Positions 1-42,488 of a stretch of 42,488 nucleotides of DNA are shown here, piece after piece. The stretch is from Microcaldota archaeon. GTDB lineage: Archaea > Micrarchaeota > Micrarchaeia > Micrarchaeales > CABMGC01. The notes under the pieces are model-generated. The model had not been told where the DNA came from. It was given only the letters and a program-made list of their open reading frames with translations, and did not search any database. The position numbers and the translations under genes were made by a program. Each line of letters starts with the position of its first letter. The stretch's first letter is position 1. The DNA is taken from assembly GCA_027334165.1 (NCBI GenBank), contig DAHWXM010000007.1, positions 1 through 42,488 on the forward strand, read 5' to 3'.

Positions 1-88
1 TCCCGCCGAGTCCACTTCCAGTCATTGTTACACGAAAAGAGACGCAGAGTGGTGCGCCGCAGCGGCGAAATCAAATACGATTGCAACG

Positions 89-760
89 TTAGACCAGATG
101 CTTTGAGAGCCACTCGCATGCGAGCATGGACACTTCTTCAAGCTTGCCCTCTTCCTCGAATAGATGCGTGGCTCCTGAAACGATCCTCATCGATTTTTCC
201 ACATCCAACCCGGCCAATGCGCTTTCGTTTATTCGGATGACCTCGTAATCCAATCCGCCAACTATGAATAGCACAGGACATGTTACCCTTTTCAAGGCAG
301 GGCCGGCGAGATCAGGTCTTCCGCCACGGGACACCACGGTGCACACAAGTCCCCTACGTTCTGATGCGGCCACCAGAGCCGCAGCTGCTCCCGTGCTAGA
401 TCCAAAGTACCCGATCTTGAGATTTTTGGTTGGTTCGCTACTGTGCACCCAGTCTGTCGCCTGTACGAGCCTTGCTGCGAGCAGCGCTATGTCGAATCTA
501 AACTCCGCGGTTCGAATGTCTATGGCTTCCTCTTCGTAGGTAAGCAGATCGAATAGGAGCGTCGCGATGCCGGTTGCGTTCAGCTCGCCGGCAACGAATT
601 GGTTTCTTGGGCTTAGCCTACTGCTTCCACTTCCGTGTGCAAAAAGTACTATTCCTCTGGCCCCGGCTGGCACGGTAAGAATCCCGTTGAGCCTGACGCG
701 GCCTGCGACTATGCTCACGTTCCTCGCTGTTGCAACAGTGCTTTTTCCGTTTTCTCGCAT
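89..760 (-). CDS. alpha/beta hydrolase, dienelactone-hydrolase-like
   Basis: Predicted cytoplasmic serine hydrolase of about 223 aa; the substrate cannot be told from sequence. Visible are the oxyanion region 'LFAHGSGSS', a GxSxG-type nucleophile elbow 'GSSTG', an Asp in 'GGLDYEV' and a His in 'GATHLF', so the Ser-Asp-His triad looks complete. The track ORF begins 27 codons upstream at a GTG-like position; I prefer the ATG of MRENGKS because a TATA-like run (782-791 on the minus strand) lies 27 bp before it, giving a leaderless start. It is divergent from a COG1926-type phosphoribosyltransferase. These two families are known fused or adjacent in other genomes, which hints at a shared but unknown role (inference). 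Confidence 0.8.
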   Translation of the reverse strand: MRENGKSTVATARNVSIVAGRVRLNGILTVPAGARGIVLFAHGSGSSRLSPRNQFVAGELNATGIATLLFDLLTYEEEAIDIRTAEFRFDIALLAARLVQATDWVHSSEPTKNLKIGYFGSSTGAAAALVAASERRGLVCTVVSRGGRPDLAGPALKRVTCPVLFIVGGLDYEVIRINESALAGLDVEKSMRIVSGATHLFEEEGKLEEVSMLACEWLSKHLV

Positions 761-781
761 AACAAAACAACTTATTGAAAC

Positions 782-791
782 AATATATATA
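782..791 (-). promoter_or_regulatory. TATA box of the hydrolase gene
   Basis: The alternating AT run centred about 27 bp upstream of the proposed ATG at 760 fits an archaeal TATA box driving a leaderless transcript. Confidence 0.5.
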
Positions 792-810
792 CCCGGGCTT
801 GATTGCGCGC

Positions 811-817
811 TTTTATT
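811..817 (+). promoter_or_regulatory. TATA-like element of the phosphoribosyltransferase gene
   Basis: TTTTATT is centred about 26 bp before the ATG at 840, consistent with a leaderless transcript divergent from the hydrolase promoter. Confidence 0.4.
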
Positions 818-839
818 GCTTTGCTGCGTTGGTGTATGC

Positions 840-1532
840 ATGCACGGAGACCGTGCCTATGTGGGGAGGTACGCTGGCAGCGGCTTCAGGGATAGGAAAG
901 AGGCAGGTGTAATACTGGCTGAGGAAGCGCTTAAGATGAAATTTGACAATCCACTTGTCCTTGGAATTCCCCGCGGCGGAGTTCCGGTGGCATACGAAAT
1001 GGCTAAGATGTTGAACGCAGAGCTGGACATCGTTTCTCCAATGAAACTCCGCGATCCCAACGAACCGGAACTTGCAATAGGCGCGGTGATGCACGATGGG
1101 AGCACGTTTCTGAATTACGAAACGATAGCGATCAGGGGAGTTGACGAAGGATACATAGCGGTTGAAAGCGGAAGGAGGATGGACGAATCTGTTCGGCGTA
1201 TGCGCGAATACCGCGAAGGCAGAGAGTATCCGAGGATAGAGGAGAGGGATGTAATCCTTGTTGATGACGGGATAGCCACAGGGGCCACGGTCATCGTTGC
1301 TGCCAGATGGTTGAGAAAACAGAGACCCTGCAGACTGGTTATTGCCGTGCCGGTTATGCCCAAGGACATGGTACGCACGATATCCTCAGAAGCGGATGAT
1401 TTGATTTGCCTGTTGACTCCGGAAGTGTTCCTTGGTGTGGGAGAATTTTATACGGATTTCAAACAGGTGGACGATATGGAAGTAATGTCACTCCTGCATG
1501 AATATTGGAGATCTGGAGGCATGCGGTCATAA
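840..1532 (+). CDS. phosphoribosyltransferase family protein (COG1926-like)
   Basis: Type I phosphoribosyltransferase-fold protein of 230 aa, probably cytoplasmic. The PRPP-binding loop is clear: hydrophobic strand, two acidic residues, then 'DDGIATGAT'. An N-terminal 'GIPRGGVPVA' motif is typical of the stand-alone COG1926 group, whose substrate is not established. The track ORF runs 91 codons further upstream through the hydrolase promoter. I start at the ATG of MHGDRAY, which has a TATA-like element 26 bp upstream and begins the conserved region. The hydrolase lies head-to-head 79 bp away. Known relatives combine this domain with a dienelactone-hydrolase domain, so the two products may act together (inference). 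Confidence 0.82.
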   Translation: MHGDRAYVGRYAGSGFRDRKEAGVILAEEALKMKFDNPLVLGIPRGGVPVAYEMAKMLNAELDIVSPMKLRDPNEPELAIGAVMHDGSTFLNYETIAIRGVDEGYIAVESGRRMDESVRRMREYREGREYPRIEERDVILVDDGIATGATVIVAARWLRKQRPCRLVIAVPVMPKDMVRTISSEADDLICLLTPEVFLGVGEFYTDFKQVDDMEVMSLLHEYWRSGGMRS

Positions 1533-1610
1533 ATCCGGTGCGGAGGAATGGATACGCGCACTTGCAAAAGACTTAATAGCGTCGCTTACCCTCTCCAATA
1601 AGGAATACGG

Positions 1611-2510
1611 ATGTTCGTGGATGGAAAGGTAGTGGCGCACAGATTCGTTGCGACAATAATACTTTTTGCGATCATAACGGCAGCGGTAGCGATGGTGCTT
1701 TACTATCTGGACAATGGTGTTATGGGTAATTGGACTTATGCATCGTACCTGAGAGAGACCGCAGATATACTCCTTGTCTTGGTTGGCACTTACCTGGCAT
1801 ACAGAATAGCGATGTATTTTGCCGCTCTGTCGCTTGGGAGGAAACTTGATTCGGGAAGCATGGAGACAGTGTATGCATTGTTCCGCGTGATCTTTTATGC
1901 GATCGCCATAATTGCCGTGCTGCTGTCTTTGGGGGTTAACCTCTCAGCAGCATTGGCAGGAGGTGCGATTGGCGGCATAGTGCTCGGGCTTGCCGTGCAG
2001 ACAATCGCGACAAACATCCTGTCAGGCATATTCGTAGCGTCCTCCAGGGTTCTCAGGCCAGGGGATCTGGTTACCATAAATACAGGTGCGTGGGGCGCGA
2101 TAAACCCGATGGTGTGGGGCGAGATCACGTGCTCGATAGTCAGGATAGGCATGTTGTGGACCACGGCGGAGAACCAGTATGGAAACACCATGGTTATACC
2201 GAATTCCATATTGCTTGGAAACATACTGTTTACAAAGTTGTTTTATTCTGATGGTCTCAGGTATGTTAAACTCGTCACGGTTAACGCAGATGTTCCCGCA
2301 ACAGAAATCAAGAGGCTTGTTGGAAGGGAGCTTGGTGCCACGTTCGCAAGACGAGGACTCAAGGCCCCCGAAATACACCTCCTGTCAAAAAATGGAGGCA
2401 CTAACGCGTTTTCTGCAACAATAAAATTTAAGAAGCACAGGGAACTCAATACGCTGATTGACATTGTTAATGCGGCTTTTGATAGGGCATACTGGAAGGC
2501 CAGAAAATGA
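1611..2510 (+). CDS. small-conductance mechanosensitive channel (MscS family)
   Basis: Predicted membrane channel of 299 aa that would release solutes under hypo-osmotic stress. Three to four hydrophobic segments occur in the first 150 residues. The pore-lining helix is the Gly/Ala-rich stretch 'LAGGAIGGIVLGLAVQ', followed by the MscS beta-domain core 'LRPGDLVTI' and a soluble C-terminal domain. Length matches minimal MscS proteins. The ATG has AGGA 8 nt upstream and a TATA-like CTTAATA near 1570-1576, so a leader of about 10 nt is likely. It converges with a K+-channel-like gene, leaving a 7-bp gap, so the two ion-transport genes are neighbours but not co-transcribed. Confidence 0.88.
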   Translation: MFVDGKVVAHRFVATIILFAIITAAVAMVLYYLDNGVMGNWTYASYLRETADILLVLVGTYLAYRIAMYFAALSLGRKLDSGSMETVYALFRVIFYAIAIIAVLLSLGVNLSAALAGGAIGGIVLGLAVQTIATNILSGIFVASSRVLRPGDLVTINTGAWGAINPMVWGEITCSIVRIGMLWTTAENQYGNTMVIPNSILLGNILFTKLFYSDGLRYVKLVTVNADVPATEIKRLVGRELGATFARRGLKAPEIHLLSKNGGTNAFSATIKFKKHRELNTLIDIVNAAFDRAYWKARK

Positions 2511-2517
2511 TTTGGCA

Positions 2518-3315
2518 CTATGCGCTTGTGTCTTGATCCCTGTCAAGGGTCTTTGTCAGCGTTTCTGCGGCTATGGTCATCGGATTTATTATAGAATCTA
2601 CATCTAGGTCTGCCAAGTGCGTTTCCGCCTCTGCGTTCTGGACAACAACGGATATTTTTGTGTCCTTGGCGAGTTTCTTCACGACAAGAACTGCGTAAAC
2701 GGTCTTCGAACTATCTCGCAGGTCTATGACCACGTCCGTGGCTTTGTCAAGATTGAATTTTTCAAGGTCGGCCCTAGAGGTATAATCCTCAAGGAATGCC
2801 GGGTATCCTTTCTTGCGGAGCGCTTCGGTTGTAGGCTTGTCGCCGGTTATTATTACGAAGTTTCTCTTCTGTGTCTTCAGTTTCTGGGCTACCAGCGCGT
2901 TGGTGGCGTCATAGCCTATAAGAACGATGTGACCCGATAGCTTCTTTCGATCGGGAATGTCAGAACCGGAGTACAGTTTTTCTACTCGCGCACTCAAAAA
3001 CTCACCAGAAAGCACCGTGACGGCACTAAGGAATATACTGAGACCCGAGATTATTAAAACTATGACAAATGCGCGGGCAACGTCGGTTACAGGAACTATG
3101 TCACCGTAGCCCACGGTGGAGATGGTAACTATTGTAAAGTAAAGGGCTTCCGGTACTGACGCCACCTTTACGTTAAAGTTGCCGGAGCTGCCAAGCATAT
3201 ATGTGCCAATGGTTCCATACGCAAGTACGAGAGCTATTGCCGTAACGTAAAAGGCTCCCCTGCGATTGATGTCCATGATAGCACTATGCCGCGCAAGATT
3301 AATGAAATCATACAT
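2518..3315 (-). CDS. two-TM potassium channel with RCK/TrkA-N domain
   Basis: Predicted ligand-gated K+ channel of 265 aa. The first TM helix (about residues 21-40) is followed by a pore helix and the selectivity filter TVGYGD (about 67-72), then a second TM helix. A cytoplasmic RCK_N Rossmann domain starts 'HIVLIGYDATNALVA'; its glycine motif is degenerate (GYDATN rather than GxGxxG), so nucleotide binding may be altered. No RCK_C domain is seen. The track ORF starts 47 codons upstream inside the divergent coaD gene; MYDFINL (3315) clears that gene, and MDINRRG (3276) is an alternative. Only 18 bp separate this start from coaD, so the two promoters must overlap. Confidence 0.87.
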   Translation of the reverse strand: MYDFINLARHSAIMDINRRGAFYVTAIALVLAYGTIGTYMLGSSGNFNVKVASVPEALYFTIVTISTVGYGDIVPVTDVARAFVIVLIISGLSIFLSAVTVLSGEFLSARVEKLYSGSDIPDRKKLSGHIVLIGYDATNALVAQKLKTQKRNFVIITGDKPTTEALRKKGYPAFLEDYTSRADLEKFNLDKATDVVIDLRDSSKTVYAVLVVKKLAKDTKISVVVQNAEAETHLADLDVDSIINPMTIAAETLTKTLDRDQDTSA

Positions 3316-3333
3316 CCGATTGATTTTGATTAG

Positions 3334-3798
3334 ATGCGTGTCGTTGTAGGGGGCACATTTGGAGTGCTGCACAGGGGGCATAGGGCCCTGCTTTCGCGTG
3401 CTTTCGGGATAGGGGATTACGTGTGCATAGGACTCACTACGGACGCTTATGTGCATAGGGTGAAGGGCACTTATGGGATCCCGAGCTATGACGAGAGAAG
3501 AGACGCCCTGGAGGGGTTCGCTACGGGATTAGGCAAGAGCTTTGAGATAGTTCCAATAGATGACAGGTTTGGCCCAGCGACTCGAGAGAACTTTGATGCC
3601 ATAGTAGTCAGCGAGGAAACCCAAGCGGCCGCGCTCGAAATAAATGCCGTAAGGCAGAGCGTGGGGTTGAATCCTTTACGGATAGACGTTGTCGCATTCG
3701 TCCTTGCTGACGACGCGGTTCCGATCTCCACCACCAGGATACTTGTCGGGGAGATAGACCCCGAAGGGCATCTGCTGCATGGCAAGGATCATGCATAG
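3334..3798 (+). CDS. coaD: phosphopantetheine adenylyltransferase, archaeal type
   Basis: Cytoplasmic nucleotidyltransferase of 154 aa transferring AMP to 4'-phosphopantetheine to give dephospho-CoA, the penultimate step of CoA synthesis. The N-terminal 'GGTFGVLHRGHRALL' carries the HxGH nucleotidyltransferase signature. The C-terminal 'ISTTRI' corresponds to the second ATP-contacting motif (ISSTRI in relatives). Length agrees with the archaeal family. It converges with the ArsR-like membrane regulator and overlaps its 3' end by 10 bp. It is divergent from the K+ channel gene, with only 18 bp between starts. Confidence 0.92.
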   Translation: MRVVVGGTFGVLHRGHRALLSRAFGIGDYVCIGLTTDAYVHRVKGTYGIPSYDERRDALEGFATGLGKSFEIVPIDDRFGPATRENFDAIVVSEETQAAALEINAVRQSVGLNPLRIDVVAFVLADDAVPISTTRILVGEIDPEGHLLHGKDHA

Positions 3799-4634
3799 GG
3801 GGACACGGGCGTCGTGGCATTGCCGCCATACGGCCCACTGCCCACGGTTATCAGTACGGGTGCTACTCCGCCCCCGCATGGGCCGTCTATTCTCAGCCAA
3901 TACGTTCCGCTGGCAGTGCTATTCGCGGATATTGTGGTTGCTATTGACAGAGTTTCGTTTTCCAGTACGGTGTAGTTCTTTGGGCTTATGGAAATGCTTA
4001 TGCCGGAGACCGGCGTTCCAATTCCTGGGACTGCGTTGCTAAGATGTGCATAGTGAGAACGCACGGTGGAAAAGCCTGATGGCTCATTTAAGACACTGCC
4101 TATGGTCTCGTTTATGAACAGTACACCAGATGTGCCGCTCCCGAGCACGAAATCGCTTACCTGGCCGTAGTTCGATTTTCCGGTGTATTCCGTCAGGCCA
4201 GATATCGCAACGACGTTGCCGCTAATTCCGTAGAACATCATCGGACAGGAGGTAACTGTGTTTGGATTTATGACGGACACGTTGCCCATAGACTTAACGG
4301 GATTTGACTGCAGTGGTGCGGCGTTTGTTGCGACTCCGGTAGAAAAAACCCCCGAATACAGATAAATTGCAGATGCTATGATCACTATGGCCCCGATGGC
4401 TGCGGCATACTTCGCAATGTCAGAAGCCACTTCGCCCTTGGCTCGATAATACTTCAATTTCCTGAAGTGCTCATTCTCCAGCTTTTCCACCGCTCCGGCG
4501 GATTGCAATTCTGACAGGTGCTGGCTGACAGTTGCGTTGGACAGGTCGAGTTCGTCGCTGAGTTCTGTCATGGTCATCTCCCGCTTCCTGAGCAGTGAAA
4601 GTATCCTCTTCTTGGTTTCGAGCGTCTTTCCCAT
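3789..4634 (-). CDS. membrane-anchored ArsR-type HTH protein with extracytoplasmic domain
   Basis: This 281-aa protein joins a cytoplasmic winged helix (residues 1-65; recognition region 'LDLSNATVSQHLSEL') to one TM helix (about 76-95) and an exterior domain of about 185 aa that is rich in N-x-S/T sequons and has two cysteines ('TSCPMM', 'GPCGGG'). The layout resembles one-component membrane sensors in which an outside signal alters DNA binding, but ligand and targets are unknown. A TATA-like TTTATATC (about 4660-4670) lies 28-31 bp before the ATG. The next gene upstream is a divergent APC permease, a plausible target (inference). The exterior domain resembles no family I can name. Confidence 0.75.
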   Translation of the reverse strand: MGKTLETKKRILSLLRKREMTMTELSDELDLSNATVSQHLSELQSAGAVEKLENEHFRKLKYYRAKGEVASDIAKYAAAIGAIVIIASAIYLYSGVFSTGVATNAAPLQSNPVKSMGNVSVINPNTVTSCPMMFYGISGNVVAISGLTEYTGKSNYGQVSDFVLGSGTSGVLFINETIGSVLNEPSGFSTVRSHYAHLSNAVPGIGTPVSGISISISPKNYTVLENETLSIATTISANSTASGTYWLRIDGPCGGGVAPVLITVGSGPYGGNATTPVSPYA

Positions 4635-4659
4635 AAATACACAGTGATAGATACTTTGG

Positions 4660-4670
4660 GAAGATATAAA
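4660..4670 (-). promoter_or_regulatory. TATA box of the ArsR-like membrane regulator
   Basis: Minus-strand CTTTATATCTT is centred about 30 bp upstream of the ATG at 4634, indicating a leaderless or nearly leaderless transcript. Confidence 0.5.
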
Positions 4671-4704
4671 GGCGTTTTTGGAAATTTAGGTTTTCCATCG
4701 GTTT

Positions 4705-4866
4705 TTACGTCGTAGCGGCAGGATGGCATGGATTCGACTGCGCGTTTGCTGTGGTCGTGGCGGAACTGGCGGTTGAGGAGACGGAGCTGCTGTTGCCATT
4801 CTGTGCCTCTCGTGTTGACCGATGCGCTAGCGCATTTATTAAACTGTTTGCTGGCATGTTAAGCAT
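4705..4866 (-). CDS. doubtful small Ser/Thr-rich ORF
   Basis: A 53-codon ATG-initiated ORF, below the track cutoff, fills the largest gap in the window. Its C-terminal half is very Ser/Thr/Ala-rich ('SSSVSSTASSATTTANAQS'), a composition typical of archaeal exterior linkers, but no signal peptide precedes it and no family is recognisable. It lies upstream of, and co-oriented with, the ArsR-like regulator, and overlaps the presumed promoter of the permease. It may be chance, a tiny peptide gene or a decayed 3' end of a lost surface-protein gene. Confidence 0.15.
   Translation of the reverse strand: MLNMPANSLINALAHRSTREAQNGNSSSVSSTASSATTTANAQSNPCHPAATT
4832..4841 (+). promoter_or_regulatory. 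TATA-like element upstream of the APC permease
   Basis: ATTTATTAAA about 50 bp before the ATG at 4887 would place transcription start near 4862, leaving a leader of roughly 25 nt. Confidence 0.4.
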
Positions 4867-4886
4867 GTGATGCGGCTGATGTTTCT

Positions 4887-6218
4887 ATGGCAAACGACAA
4901 GGAATCAAAAAAGATAAGTGTGCCTGTTGCGGCCGCGGTTGGGCTTGGTGCGATAATAGGCGCGGGGATATTCGTGCTCAGCGGTACCGCCATAGCACTT
5001 GCAGGGTATGACGCATTAATAGCTTTTGTATTGGTCGGCATAGTGGCGATAATAATAGCGCTAGAGCTGGGAGAGCTTGGGTCCCTAATGCCAAACCTGA
5101 AGGGTGCGTCTTACTCTTACACATACAAAGCATTTGGCAGCGAGCTCGGATTCATAACCGGCATGTTGCGTTACATAGCACTTGCAACGTCGATATCCGC
5201 AATATCGCTGGGTTTCGGATCCTATCTCGCCAGCACGTTCGGCCTTCCAATAAACACGTATGGCATCCCGTTCGCAATCGCGCTCATCGGCGTCCTTTCG
5301 GCAGTCAACATGTTCGGAGTAAAGAAGGCGGCAGAAGCGGACTTTTGGCTTGTCATCGTGAAACTGGGAGTGCTATTCGTGTTCATAGCCTTTGCGATGG
5401 CAATGGCGCTTACTGGAGCGAACCGCTCGGTTGGTGCGTTTACCTTCAGCACGTCAGGGGGTGCGATAAGTGGGATCTTTGCGGCGAGTATAGTGGTGTT
5501 CTTTGCATACTCCGGTTTCCAGACGATCTCGAGCATAACAGACAGGATACGTGGAGGATCGATGGGATATGTAAAGGCGATAATGGCCGCTGTACTGATA
5601 AGCATGATAGTTTATGTGCTAGTGGTGTACGCGCTCCTGCTCCTGCTCCCAGCGGCCGCGTACAAGATATCCGCGGATCCGCTAGCATTTGCGTTGAAGA
5701 GCAGCAACGCGCCAGGCTGGTTAACGTTGCTCACTGATATAGGCGCTTTGGTGGCAACCGCATCGGCGACCATAGCCATGATACTGAGCTCCTCGAGAGC
5801 CCTGTACCAGATGAGCCTGGATCACCTTCTGCCAAAATCGCTTAGGAAATACGACAAGCACCGCGACACCGCGGGGAATGGTATCCTGGTTTCTGCGGTC
5901 ATTGGGGTAATCATGCTTTTTGCAGGCAACATATACGTGATAGCGTCCATAGCCAATTTTGGCATGATATTCAACTACTTGATGATAGGTTTTGCGCTCG
6001 TACATTTCAGAAGGAGCAGGAGCAACCCTGGATTCTCCATGCCGTTGTACCCGTACCTTACCATAGTTGGCGAGGTGATGCTTTTTGCCTTCCTCGTAGG
6101 GATGCCGAAGGAGGCACTGGTGTTTGGAACCATAGCCATAATGTCACTATTGATAGTGTACTACGCCCTACGGGAGCTTCAGGGCAAAAAAGTGATTCGC
6201 ATAAAGCTTTTCAGATGA
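4887..6218 (+). CDS. APC-family amino acid permease
   Basis: Integral membrane transporter of 443 aa with about 12 hydrophobic helices, predicted to import or exchange an amino acid or related amine. The first helix carries the APC signature 'GLGAIIGAGIFVLSG', the unwound substrate-binding segment of TM1. 'FFAYSGFQTISS' matches the TM6 region, and helices continue to a short basic C-terminus. Substrate specificity cannot be read from sequence. It is divergent from the ArsR-like membrane regulator with 252 bp between. The ATG at 4887 directly precedes a short hydrophilic tail and TM1. Confidence 0.9.
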   Translation: MANDKESKKISVPVAAAVGLGAIIGAGIFVLSGTAIALAGYDALIAFVLVGIVAIIIALELGELGSLMPNLKGASYSYTYKAFGSELGFITGMLRYIALATSISAISLGFGSYLASTFGLPINTYGIPFAIALIGVLSAVNMFGVKKAAEADFWLVIVKLGVLFVFIAFAMAMALTGANRSVGAFTFSTSGGAISGIFAASIVVFFAYSGFQTISSITDRIRGGSMGYVKAIMAAVLISMIVYVLVVYALLLLLPAAAYKISADPLAFALKSSNAPGWLTLLTDIGALVATASATIAMILSSSRALYQMSLDHLLPKSLRKYDKHRDTAGNGILVSAVIGVIMLFAGNIYVIASIANFGMIFNYLMIGFALVHFRRSRSNPGFSMPLYPYLTIVGEVMLFAFLVGMPKEALVFGTIAIMSLLIVYYALRELQGKKVIRIKLFR

Positions 6219-6269
6219 GGTGCGCGGACGGCAAGGCGCTTCACACATTTGAACAGGTGGTGGTTGGTC

Positions 6270-6887
6270 ATGCCAGAAGGATTTCATACGTGTGTGGTCA
6301 TTAAGGAGGACACCATAGATATTGTTTCTAGAACTCCGCACGCGGTAGTTGCCTACCCTACCGACACCGTGATGGGTTTGGGTTGTTCAGTTTATGATGA
6401 TACTGCAGTGCGGAGATTGCTGGATGTTAAGGAAAGGCCGGCAAGCAAGAAGGGCCTGCCGGTGCTGGTGTCTGAGATTGGTGCTGCAAGGCGGATAGCC
6501 AAGATGGGGAGTGCTGCAGAACGGCTCGCGTCGCGTTTTTGGCCGGGAGCCTTGACGCTGGTGTTGCCCGTTCTTGATACAGAAATATCTGAACTAGTTA
6601 CCGATGAAGGGACTGTAGGGATAAGAGTCCCTGATAGTGACATAGCAAGAAGGGTTGCCAGCGCTTTTAGCGGCGTTGTAGTAGGAACAAGTGCGAACCG
6701 CAGTGGGCATGCCCCGGTTCTCAGTGCTGAGGAAGTGGTGAATACGCTTCGAGGGATAGACTTCGCGGTTGAATCCGGTGCGGCGATGAATGGGCTTTCT
6801 TCTACAATATTCGATGTGGAAAAGGAAGAGGTTCTCAGAGAGGGCGCCATACCGGCTGCGCTTATTCGCAAAGCATTACTTGGTTGA
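6270..6887 (+). CDS. YrdC/TsaC-type threonylcarbamoyl-AMP synthase
   Basis: Predicted to make threonylcarbamoyl-AMP from threonine, bicarbonate and ATP, the first step of t6A formation at tRNA position 37. The 205-aa protein shows the YrdC core: 'YPTDTVMGLGCSVYDD', a basic 'KERPASKKGLP' segment, 'RFWPGALTLVL' and 'GTSANRSG'. It lacks the extra C-terminal Sua5 domain, so it is the short TsaC form. The track starts at a TTG (6249); I prefer the ATG at 6270, which follows a GGTGGTGG ribosome-binding-like run. Its 3' end overlaps the convergent MFS gene by 12 bp. Confidence 0.88.
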   Translation: MPEGFHTCVVIKEDTIDIVSRTPHAVVAYPTDTVMGLGCSVYDDTAVRRLLDVKERPASKKGLPVLVSEIGAARRIAKMGSAAERLASRFWPGALTLVLPVLDTEISELVTDEGTVGIRVPDSDIARRVASAFSGVVVGTSANRSGHAPVLSAEEVVNTLRGIDFAVESGAAMNGLSSTIFDVEKEEVLREGAIPAALIRKALLG

Positions 6888-8384
6888 TTCTGAGACACTT
6901 TTTACCGATGCGGTGTGCTGCTCGTGTATCCTGGTCCTGTCCTCTTTGCCCCGTATGAGGGACATCAGGGCTGCGATCGCCAGTAGGACTATGGAAACGA
7001 AGAAGGTCGTGTGTATGCCGTGCATGAATTCTGTTGATATGTTTCCGATGAGTGCCGATGACCCAAGAAATATCTGGAACGCCACGTTGCGCGGTATCGC
7101 AAGTGATGCGACAGTTATGCTCAGAACGAAGCTGCTGAGCGTGCCTATGTTACCGGTAAGCCGTGACAGGCCGGATATGCTGCCGTAGTGCGCGGGATCG
7201 GCATTTGACATTATTGCACTGCTGTTTGCGGGCCAGAACATCGACGCGCCTATTCCCGATATCACAGATGCAAGCACTATCAGGTACAGATTTGTAGTCG
7301 GGGTAAGCGTCGTGTATATCACTATTGTGCATATCATTAATAGTATGCCTAGCGTTGCTATGATCCGCGCGCCGTACTTGTCTGACAATCGGCCCATGAA
7401 AGGGCTGGTCATGCTGCTTATTATGTATCCAGGTATGAGAAGCAGCGAAGCGGAGAAAGGATTCATTCCCCTGACCCCCTGAAGGTACATTATGAGTATG
7501 AATGCGACTGCAAGATACCCAACGCTCTGGAAGAAAGACGCAAATATGGAAAACGTGAGTACCCTGTTCTTGAACGCGGAAAGCACCAGCATCGGATGCG
7601 CCACCTTCTTCTCCACAAGCAGGAATACCACGCCGAGCATCAGGCCTGTTGCTATCAACGAAAGGTTGAACGCGTCGAAGCCCGTGCCGGTTATGTCTAT
7701 TGCCCCGTAGGATACCAGGATCAGGGCAGAGGTAAGGAACAGCATCCCTATCAGATCCATCTTTGCATTTGTCTTCTTCTCGTCACGCACGTACTTTAGC
7801 CCGAATGCAGTGGCGACTATACCTATGGGTATGTTGATGTAGAATATGTACCGCCACCCTATGAACGTTGTTATGAATCCACCGAGCACTATACCGAGCA
7901 TGGAACCCATGTTCCAGCCTATGCTGGAGAAGCCGAACGCCTTGCCGCGTCGGTGCGCCTCGAACGTATCTGCGATTATTGCACCGCTATTTGCCTGCAT
8001 GAGCGACCCGCCGATGGCCTGCAGTGCCCTGAAGCCGATAAGATACCCTATCGAGGGGGAGAAACCGCACAGTGCCGATCCGATGGTGAACACCACGAAG
8101 CCGGTGTTGAATATCTTGCCCCTGCCGAACATGTCCCCTATCCTGCCGAACTGCGTGGTGGTAACGGCCGTGACCAGCAGGTACATCAGTATTACCCAGA
8201 GCGATATAGAGAGATTTGCGTGGAGCTCGGATGTAAGCGTTGGGAGGGCGAGCAGCACTATCGTAGTGTCCAATGCTCCCATCAGGGTTCCGAGAATTAT
8301 GATTATCAGTATCTTGTTTTCATTTCCTGATGCCACTTCATCACTTGGCTGGCCATTTGCCGTAGATTTAGTCTTGGACAGCAA
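6876..8384 (-). CDS. MFS multidrug exporter, DHA2 (14-TM) type
   Basis: Proton-driven exporter of 502 aa related to the EmrB/QacA group. It has about 14 hydrophobic helices, the motif C-like 'GWNMGSMLGIVLGGF' and motif A-like 'GRIGDMFGRGK' and 'GRLSDKYGAR', with a conserved Asp in TM1 ('GALDTTIV'). The start is a TTG at 8384; the nearby ATG at 8391 is out of frame. The minus-strand TATA-like CTATTTAAAG (8403-8413) lies about 24 bp upstream, so a near-leaderless TTG start is plausible. It is divergent from a PadR regulator and the two share an operator-like inverted repeat, pointing to drug- or stress-responsive export. Confidence 0.9.
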   Translation of the reverse strand: MLSKTKSTANGQPSDEVASGNENKILIIIILGTLMGALDTTIVLLALPTLTSELHANLSISLWVILMYLLVTAVTTTQFGRIGDMFGRGKIFNTGFVVFTIGSALCGFSPSIGYLIGFRALQAIGGSLMQANSGAIIADTFEAHRRGKAFGFSSIGWNMGSMLGIVLGGFITTFIGWRYIFYINIPIGIVATAFGLKYVRDEKKTNAKMDLIGMLFLTSALILVSYGAIDITGTGFDAFNLSLIATGLMLGVVFLLVEKKVAHPMLVLSAFKNRVLTFSIFASFFQSVGYLAVAFILIMYLQGVRGMNPFSASLLLIPGYIISSMTSPFMGRLSDKYGARIIATLGILLMICTIVIYTTLTPTTNLYLIVLASVISGIGASMFWPANSSAIMSNADPAHYGSISGLSRLTGNIGTLSSFVLSITVASLAIPRNVAFQIFLGSSALIGNISTEFMHGIHTTFFVSIVLLAIAALMSLIRGKEDRTRIHEQHTASVKSVSESTK

Positions 8385-8402
8385 AGGTCATTTATCTAAA
8401 AA

Positions 8403-8413
8403 CTATTTAAAGA
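8403..8413 (-). promoter_or_regulatory. TATA-like element of the MFS exporter
   Basis: Minus-strand TCTTTAAATAG lies about 24 bp before the TTG start at 8384. Confidence 0.4.
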
Positions 8414-8429
8414 TATAGGTCGTCCTATA
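8414..8429. promoter_or_regulatory. candidate PadR operator (inverted repeat)
   Basis: TATAGG-TCGT-CCTATA is a perfect 6-bp inverted repeat with a 4-bp spacer in the 60-bp space between the divergent MFS exporter and PadR genes. It abuts the exporter TATA element and overlaps the likely TATA sequence of padR (CCTATAATA). PadR proteins classically repress divergent exporter genes through such palindromes, so dual autoregulatory and exporter control is likely (inference). Confidence 0.5.
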
Positions 8430-8444
8430 ATATGGTGCGGTATC

Positions 8445-8774
8445 ATGAAGACAAGCCAGGGTTGTGACATGCGCGGACTGCTGTGCTTCCAGATACTGTG
8501 GCTCGTATCAAAGAGAGAAATGTGCGGAAAGGAGCTTTCTTCGGAGATAGGCAAGCGCAAAGGGCAGTGTCCGAAGGCGGGTACGATATACCCTGCACTC
8601 AGAAACCTCGTTGATGATAGGCTTCTTTCCAGAGAAAGGAGCGGAAAGACGGTCAGATATCGCATAACGAGAAGGGGGAGATCCGCCGTTGCTGAGGCGG
8701 AGGATTACATGTACAGGACCTTTGGAGACATGTTTGAGGAGATTTATCTGGCCAGGAAGTCGCCCGCACGCTAG
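8445..8774 (+). CDS. PadR-family transcriptional regulator
   Basis: A 109-aa winged-helix regulator. The PadR pattern is clear: N-terminal 'RGLLCFQILWLVSKREMCGKEL', then 'AGTIYPALRNLVDDRLLSRE' (recognition helix) and the wing 'RYRITRRGRSAVAEAE', followed by a short C-terminal dimerisation helix. MRGLLCF (8469) is an alternative start and fits family N-termini well. Cys-rich for its size (CD, CF, CG, QC), so redox or metal sensing is possible but unproven. It is divergent from the MFS exporter, its likely target, and its 3' end overlaps the DUF192 gene by 4 bp. Confidence 0.87.
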   Translation: MKTSQGCDMRGLLCFQILWLVSKREMCGKELSSEIGKRKGQCPKAGTIYPALRNLVDDRLLSRERSGKTVRYRITRRGRSAVAEAEDYMYRTFGDMFEEIYLARKSPAR

Positions 8775-9253
8775 GAGAAGACGAAAGTGACATTCTCGTA
8801 CTGTGTCACGTTGTGAGCCCTGAGGAAACCGGCGGGGGCTTCTACCACATAGTTGGCTTCTGCTGGAGGAGTGTACTGCAGACAGGAAGACTGTGACGGG
8901 TCGTAGGACACGCAGGGGGCCGCCTCTACCTCATAAACTATCCGCCCGTGGATGCCGGATTGGGAGTAAATCCAGAAAATATCCAAAGGATAATAGGTAT
9001 CCTTCATCCAGAAGGGATACACTCCCGGAGCGCCGAATCCGAACAGCATGAGCGTCGAATTTGTTACGGTGGTATTCATTAGGCCGTGCAGTTGTGAGGA
9101 GGAGTTGAAAGCGTAAGCGGTAAAGTCGAATGTCGAATTCCCTATGGTAAATGAGGAGGGGTGCGATTGCGGTCTGATTCCGCCATAAGCCAGGAATACC
9201 ATTACCGCAACTAATGCAACGGTGGCAAGTGTCACGTGTAACCGGTATCGCAT
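8771..9253 (-). CDS. DUF192 family protein, membrane-anchored and extracytoplasmic
   Basis: This 160-aa protein has an N-terminal signal-anchor helix (about residues 7-24) followed by a DUF192 domain: 'LHGLMNTTVTNSTLMLFGF', then the family hallmark 'FWMKDTYYPLDIFWI', 'PCVSYDPSQSSCLQY' and 'YVVEAPAGFLRAHNV'. Several N-x-S/T sequons support an exterior location. The function of DUF192 is unknown; the two conserved cysteines could form a disulfide. The ATG at 9253 has an AT-rich AAATACTAAT about 28 bp upstream on the minus strand. It is divergent from the first glycosyltransferase. Confidence 0.85.
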   Translation of the reverse strand: MRYRLHVTLATVALVAVMVFLAYGGIRPQSHPSSFTIGNSTFDFTAYAFNSSSQLHGLMNTTVTNSTLMLFGFGAPGVYPFWMKDTYYPLDIFWIYSQSGIHGRIVYEVEAAPCVSYDPSQSSCLQYTPPAEANYVVEAPAGFLRAHNVTQYENVTFVFS

Positions 9254-9301
9254 GGCATCTACTCGCGTCGTAGCCTGGGCGATTAGTATTTGGCATCGCC
9301 G

Positions 9302-9310
9302 TTTATAAAT
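9302..9310 (+). promoter_or_regulatory. TATA box of the first GT2 gene
   Basis: TTTATAAAT is centred 27 bp before the GTG at 9333, supporting a leaderless GTG start or a 9-nt leader to the ATG at 9342. Confidence 0.55.
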
Positions 9311-9332
9311 TGGGGGGTGTAATTATTCCAGC

Positions 9333-10049
9333 GTGTCTCGGATGACAAGGATAAGCATAATCATACCTTCATACAACGAGGAAAAGTACATTGGCAGGAC
9401 CCTTAGGAGCATACGAAAGCAAGGCTACAGGGACATAGAAGTTATACTTGCGGATGGAAACAGCAGTGACCACACCAGGGACATAGCCCGGCGCGAGTAT
9501 GGGACCATACGGATAGTTGTGGAGAAAGAACGCAACGCACCGAAGGCCTACAACAAGGCGGCCAGAATAGCACGGGGAGACGTGCTTCTCTTTATAGATG
9601 CTGACACGTCGGTGTCGTCCGGGCTCCTAAAGGCTTATGACCGCTCGTTCGACGGCAGCATCGTTGCGGCGACAGGGCCGATACTGCCGCTGGAGAGATG
9701 CACGGCAAGCATGAGGCTGGGATTCCAGATAACCTCCGTTTACATAGTCAGATTGCTGATGGCCTTGGGCAGGCCCGCCATAATAGGCTCCAACTTTGCC
9801 GCGGCAAGGAGCGCATTCGTGAGCAGCGGCGGATTCAATGAGAGCCTGCTCACGTACTATGATTGGGATCTGTCGCACAGGCTGGGCAAACTCGGAAAGA
9901 TAGTGTTTGTAGTTGATGCTATCGCTTACACGAGCATCAGGAGGGTTCGGAAGTGGGGGTCCCTCAGATACTTCGCGTACCATGCGAGCAACGCACTGCT
10001 CTACGCGGTAAAGCACAAGGCCAGAGATGATTACGAAGCCATCAGATAG
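9333..10049 (+). CDS. glycosyltransferase family 2 (paralogue A)
   Basis: GT-A fold glycosyltransferase of 238 aa that would move a sugar from a nucleotide or lipid donor to a surface glycan. Visible are the N-terminal 'SIIIPSYNEEKYI', 'LADGNSSDHTRDIA', the metal-binding DxD region 'LFIDADT' and the acceptor-side 'TYYDWDLSHRLGKLG'. No clear TM helix is present beyond a weak hydrophobic stretch near 140. It is paralogous to the next gene, sharing 'VAATGPILPLE', 'IGSNFA', 'GGFNE' and 'RRVRKWG'. Start is GTG (9333), supported by TATA spacing; ATG at 9342 is the alternative. Confidence 0.9.
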   Translation: MSRMTRISIIIPSYNEEKYIGRTLRSIRKQGYRDIEVILADGNSSDHTRDIARREYGTIRIVVEKERNAPKAYNKAARIARGDVLLFIDADTSVSSGLLKAYDRSFDGSIVAATGPILPLERCTASMRLGFQITSVYIVRLLMALGRPAIIGSNFAAARSAFVSSGGFNESLLTYYDWDLSHRLGKLGKIVFVVDAIAYTSIRRVRKWGSLRYFAYHASNALLYAVKHKARDDYEAIR

Positions 10050-10072
10050 CGGCACGGCGCGCGGGGTTACAG

Positions 10073-10082
10073 ATTTTAAACC
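10073..10082 (+). promoter_or_regulatory. TATA box of the second GT2 gene
   Basis: ATTTTAAACC is centred about 28 bp before the ATG at 10105. It shows the second GT has its own promoter and decides its start. Confidence 0.5.
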
Positions 10083-10104
10083 TGTTCCTGCAAATAGAGA
10101 GTTG

Positions 10105-10818
10105 ATGATAGGGAAGAGCGCACGGATCAGCGTAATAGTACCGGCACTGAATGAGCAGAAATACATACGCATAGTGCTCTTTGGACTTGGGAGGCAGGCG
10201 TACAGAAATTTCGAGGTCGTTGTTGTGGACGGTAATAGCCGCGACAGGACCAGAGAGATAGCGAAACCTTATGGTAGGGTGATTGTGGAGAAGGGAAAGG
10301 GTGTCGGAAGGGCGAGGAATTCCGGGGCTAGGATAGCAAAGGGCAGCTTGCTGGTGTTCCTCGATGCGGATACCAAACCCTCTGAGGGCCTGCTTAGCGC
10401 ATACGCAAGAGAATTCATGGATCCAGGGGTAGTTGCCGCTACCGGGCCAATACTGCCGCTGGAAGAAACGACGGGAAGAGTGCGCTTTGGTTACAGGTTT
10501 GTGTCAGTATTCTTCGTTAAGCTCAGCATTGCACTCCACAGACCAACATTCATAGGTTCGAACTTCGCGGTGAGGAAGGGCGCTTTTGAAATGGTCGGGG
10601 GATTCAATGAAAGGTTCATCACGTATGAGGATTGGGACCTGTCCGCAAGACTGCAGAGGTATGGAAGGATGATCTTCGCAAACGATGCCGTAGCGTACAC
10701 CAGCGTCAGGAGGGTTCGGAAGTGGGGCATGGCCAGGTACTTCTTCTATTACATGGTGAACATGTTCAGGCACAGGCTTTTCAAGAGCACGAACAGGACA
10801 TACGCACCGGTCAGATAG
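10105..10818 (+). CDS. glycosyltransferase family 2 (paralogue B)
   Basis: A second GT2 enzyme of 237 aa from the chosen ATG. Motifs are 'SVIVPALNEQKYI', 'VVDGNSRDRTREIA', DxD-type 'VFLDADTKPS' and 'TYEDWDLSARLQRYG'. It is a tandem paralogue of the preceding gene across its whole length. The track ORF begins 26 codons earlier and would overlap gene A by 23 bp. A TATA box 28 bp before MIGKSAR, and alignment of that N-terminus with paralogue A, favour 10105. It precedes a sulfatase-fold gene, so the three may tailor a surface glycan or glycolipid (inference). Confidence 0.88.
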   Translation: MIGKSARISVIVPALNEQKYIRIVLFGLGRQAYRNFEVVVVDGNSRDRTREIAKPYGRVIVEKGKGVGRARNSGARIAKGSLLVFLDADTKPSEGLLSAYAREFMDPGVVAATGPILPLEETTGRVRFGYRFVSVFFVKLSIALHRPTFIGSNFAVRKGAFEMVGGFNERFITYEDWDLSARLQRYGRMIFANDAVAYTSVRRVRKWGMARYFFYYMVNMFRHRLFKSTNRTYAPVR

Positions 10819-10841
10819 AGCCTGGCGAAGCGTTTGCAAAT

Positions 10842-10849
10842 TCTTATAT
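10842..10849 (+). promoter_or_regulatory. TATA box of the sulfatase-family gene
   Basis: CTTATATT is centred 27 bp before the ATG at 10872, placing a leaderless start there rather than at the long upstream ORF extension. Confidence 0.55.
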
Positions 10850-10871
10850 TGATTTCGTGAGGAGTTGTTCC

Positions 10872-12326
10872 ATGGCTGCTGAAAGACCAAATGTCGTGTT
10901 CGTGATGCTGGACACTGCAAGGGCGGACTACTTCTGGGCGTATGGTGGGAGTGTGCATCTGCCTAGCATCGACGCGATGAGCGCGCGTGGAACGGTCTTC
11001 GAGAACGCAGTGGCCCCCGCAACATACACCGCCCCGTCTCACGTGTCCATATTCCTTGGGAGGAGGGTCGGCTTGGTGAGACGGCTTATGGAGGACAAAA
11101 TGAAGAACTATGACAAGAATATAGACCCATTCCTAGTAAAATCAAGGCTTATACAGAAGGGAGAGCTGACTCTGGCGAGGAAGCTGTCGTATCTCGGGTA
11201 CGGCACGTCTCTGTTCTCGAACAACCCGTTGGTTACGGAGTACACAGGAGTGGCTGAGGGATTCTCCTTCCTTTCGTACACCAACAACATAGCCATAATG
11301 TCGAAGCACAAGATGAACAGGAACGTGGTGCGCACGCCGCTTAGGATGGTAGGGAATGACATGCTGCGAAACAGACTCATCGAACTCGCAACGGTTATAA
11401 GCAGAGCGATGCCGGAGAAGAGCCTTGACTCGCTTTACCTTAGGCTGAGGGGCAAACTTAATAGGGCATACGCAGAAGAATCTGACTTCTACAGCATAGA
11501 TCTCGGGGCGAGAGACACAAATAGGCTCATAGGCAGGCGTGTGAAGGGGACAGACGTACCGCAATTCATATTCATAAATTACATGGAAGCGCACGAGGGA
11601 TATCCAACAAACATGGTGACCAGCAGGTACGTAGAACAGGATAAGTGGCTCTACCTTAGCGGCATAATTAATCCCGAGAGAGAAATGGATGTGATAAAGG
11701 ATGCGTGCAGGCTGCGCTTGGAGTATCTGGACACGCAAGTGGGCAAGCTAATTGGAACACTAAAGGATAGAGGCATGCTTGATAATGCGATAGTCATATT
11801 TGCAGGGGATCATGGCCAGGGCTTCATGGAGCATGGGCAGATGTACCACAGCGCCTTCCCGTACGAGGAGATAGTAAAGGTGCCGCTGATTTTCGCGCGA
11901 TTTGAAGATGGCAAACAGGTGCGCTATGGCAATAGGATAGAGAAGCCGGTGAGCCTGACCTCTCTCCACGGGGCAATAGAGGAAATTGCATATGGGAAGA
12001 GGTATGAAGAGGTGCTCTCTAGGGTATCCGCACCCAGGTATGCAATTGCTGAGCACACCGGGATAACTGAGGTGTGGGATACCCACCTGCTGAGATTGAT
12101 AAGGGGCAGGTCGAGGCACGCCGACAGCATATACAGGGCAAAGGTCAGGCTAAACACTTTCGCGACGGCTGTTTTCGATGGGAAATACAAACTGATCCAC
12201 TACCGCAATGGCAGGGAAAGGGATGCGCTCTTCGATCTTGAAAGGGATAGTGGGGAGAGGGAGAACATAATTGGCCAGCGGAGGGACATTGCCCTGAACA
12301 TGCTGCGGGCCGGGATGGTCGCCTAG
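10872..12326 (+). CDS. sulfatase / alkaline-phosphatase superfamily hydrolase
   Basis: Protein of 484 aa with the PF00884-type fold. The N-terminal 'NVVFVMLDTARADYFWAYGG' supplies the first metal Asp. 'TYTAPSHVSIFLG' is the nucleophile region with Thr (about residue 53) where true sulfatases carry Cys/Ser in CxPxR. 'FAGDHGQGFMEHGQMYH' gives the later Asp-His metal ligands. Thr-type members often act on phosphodiesters such as phosphoethanolamine or phosphoglycerol, so sulfatase activity should not be assumed. No signal peptide or TM helix is evident. The track ORF is extended 80 codons upstream through the GT gene; TATA spacing and the conserved N-terminus fix the start at 10872. Likely works with the two GT2 genes. 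Confidence 0.85.
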   Translation: MAAERPNVVFVMLDTARADYFWAYGGSVHLPSIDAMSARGTVFENAVAPATYTAPSHVSIFLGRRVGLVRRLMEDKMKNYDKNIDPFLVKSRLIQKGELTLARKLSYLGYGTSLFSNNPLVTEYTGVAEGFSFLSYTNNIAIMSKHKMNRNVVRTPLRMVGNDMLRNRLIELATVISRAMPEKSLDSLYLRLRGKLNRAYAEESDFYSIDLGARDTNRLIGRRVKGTDVPQFIFINYMEAHEGYPTNMVTSRYVEQDKWLYLSGIINPEREMDVIKDACRLRLEYLDTQVGKLIGTLKDRGMLDNAIVIFAGDHGQGFMEHGQMYHSAFPYEEIVKVPLIFARFEDGKQVRYGNRIEKPVSLTSLHGAIEEIAYGKRYEEVLSRVSAPRYAIAEHTGITEVWDTHLLRLIRGRSRHADSIYRAKVRLNTFATAVFDGKYKLIHYRNGRERDALFDLERDSGERENIIGQRRDIALNMLRAGMVA

Positions 12327-12412
12327 GCGGGCCAATAAGGTTTAAAATTGTATCTATGCCAAATAGTATCTGCTTATTGTACACTGTTAATGGACGCTAA
12401 TTCCGTGTTTTC

Positions 12413-12586
12413 ATGGAGTACACAAGATTTGAAAAATCCAGGATTATAGGGGCGCGAGCGCTCCAGCTGGCATACGGAGCACCTCCGCTTATAAAGGTGC
12501 CTAAAGAGGTGTATGACCCGTTGGTGCTTGCCGAGATGGAGTTTGAGGCTGACGCGATACCGATAATGGTCATAAGAAGCGCGTGA
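12413..12586 (+). CDS. rpoK: DNA-directed RNA polymerase subunit K (Rpo6/omega homologue)
   Basis: A 57-aa protein below the ORF-track cutoff. It begins 'MEYTRFEKSRIIGARALQLA' and continues 'YGAPPLIKVP', with 'DPLVLAEMEFEADAIPIMVIRSA' to the stop. This is the diagnostic archaeal RpoK/eukaryotic RPB6/bacterial omega core (TRFEKARIIGARALQIxxGAPxLI...IPIxVxR), at the normal archaeal length. RpoK helps fold and hold the beta' subunit in RNA polymerase. It is followed after 9 bp by the geranylgeranyl reductase gene and is probably co-transcribed with it. A TATA-like GTTTAAAATT at 12341-12350 may be the promoter. The antisense 146-aa ORF in the track is a shadow. Confidence 0.93.
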   Translation: MEYTRFEKSRIIGARALQLAYGAPPLIKVPKEVYDPLVLAEMEFEADAIPIMVIRSA

Positions 12587-12595
12587 TTTACGCTA

Positions 12596-14038
12596 GTGGT
12601 TTTCTTGGAGGAATTTGACATTGTAGTTGCGGGCGGAGGCATTGCCGGTTCGCTGGCGGCAGCTGCAGCTGCGGGCAGGGGCGCGAGAGTGCTACTCCTT
12701 GACAGGAATGACAGCAGCGAGGCAGGCAAAAAGACCAACTGGGGTTGGGTCTGCGGCGATGCAGTAGCAAAGACACACCTTGATTTTGTTGAACAGGAAC
12801 TTAAGATCAAGTTCTCGGAACCGGTGCTAAACGTCAAGGTTGACGGCGTTCAGGTTCTCAGCCCTGACATGAAAAATAGATTTCCATTTGAGGGGGAGGG
12901 CTACAGTCTGGACAGGCCGAAGGCGGCCCGCTTCCTAGTGGAGTTGGCTGCCCGGGCAGGGGCGGAGTACAGGCCCCATTATGAGGTAGAAGGGCCAATA
13001 ATAGAAGAGGACAGGGTAGTGGGAGTATACGGACGGGATGAGAAGGGAGAGCAGATAAAGATACGGGCCAAACTAGTGATAGATGCGTTGGGTATAGCCA
13101 GCACCGTGAGGAGGAAACTTCCGAAGAATAATTACATTGAGAACACCGTAAGCACCGATGACATTGAATCCACGGGGAGGTACATAGCAGAGTTCGAGGC
13201 CGATGGGGAGGACCTTAACTACTATGACCCAAAGAATGCATTGATACATCTGAATCAGGTTCTTGCGCCTGGAGGGTATGGGTGGGTGTTCCCAAAGGGA
13301 GATGGCAAGATAAACATAGGTTTGGGGGTGGAGAAGAAGAGTCTCGAGATACGGAACCAGAGGCTCGGCAAGAAGGACACCCTTCACTCTCTGATAGATG
13401 AATACGTAAAGTGGAATCCGATCATCAAGAGCATAAAGATAGACGAAACGGACAAGAATGGCAAGGGATACTGGTCTGTGACCGTGAAGAGGCAGTTTGA
13501 CAGCCTTGTATTCCCAGGATACCTTGGGGCCGGAGACAGTATGGCCATGCCGAATCCGATAAGTGCCGGGGGCATAGGGCCTGCCATGGTGGCAGGGGTG
13601 CTTGCAGGACAGGTCGCAGGCGATGCGGTATCGGAAGGGGATACGAGCCTCGAATACATATGGAGATACAACGTCAAATACAACAGCCTCTACGGAAACA
13701 AGACCGCGGCGCTTGAGGCATTCAGGATCTATTTGCAGTCGCTGAACAACGACTTGATAAACTATGGCATGAGCCACTTCCTCACCAAGAAAGAGGCCGA
13801 GGACATCAGCTATGGACGGATCCCGGAGATAGGCCTGGCGAGCACGTTCGGAAAGGTACTTAGCGGAATAGCCAACATAAACGCCTTCAAGAACCTCCTG
13901 TTCACCGTCAACAAGATGAAGAGGATGAACGAGGTTTATGGTAAGTATCCAGATATCAAGGGCTTCGCGGCGTGGAAGGAAATCGTCAATAGGGAGATGC
14001 ACGAAGTGAAGGAGAGGTTCCCTCCAAATCCGGTTTGA
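12596..14038 (+). CDS. geranylgeranyl reductase family flavoprotein
   Basis: FAD-dependent oxidoreductase of 480 aa, likely a digeranylgeranylglycerophospholipid reductase that saturates the isoprenoid chains of archaeal membrane lipids. The N-terminal dinucleotide-binding 'DIVVAGGGIAGSLAAAAAA' is followed by 'GARVLLLDRND'. A central 'KLVIDALGIAS' precedes the FAD-contacting 'GAGDSMAMPNPISAGGIGPAM', characteristic of the family. A C-terminal helical region of about 110 aa follows. It is longer than many relatives (about 390-450 aa). The start is a GTG at 12596; TTG at 12605 is an alternative. It lies 9 bp after rpoK. Confidence 0.9.
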   Translation: MVFLEEFDIVVAGGGIAGSLAAAAAAGRGARVLLLDRNDSSEAGKKTNWGWVCGDAVAKTHLDFVEQELKIKFSEPVLNVKVDGVQVLSPDMKNRFPFEGEGYSLDRPKAARFLVELAARAGAEYRPHYEVEGPIIEEDRVVGVYGRDEKGEQIKIRAKLVIDALGIASTVRRKLPKNNYIENTVSTDDIESTGRYIAEFEADGEDLNYYDPKNALIHLNQVLAPGGYGWVFPKGDGKINIGLGVEKKSLEIRNQRLGKKDTLHSLIDEYVKWNPIIKSIKIDETDKNGKGYWSVTVKRQFDSLVFPGYLGAGDSMAMPNPISAGGIGPAMVAGVLAGQVAGDAVSEGDTSLEYIWRYNVKYNSLYGNKTAALEAFRIYLQSLNNDLINYGMSHFLTKKEAEDISYGRIPEIGLASTFGKVLSGIANINAFKNLLFTVNKMKRMNEVYGKYPDIKGFAAWKEIVNREMHEVKERFPPNPV

Positions 14039-14079
14039 TTTTGAAAGTTCTGGATGTTAATTGTTTGATTAGCGGCGCG

Positions 14080-14700
14080 TCAATCACTACGAAGTTCGTC
14101 CTTAAGGCATGTTTTGAGCACCGATGAAGCGTACCACAGAAGCCCCTGCACTGTCGGCCCGTGGATAATCTCGCCGGTGCTTATTGCCGATATGGCTTCT
14201 TGAATCGCCAGCGCGGCCGCAGGAACGCGTTGGACGTGTTTTTCTGGGGCCTCGGCGCGGAGGAGCTTCACCAGATAAAAGAAATGGATCTCAGTAGAAA
14301 CAGAAGGCAGAGGCCTCGTGAAGAACGCGGGAACTGTTTCGGCAACCTCGCCGAATTCTGCAATCCTGTGCTCCGCCGCGGACTTGGGATCGCTGCCGTG
14401 GCGCAGGTTTGCCCGAGGAAGCTCAAGCATCCTTTCCCCGGCAAATTCGCCTTCGGTAGGGAGAAGGATCACGCGATTTGATTCGTCTACAGGTATCGTG
14501 ATCACCATGGGAGGGTGTGTGATGACCATAAGGCCGGCCTCCCGCAAATGTGTGGAGTGTGACATCCAGCTGTCCATGCCTTTCCTGTACAGTTGCCGGC
14601 CTTCGCGCTCTATGATGCCATTCTGAGCCTCTGTAAACCGTGCTTTCATGGCAAATCTCCTGTTCAGCGCTTCGGGATCGCTGCCGCGCATGCCGTGCAT
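14080..14700 (-). CDS. Nudix-fold protein with degenerate Nudix box
   Basis: This 206-aa protein follows the ADP-ribose-pyrophosphatase layout: a strand 'NRVILLPTEGEFAGERMLELPRA', the position of the Nudix box, 'PLPSVSTEIHFFYLVKL', and the C-terminal 'IHGPTVQGLLWY' (relatives: 'GEIxDxxTxxAL'). The Nudix box GX5EX7REUXEEXGU reads 'NLRHGSDPKSAAEHRIAEFGEV', so the catalytic REUxEE is replaced by HRIAEF and metal-binding glutamates are lost. Hydrolysis is unlikely; binding or regulation is possible. The track ORF starts at TTG 14721; I prefer the ATG at 14700, about 34 bp after the minus-strand TATA-like TTTAAATAC. It is tandem to the phosphoesterase. Confidence 0.65.
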   Translation of the reverse strand: MHGMRGSDPEALNRRFAMKARFTEAQNGIIEREGRQLYRKGMDSWMSHSTHLREAGLMVITHPPMVITIPVDESNRVILLPTEGEFAGERMLELPRANLRHGSDPKSAAEHRIAEFGEVAETVPAFFTRPLPSVSTEIHFFYLVKLLRAEAPEKHVQRVPAAALAIQEAISAISTGEIIHGPTVQGLLWYASSVLKTCLKDELRSD

Positions 14701-14729
14701 AGAATGGGTCTGAAATTGCAACTCCCGGT

Positions 14730-14738
14730 ATTTAAACC
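14730..14738 (-). promoter_or_regulatory. TATA-like element of the Nudix-like gene
   Basis: Minus-strand GTTTAAATACC just upstream of the Nudix-like gene, about 30-34 bp before the ATG at 14700, lies only a few bp after the stop of the phosphoesterase gene. Confidence 0.45.
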
Positions 14739-14742
14739 TGTC

Positions 14743-15474
14743 CTAGGAAAGGGCGCCGCGGCTTGCGCTTATTGCGTGGCCGTCGAGCCCGTACATCTTT
14801 GCTGTCAGAGGATTGAACACCTTGTTCCGCAACAGGGGCATGATTCTTGCGCTTGTCGGGTCAAAATCCATTCCGGTTATGAGGCCGCTGAATGCTGGGG
14901 CTATTACAAGGTGGCAATCCTTGTTGTACGATCCGTAACGCGCCTTTGCCCCGCGGCCTGGGCGTGCAACTAACCACGCCTTCTCGGACACTGCACCGCG
15001 CCGGACCGCTATGTGTGAATGCCCTGCAAATATTGCTTCCTTACGCAGCACTTCGCGCGACGGCATTGCGTTGCCGTGCACCATGGCAACGTCTTTTAGG
15101 AGCAACTCGTCTGTTATCTGTACGCGATATCCGAGCCTATGGAGCACCTCCGAAAGGTGCGCGTCGTGATTCCCCTTTGTTATTGTTATGTCGGTTCCGT
15201 CAAGCACGTTAAAGAATGAAGCTATGGCCTCGATCTCCTTCCTTGGCGGATAGCCTATGCTCTCTTTCACGTCGCCCAAGATGACAAGCCCCTTGGCTCT
15301 CTCCGCGCACAGTGTCGATAGTAGATCCTGGGCCATTTTCCTCGAGGCGTCGGTGAAATGGATGCCACCGCGTGCAAGAAAGAACTCCTTGCCTATGTGC
15401 GTATCTCCAACCACGAGCAAGCGCTCCCTCCTAATCATGGCGGCGGGTTTTCCACTCACGAACGAGAATAGCAT
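14743..15474 (-). CDS. metallophosphoesterase, COG1407 type
   Basis: Calcineurin-like phosphoesterase of 243 aa. All dinuclear-metal motifs are present in order: 'GDTHIGKE', 'LGDVKES', 'GNHDAH', 'VHGNA' and 'GHSH'. The C-terminal 'IAPAFSGLITGMDF' matches the COG1407 subgroup, predicted DNA-repair-like phosphoesterases whose genes often neighbour Lhr helicases. An Lhr-type gene does occur in this window but 25 kb away. The ATG at 15474 has a minus-strand TATA run 27 bp upstream, inside the divergent site-2 protease start region, giving a leaderless transcript. Confidence 0.88.
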   Translation of the reverse strand: MLFSFVSGKPAAMIRRERLLVVGDTHIGKEFFLARGGIHFTDASRKMAQDLLSTLCAERAKGLVILGDVKESIGYPPRKEIEAIASFFNVLDGTDITITKGNHDAHLSEVLHRLGYRVQITDELLLKDVAMVHGNAMPSREVLRKEAIFAGHSHIAVRRGAVSEKAWLVARPGRGAKARYGSYNKDCHLVIAPAFSGLITGMDFDPTSARIMPLLRNKVFNPLTAKMYGLDGHAISASRGALS

Positions 15475-15477
15475 ATG

Positions 15478-15508
15478 GATTTATCTGCGTTGTCCAGTTA
15501 TTTATAAT
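15478..15508. promoter_or_regulatory. interleaved divergent promoters (phosphoesterase and site-2 protease)
   Basis: A plus-strand GATTTATCT (about 15478-15486) lies 26 bp before the TTG at 15508. A minus-strand AATTATAAATAA (about 15498-15509) lies 27 bp before the ATG at 15474. The two TATA boxes are inward of the opposite start codons, so the two pre-initiation complexes would collide. Confidence 0.45.
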
Positions 15509-16617
15509 TGCGTGCTGATCAGGCAAGCGAACGGGGTGGGAACATAGCGGGAAGTGGAGGGCTCAGGGTAGGCAGTCTGTTTGGCATAGGGATAGAGGTA
15601 AACTGGTTTACCGTACTCATGATACTGTTCTTCGGCATCATCAGCCCGTACCTTGGTTTCATATGGTTCCTTTTGTTTGCGTGTGTTTTGATGCACGAGC
15701 TTGCGCATTCTATAGCTGCAAAAAGAAACGGAGTTAGGGTCAGCCGCATAGTGCTCCTTCCGTTTGGCGGCGTGTCGGTAATTGAAAACCTTAGAATAGA
15801 TCCGCGGGTTGAATTCAACATATCGATTGTCGGGCCGCTCATGAGTCTGTTTCTTGGGGGAGCGTTCGGATTGGTTGACCTGATTATGCCGATGGGGTTC
15901 TTCAGGGCCCTGTTCCAGGAGCTCTTCGTGCTGAATGTTTTTCTGGGCGTATTCAATATAGTGCCGGCTTTCCCGATGGATGGAGGACGGATATTCAGGA
16001 GCTACCTGCAGAGAAAGATGGACCTATACAGCGCAACTATGGCGACAGCGAAACTCACGCGGGCAATCCTGGCATTGATAGTGATAGGGACGCTTTACTT
16101 CGTCCTGTTCTGGACCGGATACTCGTTACTGTACCGCGAATACGTACTTCTGATAGACTTCGTGGTAGTCCTCTTCATATACGATGGACTCAGGGCTGAG
16201 GAAGGAGCTGTGACTCTGAGAAGAAATACTAGGGGCCTTGCGGCAGGGGATGCTGTGAGTGCGCATTTTGTTTACGTTGAGCCGGAAACAGGAGTGGGAA
16301 AACTTTATGACATGGTGAGAAGGAGTGGGGAACACGTAGTCATAACAAGGAGGGGCAAGGAATACGCCATAGTAAACCTCGCTGGGAGAAAGGGTGGTGC
16401 GGATGCGACTGCCGCGAGCCTTGCCGAATACATACCGCGCGTAGACACGTCAGCGTCATTGGCGGATACAATGGGTGCCATAAGCTCTGGTGCGCATGGC
16501 GTTGCAGCAGTGGAATCGCACGGCAAGCTGAAGGGCATAGTAACTATGGCGCAACTGCAAACCCTGATAACACTTCATCTTATGAAAGGAGAGCACAGAA
16601 AGGAATTTAAGGGTTAA
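15508..16617 (+). CDS. site-2 protease (M50) with C-terminal CBS domains
   Basis: Intramembrane zinc metalloprotease of 369 aa that would cleave TM helices of regulators or stress factors. It has about six hydrophobic segments, the HExxH motif in 'LMHELAHSIAAK' and the second metal ligand in 'NIVPAFPMDGGRIFRS' (NxxPxxxxDGGR). The C-terminal 120 aa, including 'GDAVSAHFVYVEPET', 'GEHVVITRRGKEYAIV' and 'HGVAAVESHGKLKGIVTM', form a CBS pair as in other archaeal S2P-CBS proteins, probably nucleotide-responsive. The start is TTG at 15508 with no in-frame ATG before TM1; TATA spacing of 26 bp supports it. Substrates are unknown. Confidence 0.88.
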   Translation: MRADQASERGGNIAGSGGLRVGSLFGIGIEVNWFTVLMILFFGIISPYLGFIWFLLFACVLMHELAHSIAAKRNGVRVSRIVLLPFGGVSVIENLRIDPRVEFNISIVGPLMSLFLGGAFGLVDLIMPMGFFRALFQELFVLNVFLGVFNIVPAFPMDGGRIFRSYLQRKMDLYSATMATAKLTRAILALIVIGTLYFVLFWTGYSLLYREYVLLIDFVVVLFIYDGLRAEEGAVTLRRNTRGLAAGDAVSAHFVYVEPETGVGKLYDMVRRSGEHVVITRRGKEYAIVNLAGRKGGADATAASLAEYIPRVDTSASLADTMGAISSGAHGVAAVESHGKLKGIVTMAQLQTLITLHLMKGEHRKEFKG

Positions 16618-16655
16618 TTGAGAGCTCTAATCACACTTGCGACCGGTGGGTTTAG

Positions 16656-19600
16656 TTGCTGTACCTTAAAAGCCTGACCATAGACAGATTCAAGTCCTTC
16701 AAGCACGCGGCGATAGAGATAGGCAAGGGGTTTACGTGCGTGGTCGGGCCAAATGGCAGCGGGAAGAGCAACGTGTGCGACGCGCTGCTCTTTGGGCTGG
16801 GCGAGAGCTCGCTTGGCAGATTCAGGGTGTCAAGGCTTGAGGAGCTCATACCCGACGGGGTGAAGAAAAAGAAGGGGGAGGTTTCGAAAAGCAGGGTGGC
16901 GCTGGAATTTGCCGGGGAAAGTGGCCTGTCAATTTCAAGGATAGCGAGGTCTGATGGAAAAACAGAATATTTGATGAACGGCAAACGCACCACGAGACAG
17001 GAAATGATAGAGGTGCTTAACAGCAACGGCATACGCGCAGACGAGACAAGCACAATAACTCAGGGTGAGATAAACAGGATAATATCGCTAAACCCGAAGG
17101 AAAGGCGCGAGCTAATAGACATAGCCTCTGGGATAAAGGAGTTCGAGGCGAAGAAGGCAGACGCACTGCGGGAATTGGAGAAGGTCGGTCAGCGGCTTGT
17201 TGAGGCGCAAGCGGCGCTGGGCGAAAAGTCAGGGTTCCTTAAGGAACTTGAAAGAGAGAAAGAGGCGGCAGAGCGATATGCGGTGCTGACAAAAAAACTC
17301 AAGTCGTTGAAGTACAGCGTGCTGGTCGCCAGGAAGAAGGCGCTTTCTGCCGCGGTGGATGCGTACACCAAGGAGATGGCCGTAGAGGACTTCAAACGTA
17401 ACGACACAGAGATGAGAAGAAGCGAGATTGCCAAGAGGCTAGGGGATTTTGATGCGGAGCGACAGACGATAACGCACGAACTTAGCACGGGAAGCAGTGC
17501 GATGAGCGAGACCAGCACGAAGCTAGAGGAAATAAACCGGGAGTTGGTTATGCTGAGCGGCGAAATAAGCAGCCAGAAAAATATGCTTGTTGAGATAGGC
17601 ACTTTCACCTCGGATTCGGAAGGGGAAATCGCGAATATCAGGACGCGCATATCCGAGAACCTTGGAAAGATCACAGAGCTCGAAAGGAGGGCGCCGGCCC
17701 TTGAGAACGATGCGTCAGCTTATACTCCTTCACGGGAGATGGATGCCGGAACTGGGAATATGGAAGCGCTCGAGAGGGACATATCCGCACTAGAAAGGGA
17801 GGTGGAATCCAAGAGCAGGGAACTTGACCGCCTCAGGGCTGACGCCACTGCCGCAGGAAGAGATGCGGAGAGGGCAGCAGTAGCGGCACTTGCCTTGCGC
17901 AAGAAACTTGACGAGATATCGGGCAGCATAGCAGGCATCGCAAAGGATGTCGCGACCCTCGAGAAGGACATGAAATCCGCACGGGAGGGCATACGCGGAC
18001 ACGAATCTAGGCTTTCCGCGCTTTTGTCTGAGATATCGGAAAACGATGAAAAGGTCATAATGGCTAAGGAGGAACGTGCCGGAGTTTCCGCAAGAAATGG
18101 AAATATGGCGGTACGGGTTCGCACCGCATTCGGAAAGGACAAACGTTTCTATGGCACCGCCGGGGAGCTGTGCACTTATGATTCGGAACGCGCAGTGGCG
18201 ATTGAGACGGCAGCAGGAGGGAGGCTGGATTACTTCGTGGTAGAGGACATGGCCATGGCAGACAGGATAATATCATTCCTGAAGGCAGAACGGCTCGGGC
18301 GTGCCACGTTCATACCACTTAACGAACTACGCGTTGGCAGGCGAGATGGACCAGAGAAGGATGCGGAGCCAGCCATAGATGCCGTCGGATTTGATAAGGC
18401 GCTTGAGAAGGCCTTCGTTTACATCTTTGGGAATACGTACATAGTGGACAGCGTAGAACACGCGAGGAGCATAGGCATAGGCAAGCACAGGTACGTTTCG
18501 ATTGATGGCGAACTCATAGAGCAATCAGGTACTGTTTCCGGGGGATATTCCAAGGGGAGGCCCACGCTGGCCGTAGTGGAGAAACGGATTAAAGAACTTG
18601 AAGCGAAGAGGCAGGAGCTTCAGGTCGAGAGGAAGAGCGTTGAGGATAAGCTGTTTTTGGCAAGGAAGGAACTTGCGCGTGTGGAACTGCAGCTTGGGGC
18701 GCGGGAGCAGGAGAGGCGGGCGTTATCATCTTCTGCAGCTTCGGCCGAACAGTCATTGAAAAATGAAATGTCCAGAAAGGAGGCACTTGAGAAGCAGATT
18801 TCTAAGGCAGGAGAGCTTGAGCGTACCATGAGCGAAGCTCTAGGAAAGGCGTCGTCAAAGCTCGAGGCATTGAGGGAGGAGCAGAGACGCACGTACAATG
18901 AGGCCGTTGCCACGGCAAGGAACGCGGCAAGGGGGGGATTGAGCAAGACGGAACGGGAAAGGATAGAGAAGGCGCACCGCGAACTCGGTGAGATAAAAGC
19001 CGAGATAGCTAGCACTAAGAAAGAGTCAGAGATGCTAAATGCACGGCTGGATGAGATAAACAAGGCCATAGAAGACAGAAAGGAATCTGGCAAGCACATG
19101 CAGAAGATGATAGCGGATAGGGAAAAGCGTATCTCGATGCTGGAGAAAGGAAAGAGAGAGCTGGAGCTGAAGATAAAGAGCAGCGGCGACGCAAATAAGA
19201 AGTCATACGACAGGCTGTCTGCGATAAATGAGGAAGTTGAGAAACTCCGTGAGGAGAACGGTAGGATAAATGCGCAGCTCAACGAGGTTGACAGACGGCT
19301 CGGGGAGGTGAAAATGAAGAGAAATCAGGCGGAAACCAGGCTCAACGACATAAGCGCAGAACTATCCGCCTACGGAGCAGGAATAGAGACAGTTGATGGA
19401 GATGCTGACATACTTGATAGGGAGGCGGGTGTGATAAATGCCAGGCTTAACGAACTGGGCAACGTTAATCTGAAGGCGCCTGAACTGTACGAGGAGAAGA
19501 GAAAATCGGTGGACGAGACGCTCTCAAAAATCGACACGTTGGAGGCAGAGCGGCAGGCCGTGTTGCGCATGATAGAGGAGATAGACTCGAGGAAGCTCCA

Positions 19601-20063
19601 GGTGTTCATGAGCACGTTCAACGAGGTGAACAAGAACTTCCTCAGACTGTACAATTACCTGTTTACTGGAAAGGCAGGCATAGAACTTGAAAACATGAAG
19701 GATCCGTTCAGCGGTGGCGTGGACATCAAGGTGACTGAGGATGGGGTTAACAAAGTCTTTAGGTCTATGTCCGGAGGGCAGAAGTCGCTGATACTCCTGA
19801 TGATGCTATTCGCGATACACCTGTGCAAGCCCTCTCTGCTGTACGTGTTCGACGAGGTTGACTCTGCGTTAGATAAGGAAAATTCCGCAAAGCTTTCAAA
19901 GTTGATAAAGGAGATGAGTAAGCAAGCGCAGTTCTTTGTGGTAAGCCACAACGACTCGTTAATAGTAAATGCCGACACGGCTATAGGGGTTACCAAGTCG
20001 GGCGGAGAATCGAAAGTTGTTGGAATAGAGGTATCTAAGATAATCAAGTCTACTGTAAAATAG
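16656..20063 (+). CDS. smc: chromosome segregation ATPase SMC
   Basis: Full-length SMC of 1135 aa, organising and compacting the chromosome by ATP-driven loop extrusion. Walker A 'GPNGSGKSN' is at residues 31-39. Long coiled coils flank a central hinge ('FYGTAGELCTYDSERAVAIETAAGGRLDYFVV' to 'SGTVSGGYSKGR', with hinge glycines). The C-terminal head carries the ABC signature 'RSMSGGQKSLI' and Walker B 'LLYVFDEVDSALD', with 'VVSHND' at the switch. The start is TTG at 16656; GGTGG lies 6 nt upstream as a ribosome-binding site, and the N-terminus matches other SMCs. A signal peptidase gene follows after 7 bp. No ScpA/ScpB gene is adjacent. Confidence 0.96.
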   Translation: MLYLKSLTIDRFKSFKHAAIEIGKGFTCVVGPNGSGKSNVCDALLFGLGESSLGRFRVSRLEELIPDGVKKKKGEVSKSRVALEFAGESGLSISRIARSDGKTEYLMNGKRTTRQEMIEVLNSNGIRADETSTITQGEINRIISLNPKERRELIDIASGIKEFEAKKADALRELEKVGQRLVEAQAALGEKSGFLKELEREKEAAERYAVLTKKLKSLKYSVLVARKKALSAAVDAYTKEMAVEDFKRNDTEMRRSEIAKRLGDFDAERQTITHELSTGSSAMSETSTKLEEINRELVMLSGEISSQKNMLVEIGTFTSDSEGEIANIRTRISENLGKITELERRAPALENDASAYTPSREMDAGTGNMEALERDISALEREVESKSRELDRLRADATAAGRDAERAAVAALALRKKLDEISGSIAGIAKDVATLEKDMKSAREGIRGHESRLSALLSEISENDEKVIMAKEERAGVSARNGNMAVRVRTAFGKDKRFYGTAGELCTYDSERAVAIETAAGGRLDYFVVEDMAMADRIISFLKAERLGRATFIPLNELRVGRRDGPEKDAEPAIDAVGFDKALEKAFVYIFGNTYIVDSVEHARSIGIGKHRYVSIDGELIEQSGTVSGGYSKGRPTLAVVEKRIKELEAKRQELQVERKSVEDKLFLARKELARVELQLGAREQERRALSSSAASAEQSLKNEMSRKEALEKQISKAGELERTMSEALGKASSKLEALREEQRRTYNEAVATARNAARGGLSKTERERIEKAHRELGEIKAEIASTKKESEMLNARLDEINKAIEDRKESGKHMQKMIADREKRISMLEKGKRELELKIKSSGDANKKSYDRLSAINEEVEKLREENGRINAQLNEVDRRLGEVKMKRNQAETRLNDISAELSAYGAGIETVDGDADILDREAGVINARLNELGNVNLKAPELYEEKRKSVDETLSKIDTLEAERQAVLRMIEEIDSRKLQVFMSTFNEVNKNFLRLYNYLFTGKAGIELENMKDPFSGGVDIKVTEDGVNKVFRSMSGGQKSLILLMMLFAIHLCKPSLLYVFDEVDSALDKENSAKLSKLIKEMSKQAQFFVVSHNDSLIVNADTAIGVTKSGGESKVVGIEVSKIIKSTVK

Positions 20064-20070
20064 TGGGTTG

Positions 20071-21102
20071 ATGCAAAACAAAACAGAAAAAATGGCGGCC
20101 AGACAGAAAAAAGGCGGCAGCAGGCTTATCTGGATATTGTACACTGTTCTGGCGGTGCTGGTCATCGCTTACGCTATACGCAATTCGCCGATAATAGGCG
20201 CAGCTGCGCTAATAGCCATAGTTGCGGTGCTCATTGCGGAGTTTAAGTACAGTGTCAGGTCCGAAGGGATGAAGAAGAGCATAATAGACATACTGGTGGC
20301 GCTCGGGGCAGTAGCCGCGCTCTGGATAGTGCTCATGGTGGTGCTTGACACAGGGGCGCCGATAGACGTCGTATCTAGCTGCAGCATGCTTCCTGTGCTA
20401 CAGCGTGGAGATCTCGTAGCACTGCACGGCATCGGTAACGTATCACAATTTGTCTCAAGCAACCATATACCAGTCGTGAATGTGAGTGCGACAGAAATGT
20501 CAAAATTCCTTGCAAATATAGAAAACGAATTCGTGTCTTTCTATGCATACAATCCTTCAAATATGTCGGAGATATCGACCACGGTGATAGGAAACAGCAC
20601 ATACAAGGTTGGCTTGTACAACAACAAGTGCCTGGACACGTACTCGTATCTCGGGGAGTATTACAATTACTATAAGTGCCGCGTTATCCAAAACTCCCAG
20701 GCAGGCAACCTGATAACATACCGGTATGGTGTGGGCAGGATCGACATACGCAGCCAACAGTACGGGGTCGTATACACTTCGGCAATAACAATAGCCAACA
20801 CCACAATTGTTGAGAACTACTCGAATCCCATAATAGTGTATAGGACTACGGCCAACGACTCGTTCACCGGAGACATAATACATAGAATTTACGCTGTGAT
20901 GCGCTCTGGGGAAAATTACTATTTCCTGACGAAAGGGGACAATAATCCGGGACTCGATATCCAGTTTGTAAATTATCCTGCTACACAGAACGGAGTGGTG
21001 GGCTATTATGTTGGCGGGATACCTGTGCTGGGTTACCTGAAGCTTATAATAAGTGGTGAACTCCAGGGACAGGCACAGTGCGGACAGGTAATAGTGCACT
21101 GA
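20071..21102 (+). CDS. signal peptidase I, archaeal SEC11-like, with large insertion
   Basis: Membrane protease of 343 aa removing signal peptides from exported proteins. Three hydrophobic helices (about 19-36, 41-57, 73-92) precede the catalytic domain. The nucleophile Ser is in 'SSCSMLPVLQRGDLV' (about S105); archaeal SPases use His rather than Lys, visible in 'GDIIHRIYAV', and 'LTKGDNNPGLD' supplies the conserved Asp. Between box B and the His box lie about 160 residues rich in Tyr/Asn, far longer than usual. TTG (20068) directly precedes the ATG chosen. It is probably co-transcribed with smc. Confidence 0.85.
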   Translation: MQNKTEKMAARQKKGGSRLIWILYTVLAVLVIAYAIRNSPIIGAAALIAIVAVLIAEFKYSVRSEGMKKSIIDILVALGAVAALWIVLMVVLDTGAPIDVVSSCSMLPVLQRGDLVALHGIGNVSQFVSSNHIPVVNVSATEMSKFLANIENEFVSFYAYNPSNMSEISTTVIGNSTYKVGLYNNKCLDTYSYLGEYYNYYKCRVIQNSQAGNLITYRYGVGRIDIRSQQYGVVYTSAITIANTTIVENYSNPIIVYRTTANDSFTGDIIHRIYAVMRSGENYYFLTKGDNNPGLDIQFVNYPATQNGVVGYYVGGIPVLGYLKLIISGELQGQAQCGQVIVH

Positions 21103-21133
21103 GGCCGGTTTGCGTGCCGGGAGGGGTTTTGGT

Positions 21134-21397
21134 TCACAGATTTACGCGCTGGAGAGTTATGGCGCAGTTCGGGCAGTCCCAGACCATGTCACCGCTCGCA
21201 ACGCCGCAGGAATAACAATAGTATTGACCGCAGCCATCGCAATAAAGGGCTGGTTGACCCTTCAGCGGCGTGGCACAGGATGCACACTTGTATGTCGAAT
21301 ACGATTGATCTTCTTCGGCTTCTTGTTCCTCATCCTTCTTTGGTTCTGTGGTCTTATCTCTGAATTTATTGCGTATCCTATCAAACACGTGGATCAC
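21134..21397 (-). CDS. small double zinc-ribbon protein
   Basis: An 87-aa protein with a charged Lys/Glu N-terminal half and a C-terminal cysteine-rich domain: 'CASC' ... 'CDGC' ... 'CYSC' ... 'CPNC'. Eight cysteines in four CxxC pairs could bind two Zn ions in a double zinc ribbon. The role is unknown; such modules commonly mediate protein or nucleic-acid contacts. Start is a GTG at 21397; a second in-frame GTG is three codons later. It converges with the signal peptidase gene and lies downstream of speD. Confidence 0.75.
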   Translation of the reverse strand: MIHVFDRIRNKFRDKTTEPKKDEEQEAEEDQSYSTYKCASCATPLKGQPALYCDGCGQYYCYSCGVASGDMVWDCPNCAITLQRVNL

Positions 21398-21472
21398 CGT
21401 TTGCCGTAAGCACGATAGAGGTATGGCCCGCGGAACGCGGACTTTGCCAACGTGAGCCTAAAATCAGGAAGC

Positions 21473-21910
21473 TTAGCTGCTCCTGTCGGCATAGAAGCGC
21501 TTGTGCTTCTTTGGCTTGAGCACAGAAACAATGTAGTCGAATGCGGCGTCAGGATCGCTGCTCTTGCCACAGGTGTAGATATCGAGAGTGGCGTACTTAT
21601 ATTCGTTCCATGTGTGTAGCGCTATATGACTCTCGGTGACTAAGGCGATTACAGACACGCCGCCCTTCTTGCCGCCGAAGCCCCATGCCTTGTGTTCTAC
21701 GAGCGTCATCTTTGCAATGTTTACGGCTTTTAGGACAGTCTGCCTAAGCAGTTCTTTGTCGGTAGCTATCTTTGGATCTAGATCGTAAAGGTTGCCGAAG
21801 ATGTGCATGCCTATGATTCGCTCTTCGGTCTTTGTCGCATTAAAAGGAGCAGGCCGTGTTGCGCAGCTCATCTGCTGGACTATACTATTTTGTTTGGAAA
21901 GAGTTCCCAT
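21473..21910 (-). CDS. speD: S-adenosylmethionine decarboxylase proenzyme
   Basis: Pyruvoyl enzyme of 145 aa that decarboxylates AdoMet for spermidine-type polyamine synthesis. The self-cleavage site is in '[24 protein letters not shown]': Ser becomes the pyruvoyl group, with the essential His and the downstream Cys conserved. '[11 protein letters not shown]' and the N-terminal '[12 protein letters not shown]' also match. The first 30 residues are an extension beyond the usual small archaeal/bacterial form (about 115-130 aa). Some archaeal homologues decarboxylate arginine instead, so specificity is inferred. The promoter probably lies in the AT-rich block at 21970-21990. Confidence 0.92.
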
Positions 21911-21969
21911 TTCCTAGTCGCGCCATCGTTGGTTTACTGAAAACCATCAACTTCAAATTATGATGCGAA

Positions 21970-22012
21970 CAATTAGTATTTAAATATATGTTTTGAAATC
22001 TTATAAAATAAT
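21970..22012. promoter_or_regulatory. AT-rich divergent promoter region of speD and a small-protein gene
   Basis: GTATTTAAATATATG reads as a TATA box toward speD, leaving a leader of some 40-50 nt. CTTATAAAATAAT reads as one toward the gene at 22081, leaving about 50 nt. Both leaders are longer than in most neighbours. Confidence 0.35.
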
Positions 22013-22080
22013 ATCTGATTGTCTGCGCGTGTGTTTGCTTGCGTGGATCTTGCGTTTTTTCAGACGTCAACGGTGTGTAT

Positions 22081-22344
22081 ATGCTTTCGGAAATAGCGAG
22101 AAATATAATAGCAGAAGGTTCGATAAAGAAGAGAGTGACCAGGAGTGGGATGCTGCAGCAGATGACATTCAGGGTGAGGAAAGTGATTGCTGGGGACGTG
22201 CAGTATGTTGAGCTGTTCTGCGACAGGACGATAGACATGTCGGAGCTCGTGAGACTCGCCAACGAAACCGGATTGCCAGTGGAGGCGCAAAACGGCAAAG
22301 CGTTCCCCAACGGCACGTCAGCCATAGATTTCCAGATGGACTGA
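22081..22344 (+). CDS. small conserved-looking protein of unknown function
   Basis: An 87-aa soluble basic protein that I do not recognise. It shows a patterned alpha/beta sequence ('KKRVTRSGMLQQMTFRVRKV', 'VQYVELFCDRTIDMSELVRLANETGLPVEAQNGKAFPNGTSA') with no TM helix or metal motif. The track ORF starts at a TTG 14 codons upstream; the ATG at 22081 follows a GTGTGT run and begins the structured part. The promoter appears to be the AT-rich block shared divergently with speD. The stop directly abuts the stop of the convergent zinc-finger gene. Confidence 0.6.
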   Translation: MLSEIARNIIAEGSIKKRVTRSGMLQQMTFRVRKVIAGDVQYVELFCDRTIDMSELVRLANETGLPVEAQNGKAFPNGTSAIDFQMD

Positions 22345-22518
22345 TCAGTGCGTGCGTTTCTCCGCCGCACCAGCCTTCTGGCCGCGGTGTGGGGTGTGAT
22401 GGGGACACGTGCCGGTATCGGCAGAGTAATGCTCATCGCACAGCATCATGCCGCACACTTTGCATGTATGGTTAGCAACCTTTCCGCACACATGGCACAG
22501 ACCGTGCAATTCTGACAT
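22345..22518 (-). CDS. HIT-type zinc-finger small protein
   Basis: A 57-aa protein below the ORF-track cutoff. Its ligands fall in the order CxxC, CxxC, CxxH, CxxH: 'LCHVCGKV', 'HTCKVCGMMLCDEHY', 'TCPHH', with a basic C-terminal tail. This is the spacing of HIT-type zinc fingers, which cross-brace two Zn ions and mediate protein-protein contacts. The partner is unknown. The ATG at 22518 has a minus-strand TATA-like TTTTTAAACC centred 27 bp upstream, so it is a leaderless gene with its own promoter. Its stop codon touches that of the preceding convergent gene. Confidence 0.8.
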   Translation of the reverse strand: MSELHGLCHVCGKVANHTCKVCGMMLCDEHYSADTGTCPHHTPHRGQKAGAAEKRTH

Positions 22519-22539
22519 GAGATGCTATGTTTGCGCAGG

Positions 22540-22549
22540 TTTAAAAATT
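22540..22549 (-). promoter_or_regulatory. TATA box of the zinc-finger gene
   Basis: Minus-strand TTTTTAAACC is centred 27 bp before the ATG at 22518. It lies in the last codons of the primase gene. Confidence 0.5.
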
Positions 22550-23461
22550 CAGCAGATTTCCAAGCAGCTCTTTTGCCTTGGCAAGGGACAGCGGGCGCGA
22601 TCCCTTGGACTTTGCATAGTGGCACTGGTAGCGAACGTAGCTCTCATTGACGTTCGTGTTCGGATCTATTTCCTTGCACCGTTGTATGTACGCCATTATC
22701 ATCTTGACTGCGTCTTCCTCCCCCATTCCCTTTACGTTTATTAGGTATGGAGCCAGGATGAGATTTACTGTTCTGTGCCTGACATCGGGGATAGGGTGCT
22801 CCAGCAATAGTGCTATCCACGAGTGCCTGCCTTCGTCGCTCACGTGTCTGGCGGGACGCTCGGGGAGCGTTACTTTCTTCGCATATTCTACAACTTCTCG
22901 TGGTAGATCCTTGAGTGGTATTGGCAGCGTCTTCATAATCTCCCTGATCATAGATGCACGCACTACGCCTATTGCCTTGTACTTGTCAAGATAAACGAAC
23001 CCCCCGTCCAGTTCCTGATGCACCAGGGCAAATTCCGTGGATGAGGGCTTATTTGACAGGAAGTCAGCAAACGGCACTCCGAACTCTTGTCCGGGACGAA
23101 GGTCTATACCAAGCTCCTTCGCTATTTCTGCGGAGTTTCTGTCATTGTCTTCTCCAAGCGCTTCCGTGCTGCGTCTTGATTCTGCATCGGCGTATTTTTG
23201 GAGCGCTTCCCTATTCTTAAGCGCACTGACAAGCATCCTGGAGTAGAGGTAACTTACCACGTGCTCTATCTTCACTGAGCGCATGTTGGTTTTTCGATAG
23301 GCGAGCGCGCGGCGTGACAGCGCCTCTTCAAGGCGAATGCGGCCTCGCTCGAGCATTTCCATGGAAAATCCAGGATTTATGCTTGCCACAACGGCACGTG
23401 CGGCCGAGGAGAACGGATATTTGTACGCCATGTCAACGTCTTCGTCACTCGGTTCTGCCAT
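22541..23461 (-). CDS. DNA primase large subunit-like protein with PriX-like C-terminal domain
   Basis: A 306-aa protein. Residues about 11-205 follow the PriL N-terminal domain: 'YKYPFSSAARAV', 'VVSYLYSRMLVSAL', 'EFGVPFADFL', 'LDGGFVYLDKYKAIGVVRASMIREIMKTLPIPL'. The C-terminal 'RHSWIALLLEHPIPDVRHRTVNLILAPYLINVKGM' resembles the PriX/PriL-CTD helical domain. The whole protein has only two cysteines, so the four-Cys 4Fe-4S site of canonical PriL is absent. It should partner PriS (not in the window) in RNA-primer synthesis. The ATG at 23461 lies 27 bp from a minus-strand GATAAAAA TATA-like element (leaderless). Family assignment is from motif recall, not a profile search. Confidence 0.7.
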   Translation of the reverse strand: MAEPSDEDVDMAYKYPFSSAARAVVASINPGFSMEMLERGRIRLEEALSRRALAYRKTNMRSVKIEHVVSYLYSRMLVSALKNREALQKYADAESRRSTEALGEDNDRNSAEIAKELGIDLRPGQEFGVPFADFLSNKPSSTEFALVHQELDGGFVYLDKYKAIGVVRASMIREIMKTLPIPLKDLPREVVEYAKKVTLPERPARHVSDEGRHSWIALLLEHPIPDVRHRTVNLILAPYLINVKGMGEEDAVKMIMAYIQRCKEIDPNTNVNESYVRYQCHYAKSKGSRPLSLAKAKELLGNLLNF

Positions 23462-23551
23462 GGTTATCTTGCTCGTGTAGGGTTTTTATCTATGCTTGCG
23501 AGTTTGTGGTAATAGCACAATAAACGGACGGGGGAGAGCGGCTTATAGACC

Positions 23552-23558
23552 TTTATTG
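23552..23558 (+). promoter_or_regulatory. TATA-like element of glyA
   Basis: TTTATTG is centred about 26 bp before the ATG at 23580, supporting that start over the track start 28 codons earlier. Confidence 0.4.
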
Positions 23559-23579
23559 ACCTTTCATACAGGTGCTGGA

Positions 23580-24923
23580 ATGGTGTGGTTCGATAGGATA
23601 AGGGAGGCAGATCCGGAGCTGTTTGGAATGCTTGTTGAAGAGCTCAAGAGGCAGAGAGAGGGCCTGGAGATGATACCTTCGGAAAACTTCACTAGCATGG
23701 CGGTGATGCAGGCTGTTGGTTCCGTATTGACGAACAAATACTCCGAAGGTTACTCCGGGAAGAGGTACTACGGGGGGAATCAGTTCATAGATAAGATCGA
23801 AAGGCTGGCAATAGCACGGGCCAAAGCCCTTTTCGTAGTTCCGCATGCCAACGTACAACCATACTCCGGTTCTCCTGCTAATTTTGCCGTGTACATGGCG
23901 CTGTGCAAACCCGGTGATACCATAATGGGGCAGAACCTCACAGACGGGGGGCACCTTACCCACGGATGGAAAACTAGCGTTACTGGGAAGTTATTCAACA
24001 GCGTGCCTTACCACGTCAGACCCGATGGTTACATAGACATCGATGAGGCGCGTAGACTTGCAAAGGAAAACCGCCCGGTGCTCATATGGGTTGGGTCCAC
24101 GGCGTACACGCGTCGGTTTCCTTTTGAGGAATTCGGCGAGATAGCCGACGAAACTGGAGCATACCTTGCTGCGGACATATCACACATATCGGGCCTTGTT
24201 GCTGGAGGCGTACACCAGAGCCCGGCAAAGTTTGTACACATAATAACCACCACAACACACAAGACCCTTAGGGGCCCGAGAGGTGCAATGATAATGGTCA
24301 CAGAAAAGGGACTCGAAAAAGACCCCGGATTGGACGATAAGATAGATAAGGCGGTGTTTCCTGGATTGCAAGGGGGGCCGCATGACCATGTTACTGCGGG
24401 TATCGCTGCCGCGCTGCTGGAAGCGTCGAAACCCGAATTTTCAGAGTACGCGAAGCAGATAGTGAGGAATGCGAGAGCGCTGGCCTCCTCGCTTGATTCA
24501 AATGGGATACGGCTCGTTACCGGGGGCACCGACAACCACATGGTGCTCATAGATCTGACGCCGATGGGCAGAGGCACAGGGATATTTGTACAGGAGGCAT
24601 TGGATTACGTTGGTATAACCACAAACAAGAACACCATACCGAATGATCCGTCTTCTGCATTCTACCCTAGCGGAATACGGCTCGGAACGCCGGCTCTTAC
24701 CACAAGAGGCATGAAGGAAAAGGAGATGGACATTATAGGAGCAATGATAGCGAGGTCGATTTTCGCGGTGAAGGGATACGAGATGCCTGAGGCAAAAGAG
24801 GATAGGCAAGGGTACATAATGACATTCAGGGAGAGCATTTCTAAGAATGCGGAACTTGCCAAGGTAAGGGAAGAGGTTGCCGCCTTGTGCAGTAGCTTCC
24901 CGCTGTACCCCGAAATAAGGTAG
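23580..24923 (+). CDS. glyA: serine hydroxymethyltransferase
   Basis: PLP enzyme of 447 aa interconverting serine and glycine and loading one-carbon units on a folate or pterin carrier. Motifs: 'EMIPSENFTS', 'YSEGYSGKRYYGGNQFID', 'NVQPYSGSPAN' and the PLP-lysine site 'TTTTHKTLRGPRG', followed by 'GGPHDH' and 'TNKNTIPND'. Length is slightly above typical bacterial SHMT (about 415-430). The track ORF starts upstream at 23496; MVWFDRI is chosen because it matches family N-termini and has correct TATA spacing. Upstream is the divergent primase gene; downstream is tRNA-Gly(GCC), a glycine-related neighbour that may be coincidental. Confidence 0.95.
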   Translation: MVWFDRIREADPELFGMLVEELKRQREGLEMIPSENFTSMAVMQAVGSVLTNKYSEGYSGKRYYGGNQFIDKIERLAIARAKALFVVPHANVQPYSGSPANFAVYMALCKPGDTIMGQNLTDGGHLTHGWKTSVTGKLFNSVPYHVRPDGYIDIDEARRLAKENRPVLIWVGSTAYTRRFPFEEFGEIADETGAYLAADISHISGLVAGGVHQSPAKFVHIITTTTHKTLRGPRGAMIMVTEKGLEKDPGLDDKIDKAVFPGLQGGPHDHVTAGIAAALLEASKPEFSEYAKQIVRNARALASSLDSNGIRLVTGGTDNHMVLIDLTPMGRGTGIFVQEALDYVGITTNKNTIPNDPSSAFYPSGIRLGTPALTTRGMKEKEMDIIGAMIARSIFAVKGYEMPEAKEDRQGYIMTFRESISKNAELAKVREEVAALCSSFPLYPEIR

Positions 24924-24978
24924 GACGGCTTAAAGAAACCCTTATTAAAATAATCGGGCTAATCTGTATTGCGAATAG

Positions 24979-25051
24979 GCGAGTGTAGTCTAGCCTGGTA
25001 GGACTTTGCCTTGCCAAGGCAAGAACCCGGGTTCAAATCCCGGCACTCGCA
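24979..25051 (+). tRNA. tRNA-Gly(GCC)
   Basis: Complete cloverleaf: acceptor GCGAGTG/CACTCGC, D-arm GTCT...GGAC, anticodon stem TTGCC/GGCAA with loop TTGCCAA (anticodon GCC), and T-arm CCGGG-TTCAAAT-CCCGG. The discriminator is A. No intron and no encoded CCA. A TATA-like TTATTAAAATAA lies about 35 bp upstream. Confidence 0.95.
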
Positions 25052-25091
25052 CTTCACGATCTCGGCGCGTATGCCCCCGCCATTTTTACGA

Positions 25092-25119
25092 AATGACGGC
25101 CTTGTTTTACACCGTCATT
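25092..25119. terminator. hairpin between convergent tRNA-Gly and deacetylase-like gene
   Basis: AATGACGG and CCGTCATT form a perfect 8-bp stem with a 12-nt loop, immediately after the deacetylase stop (minus strand) and 40 bp after the tRNA. The T5 run just before it on the plus strand could terminate the tRNA transcript. A bidirectional terminator or RNA-stability element is plausible. Confidence 0.35.
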
Positions 25120-25120
25120 G

Positions 25121-26014
25121 TCACGCGCAAGAAGAATTTTTGGCAGGTGCTGCGCATTCATTTATCATTTGTTGTGTGGTCACGTACGTGGCATCCTGTT
25201 GGCGCAGCCAGCTCAGTATCTGTGTGAAATTGTCCCACCACACAGTGTTGGAAACAAGAAAACCAGGATGAAACTCTGTGACGAATGGCACGCCTTTGGC
25301 CTGGTCCGTCCTGAAGTAGTTCTCGACGAGATTGCGCCATTGCGCTGGAGTTTTACCGGAACCCTGGCACGCCCGATCGCACAGCACGAACACACTGTGG
25401 TTTTCTATGATCCCCTGGATTGATACAACATAAAAGCCAAGGCTATTTGAATAGTAAGGAATGGCTGATGCTTCTGGGTCAAAGTTTGTGACGAAGCTCG
25501 AATCCCACCCAAAGCCGAGGTCCTTGAGTATCTTGTTTGTGGTGTTGTCCTTGCTGAATCCCTGCGATCTAAAACCTTCTGGGCCTTGGCCCGTGCACCT
25601 TTCGATTGCGGTTTTTGTGCTGTTTATCATTGATTCTTGTGCCGCGAAAGGCATGTTTGTTATTGGGACCAGGGAACCCGTTGGGCTTACGTTGTATCCG
25701 AATGCCGCTATTTCATAGCCGTTATCGTATAGGTTTCTTATTAGGGAGCAGTTCTGTTCCACGACGCCCTCGCTTACAAATATGGTGTACGGCTTTATTC
25801 CGTACGAGGCCATGGTACCGACCACCTTAGCAAGAGCGCTTGAGTTTTGGTACTCTGTGAGTTGGAGATTTACGATGGCGGGTTTGTTATAATCCGCGCA
25901 GTGAAGAATCGCAAGGCACACGATGACCAGCGTGGTTACGAGCAAAACTGCGAGCAACAACAGCTTGATGGCGGGCTTCCCTGAGCCGCGGCGGTGTCTG
26001 TTGAGAACGTGCAT
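25121..26014 (-). CDS. polysaccharide-deacetylase-like (NodB-fold) extracytoplasmic protein
   Basis: A 297-aa protein with a basic N-terminus, one signal-anchor helix (about residues 16-38) and a NodB-like domain. Recognisable are 'EQNCSLIRNLYDNGYEIAAFGYNV', 'GFRSQGFSKDNTTNKILKDLGFGWDSS' and 'PFVTEFHPGFL'. The metal-binding DD of motif 1 and HxxxH of motif 2 are not evident (motif 2 reads AAFGYNV), so classical deacetylase activity is doubtful, though the motif 3 Arg and late His remain. Start M3 of the track ORF (26014) has a minus-strand TATA AAATATAAGTA 27 bp upstream. Six cysteines may form disulfides. Confidence 0.72.
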   Translation of the reverse strand: MHVLNRHRRGSGKPAIKLLLLAVLLVTTLVIVCLAILHCADYNKPAIVNLQLTEYQNSSALAKVVGTMASYGIKPYTIFVSEGVVEQNCSLIRNLYDNGYEIAAFGYNVSPTGSLVPITNMPFAAQESMINSTKTAIERCTGQGPEGFRSQGFSKDNTTNKILKDLGFGWDSSFVTNFDPEASAIPYYSNSLGFYVVSIQGIIENHSVFVLCDRACQGSGKTPAQWRNLVENYFRTDQAKGVPFVTEFHPGFLVSNTVWWDNFTQILSWLRQQDATYVTTQQMINECAAPAKNSSCA

Positions 26015-26036
26015 ACACACAACTAACTGATACCAT

Positions 26037-26047
26037 ACTTATATTTG
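26037..26047 (-). promoter_or_regulatory. TATA box of the deacetylase-like gene
   Basis: Minus-strand AAATATAAGTA is centred about 27 bp before the ATG at 26014. Confidence 0.5.
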
Positions 26048-26069
26048 TTTTGGCGGATCATTGCACGAC

Positions 26070-26106
26070 ATTCTGGATGGGGGCTTTTACGTGTGGTTTC
26101 CAGAAT
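26070..26106. repeat. inverted repeat in a divergent intergenic region
   Basis: ATTCTGGA and TCCAGAAT (8-bp arms, 21-bp spacer) lie between the divergent deacetylase-like and isochorismatase-family genes. It may be an operator; nothing else supports a role. Confidence 0.3.
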
Positions 26107-26154
26107 TATGTGGGAGGATTATGATACTTGATGTGAATTATTTTTGGTTTTCAT

Positions 26155-26732
26155 ATGAACGGATTAAAGTTTGATACAAAAAGGACTGCGCTTGTGGTCA
26201 TAGACCTGCAGAAAGGGATCGCGTCAAGGAACACTGCGCCTTATGATGCAAAGACAGTGATTGCTAATGCGGCGGTGTTAGCCGATGCGTTCCGCAAAAA
26301 TAACATGCCTGTGTTCCTTGTGCACGTTGCGCCGGATGGCCCAGATAGGCTCACACCAGTTTCTGATGAAAAGATAATGACAGGCGGGCAGATGCCGGGC
26401 GACTGGTCCGATTTCGTAGAGGAGCTGAACGCCGGCGGCTCGGATATAATAATCACAAAAAACAGTGGGGAGCATTTTACGGGACTGATCTGGAGCTCAG
26501 GCTCAGAAGGCGCGGAATTGGTACGCTTGTACTTTGCGGTATCGCCACAAATTACGGAGTTGAAAGCACAGCAAGATTTGCCTACGAGTATGGGTTTGAA
26601 CAGGTATTTGCTGAGGATGCCATGACTTCTATGTCAAAAGAAATGCACGATGCTTCAGTGAATTATGCACTGAAAAGGATGGGCAGGGTGCGGAGCACAA
26701 GGGAAATAATGGAAGCGGTGGCTGGTGCCTAG
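26155..26732 (+). pseudogene. isochorismatase-family hydrolase (YecD-like), frameshifted
   Basis: The track ORF (26155-26625) encodes the N-terminal half: 'TALVVIDLQKGIAS' with the catalytic Asp, and '[12 protein letters not shown]' with the catalytic Lys. It then leaves frame. The other half continues in the -1 frame from about 26478: '[19 protein letters not shown]', then '[20 protein letters not shown]', '[18 protein letters not shown]' and '[12 protein letters not shown]', ending at 26732. The join is at a T4 run (26475-26478), where one missing T, or a -1 slip, gives [10 protein letters not shown] as in YecD-type relatives. The usual nucleophilic Cys is Gly (TNYGV), which is normal for the YecD and PhzD groups. 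It is a fresh pseudogene, a sequencing error or a recoded gene; full length would be about 192 aa. Confidence 0.8.
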
Positions 26733-26739
26733 TGTTTGG

Positions 26740-27048
26740 CTACCTTATGTTGCAGGATTCCCCGGAGGGCGTATTGCTCGTGACAGTTTGTGATTTTAGT
26801 TCCGGGTGCTTCTCAACAAAATAGGGTATGTATGGGCAGTCTGGACGCACTTTGTAACCTTTCTCCCTTGCAAACTTAAAAGCCTCGGATGCGAGCTTGG
26901 CCGCGAGGCCCTTGCCTCTGGCAAGTTCGGGCACGAACGTGTGATATATGCTCATTATGTTTCCATCGAGAACCTTGTAAAGTAGCTCGGCTTCTCCGTA
27001 CACTGTTCTGGTATAGAACCTGCCTGCGGTGTGCAATATGCCTCCCAC
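26740..27048 (-). CDS. GNAT-like N-acetyltransferase (COG2388 type)
   Basis: A 102-aa minimal acetyltransferase. The acetyl-CoA loop is 'RGKGLAAKLASEAFKFAREKG', preceded by the strand 'MSIYHTFVPELA' and followed by 'VRPDCPYIPYFVEKHPEL', the hallmark CPYxxxFxxxHPE of this short GNAT group. The substrate is unknown. Start is a GTG four bp after the stop of the AIM24-like gene, so it is the last gene of the gatDE transcript. It converges with the frameshifted hydrolase, leaving 7 bp. Confidence 0.83.
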   Translation of the reverse strand: MGGILHTAGRFYTRTVYGEAELLYKVLDGNIMSIYHTFVPELARGKGLAAKLASEAFKFAREKGYKVRPDCPYIPYFVEKHPELKSQTVTSNTPSGESCNIR

Positions 27049-27052
27049 TTAT

Positions 27053-27742
27053 TCATCCTTTGCTTTTCTCCTGTGCTTCTCCTTCGTTGTATATCTCTGC
27101 TGACAGCTTGAGTCGCGAAACGGTGTGAGTCACCAGCTGTCCTTTGCCCTTGAAACTCGCTAGGAATATGCCCACCCCACCAAACAGGGCCGACCTGACG
27201 TTGTCTACAAGCCGTATGTTGTAGTCGAGCGTGGAGTCAAATCCGGCAATGTGCCCCGGATCCACCTCTATCACCCTAGATCCATCCAATTCGTGCGTTA
27301 CAATATCGCCCTCAACGTGGAGAAACAGCTTGCCTGGACCGGTGAACTCCTGCAGCACGAGACCGGCACCACCGAACAGAGCGCTGCCTATCTTTACCGG
27401 GTGCATGGTGAAATCCACCGTGGACTCAGCTGCCAAGAACGCATAATGCTCCGCAACGTACTTCTGTCCCTTCTCTAGGCTTATCTGAAGTATCTTTCCA
27501 GGAAATATGCCACCAACCTGCACATGGCCCGGATTCCCTTCTGCCTTGAACACGGTGAGCATGCCTGTCGCACCTGTTGCTTTCCTCTCGAGCATATTTA
27601 TTATTCCGCCTACCACGCGCGGGGTCATGGATATAGACGCGTCTTTGCTTATCAACTTTCCAGAATCGGTGTATATCGATTCCCCTGGCCCAAGGTCCGC
27701 CTTTAACGACTGCATGTCGTCTCCGATTATTGTGATGTTCAT
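27053..27742 (-). CDS. AIM24/TIGR00266 family protein
   Basis: A 229-aa protein of the AIM24 beta-sandwich family, whose biochemical role is not established. The Gly-rich internally repetitive pattern is visible: 'GESIYTDSGKLIS', 'TVFKAEGNPGHVQVGG', 'KIGSALFGGAGLVLQEFTGPGKLFLHVEG', 'SALFGGVGIFLASFKGKGQLVTHT'. No TM helix. Its ATG overlaps the gatE stop codon (ATGA), giving translational coupling with the amidotransferase genes. Confidence 0.88.
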   Translation of the reverse strand: MNITIIGDDMQSLKADLGPGESIYTDSGKLISKDASISMTPRVVGGIINMLERKATGATGMLTVFKAEGNPGHVQVGGIFPGKILQISLEKGQKYVAEHYAFLAAESTVDFTMHPVKIGSALFGGAGLVLQEFTGPGKLFLHVEGDIVTHELDGSRVIEVDPGHIAGFDSTLDYNIRLVDNVRSALFGGVGIFLASFKGKGQLVTHTVSRLKLSAEIYNEGEAQEKSKG

Positions 27743-29619
27743 TTAGACAACCTCTTAAGCATGAGATGCAGCTCTTCGCCGTCGACATTAAGTCTGTGCT
27801 TGCTCATTATTGCCTTTGCCAGTAATTCCGGAGATGCGTCTTGAAGTTCTGCGGAGACCTTTTCGACAAGTCTTTCCAGATCCTTTCCGGAGATCCTGCC
27901 TGCTCCGAGTTCCTTGATTGCCGCATCAACGCTGGCATCTTTTTTGGACAGGAGCTTTATTATCTCCTCAACGCCCTGTTTGGTTATCTTTGCGGACGAA
28001 TAACGTGAGAACACGTCAACTATGCGTTGCTCCCCAATCACATCGACGCTGTACCCCGCGCGGCGTAATTCTGTGAATTTCTGTAATAGCACATTGGCAA
28101 CGAAGCGCCTGTCCGCAGTGGTTTTCGAGGCGATGTTGTGGTAGAGCTGCAGGTACGATGACAGGAGAAGTTGCTGTGTTGTGGCTGCGTTTCCTATGTC
28201 TTTCATCAACTGCTCTTCCTCCAACGCCGGGTTAGGGGCGTCGGTCATCGCTCGTGCCAGCATGTCCCCGGTGACGTTTATCGGAGTCAGGTCTGTTTCG
28301 GGGTACATCCTTGAGCCCCCTGGAAGCGGCCTGAGGAAGCGCGTTGTGCACGTGTCGGTATTAAGCACGCCTCGCGTTTCCAGCGGGACGCCTTGGCGCA
28401 CCATGCTTACGCGCTGCAGTGCAAAATCCATAGCAACGTATACCTTTGCTTTGCTTCCGGCTATTAGTATAAACGCGTCGCCTGGTTTGACAGACAATGC
28501 TGCGCGCACTTCCTTAAGCTCGGATTCTGAAAAGCCGTAGGCAGCGAGATCTTCATCGCTGTGTATTATGCCATTCACACCGCCCATTTTTGCATAGTCA
28601 CTTATCTCACTGCCAAGTCGTCTGTCGGGATTTATCTCACGACCCAGTAGGCCTCCGCCAAAAGGAATTCTTACACCTAGAACCACACCACCGGCCCGCA
28701 ACTCGTTTGCTACGATCCTTACTGAAGTGGAGTGTAGCCTCGCCGTAATGTCTATCACTCGGTCGGGATCCCCAAGACCCCTGCTCTCGGCTTCTTCTTT
28801 CAGTGCGAGCAGTGCTTGTTGTCTCTTTACTTCGTTCTCTATGAAGCCGTCAATGGTATTTACCTCCTGGAGGCCCTTTATCTCCGTCCTTGCGCCGCCG
28901 GATATAGAAACATTCACGTCTTGACGTATGGAGCCTATGCCGCGCTGCACTTTTCCGGTGAGCCGCAGTAGCAGACCTATACGTAGGGCAACGTTCTTCG
29001 CCTCAGAAGGGGACCGCAGATAGGGATACGTGTCTATCTCTACAAGCGGGATGCCTATTCTACTGGTATCGTAAACGGTGCTATCCTCACCCTTTTCAAT
29101 TATGCCTGCCGATTCCTCCTCTAACATCATCCCGGTTATGAGCACTTCGTGGTCGTTGATAGTAATCCTGCCATTCATGCCAACCTTTGTGGTTCTTTGG
29201 AAGGCGCTGGGGTTGCTTCCGTCTACGACTTCCTTTCTCATGGGTTCGAGTTCATCCGGTATGGTCATGCCAAGGCTTTTTGCAATACTCAATGCCACCG
29301 CAAGGGCATCGTTGTTCATGCCGTGCGGCGGTTCCTCATCCAAATCAACTATACAGGAGGCTTCGTTGTTAACCCTGTACACGAATCTTGTGCGCTTTTT
29401 TTCTTCAAAAAGTGCAGACCTGTCGACATCGCCGAGCTCGCCGGCTACCGCACGCTGATAGCGTGATATTTCTGGATCTAATCTGGTAGTTTCCTTTGCT
29501 CCGTGCGTTGGGCAGGAGCAGAAGAGTTTTTCGGCGGTTGCAAGACGCTGGTGTATCTCTAGTCCGCACATGAAGCCCAGGTCTGAATAGTTTTTAATGT
29601 CATTTTTGTTTTCGGTCAT
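27739..29619 (-). CDS. gatE: Glu-tRNA(Gln) amidotransferase subunit E
   Basis: A 626-aa archaea-specific subunit that recognises misacylated Glu-tRNA(Gln) and phosphorylates the Glu so that ammonia from GatD can form Gln-tRNA(Gln). The GatB/E core is seen in 'GLEIHQRLATAEKLFCSCPT', 'RVNNEASCIVDLDEEPPH', 'SAFQRTTKVGMNGRI' and 'GSIRQDVNVSISGGARTEIKG'. A GAD-type insert region and 'RMYPETDLTPI' follow, then a C-terminal YqeY-like helical tail. Length is normal. It lies 12 bp after gatD and overlaps the AIM24-like gene by 4 bp. Confidence 0.96.
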   Translation of the reverse strand: MTENKNDIKNYSDLGFMCGLEIHQRLATAEKLFCSCPTHGAKETTRLDPEISRYQRAVAGELGDVDRSALFEEKKRTRFVYRVNNEASCIVDLDEEPPHGMNNDALAVALSIAKSLGMTIPDELEPMRKEVVDGSNPSAFQRTTKVGMNGRITINDHEVLITGMMLEEESAGIIEKGEDSTVYDTSRIGIPLVEIDTYPYLRSPSEAKNVALRIGLLLRLTGKVQRGIGSIRQDVNVSISGGARTEIKGLQEVNTIDGFIENEVKRQQALLALKEEAESRGLGDPDRVIDITARLHSTSVRIVANELRAGGVVLGVRIPFGGGLLGREINPDRRLGSEISDYAKMGGVNGIIHSDEDLAAYGFSESELKEVRAALSVKPGDAFILIAGSKAKVYVAMDFALQRVSMVRQGVPLETRGVLNTDTCTTRFLRPLPGGSRMYPETDLTPINVTGDMLARAMTDAPNPALEEEQLMKDIGNAATTQQLLLSSYLQLYHNIASKTTADRRFVANVLLQKFTELRRAGYSVDVIGEQRIVDVFSRYSSAKITKQGVEEIIKLLSKKDASVDAAIKELGAGRISGKDLERLVEKVSAELQDASPELLAKAIMSKHRLNVDGEELHLMLKRLSK

Positions 29620-29631
29620 TTGAAACGCCGT

Positions 29632-30951
29632 TCAGTCCTCCGTGTAGGTTATTCTATTGCTTATCTCGCCAACCATGTTCTTGTTCAGCAGGCGCCTTGC
29701 GTCTTCGACACCATAGTTGCCTAAGAGCCAGCCAAGCTTTATGTAAGCGACTTCGGGCATCATGTCCTCGCAGTAGATAACTCCCAGCGATGCCAGTGTG
29801 CGGGCCGTGCTGTACACGTTTTTGTTGACCCGCCCGTTTATGCACTGAGAGGTCATGCCCACCAGAACGCCCTTCTTAACAGCCTTGCGTATCGCCTCTG
29901 CCCACGAGTATTCTTCGTGCTGCGTGAAGACAGGGACGTGGCCGAGACCGGTACCCTCTATTATGATGCCCTTGTAACCGTCATCAGTATAGTAGTCCAA
30001 TATCTTTGGGTCAGCGTTGGGGTGCACTTTGACTAGTGCCGTTTTGGACTCGAATCCCGTTTTTGCAGATATGTGATGTGTGTCTTGGGGAGGGAGGGCG
30101 CTGTAGGTTATTTCTTTGGTTAACACGTTTATCGTTGCGGCTGGAAGGGAGTTTATCGGCCTGAAGGCATCCCTGCGTGAAGTGTGCATCTTCCTGGACC
30201 GTGTTCCTTTTATAAACACACAGGTTTCGTCGGAAGAACCGGCGTGCATGCACGTGCCTACCCCTATCGGTTTCCCTTCTGCTGCAAGGGCCACGGCGCA
30301 TGCCAGATTGGTGAACGCATCGCTGGATCCCCTATCGCTGCTTCGTTGTGCCCCAGTTATCACAACGGGCCCGGGGGGATCCTGAAGCATGAAACTTATT
30401 GCTGCGGAAGTGTAATGCATAGTGTCGGTCCCCATCGCCACAACAACACCCCTGCTCCCGGAAGAAAACGCGTTCTCTATTGCCTCCGCTATTGCGCCCC
30501 ATTCAAAATGTGTTATGTCCTCGCTGAACGTGTGCATGAGGTCTACCACGTGCACCTCGGCTATGTCCCCTAGTTCCGGCACTTCGCCGATGAGTTCTTC
30601 TGGGGTGGTCAGCACCTTCACTCCACCAGTTAGGTAGTCCACCTTGCTGCCTATTGTTCCTCCAGTATACAGGAGCGTTACTCTGGGCAGACCGCTTGCC
30701 GTTGCGTGCTTTGGTTTGTTTGGCGCGGTCTTTCTTTCCATTGATGGAAGCTTTGATATCTTCTCTCCAGAGTACCGCAGCCCGATATTGTACCCGTCAT
30801 CCTGTTTTATGATAAGAATCTCGTGGTCTCCGGATTCGGGACGTGGCATCAGTATGCCTTCGTATTCTGTGCCACCTTTTACGATGTGCAGCCTGCCCCC
30901 TATTTTAACATCTTCTTTATTTATCGCTTCGAGGATCTTTTTGCTGTACAT
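29632..30951 (-). CDS. gatD: Glu-tRNA(Gln) amidotransferase subunit D
   Basis: A 439-aa asparaginase-like subunit releasing ammonia from glutamine for GatE. An N-terminal SH3-like domain of about 80 aa precedes the amidohydrolase domain. Catalytic motifs are 'LLYTGGTIGSKVDYLTGGV' (first Thr), 'VVAMGTDTMHYTSAAISFML' (second Thr, Asp) and 'VLVGMTSQCINGRVN' toward the C-terminus. GatDE is the archaeal route to Gln-tRNA and is diagnostic for Archaea. An ATTAATATC TATA-like element lies about 24-27 bp before the ATG. Confidence 0.96.
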   Translation of the reverse strand: MYSKKILEAINKEDVKIGGRLHIVKGGTEYEGILMPRPESGDHEILIIKQDDGYNIGLRYSGEKISKLPSMERKTAPNKPKHATASGLPRVTLLYTGGTIGSKVDYLTGGVKVLTTPEELIGEVPELGDIAEVHVVDLMHTFSEDITHFEWGAIAEAIENAFSSGSRGVVVAMGTDTMHYTSAAISFMLQDPPGPVVITGAQRSSDRGSSDAFTNLACAVALAAEGKPIGVGTCMHAGSSDETCVFIKGTRSRKMHTSRRDAFRPINSLPAATINVLTKEITYSALPPQDTHHISAKTGFESKTALVKVHPNADPKILDYYTDDGYKGIIIEGTGLGHVPVFTQHEEYSWAEAIRKAVKKGVLVGMTSQCINGRVNKNVYSTARTLASLGVIYCEDMMPEVAYIKLGWLLGNYGVEDARRLLNKNMVGEISNRITYTED

Positions 30952-31022
30952 GTGTGCCGCCGCGGATAGATATTAATTCTGGCTCACACATATTTATTGA
31001 TTTGCAGAAGGGGCTTTGAAGA

Positions 31023-31106
31023 TGCGCCAGCCGGGGATCGAACCCGGGTATTCAGCTTTTTCCTTGATAATGGGAAGCTGAGATCCTACCACTAGATTAC
31101 TGGCGC
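31023..31106 (-). tRNA. tRNA-Gly(CCC) with 13-nt intron
   Basis: Acceptor GCGCCAG/CTGGCGC, D-arm ATC...GAT, anticodon stem TCAGC/GCTGA and T-arm CCGGG-TTCGATC-CCCGG are intact; discriminator A. The anticodon loop holds 20 nt instead of 7. Removing 13 nt after A37 gives loop TTCCCAA with anticodon CCC, matching the TT-NCC-AA loop of tRNA-Gly(GCC) in this window. Confidence 0.9.
31058..31070 (-). other. tRNA-Gly intron (canonical 37/38 position)
   Basis: Intron TTATCAAGGAAAA. Exon TTCC pairs with intron GGAA as the 4-bp central helix. The bulges are CA^T and AA^A, each cut after the second base, matching an archaeal bulge-helix-bulge/loop splice site. Confidence 0.8.
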
Positions 31107-31112
31107 ACTTTG

Positions 31113-31880
31113 TTATCTTATGTACGAGAGGGGTTGCTTTGGTCCTGGCGCGGCCTCCTGTTGCGCCCCTGACGCCTTTTCCAATTCCTTGAGTAGGTTT
31201 TCTGTCTCAGTCTTTATCTTATCCATGCTAGAGAGATCTACGTCGATGCCCAGCATCTTTACGAGTTTTTCCATTACCGCTTTGGCGGCATTGGCGTCTA
31301 TCTCCAACATGCCGGTCTCGCCCATAAGGCATGCAGCTGGTATGCCTTGCTTCTTCGCAAACGCCAGTATAAGGCCTGCGGACCCCCATATAGCACCATT
31401 TGCCTGGCCGATCAGTATGCCCTGCTTCGACAGTGCCTTGCGCTCCTTGTCTTCGGTTGCAACCCCGAATACGCGTGGGTTCTGTGTGTATTGGCTGCTT
31501 ATATTGTAGCCCCCGATGGTGTAAATCTTCTTGCCGCCGAGAGACTTGAAGAATCGCACTATCTTGTCATTGACCTCGTACTGGCCCTCGGGGGTGCCGG
31601 CCTGAATGTCGCCAACAAGAACAACGACGCTCTGTTTTGTTTTCTTGTTGTTAAAATAATAGAAACGGTTGTTTACAAGCCTTATACCGCCATTCTTAAG
31701 CATCAGCACCTGGTGCAGGAAGTGTGGAGACTGCAGCGTGGCAAACTTCTTTGCGTTGAGAGATGTTTTTAGGTGTTCCCCTACGAGGCTTCCGACAGTT
31801 CCTATGCCGGGCAGACCGACCACAAGTATGGGGTTGTGGAGCTTCACCTTCTTGTCGTAATATATCGTCGTCTTTTCCAT
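31113..31880 (-). CDS. PAC2-family proteasome assembly chaperone homologue
   Basis: A 255-aa protein of the COG2047 PAC2 family, relatives of which (PbaA/PbaB) bind archaeal proteasome core or partner ATPases. Typical motifs are 'VVGLPGIGTVGSLVGEHL', 'LVGDIQAGTPEGQYEVNDKIV', 'IYTIGGYNIS' and 'GAIWGSAGLILAFAKKQGIPAACLMGETG'. The C-terminal tail ends LSYIR, so the HbYX proteasome-docking triplet is not in its standard last-three position. It starts immediately after the aIF2-alpha stop, so it is co-transcribed. This pairing is part of a conserved archaeal translation cluster. Confidence 0.9.
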   Translation of the reverse strand: MEKTTIYYDKKVKLHNPILVVGLPGIGTVGSLVGEHLKTSLNAKKFATLQSPHFLHQVLMLKNGGIRLVNNRFYYFNNKKTKQSVVVLVGDIQAGTPEGQYEVNDKIVRFFKSLGGKKIYTIGGYNISSQYTQNPRVFGVATEDKERKALSKQGILIGQANGAIWGSAGLILAFAKKQGIPAACLMGETGMLEIDANAAKAVMEKLVKMLGIDVDLSSMDKIKTETENLLKELEKASGAQQEAAPGPKQPLSYIR

Positions 31881-32645
31881 TCACTGCGCCTTGTTTTCTG
31901 ATCTCATTGAGAAGGTTATCTTCTTTCCGTACTTTTTCAATATGTTTTCCGCAGCGCGTATCTTATCCTCGGCCTTAGGGTAGCTAGCGTCTTCCGAAAC
32001 AAGCCGGTAGTGTGGAGCACCCAGGTACAGCACATTGACACCCGTGCTTTCTATTGCTGCCAGGGCTTCGCGTATTACAGAAACCCCCGCTCCTGGATCT
32101 ATAATGTTAAGTTCGAGCGTGTATGATACCTCGAACCGCTTTGGTTTTATGTTCTTGAACACGATGTCGTACAGGGCGTCCTTGAAGTTCTTGTCCTTGA
32201 ATCCCGAAAGCGGGTCGCGCTTTTCGAATATATCATTGACAAGGTCAGCGTATGTGTGCTCTTTCTCCGCCACGGCCTTTATGATATCTTCCTTGCTATC
32301 CGCCGATTTTGATAGTTCTACGGCCTTCATGAACAGGTCTTCGGCGCGCTTTTCTAGGTTGTATTCCTCAAGCTTGTTTTTCTTCTCTGCCGTGCTGACT
32401 TTCTTGAACGATATGTCTACGGCTCTTTTTTGTTTGTCTACGAATATTACTTTCGCGACTTCCTTCTGCCCTTCTTTTATTATCCCGTGTATGTTCTTTA
32501 TCCATCCGGACGCTATTTCTGATATTGGAAGGAACGCATCGACGCCGTACTCTTGTAGAGTACAGTATGCCCCGTACGGCATTATCTTGCTAACCCTTGC
32601 AATAACTAATTCGTTTGTTTCTGGCAGCTCCTTTCGGATAATCAT
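31881..32645 (-). CDS. translation initiation factor 2 subunit alpha
   Basis: A 254-aa aIF2-alpha, which with beta and gamma brings initiator Met-tRNA to the ribosome. An N-terminal S1 domain ('ELVIARVSKIMPYGAYCTLQEYGVDAFLPISEIASGWIKNIHGIIKEGQKEVAKVIFVD') is followed by a helical domain and a C-terminal alpha/beta domain ('YTLELNIIDPGAGVSVIREALAAI', 'GAPHYRLVSEDASYPKAEDKI'). Length is normal. It lies 5 bp downstream of the L44e gene and abuts PAC2. Confidence 0.95.
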   Translation of the reverse strand: MIIRKELPETNELVIARVSKIMPYGAYCTLQEYGVDAFLPISEIASGWIKNIHGIIKEGQKEVAKVIFVDKQKRAVDISFKKVSTAEKKNKLEEYNLEKRAEDLFMKAVELSKSADSKEDIIKAVAEKEHTYADLVNDIFEKRDPLSGFKDKNFKDALYDIVFKNIKPKRFEVSYTLELNIIDPGAGVSVIREALAAIESTGVNVLYLGAPHYRLVSEDASYPKAEDKIRAAENILKKYGKKITFSMRSENKAQ

Positions 32646-32650
32646 TCACA

Positions 32651-32932
32651 TCAGCGCTTGATCTCGATTTTTTTCTTTGTTCTCATGCCGAATACGCGCT
32701 CGCTGGCTTTCTTGCATACCGAGCAGGTAAGCATGGTCTTCTGTTTCTTCCCAAGCTTCTTTGGATGTATCTTAGGTTCTACGCTCCCAACGTAACCGCG
32801 TATTGCCCTTTCGTGCCTTCTGGTGCCGATGCTGAGCCCCGATTGCTGTTTCTTTGTGTACGGCTTTACCGTGTGTTTTGTGTGTTTGTTGCAGTATTTG
32901 CAGTATGCCATTATTTCCTTTTCTATTTTCAT
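32651..32932 (-). CDS. 50S ribosomal protein L44e
   Basis: Archaeal/eukaryotic large-subunit protein of about 93 aa. Visible are the zinc-ribbon halves 'YCKYCNKHTKHTV' and 'LTCSVCKKASERVFGMRTKK', with basic 'KKQQSGLSIGTRRHERAIRGYVGS' between. The track start (32941) overlaps the GINS stop (ATGA). I prefer the next ATG (32932), which is preceded at a proper distance by GAGG and fits family N-termini. S27e, which usually follows L44e in archaea, is absent here. Confidence 0.93.
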   Translation of the reverse strand: MKIEKEIMAYCKYCNKHTKHTVKPYTKKQQSGLSIGTRRHERAIRGYVGSVEPKIHPKKLGKKQKTMLTCSVCKKASERVFGMRTKKKIEIKR

Positions 32933-32937
32933 AAAGC

Positions 32938-33411
32938 TCATTCCTCTATTCTCTCGCCGATTTTGTTGTTTATTATGAATTCTGCGTCTGAGGGGTTGGT
33001 TATTGCCACCGTCTCCCCCTCCTGGTAAGGACCGATAGTGCTGCCAGTAGTAGTTATGACTTCTGGTATTTTTATAACTATCCTTATATGCACGGGTTTT
33101 TGCTGTTTCTCCCCCCCGTTTAAAAACGAAAGGATCCGCTCGTATGTTCTTCTTTCTTCTTCCGGGATGGGATCCGGGAGCGGTTTTCCATACGCCAAAT
33201 ATATCAATATCTTTTGCCTTCTCTTTTGCTTAAGTGCGGAAAGGGTGGATTTGTGATTCTGTGCCTCCGCGGCCGATGATGTGCCGGTCTCGCCACTAAG
33301 CTCCGATTCTGCCGTTTTATAAAAATCGCTGGGGAGCTGCAGCAGCTCGCCAGTTTTCTTTTCTTCGTTGAACTTGTTGAATAAGGAATCTAAAACTTTT
33401 TCAGAATTCAT
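32938..33411 (-). CDS. GINS complex subunit (Gins51/15-type)
   Basis: A 157-aa replisome protein expected to bind MCM and Cdc45/GAN to activate the helicase. The N-terminal helical A domain ('LDSLFNKFNEEKKTGELLQLPSDFYKTAESEL') precedes a C-terminal beta B domain ('VHIRIVIKIPEVITTTGSTIGPYQEGETVAITNPSDAEFIINNKIGERIE'). A-then-B order marks the Gins51 type. Its stop overlaps the alternative L44e start, linking replication to translation genes. The presumed promoter lies inside the large inverted repeat at 33436-33535. Confidence 0.82.
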   Translation of the reverse strand: MNSEKVLDSLFNKFNEEKKTGELLQLPSDFYKTAESELSGETGTSSAAEAQNHKSTLSALKQKRRQKILIYLAYGKPLPDPIPEEERRTYERILSFLNGGEKQQKPVHIRIVIKIPEVITTTGSTIGPYQEGETVAITNPSDAEFIINNKIGERIEE

Positions 33412-33435
33412 TCAAAATCACATCCCATGAGAGTG

Positions 33436-33535
33436 CAGTTCCACTATTATTTTTAGAGTTTCTGTGTTTTTATATAATAATGAATGGCATATTCTTATTA
33501 TATATTATACAAAGAAAACACGAATAGTGGAACTG
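33436..33535. repeat. 100-bp nested inverted repeat between initiator tRNA-Met and GINS gene
   Basis: Three nested perfect arm pairs: CAGTTCCACTATT/AATAGTGGAACTG (13 bp, outermost), GTGTTTT/AAAACAC (7 bp) and TATATAATAA/TTATTATATA (10 bp, around a 14-nt loop). The whole can fold as one long interrupted hairpin. It holds the AT-rich promoter sequences of the GINS gene. It may be a MITE-like remnant, a tRNA terminator or a regulatory hairpin. Confidence 0.6.
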
Positions 33536-33543
33536 TGGGGTGA

Positions 33544-33618
33544 TAGCGAGGGGTGGATTTGAACCACCGATCTCCGGGTTATGAGCCCGGCGGGCACTCC
33601 ATGCTACCCTACCTCGCT
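33544..33618 (-). tRNA. initiator tRNA-Met(CAT)
   Basis: Acceptor AGCGAGG/CCTCGCT has the archaeal initiator A1-T72 pair. The anticodon stem CCGGG/CCCGG carries three G-C pairs next to loop CTCATAA. D- and T-arms (GGTGG-TTCAAAT-CCACC) are intact; discriminator A, no intron. Confidence 0.94.
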
Positions 33619-33640
33619 TTACTCGTATTAGATGAACAGC

Positions 33641-33657
33641 ATTGTATTTAATACAAT
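33641..33657 (-). promoter_or_regulatory. palindromic TATA box of initiator tRNA-Met
   Basis: ATTGTATT-T-AATACAAT, an 8-bp palindrome around a TATA-like core, is centred 31 bp before the tRNA 5' end. Confidence 0.5.
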
Positions 33658-33669
33658 CTCCCAGAACAC

Positions 33670-34395
33670 TTACACCGGTGTTGTTTTGGGCTGTATTATC
33701 TTGCTGTTTGCCTGTTCTTTGTCCAACACTTCCAGCAGTTTGCCGCACTCACACCTGAAATTTACTTCAAACGCAGAATCGAACGGCAAGATAACCTTCT
33801 GATCCTCATAACATGCTGGGCAGAAGAAGAAGTCATTGCAGTTTTCCTGCAGCGCGGGTCCGTGCTCCTGTTGTTTTTCCATGAGCGTGCCGTGGAACAC
33901 CGTGAGCTTCTGTCTGTCGAGGTACCACTTAAATGTGAGCCACCCCTTACTGTCCTTGTTTATCTCATACTTCGTTATTCCGTACCCATTAAGCACGTTA
34001 AGCATCCTTCTCACCTCGTTGACCTTGATGTTCATCTTGGTAGCCAGTTTGTCGTCAGTCAATTGACCAGAATTCAGGTGGTCGACCAGTGTCAGTGCCT
34101 GCCTGCCTACGTTCTTGGACACAAAATCGGAAAAAACAACGGAGCTTATTATTCCGTGCGCCTCCTTCACTTTTTCAACATCCTCCACCACCTCGACAAC
34201 CGACGGTTTCTGTAGCCTACCGGTGCCAGCGGCCTTGGGGTTTCCTACCTTCTTAACGGTGTGTTTTTGGGTCACCATCTTTGAGACCACGCGCCGAGAC
34301 GGTCTCGTCACTGCTTTTTTATTCACCATCCTGCGTGCAGTGACCTTAGAAACGGACGCATTTACCCTACCCTTTATTTTTTTAGAGGATTTCAT
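33670..34395 (-). CDS. tfe: transcription initiation factor E (TFE-alpha) with basic N-terminal tail
   Basis: TFE homologue of 241 aa that stabilises the open promoter complex. The winged helix ('VFSDFVSKNVGRQALTLVDHL', 'LATKMNIKVNEVRRMLNVLNGYGI') is followed by a zinc ribbon 'CPACYEDQKVILPFDSAFEVNFRCECG'. Its second knuckle is CxC instead of CxxC. The first 70 or so residues are an extra Lys/Arg-rich tail (KKIKGR..., RRMVNKK, RPSRRVV) not seen in typical TFE. The track begins at a GTG upstream, on top of the TATA; the ATG at 34395 has a strong GGTGAT ribosome-binding site 5 nt away and is chosen. Confidence 0.85.
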   Translation of the reverse strand: MKSSKKIKGRVNASVSKVTARRMVNKKAVTRPSRRVVSKMVTQKHTVKKVGNPKAAGTGRLQKPSVVEVVEDVEKVKEAHGIISSVVFSDFVSKNVGRQALTLVDHLNSGQLTDDKLATKMNIKVNEVRRMLNVLNGYGITKYEINKDSKGWLTFKWYLDRQKLTVFHGTLMEKQQEHGPALQENCNDFFFCPACYEDQKVILPFDSAFEVNFRCECGKLLEVLDKEQANSKIIQPKTTPV

Positions 34396-34458
34396 GACAA
34401 TCACCAGGCCTTTTGATAAGGACGGCTTCGGAACGACAATATAATTGTGCACGTTCAC

Positions 34459-34470
34459 ATATTTATATTA
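34459..34470 (-). promoter_or_regulatory. TATA box of tfe
   Basis: Minus-strand AATATAAATAT lies about 65-75 bp before the ATG at 34395, implying a leader of some 40 nt, consistent with the ribosome-binding site used there. Confidence 0.45.
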
Positions 34471-34501
34471 TCCCTTCGTTTTCTGTCCCTGTACTCGTAA
34501 A

Positions 34502-34559
34502 TTAACGGCCTGAGGCACACAGCGCTGACATGCCCCACTCATTCCGTTAAGCATCAGCG
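34502..34559. repeat. interlocked inverted repeats after tRNA-Lys
   Basis: TTAACGG (34502-34508) pairs with CCGTTAA (34544-34550), and CGCTGA (34523-34528) pairs with TCAGCG (34554-34559). The order a-b-a'-b' could form a pseudoknot directly downstream of tRNA-Lys on the minus strand. The last arm touches the tRNA 3' end. Confidence 0.3.
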
Positions 34560-34632
34560 GGCCCGGGGGGATTTGAACCCTCGACTTGCTGGTTAAGAGC
34601 CAGCCACTCTGACCAAGCTGAGTTACGGACCC
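34558..34632 (-). tRNA. tRNA-Lys(CTT)
   Basis: Acceptor GGGTCCG/CGGGCCC (one T-G wobble), D-arm ACTC...GAGT, anticodon stem GCTGG/CCAGC with loop CTCTTAA (anticodon CTT), T-loop TTCAAAT. The T-stem GAGGG/CCCCC contains an A-C mismatch at 50:64. Discriminator G, no intron. Confidence 0.92.
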
Positions 34633-34668
34633 AAGATGAAGGATGCGACAGCAATATATGTAATAATA

Positions 34669-36013
34669 CTATTTTAACTCTTTCTTCAGGAACCTCTCCA
34701 AAGCCGCATCAAGGGTCTTGCCCCTTGGTTTCAGCTCGTACGTGACCCTAACTATCAGCTTGTTTACTACTATCACCTTTCGTAGGTCTATGGGGGTTGC
34801 AGAGATAACGGAATCACAATCCGCGCTGTTTATCGTGTCCTGCAGGTCTCTTATCTGCTTTGGACTGTATCCCACAGCAGGCAGTTCGTCCGACAGCCTC
34901 GGATATTTCATGAACGTATCTTTTATCGAACCTACAGCATATTTCTTGGCGTTGACTATTTCCTTTGCGCCATACTCCTTCGCCGCTACGGTCCCAGCCC
35001 CAAACTTCATTCCGCCGTGTGTTATCGTCGGTCCGTCTTCCACCACAAGAACCCGCTTGCCCTTTATGTTTCCAGCATTGTCAACACGTATGATCGAATC
35101 CGCCATAACTATTCTTGCCGATTTATTTATCCCCTCCAGATTTCTGGCAACACGATCTATGTCGGACCTTTGTGCCGAGTTGGCCTTGTTTATTATGATC
35201 ACGTCCGCCAACCTCGCGACCGTTTCTCCAGGATAATAGTTTAATTCGTCGCCGGCCCGCAGCGGATCCGCCACTACAATGCTCATGTCGGGCTTCACAA
35301 ACGACGCATCGTTATTACCACCATCCCAAAGTATTACATCGGCGTCCTTCTCTGCACGCCTGAGCACCTCTCCATAATCCACCCCTGCGTATACCCAGAA
35401 CCCATTAACTATGTGGGGCTCATAATCTTCGCGCTCCTCTACGGTGGTCTTATACCTGTCAAGGTCTTTCAAGTCTTTAAAAACCTCCACCGACTGTTCC
35501 TTCAGGATCCCATATGGCATGGGGTGCCTTATTATTGCAGCCTTTACCCCATGTTCTCTGAGCCAAAGCGATATGTATCTCGAAGTCTGACTCTTACCAA
35601 CCCCCGTTCTCACGCCACAAACAGAAATGACGGGTTTAGAGGATTTTATCATCGTGCGCTCCGGGGCAACAAGCCAGAAGTCGGAGCCATTTGCATTTGC
35701 TATGCTAGCCTTCTCCATCACATCGACGTACCGGAGGTCGCTATACGACATGACGCACACCCCAACATTCATGCTTTTCACGAGCCGCGGCAGTTCGCTT
35801 TCATCATATATCCGTATGCCCTTCGGATAAAGGCTACCGCTGAGCTCTTTTGGATACATCCTCCCGGAAATGAACGGTATTTGCGCAGCGGTAAATCCAA
35901 CCACGTTGTAGCTGGGATCGGAGCGGAACAAGACGTTGAAGTTGTGGAATACGCGGGCCCTAGAGCCTATCGCGACCAGCCGCCCCTATTATGATAACAT
36001 TTTTTGTATCCAT
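34669..36013 (-). CDS. cyclic 2,3-diphosphoglycerate synthetase-like P-loop protein (COG2403), split by a putative 19-nt intron
   Basis: A 441-aa protein after splicing, related to archaeal cDPG synthetases, which cyclise 2,3-diphosphoglycerate using ATP; many COG2403 members lack a proven function. Motifs: N-terminal 'VIIIGAAGRD' + 'FHNFNVLFRSDPSYNVVGFTAAQIP', P-loop 'GVRTGVGKSQTSRY', 'RHPMPYGILKEQ', 'VEEREDYEPHI', 'VILWDGGNND', 'VLVVEDGPTITHGGM' and 'TPIDL'. The first 15 codons start at the ATG at 36013; 19 nt then interrupt the frame with a stop (TAG). The remaining 426 codons are open from 35949. The track reports only a 420-aa ORF from an internal TTG. Exons: 36013-35969 and 35949-34669. 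Confidence 0.85.
35950..35968 (-). other. putative bulge-helix-bulge intron in a protein gene
   Basis: Minus-strand AGGCTCTAGGGCCCGCGTA. Exon CGCG pairs with intron CGCG (4-bp central helix). The bulges are AT^A and TA^T, both cut after the second base. GGC/GCC closes a 6-nt loop in the intron. Splicing joins GAT to TTC, restoring GRDFHNFN. Confidence 0.7.
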
Positions 36014-36033
36014 CGAATTACCAATTTTAACAC

Positions 36034-36091
36034 ACACAAAGAACTTTTATCTCTTTGTGTCGGGTCACGGTTAACGCATCCCGACACCGTG
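36034..36091. repeat. overlapping inverted repeats upstream of gyrB
   Basis: Three arm pairs overlap in one 58-bp stretch: ACACAAAG/CTTTGTGT (36034-36041, 36053-36060), GTGTCGGG/CCCGACAC (36057-36064, 36080-36087) and CACGGT/ACCGTG (36066-36071, 36086-36091). The last two interlock as a pseudoknot-like or mutually exclusive pair. It lies between divergent promoters, so an operator is the simplest reading. Confidence 0.45.
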
Positions 36092-36134
36092 TGCATTCCA
36101 CCGAAAGTGCCTCGTCATTTCTGACACACAACAA

Positions 36135-36150
36135 GCTTTATAATTCTTTA
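36135..36150 (+). promoter_or_regulatory. TATA-like region of gyrBA
   Basis: TTTATAATTCTTTAAA is the best TATA-like sequence upstream of gyrB and would give a leader of roughly 35-45 nt that contains the palindrome at 36172. Confidence 0.4.
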
Positions 36151-36171
36151 AATGCCTTTACTAAACGTCGT

Positions 36172-36190
36172 TATTTTCTAGCAGAAAATA
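36172..36190 (+). promoter_or_regulatory. palindrome in the gyrB leader
   Basis: TATTTTCT-AGC-AGAAAATA, a perfect 8-bp inverted repeat with 3-nt spacer, ends 18 bp before the gyrB ATG. It could be an operator, or a leader hairpin close to the ribosome entry site. Confidence 0.45.
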
Positions 36191-36208
36191 CAACGAGCGC
36201 AGATAACA

Positions 36209-38119
36209 ATGCCCAGCGAAGATAATGAGTATAATGCATCAAAAATCATCGTTCTTGAGGGTCCACAAGGCATACGCAAAAGGCCAGCAATGTACATCGG
36301 GTCCACTAGCCAGTCCGGTGTCCTACACCTGCTGTACGAAATAATAGACAACGCCGTTGACGAAGCCATGTCCGGATACAGCAAGAACATACGCATACGT
36401 TTGTTCATGGACAACGATGTCAATGCCGCGGAGGTTACTGATGACGGTAGAGGCATCCCGGTAGACATGATGCCGAAATTCAACAAGAGCGCGCTGGAAG
36501 TTATAATGACCACCCTACACAAAGGGGGAAAGTTCACAAGCGACGCATACAAGGTGTCCGGCGGCCTGCACGGGGTCGGCCTTACGGTAGTAAACGCGCT
36601 CTCCGAGTACACGCGCGTGACTGTGCGCAAGGATGGACACACGTATCGCATGGACTTCAGCAAAGGGGTGCCAACATCAGGTCTTCAGGTACTCGGAGAC
36701 ACCACAGAAACCGGCACCACAATAGCGTTCAAGCCGGACAGAGAGATATTTCCTACCACAACGTTCGATTCCACAACACTGAAGGACAGGCTACGGTACA
36801 CCAGTTTCCTGAATCCCGGGGTTACCATAACACTCCTCGATGAGAGATACGAGACCCCAGAGGAGGATATATATACCTCCAAGGAAGGCATAACGGATTT
36901 CATACGGTACATGAACAGCGACAAAACGCAACTCACCAGCATAATACATTCATCCATACAGGAAGGGCAGGTAAACATAGCATACGCGCTGCAGTACAAC
37001 AATACGTATGACGAAAAGATAGAATCTTTCGTGAACAACATACGCACCATCGAGGGAGGAACCCACGTGATGGGCTTTCACACCGGCCTTACCCGTGCAA
37101 TCCAGAACTACCTTTCTAAGAACCGCCAAGGCAAGGGCGAAAGCAAGATAACTGGCGAGGACATAAGGGAGGGTCTTACCGCTGTGCTGAGTGTGCTGAT
37201 GCAGAACCCCGAATTCGAAGGACAAACCAAAGGAAAACTAGGAAACGCGCAAATAAAGACACTCGTGGAAACCGAAGTTTATTCCTACATGTCTAGATAT
37301 CTCGAAGAGCATCCTATGGATGCCAAGGCGATAATAGAGAAGGCTGAGACCGCGGCAAACGCGCGCGAGAGTTCTAGAAAGGCGAGGGAACTCGCGCGCA
37401 AGAAGAGCCTGTTCGAAGGCACCGTTCTTCCCGGGAAGCTCGCTGACTGCATATCCAACAATCCCGACGAAACCGAGCTGTTCATAGTCGAGGGGCAGAG
37501 TGCAGGCGGATCCGGCAAGGACGGCCGCGACAAGAATATACAAGCAATCCTCCCCCTCCGCGGGAAGATACTCAACGTGGAGAAGGCAAATCCAGAACGG
37601 ATATTCGACAATGCTGAGATAAAGGCAATGATAACTGCTTTTGGCACCGGGATCAACGAATCCTTCAACGCCGACAACATCCGCTACAAGAAGATAATAC
37701 TCATGACGGATGCCGACGTTGACGGAAGCCACATCCGTACGCTTCTCCTCACTTTCATATACCGGTACATGCGCAAGATAATCGAGGACGGGTATGTGTA
37801 TATGGCGCAGCCCCCGCTGTACAAGATAAGCAAAGGCAAGGACGTGGTGTACTGCTACAGCGATCAAGAGCTCGATGCCAAAATGCGCGAATTCGATGGA
37901 AAGGCAGACCTGCAGAGGTACAAGGGCCTTGGCGAGATGAATCCAGAACAGCTATGGGAAACCACCATGGATCCTCAGCGCAGGGTGCTGAAGAAAGTAT
38001 CCATAACGGACGCAATGCACACGGAGGAACTATTCAAAATACTTATGGGAATGGACGTCCAGAAGAGAAGGAAATTCCTACAGGAGCACGCCGAAGAGGT
38101 AAAGTCCCTTGACATATGA
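36209..38119 (+). CDS. gyrB: DNA gyrase subunit B
   Basis: A 636-aa ATPase subunit of the type IIA topoisomerase that introduces negative supercoils. The GHKL ATPase domain shows 'IIDNAVDEAMSGY', 'VTDDGRGIPVD' and 'VSGGLHGVGLTVVNALS'. The TOPRIM domain follows with 'VEGQSAGGSGKDGRD' and the metal-binding 'DADVDGSHIRTLLLTF'. The C-terminal 'RYKGLGEMNPEQLWETTMDP' is complete. Length equals short bacterial GyrB without the enterobacterial insert. gyrA follows after 9 bp. Archaeal gyrases are known to derive from bacterial donors; codon use here blends with neighbours, so the transfer is old. Confidence 0.97.
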   Translation: MPSEDNEYNASKIIVLEGPQGIRKRPAMYIGSTSQSGVLHLLYEIIDNAVDEAMSGYSKNIRIRLFMDNDVNAAEVTDDGRGIPVDMMPKFNKSALEVIMTTLHKGGKFTSDAYKVSGGLHGVGLTVVNALSEYTRVTVRKDGHTYRMDFSKGVPTSGLQVLGDTTETGTTIAFKPDREIFPTTTFDSTTLKDRLRYTSFLNPGVTITLLDERYETPEEDIYTSKEGITDFIRYMNSDKTQLTSIIHSSIQEGQVNIAYALQYNNTYDEKIESFVNNIRTIEGGTHVMGFHTGLTRAIQNYLSKNRQGKGESKITGEDIREGLTAVLSVLMQNPEFEGQTKGKLGNAQIKTLVETEVYSYMSRYLEEHPMDAKAIIEKAETAANARESSRKARELARKKSLFEGTVLPGKLADCISNNPDETELFIVEGQSAGGSGKDGRDKNIQAILPLRGKILNVEKANPERIFDNAEIKAMITAFGTGINESFNADNIRYKKIILMTDADVDGSHIRTLLLTFIYRYMRKIIEDGYVYMAQPPLYKISKGKDVVYCYSDQELDAKMREFDGKADLQRYKGLGEMNPEQLWETTMDPQRRVLKKVSITDAMHTEELFKILMGMDVQKRRKFLQEHAEEVKSLDI

Positions 38120-38128
38120 GCTGATTCT

Positions 38129-40558
38129 ATGAACGAACCCATCTCCACACCACTCGACCAGGAGCTGCAGACCAGTTATGTGGACTATGCGATGAGCGTG
38201 ATCATAGGCAGAGCGATACCTGAGGCCAGGGACGGCCTCAAGCCGGTACAACGACGCATACTGTATGCTATGTACGGTCTCAAGAACACGCACGCCCAGC
38301 CGACAAAGAAGAGCGCAAGGATAGTTGGAGAGGTCATAGGCAAGTTCCATCCCCACGGGGATACCGCAGTTTACGACGCCATGGTGCGGCTGGCACAGGG
38401 GTTTTCAATGCACCACGCGCTCATAGAGGGCCAGGGGAATTTCGGCTCTATAGACGGCGATCCACCGGCGGCGATGCGATACACCGAAGTGCGGCTTACA
38501 AGGCTGGCTGAGGAGATACTTGCTGACCTCGATAAAGGTACCGTAGACTTCATTCCAAACTTCGACAACACCGAGGAAGAGCCGGTGATACTGCCGTCAA
38601 AGATACCAAATCTCCTAGTCAATGGGTCATCTGGCATCGCGGTTGGTGTAGCAACAAGCATGCCTCCGCACAATCTTTCAGAAGTGTGTGATGCCATAGT
38701 GCACCGCATAGACAATCCCACCGCAACCACCGAAGACATGCTTAACATAATAAAAGGCCCTGATTTTCCGACCGGCGGCACTGCGATAATGTCACAGGCA
38801 GCATACAATGGGTACAGGGTCGGACGGGGGCAGCTTAGAATTAGAGCAAAAATCTCTTCAGAACAGAAGCGTATAGTGGTCACAGAAGTACCATACAACA
38901 CAAATAAGGCTTCGTTAGTGCAATCCATAGCGGAACTGGTCCGCGACAAACGCATTGTCGGCATACGTGACCTACGTGACGAGAGCGACAAAAGCGGAAT
39001 ACGAATAGTAATGGACTTGAAGGAAGGCGCTGAGCAGGAGCAAGTGCTTAACCAGCTGTACAAACACACGCAGCTCGAGAGCACATTCCCTATAATAAAC
39101 CTGGCCGTTGTCGGAAAAAGCTTGAGGAATCTGAATGTGCTGCAGCTGATAAACACGTTCATAGAGCACAGGAAGGAGATAGTAAACAGGAGGAGCAGGT
39201 ACGAGCTGTCTATTGCCTCAGACAGGCTGCACATAGTAGATGGGATGCTCATAGCCATAGACCGGATAGAGGACATAATAAGGGACATAAAAGCCAGCAG
39301 CGAGGTCCCGGCAGCCAGGGAAAAGCTCATCGCAACGTATGGTCTCACGGCAAAGCAGGCCGATGCGATACTCGAAATGAAACTGTCCCGACTGACACAC
39401 CTGGAGAGCGACACTCTTAAGAAAGAAAAAGAGGAACTCGAGGCAAAGGTTTCATACTACAATTCAGTGCTGTCCGACCCGCAGAAGGTCATGTCCATAA
39501 TAAAGGATGAAACCCTTCAGGTGAAGAAACAATACGGCAAACCAAGAAAAACAGAGATACTCGTGTCAGACGAACCATCCTATGTACAGGAGGAGGACCT
39601 GATAAGCAACGAGAGGGTGGCGATAATAATGACCAAGAGCGGCTACATAAAGCGCCAGAGCCTCGCATCATTCAAGGAACAGGCCCGTGGAGGAAAAGGT
39701 GTTATAGCCATAAACCTAAAGGGCGGAGACTACGTTAAAGAGATAATCACCTGCAACAACAAAGACTACCTGCTGTGCATATCGAATGCCGGGCGTGCGT
39801 ATTGGATAAAGGCGTACAATATACCGGAGAGCAGCAGATATGGAGAGGGCAAGGCGATAGTGAACCTACTAAACATAAAAGAGGAGAAAATAGTTGTACT
39901 GCTCAACGTAAGCAACTTCGCAAATTCCAGGATGGTTTTCCTCACAAAGAATGGCACAGTGAAGAAGGTCAACGCAGCACTGTTCTCAAGACCGCGCTCC
40001 AACGGGGTGCGCGCAATAACCCTGCGCGAAGGCGACGAAATACACGATGTCATACTCTACTCGAGCGACAGCACACTCACAATAGTCACAAGGAACGGCA
40101 AGGCGATCCGATTCAACGAATCAGACCTTCGTCCTATTGGAAGGTCGGGGGCCGGAGTGCGCGGAATGCGCTTAAAACAAGGAGATAGCGCCACAAACAT
40201 AATATCTGCTGGCGAGGCCGGAAGCATACTTACAATAACCGAAAACGGCTACGGGAAACTCACCGACATATCGAAGTATCGCGTCCAGTCCCGCGGAGGG
40301 GGAGGAGTGAGGAACATTAATCTATCGGACAAGACCGGTCCAGTAGCAAAGGCGATATTTGTAAGCGGCGAGCAGAGTGTGATGCTGATCAGCTCTGCTG
40401 GAATAAGCATAACGATACCGCTAGACTCGATAAGGGTAACCGGAAGGGCAGCCAGCGGCGTGAGGCTAATGCGGCTCGATAGTGGATCCACCATAGTAGA
40501 CGCGCGTGTCCTGAAGGAGAACGAGCAGGAACAGGGGGTTAGCCCCAGAACTTCTTAG
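38129..40558 (+). CDS. gyrA: DNA gyrase subunit A
   Basis: The 809-aa cleavage and wrapping subunit. The N-terminal domain has 'KPVQRRILYAMYG', 'KSARIVGEVIGKFHPHGDTAVYDAMVRLAQ' and the catalytic Tyr in 'AAMRYTEVRL' (about Y118), then the tower and coiled-coil arm. The C-terminal beta-pinwheel repeats are present. The GyrA box, essential for DNA wrapping, reads QARGGKG (about residue 518) instead of QRRGGKG, still supporting gyrase rather than topo IV. The 3' end overlaps the convergent Lhr-type gene by 20 bp. Confidence 0.96.
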   Translation: MNEPISTPLDQELQTSYVDYAMSVIIGRAIPEARDGLKPVQRRILYAMYGLKNTHAQPTKKSARIVGEVIGKFHPHGDTAVYDAMVRLAQGFSMHHALIEGQGNFGSIDGDPPAAMRYTEVRLTRLAEEILADLDKGTVDFIPNFDNTEEEPVILPSKIPNLLVNGSSGIAVGVATSMPPHNLSEVCDAIVHRIDNPTATTEDMLNIIKGPDFPTGGTAIMSQAAYNGYRVGRGQLRIRAKISSEQKRIVVTEVPYNTNKASLVQSIAELVRDKRIVGIRDLRDESDKSGIRIVMDLKEGAEQEQVLNQLYKHTQLESTFPIINLAVVGKSLRNLNVLQLINTFIEHRKEIVNRRSRYELSIASDRLHIVDGMLIAIDRIEDIIRDIKASSEVPAAREKLIATYGLTAKQADAILEMKLSRLTHLESDTLKKEKEELEAKVSYYNSVLSDPQKVMSIIKDETLQVKKQYGKPRKTEILVSDEPSYVQEEDLISNERVAIIMTKSGYIKRQSLASFKEQARGGKGVIAINLKGGDYVKEIITCNNKDYLLCISNAGRAYWIKAYNIPESSRYGEGKAIVNLLNIKEEKIVVLLNVSNFANSRMVFLTKNGTVKKVNAALFSRPRSNGVRAITLREGDEIHDVILYSSDSTLTIVTRNGKAIRFNESDLRPIGRSGAGVRGMRLKQGDSATNIISAGEAGSILTITENGYGKLTDISKYRVQSRGGGGVRNINLSDKTGPVAKAIFVSGEQSVMLISSAGISITIPLDSIRVTGRAASGVRLMRLDSGSTIVDARVLKENEQEQGVSPRTS

Positions 40559-42488
40559 TTCTTATGAACGTCTTTTGTGCAAGTATTACGTCGGACAGGA
40601 ACAACCTCATACTTTTTCGTGAGTATCTCAATATTCTTGCAGCAGTCACTGACCCGATCCCATACGTAGAGAGTGCTATGACCGCTCTATTACCGTGCGC
40701 GCTTATGAGCCCGGCTTCGCGCACCGCCTCCTCATAGTCTCCGGCCATCTTACCCGACAGCCTTTTCCCATCAAGTTTCTTCCTGACTGCTCCCTCTAGC
40801 GCTTCACTGTAAATACACAACATCGGGCTTCTGCACGAATGACATAGAAACTCCTGTTCCTTCTTCACAGATACGTTTTCGCTGCCCACGAAACCGCAGA
40901 ACGTGCAAAGCAAGGTGACTGGCGAGCCATCGAGTTTTTCCTCCAGCTCGTCCAATTCCGTACCAGAAGCACCGCCAGGCTGCAGCAGCTCTGCGTGCCT
41001 GAACACCACCCCCAGCACCGCGTCAGAAAGCGGCGATCCGGCGGATCTGAAACGTTTCAGTCCCATGCCTCCAGAGTGGATACTGGAAAGGAGCCGCGCC
41101 ACAGTGCCGGCATCGAAGTTGTTCTTGTACAAATCGCGCACGGTTTCCTCAAATACGGGCGTGTTTTTGTAGAATTCGACCAGACGTATCGCTGCCGCCC
41201 TGGTAAGCGTCGCCTTCTTATCTATGACGCCGAAGAGTTTGGCAACCTGCACGAATTTGTATCTAAATATGTCAGAAGAAGTTATTATGTCCCCGGCCCC
41301 CCGCTGCACCGTATGCAGTCCTGCCATAACCGACGCCATGTCTGGGCGCCTAGTGGCATTTCCAAACCACACGGCAACAGCGTACGTGGACGCCCTCACT
41401 TCTATGTCTCTGAACGATTGTGCAAGCACTGCCTTGAGCATCAGCGCAAGGAATTCATTTGCGTGTTTTCCTATTCCCGTATAAATTATGGTGTAATCGT
41501 CGAGTTCCTCAATCACGACGTTCCCATCCCCCACCGTGAAGTGTGCAAGCTGTTTCTCCCTAAACGCGTTTGCTCTACCCGCGGTCTCGGGGTCCATGCT
41601 GGCCGTCAGATCCCTCGGGCCTCCACCCAAAAATTCAAACACGGCAGAAGCGATGGTCTTTGATACCGGTATGTCCTCTCCCTCCCAGTCTGGAACCGCC
41701 GCCCCAACGTCCCCACCATGCTCAACGTATATTACACCTTCCTCAACGTTGACAACCCTCCATGGCATGCCCTTAGTGATGAACGAACTTCCTTCGTCAA
41801 GGTCGTTGTACACGAATCTCTCATCCAGAGACGAGATAGTCCTGTTACTAACCGCCTCCTTCACTAGGAAGCGCTGGCTGTCCGGTATGACGCTTATGTT
41901 GCTGAAGAAGTATGACATGCCCCTGCTCCCGAGGCTCAATATCCCGCCCCTTACATTGAAAAGTCGTAACTCGCTCCCCAGCGCAACCAGTCTATCAACG
42001 GCATCGCGCGAAAGGTTTGAGTAAGGAGCCGCGGAGGTTATTATGGAAAACACCTCATCGACGCTCACGCTGCGCCTCTCCATCACCATTGCGCACAGTT
42101 GGTTCATCGCCACATCTAGCGCCCCCTCCTCCATCCCTTCCGATTCTATCTTCCCTATGAGCGCATCGCCAATTATAGCAGAAGATTCTAGGGCCTCTAC
42201 CTCGTCCGAAACTATGACCTGCCCTACAGACACTCTGTTCTCCCCATGCCCTGATCTCCCGATCCGCTGTAGGAACCTCGAGGTCTGTTTTGGCGATCCG
42301 TACTGTATGACAAGATCCACCTTGCCTATGTCTATACCTAGTTCAAGAGAGCTCGTGGCTATTATTGCCTTTATCCTGCCCTCCTTGAATTCATTCTCTA
42401 CGCGTATCCTCTCGTCTCTGTCCAGGGAGCCATGATGCACGGCGACCCCGCCGAACCCGCTCTGCCGGTCCAGGTATAACAACCTGCT
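40539..42488 (-). CDS. Lhr-type large helicase, C-terminal part (5' end beyond window)
   Basis: At least 649 codons of a superfamily 2 DNA helicase; the frame is open at the window edge, so the track ATG/TTG is not the true start and the N-terminal RecA domain lies outside. Helicase motifs IV-VI are visible: 'VAVHHGSLDRDERIRVENEFKEG', 'IIATSSLELGIDIGKVDLVIQYGSP' and 'RFLQRIGRSGH'. They are followed by the Lhr winged-helix/beta core and a C-terminal zinc-binding segment 'CTFCGFVG...FLCHSCRSPMLC' before a helical end. Lhr proteins act in DNA repair and replication-coupled recombination. It is convergent with gyrA, overlapping by 20 bp. Confidence 0.88.
   Translation of the reverse strand, partial: SRLLYLDRQSGFGGVAVHHGSLDRDERIRVENEFKEGRIKAIIATSSLELGIDIGKVDLVIQYGSPKQTSRFLQRIGRSGHGENRVSVGQVIVSDEVEALESSAIIGDALIGKIESEGMEEGALDVAMNQLCAMVMERRSVSVDEVFSIITSAAPYSNLSRDAVDRLVALGSELRLFNVRGGILSLGSRGMSYFFSNISVIPDSQRFLVKEAVSNRTISSLDERFVYNDLDEGSSFITKGMPWRVVNVEEGVIYVEHGGDVGAAVPDWEGEDIPVSKTIASAVFEFLGGGPRDLTASMDPETAGRANAFREKQLAHFTVGDGNVVIEELDDYTIIYTGIGKHANEFLALMLKAVLAQSFRDIEVRASTYAVAVWFGNATRRPDMASVMAGLHTVQRGAGDIITSSDIFRYKFVQVAKLFGVIDKKATLTRAAAIRLVEFYKNTPVFEETVRDLYKNNFDAGTVARLLSSIHSGGMGLKRFRSAGSPLSDAVLGVVFRHAELLQPGGASGTELDELEEKLDGSPVTLLCTFCGFVGSENVSVKKEQEFLCHSCRSPMLCIYSEALEGAVRKKLDGKRLSGKMAGDYEEAVREAGLISAHGNRAVIALSTYGIGSVTAARILRYSRKSMRLFLSDVILAQKTFIRTKKFWG

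Follow-up and report, generated by a model that had tools for sequence, protein, structure and literature searches.

In the literature that we could reach, introns in archaeal coding sequence that are bounded by bulge-helix-bulge (BHB) motifs are established for cbf5 alone, and for the Crenarchaeota alone (Watanabe 2002; Yokobori 2009, PMC2738675). The cbf5 introns are 16-44 bp long, interrupt a catalytic codon, have their cuts between the second and third bulge base and are patchily distributed (PMC2738675). No later reports of BHB introns in archaeal coding genes besides cbf5 were found in the open-access literature. An mRNA BHB motif that is processed by EndA occurs in HVO_1309 of Haloferax volcanii (PMC7714728), and elements in the coding sequence of an archaeal virus have been proposed to be introns (Peng et al., in PMC2738675). 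Archaeal tRNA introns, those of the Micrarchaeota included, have the BHB geometry as well.

The gene described here lies in a 42,488-nt stretch of DNA from a Microcaldota archaeon (contig DAHWXM010000007.1; hereafter "the window"). We consider it highly probable, at roughly 0.93, that a 19-nt insert near its 5' end acts as a BHB intron of the pre-mRNA, which codes for a P-loop protein related to cyclic 2,3-diphosphoglycerate (cDPG) synthetase; the label "COG2403-like" for this gene is our assumption, adopted from an earlier, sequence-only reading of the window. As in cbf5, BHB motifs mark the exon-intron borders and the expected cuts fall between bulge bases 2 and 3, the inserts are short (19-31 nt in the Micrarchaeota gene), they disrupt the best-conserved stretch of the protein (GRD, where cbf5 has its catalytic codon) and their presence among relatives is patchy. 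Unlike cbf5, the gene and the phylum are different, the endonuclease is of the epsilon2 instead of the hetero-tetrameric (alpha-beta)2 type, canonical 3-nt bulges are found in all five inserts known to us whereas the cbf5 motifs are often relaxed, the inserts map to scattered tips of the tree, and splicing is here deduced from sequence. HVO_1309 differs in that its BHB sits in the 5' UTR and leaves the reading frame uninterrupted, and the viral elements, as far as they are described in the source cited, are 12 bp long, frame-neutral and putative, whereas the Micrarchaeota inserts carry stops and mostly shift the frame. With archaeal tRNA introns the insert would share its geometry and presumably EndA and RtcB; candidates of the same layout, with comparable 4-bp central helices, are present in the source genome (e.g., Thr(GGT), Ser(TGA), and Tyr(GTA)), but what is joined here is a reading frame and not a tRNA.

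With high probability this would be the second archaeal protein gene with a BHB mRNA intron and the first in the Micrarchaeota, within the literature searched, since different BHB inserts occur at the same point in four other species on separate branches of the phylum. The sequence-only reading had believed an intron this short in a metabolic P-loop gene to be undescribed, which is consistent with the open-access literature searched, where cbf5 stands as the sole archaeal coding gene interrupted in this way. A further case from a DPANN phylum, alongside the other type of broad-specificity endonuclease, would lend weight to the view that mRNA becomes open to intron gain where endonucleases are relaxed.

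The interrupted gene and the fold of its insert

The gene is located on the minus strand. Exon 1 (35969..36013) comprises 15 codons, MDTKNVIIIGAAGRD, starting with the ATG at 36013, and encodes an N-terminus that is conserved in 83 homologues, in all of which GRD is invariant once inserts are taken out. The 19-nt insert AGGCTCTAGGGCCCGCGTA (35950..35968) follows in phase 0 and holds an in-frame TAG, and exon 2 (34669..35949; 426 codons plus a stop that ends at 34669) starts with FHNFNVLFRS. Without splicing, the frame reads ...GRDRL and meets TAG at codon 18, giving 17 aa; the spliced frame restores GAAGRD-FHNFN and the full 441-aa protein. Of 25 removals of 19 nt tested, at offsets of -12 to +12 from the junction, only that of 35968-35950 restored GRDFH, and it was also the one that gave the full BHB, which the neighbouring removals did not. 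The exon borders are fixed independently by the conserved protein, and they agree with the cut positions of the bulges.

In the predicted fold (all features on the minus strand) the 5' arm of the central helix, CGCG in the Arg-Asp codons of exon 1 (35971..35974), forms four Watson-Crick pairs with the 3' arm, CGCG in the insert (35952..35955). This helix is flanked by the 5' splice-site bulge AU^A (35968..35970) and the 3' splice-site bulge UA^U (35949..35951), both cut after base 2. Inside the insert GGC (35965..35967) pairs with GCC (35956..35958), extended by a U-G pair, and the short outer helix joins UGG of exon 1 (35976..35978) to CCA of exon 2 (35945..35947), 3 bp beyond a U-U mismatch. 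The sequence-only reading had named these parts except for the U-G pair, together with the position of the insert, the frames on either side of it, the 17-aa unspliced product and the restored GAAGRDFHNFN; all were recovered exactly when we re-derived them from the window. Motifs equally good at a 19-nt spacing number 22 per 1.63 million genome positions (about 1e-5), and the BHB of the window is therefore beyond chance. With 41 nt of local context, the BHB itself has the minimum free energy; when 61 nt are folded, another structure comes out slightly ahead (-14.9 kcal/mol, z 0.7), with the BHB helices as the centroid.

The exon 2 protein has no match in Pfam or NCBIfam at E 0.001. Its sequence relatives of known structure are cDPG synthetases (9sxb, E 1.6e-7; 8oru, 1.8e-5), and the similarity is local (residues 211-322 at E 1.6e-7, with a weak piece at 81-149), which suggests a P-loop protein distantly related to these enzymes. 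A tRNA-Lys(CTT) gene (34557..34632, minus strand) follows 36 nt downstream and is probably outside the splicing mechanism. In many relatives (loci L003-L029 and L181) this tRNA gene likewise lies closely 3' of the COG2403-like gene on the same strand, in some with tRNA-Met next, so that gene and tRNA form a conserved protein-tRNA gene cluster. In the homologue L196 (genome G134) a TGA takes the place of the Gly of the others (THG*MPYG) while the rest of the frame is intact, which may be a mutation, an error or odd decoding.

Same-site inserts in other Micrarchaeota and their origin

A phylum-wide protein search, covering 245 Micrarchaeota genomes first and then 301, found the COG2403-like gene in 152 of the 301; one homologue from Candidatus Micrarchaeota is 68% identical. 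The homologues whose junction was inspected first all had the motif uninterrupted. Of the first 128 genomes, 107 matched a degenerate pattern of the intact junction and were thereby cleared, and the other 21 consisted of the source genome itself, 18 that were examined and two with partial or weak matches (G190 and G245). In four of those 18 an insert interrupts the gene at the identical nucleotide, and 19 more gene-bearing genomes, seen in the 301-genome set only, are all uninterrupted. The junctions read GGGCGCGAT^AGGCCACTTTAGGCCCGCGGA^TTCCAC in G085 (21 nt), GGACGCGAC^AGGTCTGAATAGACCCGCGGG^TTTCAT in G197 (21 nt), GGTCGCGAT^TGATCAAAAGCTTTTGTTTTTGGTCCGCGAA^TTCCAC in G093 (31 nt) and GGACGTGAT^TAGCCAGAAGGTTCGCGAA^TTCCAT in G138 (19 nt). 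Together with that of the window there are five phase-0 inserts, in five genera and four families, each species represented by one assembly, and their sequences differ from one another. Apparent internal stops in seven further genomes (G036, G012, G143, G059, G172, G224, and G137) were ruled out as introns because the frames are full-length and the stop is the C-terminal one.

The five interrupted genes fall in five separate places of an 81-protein tree. Uninterrupted sisters stand on well-supported branches (G150 for G085 and G151 for G197), and three congeners that lie very near G093 lack an insert. The distribution can be explained by five gains or by one gain and about 28 losses, and repeated acquisition at a single preferred site, or the spreading of an intron-bearing region, is more parsimonious than one ancestral gain. 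The window gene and that of G085 have an identity of 0.80 around the intron and 0.635 elsewhere (top of the 80 comparisons for the window gene; z 2.8 among all pairs), a hint, suggestive only, of exchange between lineages. It is conceivable, and we put it forward tentatively, that a family of BHB introns has repeatedly invaded this one site across the Micrarchaeota and has moved from lineage to lineage with no homing endonuclease involved, e.g., through reverse splicing with recombination or by swapping of the gene's 5' portion. If so, archaeal mRNA introns would be actively gained today.

A single ancient BHB intron, kept in five lineages and lost in the others, seems to us rather unlikely. 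It would account for the identical insertion point and phase in the five lineages, and intron loss is documented for cbf5, for which an ancestral-loss history is partly inferred (PMC2738675). Against it stand the five separate positions in the tree, with uninterrupted sisters, the closeness of G093 to its congeners and the 28 losses required instead of five gains; one clade of the interrupted genes is also rejected by the AU test (p 3e-58), although an ancestral intron does not require such a clade. Whatever the history, these five introns at one site, together with sister species that lack them, make a tractable set for studying how such introns arise.

Shared structure, splicing enzymes and readings without an intron

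All five inserts fit a BHB with the cut positions and 3-nt bulges retained. The central helix is CGCG/CGCG in four and CGUG/CGCG in one (5' arm CGYG, 3' arm CGCG in 5/5), the inner helix counts at least about 4 bp in every insert, with compensatory changes in both arms, and the outer helix is weak, with 2-4 pairs. RNAalifold, given the five sequences alone, returned an outer helix, a 3-nt bulge, a 4-bp helix, a hairpin and a second 3-nt bulge, i.e., the BHB, with 96.4% of pair cells paired compared with 24-55% when the 3' partners were slid. Three inner-helix pairs are changed on both sides, and the covariation values were reached by 14 of 500 shuffles, statistics that are modest with five sequences. 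Among the 120 permutations of inner-helix halves the native pairing was the best (29 bp; mean 5.8 native vs 2.8 swapped). The sequence-only reading had proposed an alignment of orthologues and had named unpaired substitutions in both CGCG arms as evidence against an intron; the relatives turned out to be uninterrupted except for the four with different BHB inserts at the identical site, and the arms are paired in all five.

Folded locally, the window gene and G085 have the BHB as their minimum-energy structure and G093 and G138 nearly so, while the unconstrained fold of G197 departs from it in the central helix. For pairing, the exon arm has to be CGYG, and the Arg codon of GRD is CGY (CGC or CGT) in all five interrupted genes and in 22 of 78 uninterrupted ones (Fisher p 0.0028, which is optimistic given the non-independence of related sequences). 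A covariance model built from the five inserts recovered those five in the 301 genomes at E <= 3e-12, by construction, and the informative part is the absence of others: the next best match stood at 0.0016, and no convincing copies of the intron were seen elsewhere in these genomes. Seven weak matches were discarded, three being uninterrupted homologues and four, outside the gene, looking like chance.

RtcB joins the products of archaeal splicing, and the source genome encodes it (G000:C3:2680-3984). It also encodes, outside the window, an EndA of 384 aa with two tRNA_int_endo domains, as in the three-unit chain of about 390 aa of epsilon2 enzymes (G000:C20:50465-51619), which aligns over residues 7-384 with ARMAN-2 EndA (PDB 4fz2/9w2k; E 6e-153). 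The alignment retains Y236, H251, K282, Y160, K161, R275, and W384, corresponding in ARMAN-2 EndA to the reported catalytic residues (Y236, H251, K282), the ASL residues (Y160, K161) and the bulge-stacking residues (R275, W384; PMC12397907). By this alignment the enzyme would clearly be of the epsilon2 type, like that of ARMAN-2, and epsilon2 endonucleases are described as broad in specificity (PMC6379350; PMC7714728). RtcB is likewise encoded in G085, G197, G093, and G138, each of which has an EndA frame of 394-406 aa. In the pre-mRNA, the CGCG toward the end of exon 1 would pair with the CGCG toward the 3' end of the intron, and the two 3-nt bulges so formed would each be cut after the second base by a homodimeric epsilon2-type EndA, with RtcB as the expected ligase of the exons, yielding GAAGRD-FHNFN and the 441-aa protein. 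We infer transcription, cleavage and ligation, as well as any regulatory effect of the kind that the sequence-only reading raised as a possibility.

In family f2 (G151, G185, G235, G035, G071, G101, and G197) the endonuclease gene lies ~0.6-3.5 kb from the COG2403-like gene; a functional linkage of the two was rejected, this synteny being family-wide and independent of the intron. Genus g62 of family f7 (G138, G137, G172, G159, G156, and G224) has, besides the long EndA, a second endonuclease-domain protein of 160-180 aa, possibly an extra subunit.

There is very little room for translation without splicing, whether by ribosomal bypass of the 19 nt, a frameshift, readthrough of TAG or a start at the TTG at 35931. 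The last would open a 420-aa frame but at the loss of the glycine-rich GAAGRD loop conserved in relatives. An in-frame stop in the frame of exon 1 is present in all five inserts, at the first, third or fourth codon. The inserts of G085 and G197, at 21 nt, stay in frame and hold TAG, as readthrough would allow; the other three lengths (19, 19, and 31 nt) shift the frame, the inserts of G093 and G138 open with the stop codon, and neither bypass nor readthrough would predict the conserved endonuclease geometry and the exon-intron pairing. A pseudogene or an assembly or sequencing artefact, i.e., a gene broken by a random 19-nt insertion, is equally improbable: the source assembly is a draft, 83% complete, and another gene of the window has a 1-nt frameshift in an A-run, but four other assemblies carry same-site inserts of different sequence and length with BHB pairings and compensatory changes, and exon 2 is intact over 426 codons and not fast-evolving (branch 0.43 vs 0.35 for G007 in the protein tree), with no second copy of the gene found in the 816-kb genome. 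Artefact, pseudogene and frameshift are thus all very unlikely, and a BHB intron remains the preferred reading.

Search for further introns in coding sequence

The 19-mer occurs once in the window. A genome-wide BHB scan of 102,160 motifs ranked the insert of the window as the top match and as the only one that convincingly joins both sides of a conserved protein; 49 other matches in the source genome were good on one side only. BHB scans of the source genome, G007, and most of G011 gave no convincing case of a further mRNA intron. Fourteen frameshift-like protein interruptions in the source genome, inspected by eye, were not intron-like; most were spurious antisense or overlapping frames, and one is the A-run frameshift of the window. 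In practice, an intron of this kind would mean that gene callers can flag functional archaeal genes as broken and miss protein starts upstream of short introns.

The window gene with the A-run frameshift (26164-26723, plus strand) presumably encodes an isochorismatase-like hydrolase (homologue G011 C2:72747-73322). It is broken by a single frameshift near 26450-26470, without an insert, which is either a sequencing error or a real slip.
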